Positions 1-9,456 of a stretch of 9,456 nucleotides of DNA are shown here, in pieces. The notes under the pieces were generated by a model. The model did no database searches, was not told where the DNA came from, and was given only the letters and a program-made list of their open reading frames with translations. Numbering within the stretch: position 1 is the stretch's first letter; every line of letters starts with the position of its first letter. Both the position numbers and the translations under genes were made by a program. The stretch comes from Rudanella sp. (GTDB taxonomy: Bacteria > Bacteroidota > Bacteroidia > Cytophagales > Spirosomataceae), in the NCBI GenBank assembly GCA_026785985.1, contig JAJAYX010000586.1:1-9456 (forward strand). The letters are read 5' to 3'.

Positions 1-348
1 ACCCGCTCGGCTTCGTTCATGAGTATTCTGTTCACCTTTTTCGGGGTGTTGACGCTCGTGTTTGCCTCCCGTGACTTTTTTCTGTTCCGAAAACCCCTTG
101 AAAAACTACATCGGGGGGCCGCACCCTGGTTCTTCCAGCATTTTACCCGGATGGGAGGCTCCTATATTGCCGCGTTCACGGCGTTTCTGGTCAATAATAA
201 TGGCCGAATGCTCCCCACCGGAACACCGGAATGGGTTTATCTGGTGGGCTGGATTTCCCCCTCCGTAATTGGCGGAATGCTCATTGGCCGCACGGTGGCA
301 TACTACAAGAAGAAGTTTGCGGGAAAACTGGTAGCTGAGTTAAAATGA
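1..348 (+). CDS. C-terminal part of a multi-pass membrane protein (5' end outside window)
   Basis: The frame is open from the first base of the window (six codons before the first ATG at 19), so this is most likely the 3' end of a longer gene and not a 109-residue protein. What remains shows three hydrophobic stretches: one right after the ATG (ILFTFFGVLTLVF), one around GSYIAAFTAFLV, and one near the end (WVYLVGWISPSVIGGMLIG), followed by a basic tail (YYKKK). The segment QHFTRMGGSYIAAFTAFLV resembles the last helices of small Bacteroidota membrane proteins of the DUF2306-like kind, in which a conserved His and Arg-Met precede a helix ending in Asn; this resemblance is from memory. No enzymatic role can be stated. 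The gene converges with the outer-membrane protein gene, with 19 bp between their stop codons and no obvious terminator. That it is a coding region is fairly sure; the family is tentative. Confidence 0.72.
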   Translation, partial: TRSASFMSILFTFFGVLTLVFASRDFFLFRKPLEKLHRGAAPWFFQHFTRMGGSYIAAFTAFLVNNNGRMLPTGTPEWVYLVGWISPSVIGGMLIGRTVAYYKKKFAGKLVAELK

Positions 349-367
349 CCCAACCAAAATAACTCAT

Positions 368-1315
368 TCAGAAACTTAACCCAATCCCAAACGCAAAATG
401 CTGGCTGATGGCCCACAAGTTGTCGGGAATGGCATTGTTGGTCAGGCTGCGCTGGTATTGGAGCGTCATCATAAGGTCGTTTGTACGGCTCATTCGGTGC
501 ATGTAGCCCACGGCCAACAGCAAACTTAGCCCCGCCGACGAAAACTGGCCGATGTTTCCGTCGCGCTGACGGAGGTAATTATTCTGGTAATCAATGGCTG
601 TTTCGGCTAACTTAAAATCCATTGTTCCGCCATACTGAACAAAAGCCCTCCCGGTTCGGAACAGAGTGTTACTCATGAGTTTCATCGTGAGCGGCACCTG
701 CAGATATTGAAGGTTAAAAGCCGAGGTTTTGATTAACGTGCCGGGATTGGTAATGCGGTCGGGGGGGTGGCTGTATCCCATTCGTTTGATGGTGTACCAC
801 AGACCCGTTCCGAAGGCGTAGCGATCCCGAAAAAAATACACGTCGATATTGGGGCCAATCGTTGTTCGCAACCCACTCCCGAAGTTATTGGTAAAAGCGG
901 CCGAACCATTGCCCGACGCGCTGTTCCACGACATGGTAGCCAGTAATTGAAAGCTAATTTCAACGGGGTGCCAGTTCACCATCCGATCCTGTAGCTCGCG
1001 CTGATAGGCATCTTCGGGCTGGGCGGCCATCGAAATTCGTTGCGGAATATTAGTAGTGCTGACCCTTGAGACTCTGGTGGAGCGCGACACGGCTGTTTTG
1101 GGGGCAGCCGCCGGTACAACCACAACAACAGCCGGTGCTGCCGCCTTGGGCGCGGGTGCCGGAGCCGCTTTGGCGCGGGCGGTTGGCCTAACCTGACGAG
1201 TTTGCCGGGCTGTTCGGGGTTTGGACGGAGCCGTATTTTGTGCCCAGCTACTAACGCCGAACACGCTCAGTAGCAGGATTATCCGAAAAGTTGTTGGTAG
1301 AAAAGAAGGTATCAT
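368..1315 (-). CDS. Secreted outer-membrane beta-barrel protein (PorT-like), function unknown
   Basis: A 315-residue protein with a clear N-terminal signal peptide: hydrophobic core RIILLLSVFGVSS, likely cleavage after SSWA near residue 25. Residues 26-90 form a low-complexity Ala/Pro/Lys/Arg/Val-rich linker, including a run of five Val at 63-67. From about residue 115 the sequence alternates polar and hydrophobic residues in strand-like blocks, contains LQYLQVPLTMKL (203-214), a hallmark of Bacteroidota PorT/OMP_b-brl_2 type barrels, and ends in Phe (GIGLSF), as expected for a barrel inserted by BamA. It should therefore be exported and sit in the outer membrane, with the linker in the periplasm. 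The ATG at 1315 is chosen because the signal peptide starts there. It is divergent from murI with 88 bp between the starts; no convincing promoter was found there. Ligand or partner cannot be inferred. Small structural barrel versus adhesin-like surface protein cannot be separated. Confidence 0.82.
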   Translation of the reverse strand: MIPSFLPTTFRIILLLSVFGVSSWAQNTAPSKPRTARQTRQVRPTARAKAAPAPAPKAAAPAVVVVVPAAAPKTAVSRSTRVSRVSTTNIPQRISMAAQPEDAYQRELQDRMVNWHPVEISFQLLATMSWNSASGNGSAAFTNNFGSGLRTTIGPNIDVYFFRDRYAFGTGLWYTIKRMGYSHPPDRITNPGTLIKTSAFNLQYLQVPLTMKLMSNTLFRTGRAFVQYGGTMDFKLAETAIDYQNNYLRQRDGNIGQFSSAGLSLLLAVGYMHRMSRTNDLMMTLQYQRSLTNNAIPDNLWAISQHFAFGIGLSF

Positions 1316-1403
1316 AATAGGGTTGGGGCTGTAATACCGACAAAATACTATTGTAATTAACCCTTTCGCAAATAATGTGCCTGATTTTTTGTTGCTTAGG
1401 TGT

Positions 1404-2249
1404 ATGCACCCTATTGGTATCTTCGATTCGGGCTATGGTGGCCTGACTATTATGCGTGAAATTGTGCGGGTACTGCCCCACTATGATTACGTTTATCTGG
1501 GCGACAATGCCCGCACGCCCTACGGCACCCGTTCCTTTGAGACCGTGTATCATTACACCCTCGAATGTGTGCAGGAGCTGTTCGCGATGGGCTGCCCGCT
1601 GGTGGTTTTGGCCTGCAACACGGCCTCTGCCAAAGCCCTTCGCAACATTCAACAACTGGATTTGCCCGCGCTTTACCCCGGCCCCAATGGCCCCGAAAGG
1701 CGGAACCCTCCAGTCCGGGTTTTGGGGGTGATTCGCCCTACCACAGAAGTGATCGGAAGCTACTCGAAAACAGGTGAGGTAGGTATTTTGGCAACAAAAG
1801 GAACGGTTCTATCGGACTCGTATGTAGTGGAAATCGAGAAGTTCTTTCCTACCGTCCGGGTGTTTCAGGAGGCCTGCCCCATGTGGGTGCCGCTGGTCGA
1901 AAATGGCGAATTCGACCAACCCGGTGCCGATTATTTCGTGAAACAGCACATTGACCGGCTGCTGACGCAATCGCCCACCATCGACACGCTCTTGCTGGCC
2001 TGCACCCATTATCCGTTGCTTTTACCCAAAATCCGGCAATACACCCCCGACAACGTCACCATTTTAAGTCAGGGGGAGATTGTAGCCCGGAGTTTAGTGG
2101 ATTACCTGCACCGCCACCCCGACATGGCCACCCGCTGCACCCAAACCGGCCAACGAACGTTCCTGACCACCGATTCGCCCGCCGATTTTAGCCGACAGGC
2201 CACGGTTTTCTGGGGAGAGCCGGTTGTGGCCGGGCATTTGGCGTTGTAG
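1404..2249 (+). CDS. murI: Glutamate racemase
   Basis: MurI interconverts L- and D-glutamate in the cytoplasm and supplies D-Glu for peptidoglycan precursors. The 281-residue product has every hallmark in order: FDSGYGG near the N-terminus, YLGDNARTPYG, the first catalytic Cys in VVLACNTAS (Cys71), GVIRPT, and the second catalytic Cys in LLLACTHYPLL (Cys200). Length is in the normal range for the family. The frame stays open upstream to a GTG at 1377, but the ATG at 1404 (MHPIGIFDSGYGG) places the first motif where MurI proteins normally have it, so 1404 is preferred. A Pro/Gly/Arg-rich loop (YPGPNGPERRNPP, about residues 91-103) looks a little longer than the usual LPxLYPxxRVLGV stretch; it lies between the catalytic cysteines and may be a lineage trait. 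Both catalytic residues are intact, so the enzyme should be active. It is not obviously in an operon: a weak hairpin follows and thrA has its own promoter element. Confidence 0.96.
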   Translation: MHPIGIFDSGYGGLTIMREIVRVLPHYDYVYLGDNARTPYGTRSFETVYHYTLECVQELFAMGCPLVVLACNTASAKALRNIQQLDLPALYPGPNGPERRNPPVRVLGVIRPTTEVIGSYSKTGEVGILATKGTVLSDSYVVEIEKFFPTVRVFQEACPMWVPLVENGEFDQPGADYFVKQHIDRLLTQSPTIDTLLLACTHYPLLLPKIRQYTPDNVTILSQGEIVARSLVDYLHRHPDMATRCTQTGQRTFLTTDSPADFSRQATVFWGEPVVAGHLAL

Positions 2250-2251
2250 CC

Positions 2252-2275
2252 GGCGGGTAAGTTGGCCCACCTTTT
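2252..2275 (+). terminator. Weak candidate terminator after murI
   Basis: Three bases after the murI stop, GGCGGG (2252-2257) can pair with CCCACC (2266-2271) with one C-A mismatch and an 8-nt loop, followed by TTTT at 2272-2275. An alternative pairing of CGGC (2251-2254) with GCCG (2276-2279) is also possible. The stem is short and the T run is only four, so this is tentative, but the position between murI and the thrA promoter element fits. Confidence 0.35.
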
Positions 2276-2279
2276 GCCG

Positions 2280-2287
2280 TATATTTG
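2280..2287 (+). promoter_or_regulatory. Candidate -7 promoter element of thrA
   Basis: TATATTTG is a perfect match to the Bacteroidota -7 consensus TAnnTTTG and lies 62 bp before the thrA ATG, giving a predicted transcript start near 2294. The -33 side is poor: the only nearby TTG (2262-2264) is 15 nt away, shorter than the usual spacing of about 19-21. The match of the -7 box is direct; its use is inferred. Confidence 0.5.
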
Positions 2288-2310
2288 CTACAACTTGATG
2301 AAGCGAATTT

Positions 2311-2342
2311 GCTCATTCGCCCAATCGCTCATTCACTCATTG
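2311..2342 (+). repeat. Four imperfect tandem 8-bp repeats in the thrA leader
   Basis: Four consecutive 8-mers run GCTCATTC, GCCCAATC, GCTCATTC, ACTCATTG, ending 7 bp before the thrA ATG at 2350. The first and third are identical; the others differ by one or two bases from the CTCATT core. The repeat would lie in the 5' untranslated leader if transcription begins near 2294. It may be a sequence-simple leader with little structure or a binding or regulatory element; the sequence alone does not decide. Confidence 0.6.
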
Positions 2343-2349
2343 GTTTTAG

Positions 2350-4821
2350 ATGAACGTTTTAAAGTTTGGCGGCACGTCCGTAGGCTCCGTTGAGAGCATC
2401 AAGCAGGTTATCCAGATTATCGACGATGCCTCACGCGGCACCGCAACCACCGAGGGCCGCAATGTTGCCGTGGTGTTCTCCGCAATGGGGGGCGTTACCA
2501 ACCAACTGATCGAAATTGGCCGCATGGCCGCCAACGCCAATTTAGATTATCTCGATCTGGTTCGGCGGATCGAAGACCGGCACTTCAACGTGGTGAAAGC
2601 CCTGATTCCGGTGAAGGAGCAGAGCAAGGTGTTTGCTAACATCCGGGGTGTCATCAATGAACTCGAAGACCTGCTCCGGGGCGTGTCGCTCATCCGCGAA
2701 CTCTCACCCCGCACCCACGACCTCATCACCAGTTTCGGCGAACGCCTGTCCACCCTTGCCATTTCGGAGTGCATTCGGTCGCGGGGGTTATCAGCGCGAT
2801 TTTGCGATGCCCGGAACCTGATTAAAACCGACGCGCAGTTTGGGCAGGCCGAGGTAAATTATACCCTCACCAACCAACTGATTCGCGATTATTTTGCCAA
2901 CTCCAACAGTATCGAACTGATTACGGGCTTCATCGGCTCCACTGAAAAAGGCGAAACTACTACCATGGGGCGCGGTGGCTCCGATTACACGGCCAGTATT
3001 ATTGGCGCGGCTTTGGATGCCGACCTGATCGAAATCTGGACCGACGTGGACGGAATGATGACCGCCGACCCGCGCAAAGTGACCAACGCGTTCAACATCC
3101 CGACTATCACCTACGCCGAAGCGATGGAGTTGAGTCACTTCGGGGCGAAGGTAATTTACCCGCCGAGTTTGCAACCGGCTTTTGCCCGCAACATCCCGAT
3201 TCGGGTGCTCAACACCTTCAACCCGACGCACGCAGGCACTTTGGTGAGCCGCACCGCCGACCGTCGGCAGTACACGATCACGGGAATTTCGAGCATCGAC
3301 GACATTGCCTTGGTCAACGTGCAGGGGTCGGGCATGATTGGCGTGGCCGGGGTGTCGGCCAAGTTGTTTGGCGTATTGGCGCTGCACCGCATCAGCGTGA
3401 TTCTGATCTCGCAGGCCTCGTCGGAACACTCCATTTGCTTTGCTATCGACCCGCGTTTGGCCGAGCGTGTAAAGACAATTCTGGACGATGAATTTGCCGT
3501 GGACATTGCCAGCGGACACGTGGATAACATCAGTATTGAACGCGAGTTGTCGATTATTGCCACCGTGGGCGAGGGAATGCGGAAATCGTCGGGAATTGCC
3601 GGGAAACTGTTTTCGGTATTGGGTAAGAATGGAGTCAACATTGTGGCCGTAGCGCAGGGATCGTCGGAGATCAACATTTCGATAGTGATTGCCAAAACAA
3701 ACATCTCCAAGGCCCTCAATGCACTCCACAACGTGTTTTTCCAGTCGGAGGCCCGGATGCTGAATATTTTTGTGGTCGGAACAGGCCTGATTGGCAAGAC
3801 GCTGTTGACCCAGATCCACAATCAATTCGGGTATTTGCGCGACGAGAAAATGCTGAAAATCTGCCTCGTCGGGGTGTCGAATACAAAAAAAATGTTGCTC
3901 GACCCCACCGGAATCGACCTCAGCGATTGGCGCGAACGGCAATTAACCGAAGGCGTAACAACTTCATTACCAGCATTTGTCGAAAAAATAAAATCGTATA
4001 ACCTGCCCAACTCGGTGTTCATCGACTGCACGTCGGACAAAGACATTGTGCAGTTTTACGACTCATTGCTTGATGCCAACGTGTCGGTGGTAACACCCAA
4101 CAAAGTGGCCAACTCCGGCTCCTACGCTGAGTATCGCCGGTTGCAGCGCACGGCCCTGAACCGGGGCGTGAAATTCCTCTATGAAACGAACGTGGGTGCG
4201 GGTTTGCCAATCATCAACACCATTCAGGGTCTGATGCTGGCGGGCGACCGCTTCATCAAGATCGAAGCCATTCTGTCAGGAACACTGTCCTACATTTTCA
4301 ACACGTTTCGGTCGGGGGCCAAGTTTGTCGATGTGGTGCGAGAGGCCAAAGAGAAAGGCTACACCGAACCCGACCCGCGCGACGATCTAAGCGGTCAGGA
4401 CGTAGGCCGAAAAATCCTGATTCTGGCCCGTGAAGCCGGTTTCGCCCTCGAACCCAGCGACGTTACGATCAACAACCTACTGCCGCAAGCCTGCATCGAC
4501 GCACCCACTATTCCGGCCTTCTTCGATGAATTGGAGGCCAACAATGCTTACTTCGAGAGCCTGCTAACGGAGGCCGAAACTAAGGGCGAAAAGCTCCGCT
4601 ACGTAGCCACTTTCGAGAACGGCAAAGTGACCATCGAACTCCGGGCGGTGGATGCCGACCACCCCTTTTACACGCTGTCGGGAGCCGACAACATTATTTC
4701 GTTCATCACGGAACGGTATAAAGAGCGGCCCTTGGTGATCAAAGGCCCCGGTGCGGGCGCCGAGGTTACGGCCTCCGGCGTGTTTGCGGATATGGTCAGT
4801 ATTGGTAGTTATTTGGGATGA
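2350..4821 (+). CDS. thrA: Bifunctional aspartate kinase / homoserine dehydrogenase
   Basis: This 823-residue cytoplasmic enzyme catalyses the first step (aspartate to aspartyl-phosphate) and the third step (aspartate semialdehyde to homoserine) of the route to threonine and methionine. The length equals that of the E. coli ThrA/MetL class (about 810-820). The kinase domain opens with KFGGTS (5-10) and contains TMGRGGSDYTA (205-215) and TDVDGMMTADPR (231-242). Two regulatory ACT-type regions follow, roughly residues 315-385 and 398-465. The dehydrogenase begins with a dinucleotide-binding motif VVGTGLIG (475-482), then TPNK (582-585), LSGTLSYIFN (642-651) and PDPRDDLSGQDVGRK with the conserved Lys688. 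No thrB or thrC follows; a toxin-antitoxin pair sits 35 bp downstream, and the last 54 bp of this gene recur after the toxin. The final codons may therefore be of imported origin, although the protein end is unchanged. The leader carries a -7 promoter box and 8-bp repeats; no Thr/Ile-rich leader peptide was seen. Confidence 0.97.
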   Translation: MNVLKFGGTSVGSVESIKQVIQIIDDASRGTATTEGRNVAVVFSAMGGVTNQLIEIGRMAANANLDYLDLVRRIEDRHFNVVKALIPVKEQSKVFANIRGVINELEDLLRGVSLIRELSPRTHDLITSFGERLSTLAISECIRSRGLSARFCDARNLIKTDAQFGQAEVNYTLTNQLIRDYFANSNSIELITGFIGSTEKGETTTMGRGGSDYTASIIGAALDADLIEIWTDVDGMMTADPRKVTNAFNIPTITYAEAMELSHFGAKVIYPPSLQPAFARNIPIRVLNTFNPTHAGTLVSRTADRRQYTITGISSIDDIALVNVQGSGMIGVAGVSAKLFGVLALHRISVILISQASSEHSICFAIDPRLAERVKTILDDEFAVDIASGHVDNISIERELSIIATVGEGMRKSSGIAGKLFSVLGKNGVNIVAVAQGSSEINISIVIAKTNISKALNALHNVFFQSEARMLNIFVVGTGLIGKTLLTQIHNQFGYLRDEKMLKICLVGVSNTKKMLLDPTGIDLSDWRERQLTEGVTTSLPAFVEKIKSYNLPNSVFIDCTSDKDIVQFYDSLLDANVSVVTPNKVANSGSYAEYRRLQRTALNRGVKFLYETNVGAGLPIINTIQGLMLAGDRFIKIEAILSGTLSYIFNTFRSGAKFVDVVREAKEKGYTEPDPRDDLSGQDVGRKILILAREAGFALEPSDVTINNLLPQACIDAPTIPAFFDELEANNAYFESLLTEAETKGEKLRYVATFENGKVTIELRAVDADHPFYTLSGADNIISFITERYKERPLVIKGPGAGAEVTASGVFADMVSIGSYLG
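4768..4821 (+). repeat. Direct repeat copy 1: functional thrA 3' end
   Basis: The last 17 codons and TGA stop of thrA match 5397-5450 at 50 of 54 positions. Differences are at 4803 (T/C), 4806 (T/G), 4818 (A/G) and 4820 (G/A). The first three are synonymous and the last swaps TGA for TAA. Identity stops abruptly upstream of 4768. The distance between copies is 629 bp, and the toxin-antitoxin pair fills the space between them. Confidence 0.95.
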
Positions 4822-4834
4822 AATAGTATCTTCG
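4802..4834 (+). promoter_or_regulatory. Candidate promoter of the toxin-antitoxin pair
   Basis: TTG at 4802-4804, inside the last codons of thrA, is followed after 22 nt by TATCTTCG (4827-4834), a 7 of 8 match to TAnnTTTG. The predicted start near 4841 lies 15 nt before the antitoxin ATG. The TTG is absent from the second thrA end (TCG there), so this upstream element is specific to copy 1. The spacing is at the long end of the known range. Confidence 0.4.
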
Positions 4835-4855
4835 TTCTGCTAAATTAATCTGATC

Positions 4856-5080
4856 ATGAGCCGCCGACAATTGTTAGCTCAAGCCTTAGAGACCATCAAT
4901 AAACTCCCTGAAGAGCGAATCAGCGAGGTCATTAATTTTGCCTCCTACATGCTCAAAAAGCACGAGGAGGCCATATTACAGAAAGGAATTGAACGGCTGG
5001 TAGAGACATCGAACGCCTTTGCCTTTCTGCACGATGAGGAAGACTTATATACGCTGGACGATCTGAAAGAACGATATTGA
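4856..5080 (+). CDS. Antitoxin of a MazF/PemK-type toxin-antitoxin pair (DUF2281-like)
   Basis: This 74-residue protein is predicted to bind and neutralise the toxin encoded directly after it. Residues 10-37 contain ALETINKLPEERISEVINF, the 'leucine-proline-glutamate, then amphipathic helix' pattern of DUF2281-like small proteins often found beside toxins. The C-terminal tail is acidic and ends FLHDEEDLYTLDDLKERY, of the sort that lies over the toxin's active site. No helix-turn-helix is obvious, although the N-terminus (MSRRQ) is basic, so DNA binding and autoregulation are uncertain. The stop TGA (5078-5080) shares its last base with the toxin ATG, which argues for translational coupling and for the pair being a real operon. 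The gene and its partner are poorer in GC than thrA. Start ATG at 4856 is the first in frame. The family name is from pattern memory; the antitoxin role rests mainly on position. Confidence 0.78.
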   Translation: MSRRQLLAQALETINKLPEERISEVINFASYMLKKHEEAILQKGIERLVETSNAFAFLHDEEDLYTLDDLKERY

Positions 5081-5397
5081 TGAAACAGGGCGACCTTGTT
5101 CTGGTGCCGTTTCCATTTACGGATTTATCAGGCAGCAAAATTCGACCAGCATTAGTCTTAATGCACACAACATTGGATGTAACACTTGCTTTCATCTCAA
5201 CACAATTGAATTGGCAGGAGCCAACTGATATTTTGCTGACCCCTGACAGCGTAAATGGGTTGAAGAAGGCTTCCCTTGTCAGGCTTAGTAAATTGGCAAC
5301 TATTGATCTGGTGCTGCTACAGGGCCGGTTGGGAGAATTATCAGCAAACGAGTTACAACAAATCCAGCAAAATTTGCGGACGCTATTTCAGTTATAA
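5080..5397 (+). CDS. MazF/PemK-family endoribonuclease toxin
   Basis: This 105-residue product has the PemK/MazF fold signature: GDLVLVPFPFTDLSGSK (4-20), IRPALVL (21-27), FISTQ (38-42) and the later SLVRLSKLATID block (65-76). MazF-family toxins cut single-stranded RNA at short sequences and halt translation. Arg22 in RPALV and Thr41 in STQ line up with the catalytic Arg29 and Thr53 of E. coli MazF, so the toxin looks active. The frame extends to a TTG at 5077, but the ATG at 5080, overlapping the antitoxin stop by one base, is the natural start. A hand count over 5101-5340 gives 107 of 240 G+C (about 45%), against 70 of 120 (about 58%) in two sampled thrA lines (3001-3060, 4141-4200), which suggests acquisition. 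The last base of its TAA is the first base of the second thrA end copy. Confidence 0.9.
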   Translation: MKQGDLVLVPFPFTDLSGSKIRPALVLMHTTLDVTLAFISTQLNWQEPTDILLTPDSVNGLKKASLVRLSKLATIDLVLLQGRLGELSANELQQIQQNLRTLFQL

Positions 5398-5450
5398 CGG
5401 CCTCCGGCGTGTTTGCGGATATGGTCAGTATCGGGAGTTATTTGGGGTAA
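5397..5450 (+). repeat. Direct repeat copy 2: displaced thrA 3' end
   Basis: A 54-bp copy of the thrA terminus, in frame from 5397, encodes the same last 17 residues (TASGVFADMVSIGSYLG) followed by TAA. It has no start codon and no upstream thrA sequence, so it is a gene fragment. The synonymous pattern of its differences from 4768-4821 shows that both copies evolved under coding constraint, most simply as the ends of two different thrA alleles. It probably marks the original right junction of thrA with its downstream neighbours. Confidence 0.93.
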
Positions 5451-5469
5451 GAAATCAGCCAACTCGCCG

Positions 5470-5477
5470 TATCTTTG
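5470..5477 (+). promoter_or_regulatory. Candidate -7 promoter element before the small ORF and glycosylase
   Basis: TATCTTTG perfectly matches TAnnTTTG and lies 22 bp before the ATG at 5500, giving a predicted start near 5484. The nearest upstream TTTG (5441-5444), inside the thrA end copy, is 25 nt away, longer than usual, so the -33 part is weak. A similar TATCTTCG follows the other thrA end at 4827. Confidence 0.45.
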
Positions 5478-5499
5478 GCTAAGCTAGACAAACAGACTA

Positions 5500-5616
5500 A
5501 TGGACTTCATCAGTGCAGCTTATTCTGCCGTGACCGACGAGGTTTTCTTTATTTTGAGCCTCCTGAAAACGCTGAAAGTCCGGGTGGCAGCCATGATTGA
5601 TGAGCGAAATAAGTAA
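5500..5616 (+). CDS. Possible 38-residue small protein upstream of the glycosylase
   Basis: A short frame starts with ATG just after a perfect -7 box and ends in TAA, overlapping the preferred glycosylase start by 17 bp. The product begins MDFISAAYSAVTDEVF, has one moderately hydrophobic stretch (VFFILSLL, 15-22) and a basic/charged end (KTLKVRVAAMIDERNK). Codons look like those of neighbouring genes (CTC, CTG, GTG, GCC, CGG). No family is recognised. It could be a real small protein, a translational coupler for the glycosylase, or a chance frame in a 149-bp gap; the overlap with the next gene supports coupling, but only homologues could confirm it. Confidence 0.42.
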   Translation: MDFISAAYSAVTDEVFFILSLLKTLKVRVAAMIDERNK

Positions 5617-6271
5617 TAACTCTATGCCTATCCCCCACAAACTCCCCCTCTCGTTCTACGAAAACCACGATACCTTAACCCTCTCCCAACTTCTGCTCGG
5701 TTGCGAACTTGTTCACGAAACCCGTGGCGAAGGCCGCACCGCAGGCATTATCGTTGAGACGGAGGGCTATGTTACCGGCGACCCAGCCTGCCACGCCTAC
5801 CGGCGCGAAACCAAACGTAACGCGGCCATGTTCGGCCCAGCGGGGATACTCTACGTTTACCAGATTTATAACCATTACAACTGCATCAACGTTGTGACGG
5901 GGCCTGCCGGGGTAGGTGAAGCCGTTCTGATTCGTGCCCTCGAACCCACCGATGGCATCGACCTGATGGCCCACCGACGGAACGAAGCCTTTAAAACGGG
6001 CTTCGAACGCTACCGCAACAACACCATCGACCCCAATACCGCCGACGGATTCCGAAACCTTTGCAACGGCCCCGGCAAACTGACCATCGCCCTCGGTATC
6101 AGCCGCCACAACCACAATGGCAGCTCGCTCATCAACGGACCTATCAGCATAACCCCCCGCGTTCTGACCGACTTCGATATGGTCACCACCACCCGCATCG
6201 GCATCACTCAGGGTATTGAATTGCGCTATCGGTATTATGTGAAAGGGAATCGGTTTGTCAGTAAAAAATGA
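5600..6271 (+). CDS. mpg: 3-methyladenine DNA glycosylase (AAG/MPG family)
   Basis: This monofunctional DNA glycosylase removes alkylated or deaminated purines (3-methyladenine, hypoxanthine) and starts base-excision repair. In 223 residues the family motifs appear in order: LLGCELVHE (32-40); IVETEGY (51-57), where Glu55 and Tyr57 match the catalytic Glu125 and base-stacking Tyr127 of human AAG; DPACHAYRRETKRNAAMF (61-78); GILYVYQIYNHYNCINVV (82-99); VLIRALEP (109-116); and NLCNGPGKLTIALGI (153-167). The length is typical of bacterial members, and all key residues are intact. The frame reaches a TTG at 5597. The ATG at 5600 is preferred, but the ATG at 5624 (MPIPHKLPLSF) would also give a full domain. 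The gene overlaps the possible 38-residue ORF and converges with the acetyltransferase gene, with 4 bp between stops and no room for a separate terminator. Confidence 0.95.
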   Translation: MSEISNNSMPIPHKLPLSFYENHDTLTLSQLLLGCELVHETRGEGRTAGIIVETEGYVTGDPACHAYRRETKRNAAMFGPAGILYVYQIYNHYNCINVVTGPAGVGEAVLIRALEPTDGIDLMAHRRNEAFKTGFERYRNNTIDPNTADGFRNLCNGPGKLTIALGISRHNHNGSSLINGPISITPRVLTDFDMVTTTRIGITQGIELRYRYYVKGNRFVSKK

Positions 6272-6275
6272 TGAG

Positions 6276-6833
6276 TTATTTCCCCCAGTCCCACACTACC
6301 AAGGCCCATTCTTCGCCTGCGTCGGGTTCATGAAATTGATGAACAACCTGGAAGCCTACCCGTTCGTGGGCGCGAAGGGAGCGCGTGTTACGGGCCGAAA
6401 TATCGGTGATGAATAGCCGAAACTGGTCGCTGTATGTTTTGCGGTGGTGGTGGTAAAGGCCATCGAAAACACCCAGACCCCGATAGTCATCGCCTACACA
6501 CACCTGCCCTACTACGTAATAGGGGTGCTTACTCAGGGGTTTTCCTTCGTAGTGAATGGTGTTGAGCATTTCGAACAGCGTTTCCAGTTCGGGAACAAAA
6601 GCACGAACACCCGGCATAGCTGTGATGGCGTAACCAACCACCCGCTCGCCATCTTTGGCAATCACACTTGGCCCCAACTCGTGCATTTTTTGCATTTGAT
6701 CGAGGGTGTATTGCAGGGTCAGAAAGCCCTGTTTGTGTTGCACATCGGGGGGGAGATTTCGCGACAGGTTCTGTTGTTGAAGGTTCAGAATGCCCTGTAA
6801 ATCGGCGGTAGTTTGAGCGGTGGTTATAATCAT
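6276..6833 (-). CDS. GNAT-family N-acetyltransferase
   Basis: This 185-residue cytoplasmic protein has the GNAT acetyl-CoA fold. The acetyl-CoA pyrophosphate-binding motif A is VGQVCVGDDYRGLGVFDGLY (108-127), with the R-G-x-G core at 118-121, and motif B is DISARNTRSLRAHERVGF (144-161), with the typical Asn and the Ala-His-x-x-x-Gly-Phe ending. The N-terminal part (TADLQGILNLQQQNL) is the usual first helix. The substrate cannot be deduced. The frame extends to a TTG at 6869, but the ATG at 6833 (MIITTAQT) puts the first beta strand in its normal place and is chosen. It is divergent from recA (173 bp between starts) and converges tightly with the glycosylase gene. No strong promoter was found on its strand. 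Confidence 0.88.
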   Translation of the reverse strand: MIITTAQTTADLQGILNLQQQNLSRNLPPDVQHKQGFLTLQYTLDQMQKMHELGPSVIAKDGERVVGYAITAMPGVRAFVPELETLFEMLNTIHYEGKPLSKHPYYVVGQVCVGDDYRGLGVFDGLYHHHRKTYSDQFRLFITDISARNTRSLRAHERVGFQVVHQFHEPDAGEEWALVVWDWGK

Positions 6834-6953
6834 TGTTTTGTCAATTTTGACGATAGAGTAACGGCACAAAAAGTTTCGGCAAAAAGGCCAAAAAAGGCTC
6901 AGAAAGGGTTATTTACCCGCAATCTATGTTCCGACAAATATCTTCAAAAATCA

Positions 6954-6985
6954 TTTGGTAGAACGGACAAAAAAACGTAATTTTA
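6954..6985 (+). promoter_or_regulatory. Candidate recA promoter
   Basis: TTTG (6954-6957), a 20-nt spacer and TAATTTTA (6978-6985, 7 of 8 to TAnnTTTG) fit the Bacteroidota housekeeping promoter with good spacing. Transcription would begin near 6992, about 15 nt before the recA ATG, leaving an A-rich leader with no Shine-Dalgarno. No SOS-type palindrome (CTGT-N8-ACAG or GAAC-N4-GTTC) was seen in 6834-7006, so LexA control is not evident. The rest of this 173-bp gap holds A tracts (6868-6872, 6881-6885, 6890-6895) and nothing else recognised. Confidence 0.55.
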
Positions 6986-7006
6986 TAGGCTAATCAAACA
7001 CAACAA

Positions 7007-8095
7007 ATGGCTAAATCTGATATGGCGCAAGCCGCAGCCAGTGCAACTGATAATAAGTTAAAAGCACTGCAAACAACCATCGAGAAACTCGACAAAGCCT
7101 ATGGCAAAGGAACCGTAATGCGCCTGAGCGATACGAAGGTGATGGACGTTCCGGTTATCTCGACGGGTTCGCTGGGTCTTGATCTCGCGCTCGGAATTGG
7201 CGGTCTGCCACGCGGGCGTGTCGTTGAAATTTACGGCCCTGAATCATCCGGTAAAACAACCCTGACGATGCACTGCATAGCCGAAGCACAAAAGGCGGGC
7301 GGTATCGCGGCCTTTATCGATGCTGAACACGCTTTCGACCGGACGTATGCCGAGAAGTTGGGTATTGACGTTAAAAACCTCCTCATTGCCCAACCCGATA
7401 ACGGTGAGCAAGCTCTCGAAATTACGGAACACCTAATCAGCTCCGGGGCCATCGATATCATCGTGATTGACTCCGTTGCTGCTCTCGTGCCAAAAGCCGA
7501 GATCGAAGGCGAAATGGGCGAAAGTAAAATGGGTCTTCAGGCTCGTTTAATGTCGCAGGCGTTGCGGAAACTGACCGGCGTGATCAACAAAACGGGTTGC
7601 TGCTGTATTTTTATTAACCAGTTGCGCGAGAAAATCGGTGTGATGTTCGGAAACCCCGAAACAACCACTGGTGGTAACGCCCTGAAATTCTACGCATCCG
7701 TCCGGTTAGATATTCGACGGATTGGGCAGATCAAAGAAGGAGCCGACAATGTAATCGGCAACCGCACCAAAGTGAAGGTGGTGAAGAATAAAATGGCCGC
7801 TCCGTTCAAAGTGATTGAGTTCGACATCATGTATGGCCTGGGTATCTCGAAAGTAGGTGAGATTCTCGACCTTGCCGTTGAAATGGAAATCGTGAAGAAA
7901 GCCGGCTCCTGGTTCTCCTATGGCACCAGTCGTTTGGCGCAGGGTCGCGATGCCGTGAAAGAACTGCTGCTCGATAACCCTGAACTGATGGGCGAAATCG
8001 AAGCCAAAATCCGGGCCAAGATCAACGAAGATCAAAACGCCCTCCTCGACCCCGCCGGTGGTGTGGAAGAAGATGAAGGAGTGATTAAAGATTAA
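7007..8095 (+). CDS. recA: RecA recombinase
   Basis: RecA forms ATP-dependent filaments on single-stranded DNA, drives homologous strand exchange, and triggers LexA-type self-cleavage. The 362-residue sequence shows Walker A GPESSGKT (77-84), the catalytic Glu in DAEHAFD (Glu107), Walker [11 protein letters not shown] (151-160), and the DNA-binding loop L2 region from [13 protein letters not shown] to [13 protein letters not shown] (204-231), followed by VRLDIRR. The C-terminus is acidic ([12 protein letters not shown]), as in most RecA proteins. A run of three Cys (198-200) before IFINQ replaces the aliphatic residues of E. coli RecA; such Cys-rich versions are familiar in Bacteroidota. The ATG at 7007 is the first in frame; an ATG at 7022 would remove only five residues. 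It has its own promoter and ends at a strong hairpin, so it is probably transcribed alone. Confidence 0.99.
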
Positions 8096-8115
8096 TCAAA
8101 AAATAGCGTAAAGCC

Positions 8116-8177
8116 GGAGGGGGAGCAAAGGGAACATGCAATAGCATTTCGTCCCTTTACTCCCCCTCCTCCGTTTT
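8116..8177 (+). terminator. Strong, probably bidirectional terminator between recA and the hydroxylase gene
   Basis: Bases 8116-8133 pair with 8152-8169 in an 18-bp stem with one C-A mismatch (8126/8159). The 18-nt apex contains a smaller hairpin, ATGC (8136-8139) with GCAT (8144-8147). TTTT follows at 8174-8177 for recA. On the other strand a run of six T (8098-8103 as A on the plus strand) lies 12 nt beyond the stem and may serve the convergent gene. The stem is unusually long for a simple terminator. Confidence 0.8.
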
Positions 8178-8182
8178 AGCCC

Positions 8183-8821
8183 CTATTTCTGATACGTTCC
8201 GAAAACGTGATCCCACAATGGCGAGGATACACCGTAATTGCTATCGTGGTTTTTGTAGTGGTGAACGCTGTGGTTGATCCAGAGTTTCTTAAACGAATTC
8301 TTTGGTGGAGTATAGGCATGTACAATAAAATGTACAGCCAGATAGCCCGAATAACCAACCAGAAAACCAGGAAAAAACGAATAGGCAGCTTCACCCATCA
8401 ACAGAAAAAACAAACCGAAAAACCCTAAACCAACCAGAATAGCGAGTGCCGGAGGCATAGCCAGGCGGGTTTTATCTTTCGGAAACTCATGGTGTACACC
8501 GTGAAATGTATACTGAATCTTTGCACGCTGGGGTGTTTTGGGTTCTAGGTGATACAGATACCGGTGCAACACATATTCAAATAACGTGAAGCCGAAAAGA
8601 CCCGTCGCAAACAAGCCAATAATGGCTCTATTTGAGAAATTAGTGTAGTTGAATGCATACCAAACCAACACGGCTGAAGAGATTAACCACATACTGATGG
8701 GCACCATAATATGGGTGCGGGACAGTGCTTCTAATAGTGGATTTTCGAAGAGTTGTTTGGTGCCATTGTTTTTAGGACGAGCGTGATACCCGGGCCTAAA
8801 ATCGTCAATTTTAGCTTGCAT
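8183..8821 (-). CDS. Membrane fatty acid hydroxylase (FA2H/Scs7-like, di-iron)
   Basis: This 212-residue integral membrane protein belongs to the fatty acid hydroxylase/sterol desaturase superfamily. Histidine motifs that bind the two irons are all present: HRYLYH (86-91), HGVHH (107-111) followed by EFPKDKTRLAMPP, HFIVH (164-168), HSVHHY (184-189) and a late His in PLWDHVFGT (205). Hydrophobic segments lie at about 39-56, 65-84, 124-142 and 150-167. The HGxHHxxPxDxxRLxxPP stretch is the signature of fatty acid 2-hydroxylases, so alpha-hydroxylation of a fatty acyl chain, for example in sphingolipid or other membrane lipid, is the best guess; a carotenoid or sterol substrate is less likely. 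There is no cytochrome b5 domain, unlike the yeast and animal enzymes, so electrons must come from another protein. The upstream strand has a weak promoter match only (TTG, 18 nt, TAGTTCTC). The gene converges on recA and shares its terminator. Confidence 0.88.
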   Translation of the reverse strand: MQAKIDDFRPGYHARPKNNGTKQLFENPLLEALSRTHIMVPISMWLISSAVLVWYAFNYTNFSNRAIIGLFATGLFGFTLFEYVLHRYLYHLEPKTPQRAKIQYTFHGVHHEFPKDKTRLAMPPALAILVGLGFFGLFFLLMGEAAYSFFPGFLVGYSGYLAVHFIVHAYTPPKNSFKKLWINHSVHHYKNHDSNYGVSSPLWDHVFGTYQK

Positions 8822-8831
8822 AACGTATTTA

Positions 8832-8949
8832 GTACGGTTGAATAGTGCGAGAACTAATTAGTAAACCAACTTGACAACTGCCCGGTTCACCAAGGTTAGC
8901 GAATGGGCCACCTGTCTAAGTTAACCTTTCTTTAATCCTACAACCGTAC
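8832..8949. repeat. Separated 9-bp inverted repeat in the hydroxylase/NADH dehydrogenase gap
   Basis: GTACGGTTG at 8832-8840 is the exact reverse complement of CAACCGTAC at 8941-8949, bracketing 100 bp between the hydroxylase start and the NADH dehydrogenase stop. A second 7-bp pair (AAGGTTA 8892-8898, TAACCTT 8922-8928) lies inside. The whole gap (8822-8953) contains no convincing gene. The pairs may be chance, part of a folded transcript end, or traces of a small repeat element. Confidence 0.3.
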
Positions 8950-8953
8950 AGCG

Positions 8954-9456
8954 TCAATTCTGTTTACTGACAACTAAAGTGTCTGCTACCCTCTCCTGCA
9001 TATTGGCAAAATTTCCGGCGGGCAGCTTCTGGCGAATGATCAGTCGGAGCGAGTTATCGTAGGACAGATAATTCCACATCCAGTTGATAAGAATCAGCAA
9101 CCGGTTTTTAACACCCACGATGGCCATCAGGTGAACCACCAGCCAGGTGAGCCAGGCCAGCACACCACTAAATTTCAGATACGGCAGATCGACCACGGCC
9201 AGCCCACGGCCAATGGTGGCCATTGTGCCGAGGTCACTATAGGTAAACTCCTGCATGGGTTGATTTTTGAGCAGATGTATCAGGTTCTTCCCCAGCAACT
9301 TACCCTGCTGAATGGCTGGTTGGGCAACCTGCGGGTGCCCCGTTGGCCACACCTCGCCTTCGTCCATCTTGGCCTCGTCGCCAATGGCAAACACATCCTT
9401 ATAACCATGAACCTGACTGAATCTGTTAACCAGTACGCGACCACCCCGCCCAACAA
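8954..9456 (-). CDS. ndh: Type II NADH dehydrogenase, C-terminal part (5' end outside window)
   Basis: The frame is open from the window edge, giving the last 166 complete codons of a flavoprotein of the pyridine nucleotide-disulfide oxidoreductase family. NDH-2 oxidises NADH and passes electrons to quinone at the inner face of the membrane without pumping protons. Seen are VNRFSQVHGYKDVFAIGDEA, containing the second FAD-binding motif with the conserved Gly-Asp; a HPQVAQPAIQQGKLLGKN helix; the GTMATIGRGLAVVDL strand pair typical of NDH-2; and a hydrophobic membrane-binding region WLTWLVVHLMAIVGVKNRLLILINWMW near the C-terminus. The GTG that could start a shorter frame at 9394 is inside the conserved domain and is not a start. 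The extension after RLIIRQ (KLPAGNFANMQERVADTLVV) is a short tail. Same strand as the hydroxylase gene but 132 bp away, so an operon is doubtful. Confidence 0.93.
   Translation of the reverse strand, partial: VGRGGRVLVNRFSQVHGYKDVFAIGDEAKMDEGEVWPTGHPQVAQPAIQQGKLLGKNLIHLLKNQPMQEFTYSDLGTMATIGRGLAVVDLPYLKFSGVLAWLTWLVVHLMAIVGVKNRLLILINWMWNYLSYDNSLRLIIRQKLPAGNFANMQERVADTLVVSKQN

Follow-up and report, generated by a model that had tools for sequence, protein, structure and literature searches.

The window, by which we mean the whole analyzed stretch of 9,456 bp, is one contig of a draft genome of Rudanella sp. (891 contigs, 72% complete). The following features were found from the host gene thrA onward:

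2350..4821, plus strand: thrA, the host gene, for a fused aspartate kinase/homoserine dehydrogenase (Pfam AA_kinase, ACT, and Homoserine_dh domains)
4768..4821, plus strand: copy 1, the thrA 3' end in use, probably brought by the unit (50 of 54 bases identical to copy 2, with silent differences only)
4822..4855, plus strand: leader of the gene pair, in which a motif search detected a promoter-like TATCTTCG (at 4827)
4856..5080, plus strand: predicted antitoxin of 74 aa (weak DUF2281 match below the cut-off, weak VapB-type match)
5080..5397, plus strand: PemK/MazF-family toxin of 105 aa with an ATG at 5080 (PF02452, E 2e-15)
5397..5450, plus strand: copy 2, another thrA 3' end, interpreted as the old end of the host gene left behind (repeat match and native-side position)
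5451..5476, no strand: flank similar to the one natively found behind thrA in the relative L062 (78.8% in an 80-bp alignment running from copy 2 to 25 bases beyond its stop codon)
5508..5620 (end approximate), plus strand: gene remnant; the whole gene (221 aa) lies behind thrA in L062, and colinearity with L062 starts at 5508

Comparison of the two thrA ends revealed mismatches at offsets 35, 38, 50, and 52 only; both copies translate to TASGVFADMVSIGSYLG followed by a stop codon (copy 1, TGA; copy 2, TAA). The repeat, its exclusively silent differences, and the stop swap had been reported in a preliminary description of this DNA and were reproduced base by base; the 629-bp unit given there corresponds to the distance from the start of copy 1 to the start of copy 2. 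A chance origin of the repeat pair is excluded, since the second-best 54-mer match to copy 1 in the whole window, both strands included, has only 28 of 54 identical bases. The G+C content of the cassette is 43.5% versus 54.7% in thrA; thus, the reported lower G+C of the cassette stands, whereas the value of 58% for sampled thrA was slightly too high. The arrangement is not an assembly artefact, because it is also present in G002 (Rudanella, 4 contigs) and G216 (9 contigs).

Only two genes lie between the copies in the window, and together they form a predicted toxin-antitoxin pair, as had been proposed for a complete MazF/PemK-like toxin and its antitoxin. The toxin matches PF02452 with 57.3 bits (cut-off 23.1) and has no match in NCBIfam; its stop codon occupies positions 5395-5397, and the last base of this codon is the first base of copy 2. 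The matches of the antitoxin-like ORF to DUF2281 and VapB are both below the curated cut-offs, and its position and one-base overlap with the toxin ORF fit an antitoxin. The motif 5' of this ORF is a putative promoter.

Copy 2 runs on into the L062-like flank and, after a deletion, the window is colinear with L062 (79.6% over 2,836 bp). This flank supports the proposal that copy 2 is the old end on the native side; the alternative that copy 2 terminates a different conserved gene is rejected, since the flank behind it resembles the native thrA flank. Empty sites in relatives, which had been suggested as a check, were found, and sister genomes supply them at base level. The genomes of Spirosoma sordidisoli (L066) and S. 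lacussanchae (L067) are colinear from copy 2 on (92.5% over 2,891 bp) and upstream (94.6% over 596 bp), and the respective values for Rudanella G002 and R. paleaurantiibacter (L111) are 85.8% over 1,490 bp and 93.5% over 599 bp. Hence, the insert is surrounded by a long direct repeat that is present in a single copy in a related genome. The genome collections contain one genome per species, so that presence and absence are compared between species.

In the clade of Rudanella, Spirosoma, Fibrella, and Larkinella, 22 of 58 thrA loci are occupied by cargo, which belongs to one of three unrelated types (PemK, DUF433-DUF5615, or Kinase-PolyVal). A second thrA end was detected in 14 of the 22 occupied loci versus 1 of the 36 other loci (Fisher test, P = 4e-7), the remaining 8 occupied loci being negative by the test applied. 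Tandem arrays were found in L132, L196, and L208. The PemK toxins behind thrA form one clade (support 90/84), the forward DUF5615 proteins at thrA form a single clade for which one support measure is low (83/35), and the latter does not include an inverted DUF433-DUF5615 lineage at thrA (L081, L201); within the thrA clades, toxins group by genus. All 31 PemK and DUF5615 pairs and 19 of 21 Kinase-PolyVal pairs show greater divergence in the cargo gene than in thrA. In this pairwise comparison, transfer is not directly visible, and there is no sign of recent transfer between the sampled species. Since the cargo is more diverged than thrA and forms one clade across Rudanella and Spirosoma, it looks old at the thrA site, and the brackets look young. 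Grouping by genus and the greater divergence of the cargo are compatible not only with spread but also with long residence and losses. The earlier view of a one-off or simply recent arrival is not borne out, because other species of Rudanella and Spirosoma have related toxins of one clade at their thrA loci. In Dyadobacter, other small modules were observed between thrA and thrB, and the bracket test found no bracket there.

Brackets were also found behind panC and at least seven further genes, one of them in the genome of the window itself. The 3' end of the upstream gene is repeated at 7 of 71 toxin loci away from thrA versus 9 of 725 control genes (equal windows; Fisher test, P = 2e-4), and brackets of at least 85% identity occur at 5 of 71 versus 0 of 725 (P = 5e-6), the two sets being imperfectly matched, as the control genes were drawn from 80 named loci, many from Dyadobacter, and are longer on average than toxin genes. 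The 9 control hits have 72-82% identity. With an upstream window longer than that of the controls, the counts were 8 and 6 of 71, respectively; L162 and L228, which lie at contig ends, were excluded from the 71 loci. Most toxin pairs are unbracketed, because only 2 of 29 PIN toxins have brackets; altogether, 64 of the 71 loci lack them. Beyond the family, none of 24 PemK loci was bracketed in a class-level search (30 loci fetched, 5 too short, 25 tested), and the sole bracket among these 25 belongs to the window's own genome. The cargos are toxin-antitoxin-like pairs, Kinase-PolyVal, or an HEC-01-like pair, none of them a restriction-modification system. The thrA and panC cassette lineages are each tied to one gene across species.

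The bracket on another contig of the window's own genome (C766) consists of an MFS gene, a PemK-family pair, and a 76-bp copy of the gene end at 97% identity. The in-frame tails of the two copies differ (VVRKR and VVKWKQ, respectively); copy 2 has GGTQ, as in all three congeners, and copy 1 has GDTQ. The flank behind this copy 2 is unlike those of the congeners.

To explain these brackets, we consider it probable that the unit entered by homologous recombination, its own thrA end (copy 1) taking over and the old end (copy 2) being left downstream. Pooling of 16 thrA copy pairs gave 42 silent versus 17 non-silent codon differences (16 of 18 loci; the gapped L198 and the 21-bp L138 were left out), whereas simulated free decay gave a mean of 23-26 silent of 59, and, for each of three settings, none of 1000 simulations reached 42. 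For single loci, the excess has P = 0.025 in the window and P = 0.098 in L132. Since silent differences are far above the free-decay simulations, the copies resemble two coding alleles more than a single duplicate in free decay, and the pooled excess supports the earlier claim that two alleles met. The variant GCG-GAT is common to both window copies and absent from the four other Rudanella thrA ends; therefore, the donor allele, if any, was close kin, and a distant donor is excluded. As a family-wide unique variant, GCG-GAT was discarded, for it occurs in 18 other of 123 thrA ends, one of them from Larkinella.

The same shared variant would be expected from a long target duplication of the host's own thrA end, with copies born identical and copy 2 kept near copy 1 by gene conversion. 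This origin appears unlikely, although some observations favour it: copies within a genome differ on average at 4.7 of 54 bases (seven loci) versus 12.0 for copies 2 between species, and the cargo looks old. Furthermore, copies 2 with nonsense or missense changes in several loci (L066, L145, L202) count against the two-allele reading, because such damage is expected of a decaying duplicate. However, the silent excess and the different in-frame tails on C766 speak against duplication of the target, and thrA homology that stops at or near the stop codon whatever the cargo would be odd for a blind duplication. Gene conversion or allelic exchange could blur the distinction between one duplicated target and two alleles.

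No site-specific recombinase or transposase was found in the scanned ORFs of the window. In 36 Spirosoma genomes, the integrase (PF00589) nearest to thrA among the matches listed is 46 kb away, so that none of these matches lies within 10 kb and a dedicated integrase beside thrA appears unlikely in that genus; both results agree with the earlier claim that a recombinase is absent. A recombinase acting in trans, from a phage or conjugative element, might integrate units at gene 3' ends as attachment sites; the restored gene end, as in integrase-target genes, and the thrA repeat, which despite different cargos begins at a similar point in most well-preserved loci (some 52-65 bases ahead of the stop), speak for it. 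We regard this as improbable, given the missing integrase near thrA among the Spirosoma matches listed and the variation of both target genes and repeat lengths (24-272 bp across host genes, about 140 bp in L132). Random illegitimate insertions behind genes, kept as addictive and with a harmless end repeat but no homing, would fit the many host genes and cargos and the numerous unbracketed toxin loci, and are very improbable in view of the thrA and panC lineages bound to one gene each and the silent excess.

Entry by homologous recombination remains the preferred reading; of the earlier interpretation, the native-side copy 2, the empty sites, the lack of a recombinase among the ORFs scanned and matches listed, and the two alleles are supported, and the isolated or simply recent arrival is not. 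Because the cassette is flanked on both sides by the same thrA segment, it could recombine into an empty thrA: DNA from an occupied strain would hold both homology arms, the left one being the thrA body with copy 1 and the right one copy 2. Entry would then proceed by RecA-type recombination with neither an integrase nor a shared downstream flank, exit by recombination between copies 1 and 2, and stacking or cargo swapping through the same repeated gene end. We infer that both gain and loss of cassettes run through this end. Points against this model are the lack of directly visible transfer, the 8 occupied thrA loci without a detected second end, the unmatched flank on C766, and the arm of 54 bp, which is close to the lower length limit for RecA recombination. 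The predicted addiction pair would select cells that keep the cassette, and the first bracket behind each gene would most likely have arisen by one-sided homology with an illegitimate second junction.

More tentatively, and with somewhat less than even confidence, these cassettes may represent integrase-free mobile elements, in which addiction or defence genes use a core-gene 3' end as a portable homology arm, and the host machinery homes, cleanly removes, and stacks them and swaps their cargo in relatives, the target gene always keeping its end. To our knowledge, it is not apparent how many of the chromosomal toxin-antitoxin pairs move. In the present case, the means may be written in the flanks, where a copied gene end would let ordinary recombination place the pair behind the same core gene and leave this gene intact. 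If true, this would account for hotspots that lack integrases, for the turnover of cargo, and for clean excision, and would provide a search rule for any genome: a toxin pair behind which the end of the upstream gene is repeated.

The pair itself resembles type II MazEF/PemIK systems in its PemK-family toxin, short upstream antitoxin-like gene, and overlapping frames; unlike them, it has an antitoxin with only a weak DUF2281/VapB-type match, and that family is not characterized by framing host gene ends. In the open-licence literature, represented mostly by titles and abstract openings, no account of toxin pairs bracketed by host gene ends was recognized. SCC in rlmH is an integrase-driven element in the 3' end of a protein gene. 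As there, the element restores the gene end, the old end stays on the far side, and arrays can form; in contrast, the units described here lack an integrase, measure about 0.6-0.8 kb, use many target genes, and have repeats of variable length in different genes, that is, no constant attachment core. For core defence hotspots, spread by homologous recombination in conserved flanks was proposed (PMC10250203). Both cases involve defence or addiction genes that occupy a constant position at a core gene, and a proposed flank recombination; however, both flanks must be shared in the hotspots, whereas here the right arm would be the copied end of the upstream gene.

The closest precedent appears to be insertion with long target duplication of restriction-modification genes. 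It was reportedly described by Nobusato et al. in 2000 and Furuta et al. in 2010. There, restriction-modification genes that are absent from a related genome are flanked by long, variable direct target repeats on the order of 100 bp (PMC3874152, PMC1643837, PMC3031569). The two phenomena share a small addiction-type module that a related genome lacks, long variable direct repeats, and the lack of a known mobile element. They differ in that the cargo here comprises toxin-antitoxin-like pairs and one defence-like pair instead of restriction-modification genes, the repeat derives from the 3' end of the adjacent upstream gene, related cassettes recur at the same gene across species, the copies differ mostly silently, and arrays occur.

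The end of thrA, the fused aspartate kinase/homoserine dehydrogenase gene, occurs twice in the window. As the preliminary description had claimed, the two copies match at 50 of 54 bases with only silent differences (four of four), and each translates to TASGVFADMVSIGSYLG followed by a stop; the best other match to the 54-mer within the window reaches 28 of 54. The copies bracket a cassette with 43.5% G+C, compared with 54.7% in thrA:

4768-4821, forward strand: copy 1, the 3' end used by thrA
between the copies: antitoxin-like ORF, 74 aa, with a weak DUF2281 match and a weak VapB-type match
between the copies: PemK-family toxin, 105 aa, E 2e-15
5397-5450: copy 2, its first base being the last base of the toxin stop codon

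Elsewhere in the window, an inverted repeat with 18-nt arms (8116-8169; 94% complementary) lies directly 3' of recA (7007-8095) and is perhaps a terminator.

Comparison with related loci indicates which copy is native. In L062, a thrA locus from another genome, the bases following thrA resemble those behind copy 2 of the window (78.8% over 80 bp in an alignment spanning copy 2 and the 25 bases after the stop), and the two loci are colinear from window position 5508 onward (79.6% over 2,836 bp); a 221-aa gene behind thrA in L062 is mostly lost from the window. Thus, judged from these alignments, copy 1 adjoins the cassette, and it is copy 2 that borders the native flank. L062 is titled Flavobacterium sp. 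SUN052, a label that looks wrong, as its thrA region is Rudanella-like with 96% ThrA C-terminal identity. The empty thrA sites looked for in relatives are present: copy 2 of Rudanella G002 runs into the flank that also follows the empty thrA in Rudanella paleaurantiibacter L111 (85.8% over 1,490 bp; 93.5% over 599 bp upstream), and copy 2 of S. sordidisoli L066 marks where colinearity with S. lacussanchae L067 begins, 57 bases before the thrA stop (92.5% over 2,891 bp; 94.6% over 596 bp upstream). None of three cargo types, PemK pairs, DUF433-DUF5615 pairs and Kinase-PolyVal proteins, was found in the 3.5 kb behind thrA of L062, L063 and L111.

The comparison took in 123 thrA loci, each distinct in its final 200 bases. 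ThrA C-terminal identity is about 78% or higher in 58 near loci, and 22 of these carry recognised cargo behind thrA: PemK pairs (5, one also holding a Kinase-PolyVal remnant), DUF433-DUF5615 pairs in forward (8) or inverted (2) orientation, and Kinase-PolyVal proteins (7). With thresholds of E <= 0.001 and at least 20 bp, 14 of the 22 occupied loci show a second thrA end, versus 1 of the 36 others (L054), which include three with uncounted cargo, UPF0150-like under the cut-off in L088 and an unnamed protein in L215 and L216. Of the more distant loci, L014 has a 24-bp copy alongside a DUF6932 pair, and L132 (6620-9830) has a PIN pair, a thrA-end copy, a HEC-01-like AAA/DUF4276 defence pair and a third copy. 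The latter layout is a tandem array, as is that of L208, where the order behind thrA is PemK, a degraded copy, a Kinase-PolyVal remnant and a well-preserved copy. Eleven Dyadobacter loci (L090, L092, L094, L104, L108, L110, L117, L120, L121, L127, L128) have a two-gene module between thrA and thrB, encoding proteins of 112 aa (weak MntA-type match in L090) and 130 aa, around which no bracket was detected. In two Runella species (L097 and L099), a palindrome-like repeat, TGGTTTCTCAAAACCA, occurs several times directly 3' of thrA.

The copies could be a duplicated end whose second copy decays, or two alleles that met, as proposed earlier. Codon differences pooled over 16 thrA pairs comprise 42 silent and 17 non-silent ones. 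When identical copies were simulated with copy 2 drifting freely (1000 runs at each of three transition/transversion settings), 23-26 silent differences were expected, and 42 were reached in 0 of 1000 runs at each setting; single-locus P values for the silent excess are 0.025 in the window, 0.0008 in genome G216 and 0.098 in L132. This excess argues for the two-allele proposal, whereas the proximity of copies within one genome counts against it (mean difference 4.7 of 54 at seven loci, versus 12.0 among copies 2 across species). Cargo genes diverge more than thrA in 31 of 31 pairs for PemK and DUF5615 and in 19 of 21 for Kinase-PolyVal; from these divergences, the cargo looks old at the thrA site and the brackets young.

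A second bracket in the window's own genome bears on the same alternatives. On contig C766 (L279, 62-2030), a PemK-family pair sits behind an MFS transporter gene, and after the pair the end of that gene recurs as a 76-bp copy (97%). Two coding alleles would explain this arrangement more simply than duplicate decay, because the copies end in unlike in-frame tails, VVRKR in one and VVKWKQ in the other, and because GGTQ, found in all three congeners, persists in copy 2 where copy 1 has GDTQ. The flank behind copy 2 matched none of the congeners' flanks.

Recombination through the repeated gene end fits best. DNA of an occupied strain would supply both arms for an empty thrA, the left one being the thrA body with copy 1 and the right one copy 2, so that entry would place the donor end on thrA and leave the host's own end downstream of the cassette. 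Clean removal of the cassette would follow from recombination of one copy with the other, and copy 2 would stay similar to a coding end through exchange with empty strains. No integrase would be required; among the matches listed, the integrase nearest to thrA in Spirosoma is 46 kb away. We infer cassette entry, homing and selection by addiction. Behind thrA, PemK toxins form a single clade (5 of 26 rows; 90/84), as do forward DUF5615 proteins (7 of 30 rows; 83/35), the pattern that lineages bound to a single gene should give; the inverted DUF5615 lineage falls outside the forward clade. A leader right after the thrA stop, GAATTGTTA(T/A)CTT, is common to two PemK and two DUF433 cassettes (L068, L208, L171, L074) and hints at cargo swapping between toxin pairs.

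Brackets also occur behind other genes. A DUF433-DUF5615 pair or its remnant follows panC in 4 of 30 Spirosoma loci (30 fetched of 35 matched), three of the four being bracketed. Further bracketed host genes are:

molybdopterin-binding oxidoreductase gene
histidine-kinase-type ATPase gene, behind which two pairs are stacked, MNT/HepT-like and DUF433-like/DUF5615
BNR-repeat gene
unnamed 84-aa gene
sodium:solute symporter gene
DUF167 gene

In equal windows, 7 of 71 non-thrA toxin loci are bracketed versus 9 of 725 control genes (Fisher 2e-4), and 5 of 71 versus 0 of 725 at 85% identity or more (Fisher 5e-6). At 24 PemK loci in the class outside the window's genome, no bracket was found. In 1.56 Mb scanned around thrA, 77 local repeats were listed; on visual inspection of position and sequence, those away from thrA appeared intragenic or intergenic. 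In L151 (594-2484; genome G135, same family), a 570-bp repeat (96%) containing a whole 126-aa gene flanks a PemK pair on both sides and may be a longer form of the gene-end bracket pattern.

Related kinds of locus are already known. Restriction-modification systems are described as inserting with long, variable target duplications on the order of 100 bp (PMC3874152, PMC1643837, PMC3031569), and for core defence hotspots, one report proposes spread via recombination in conserved flanks (PMC10250203). The present case differs in its cargo, in a repeat that is the upstream gene's own end, in lineages that stay with one site and in the signal of two alleles.
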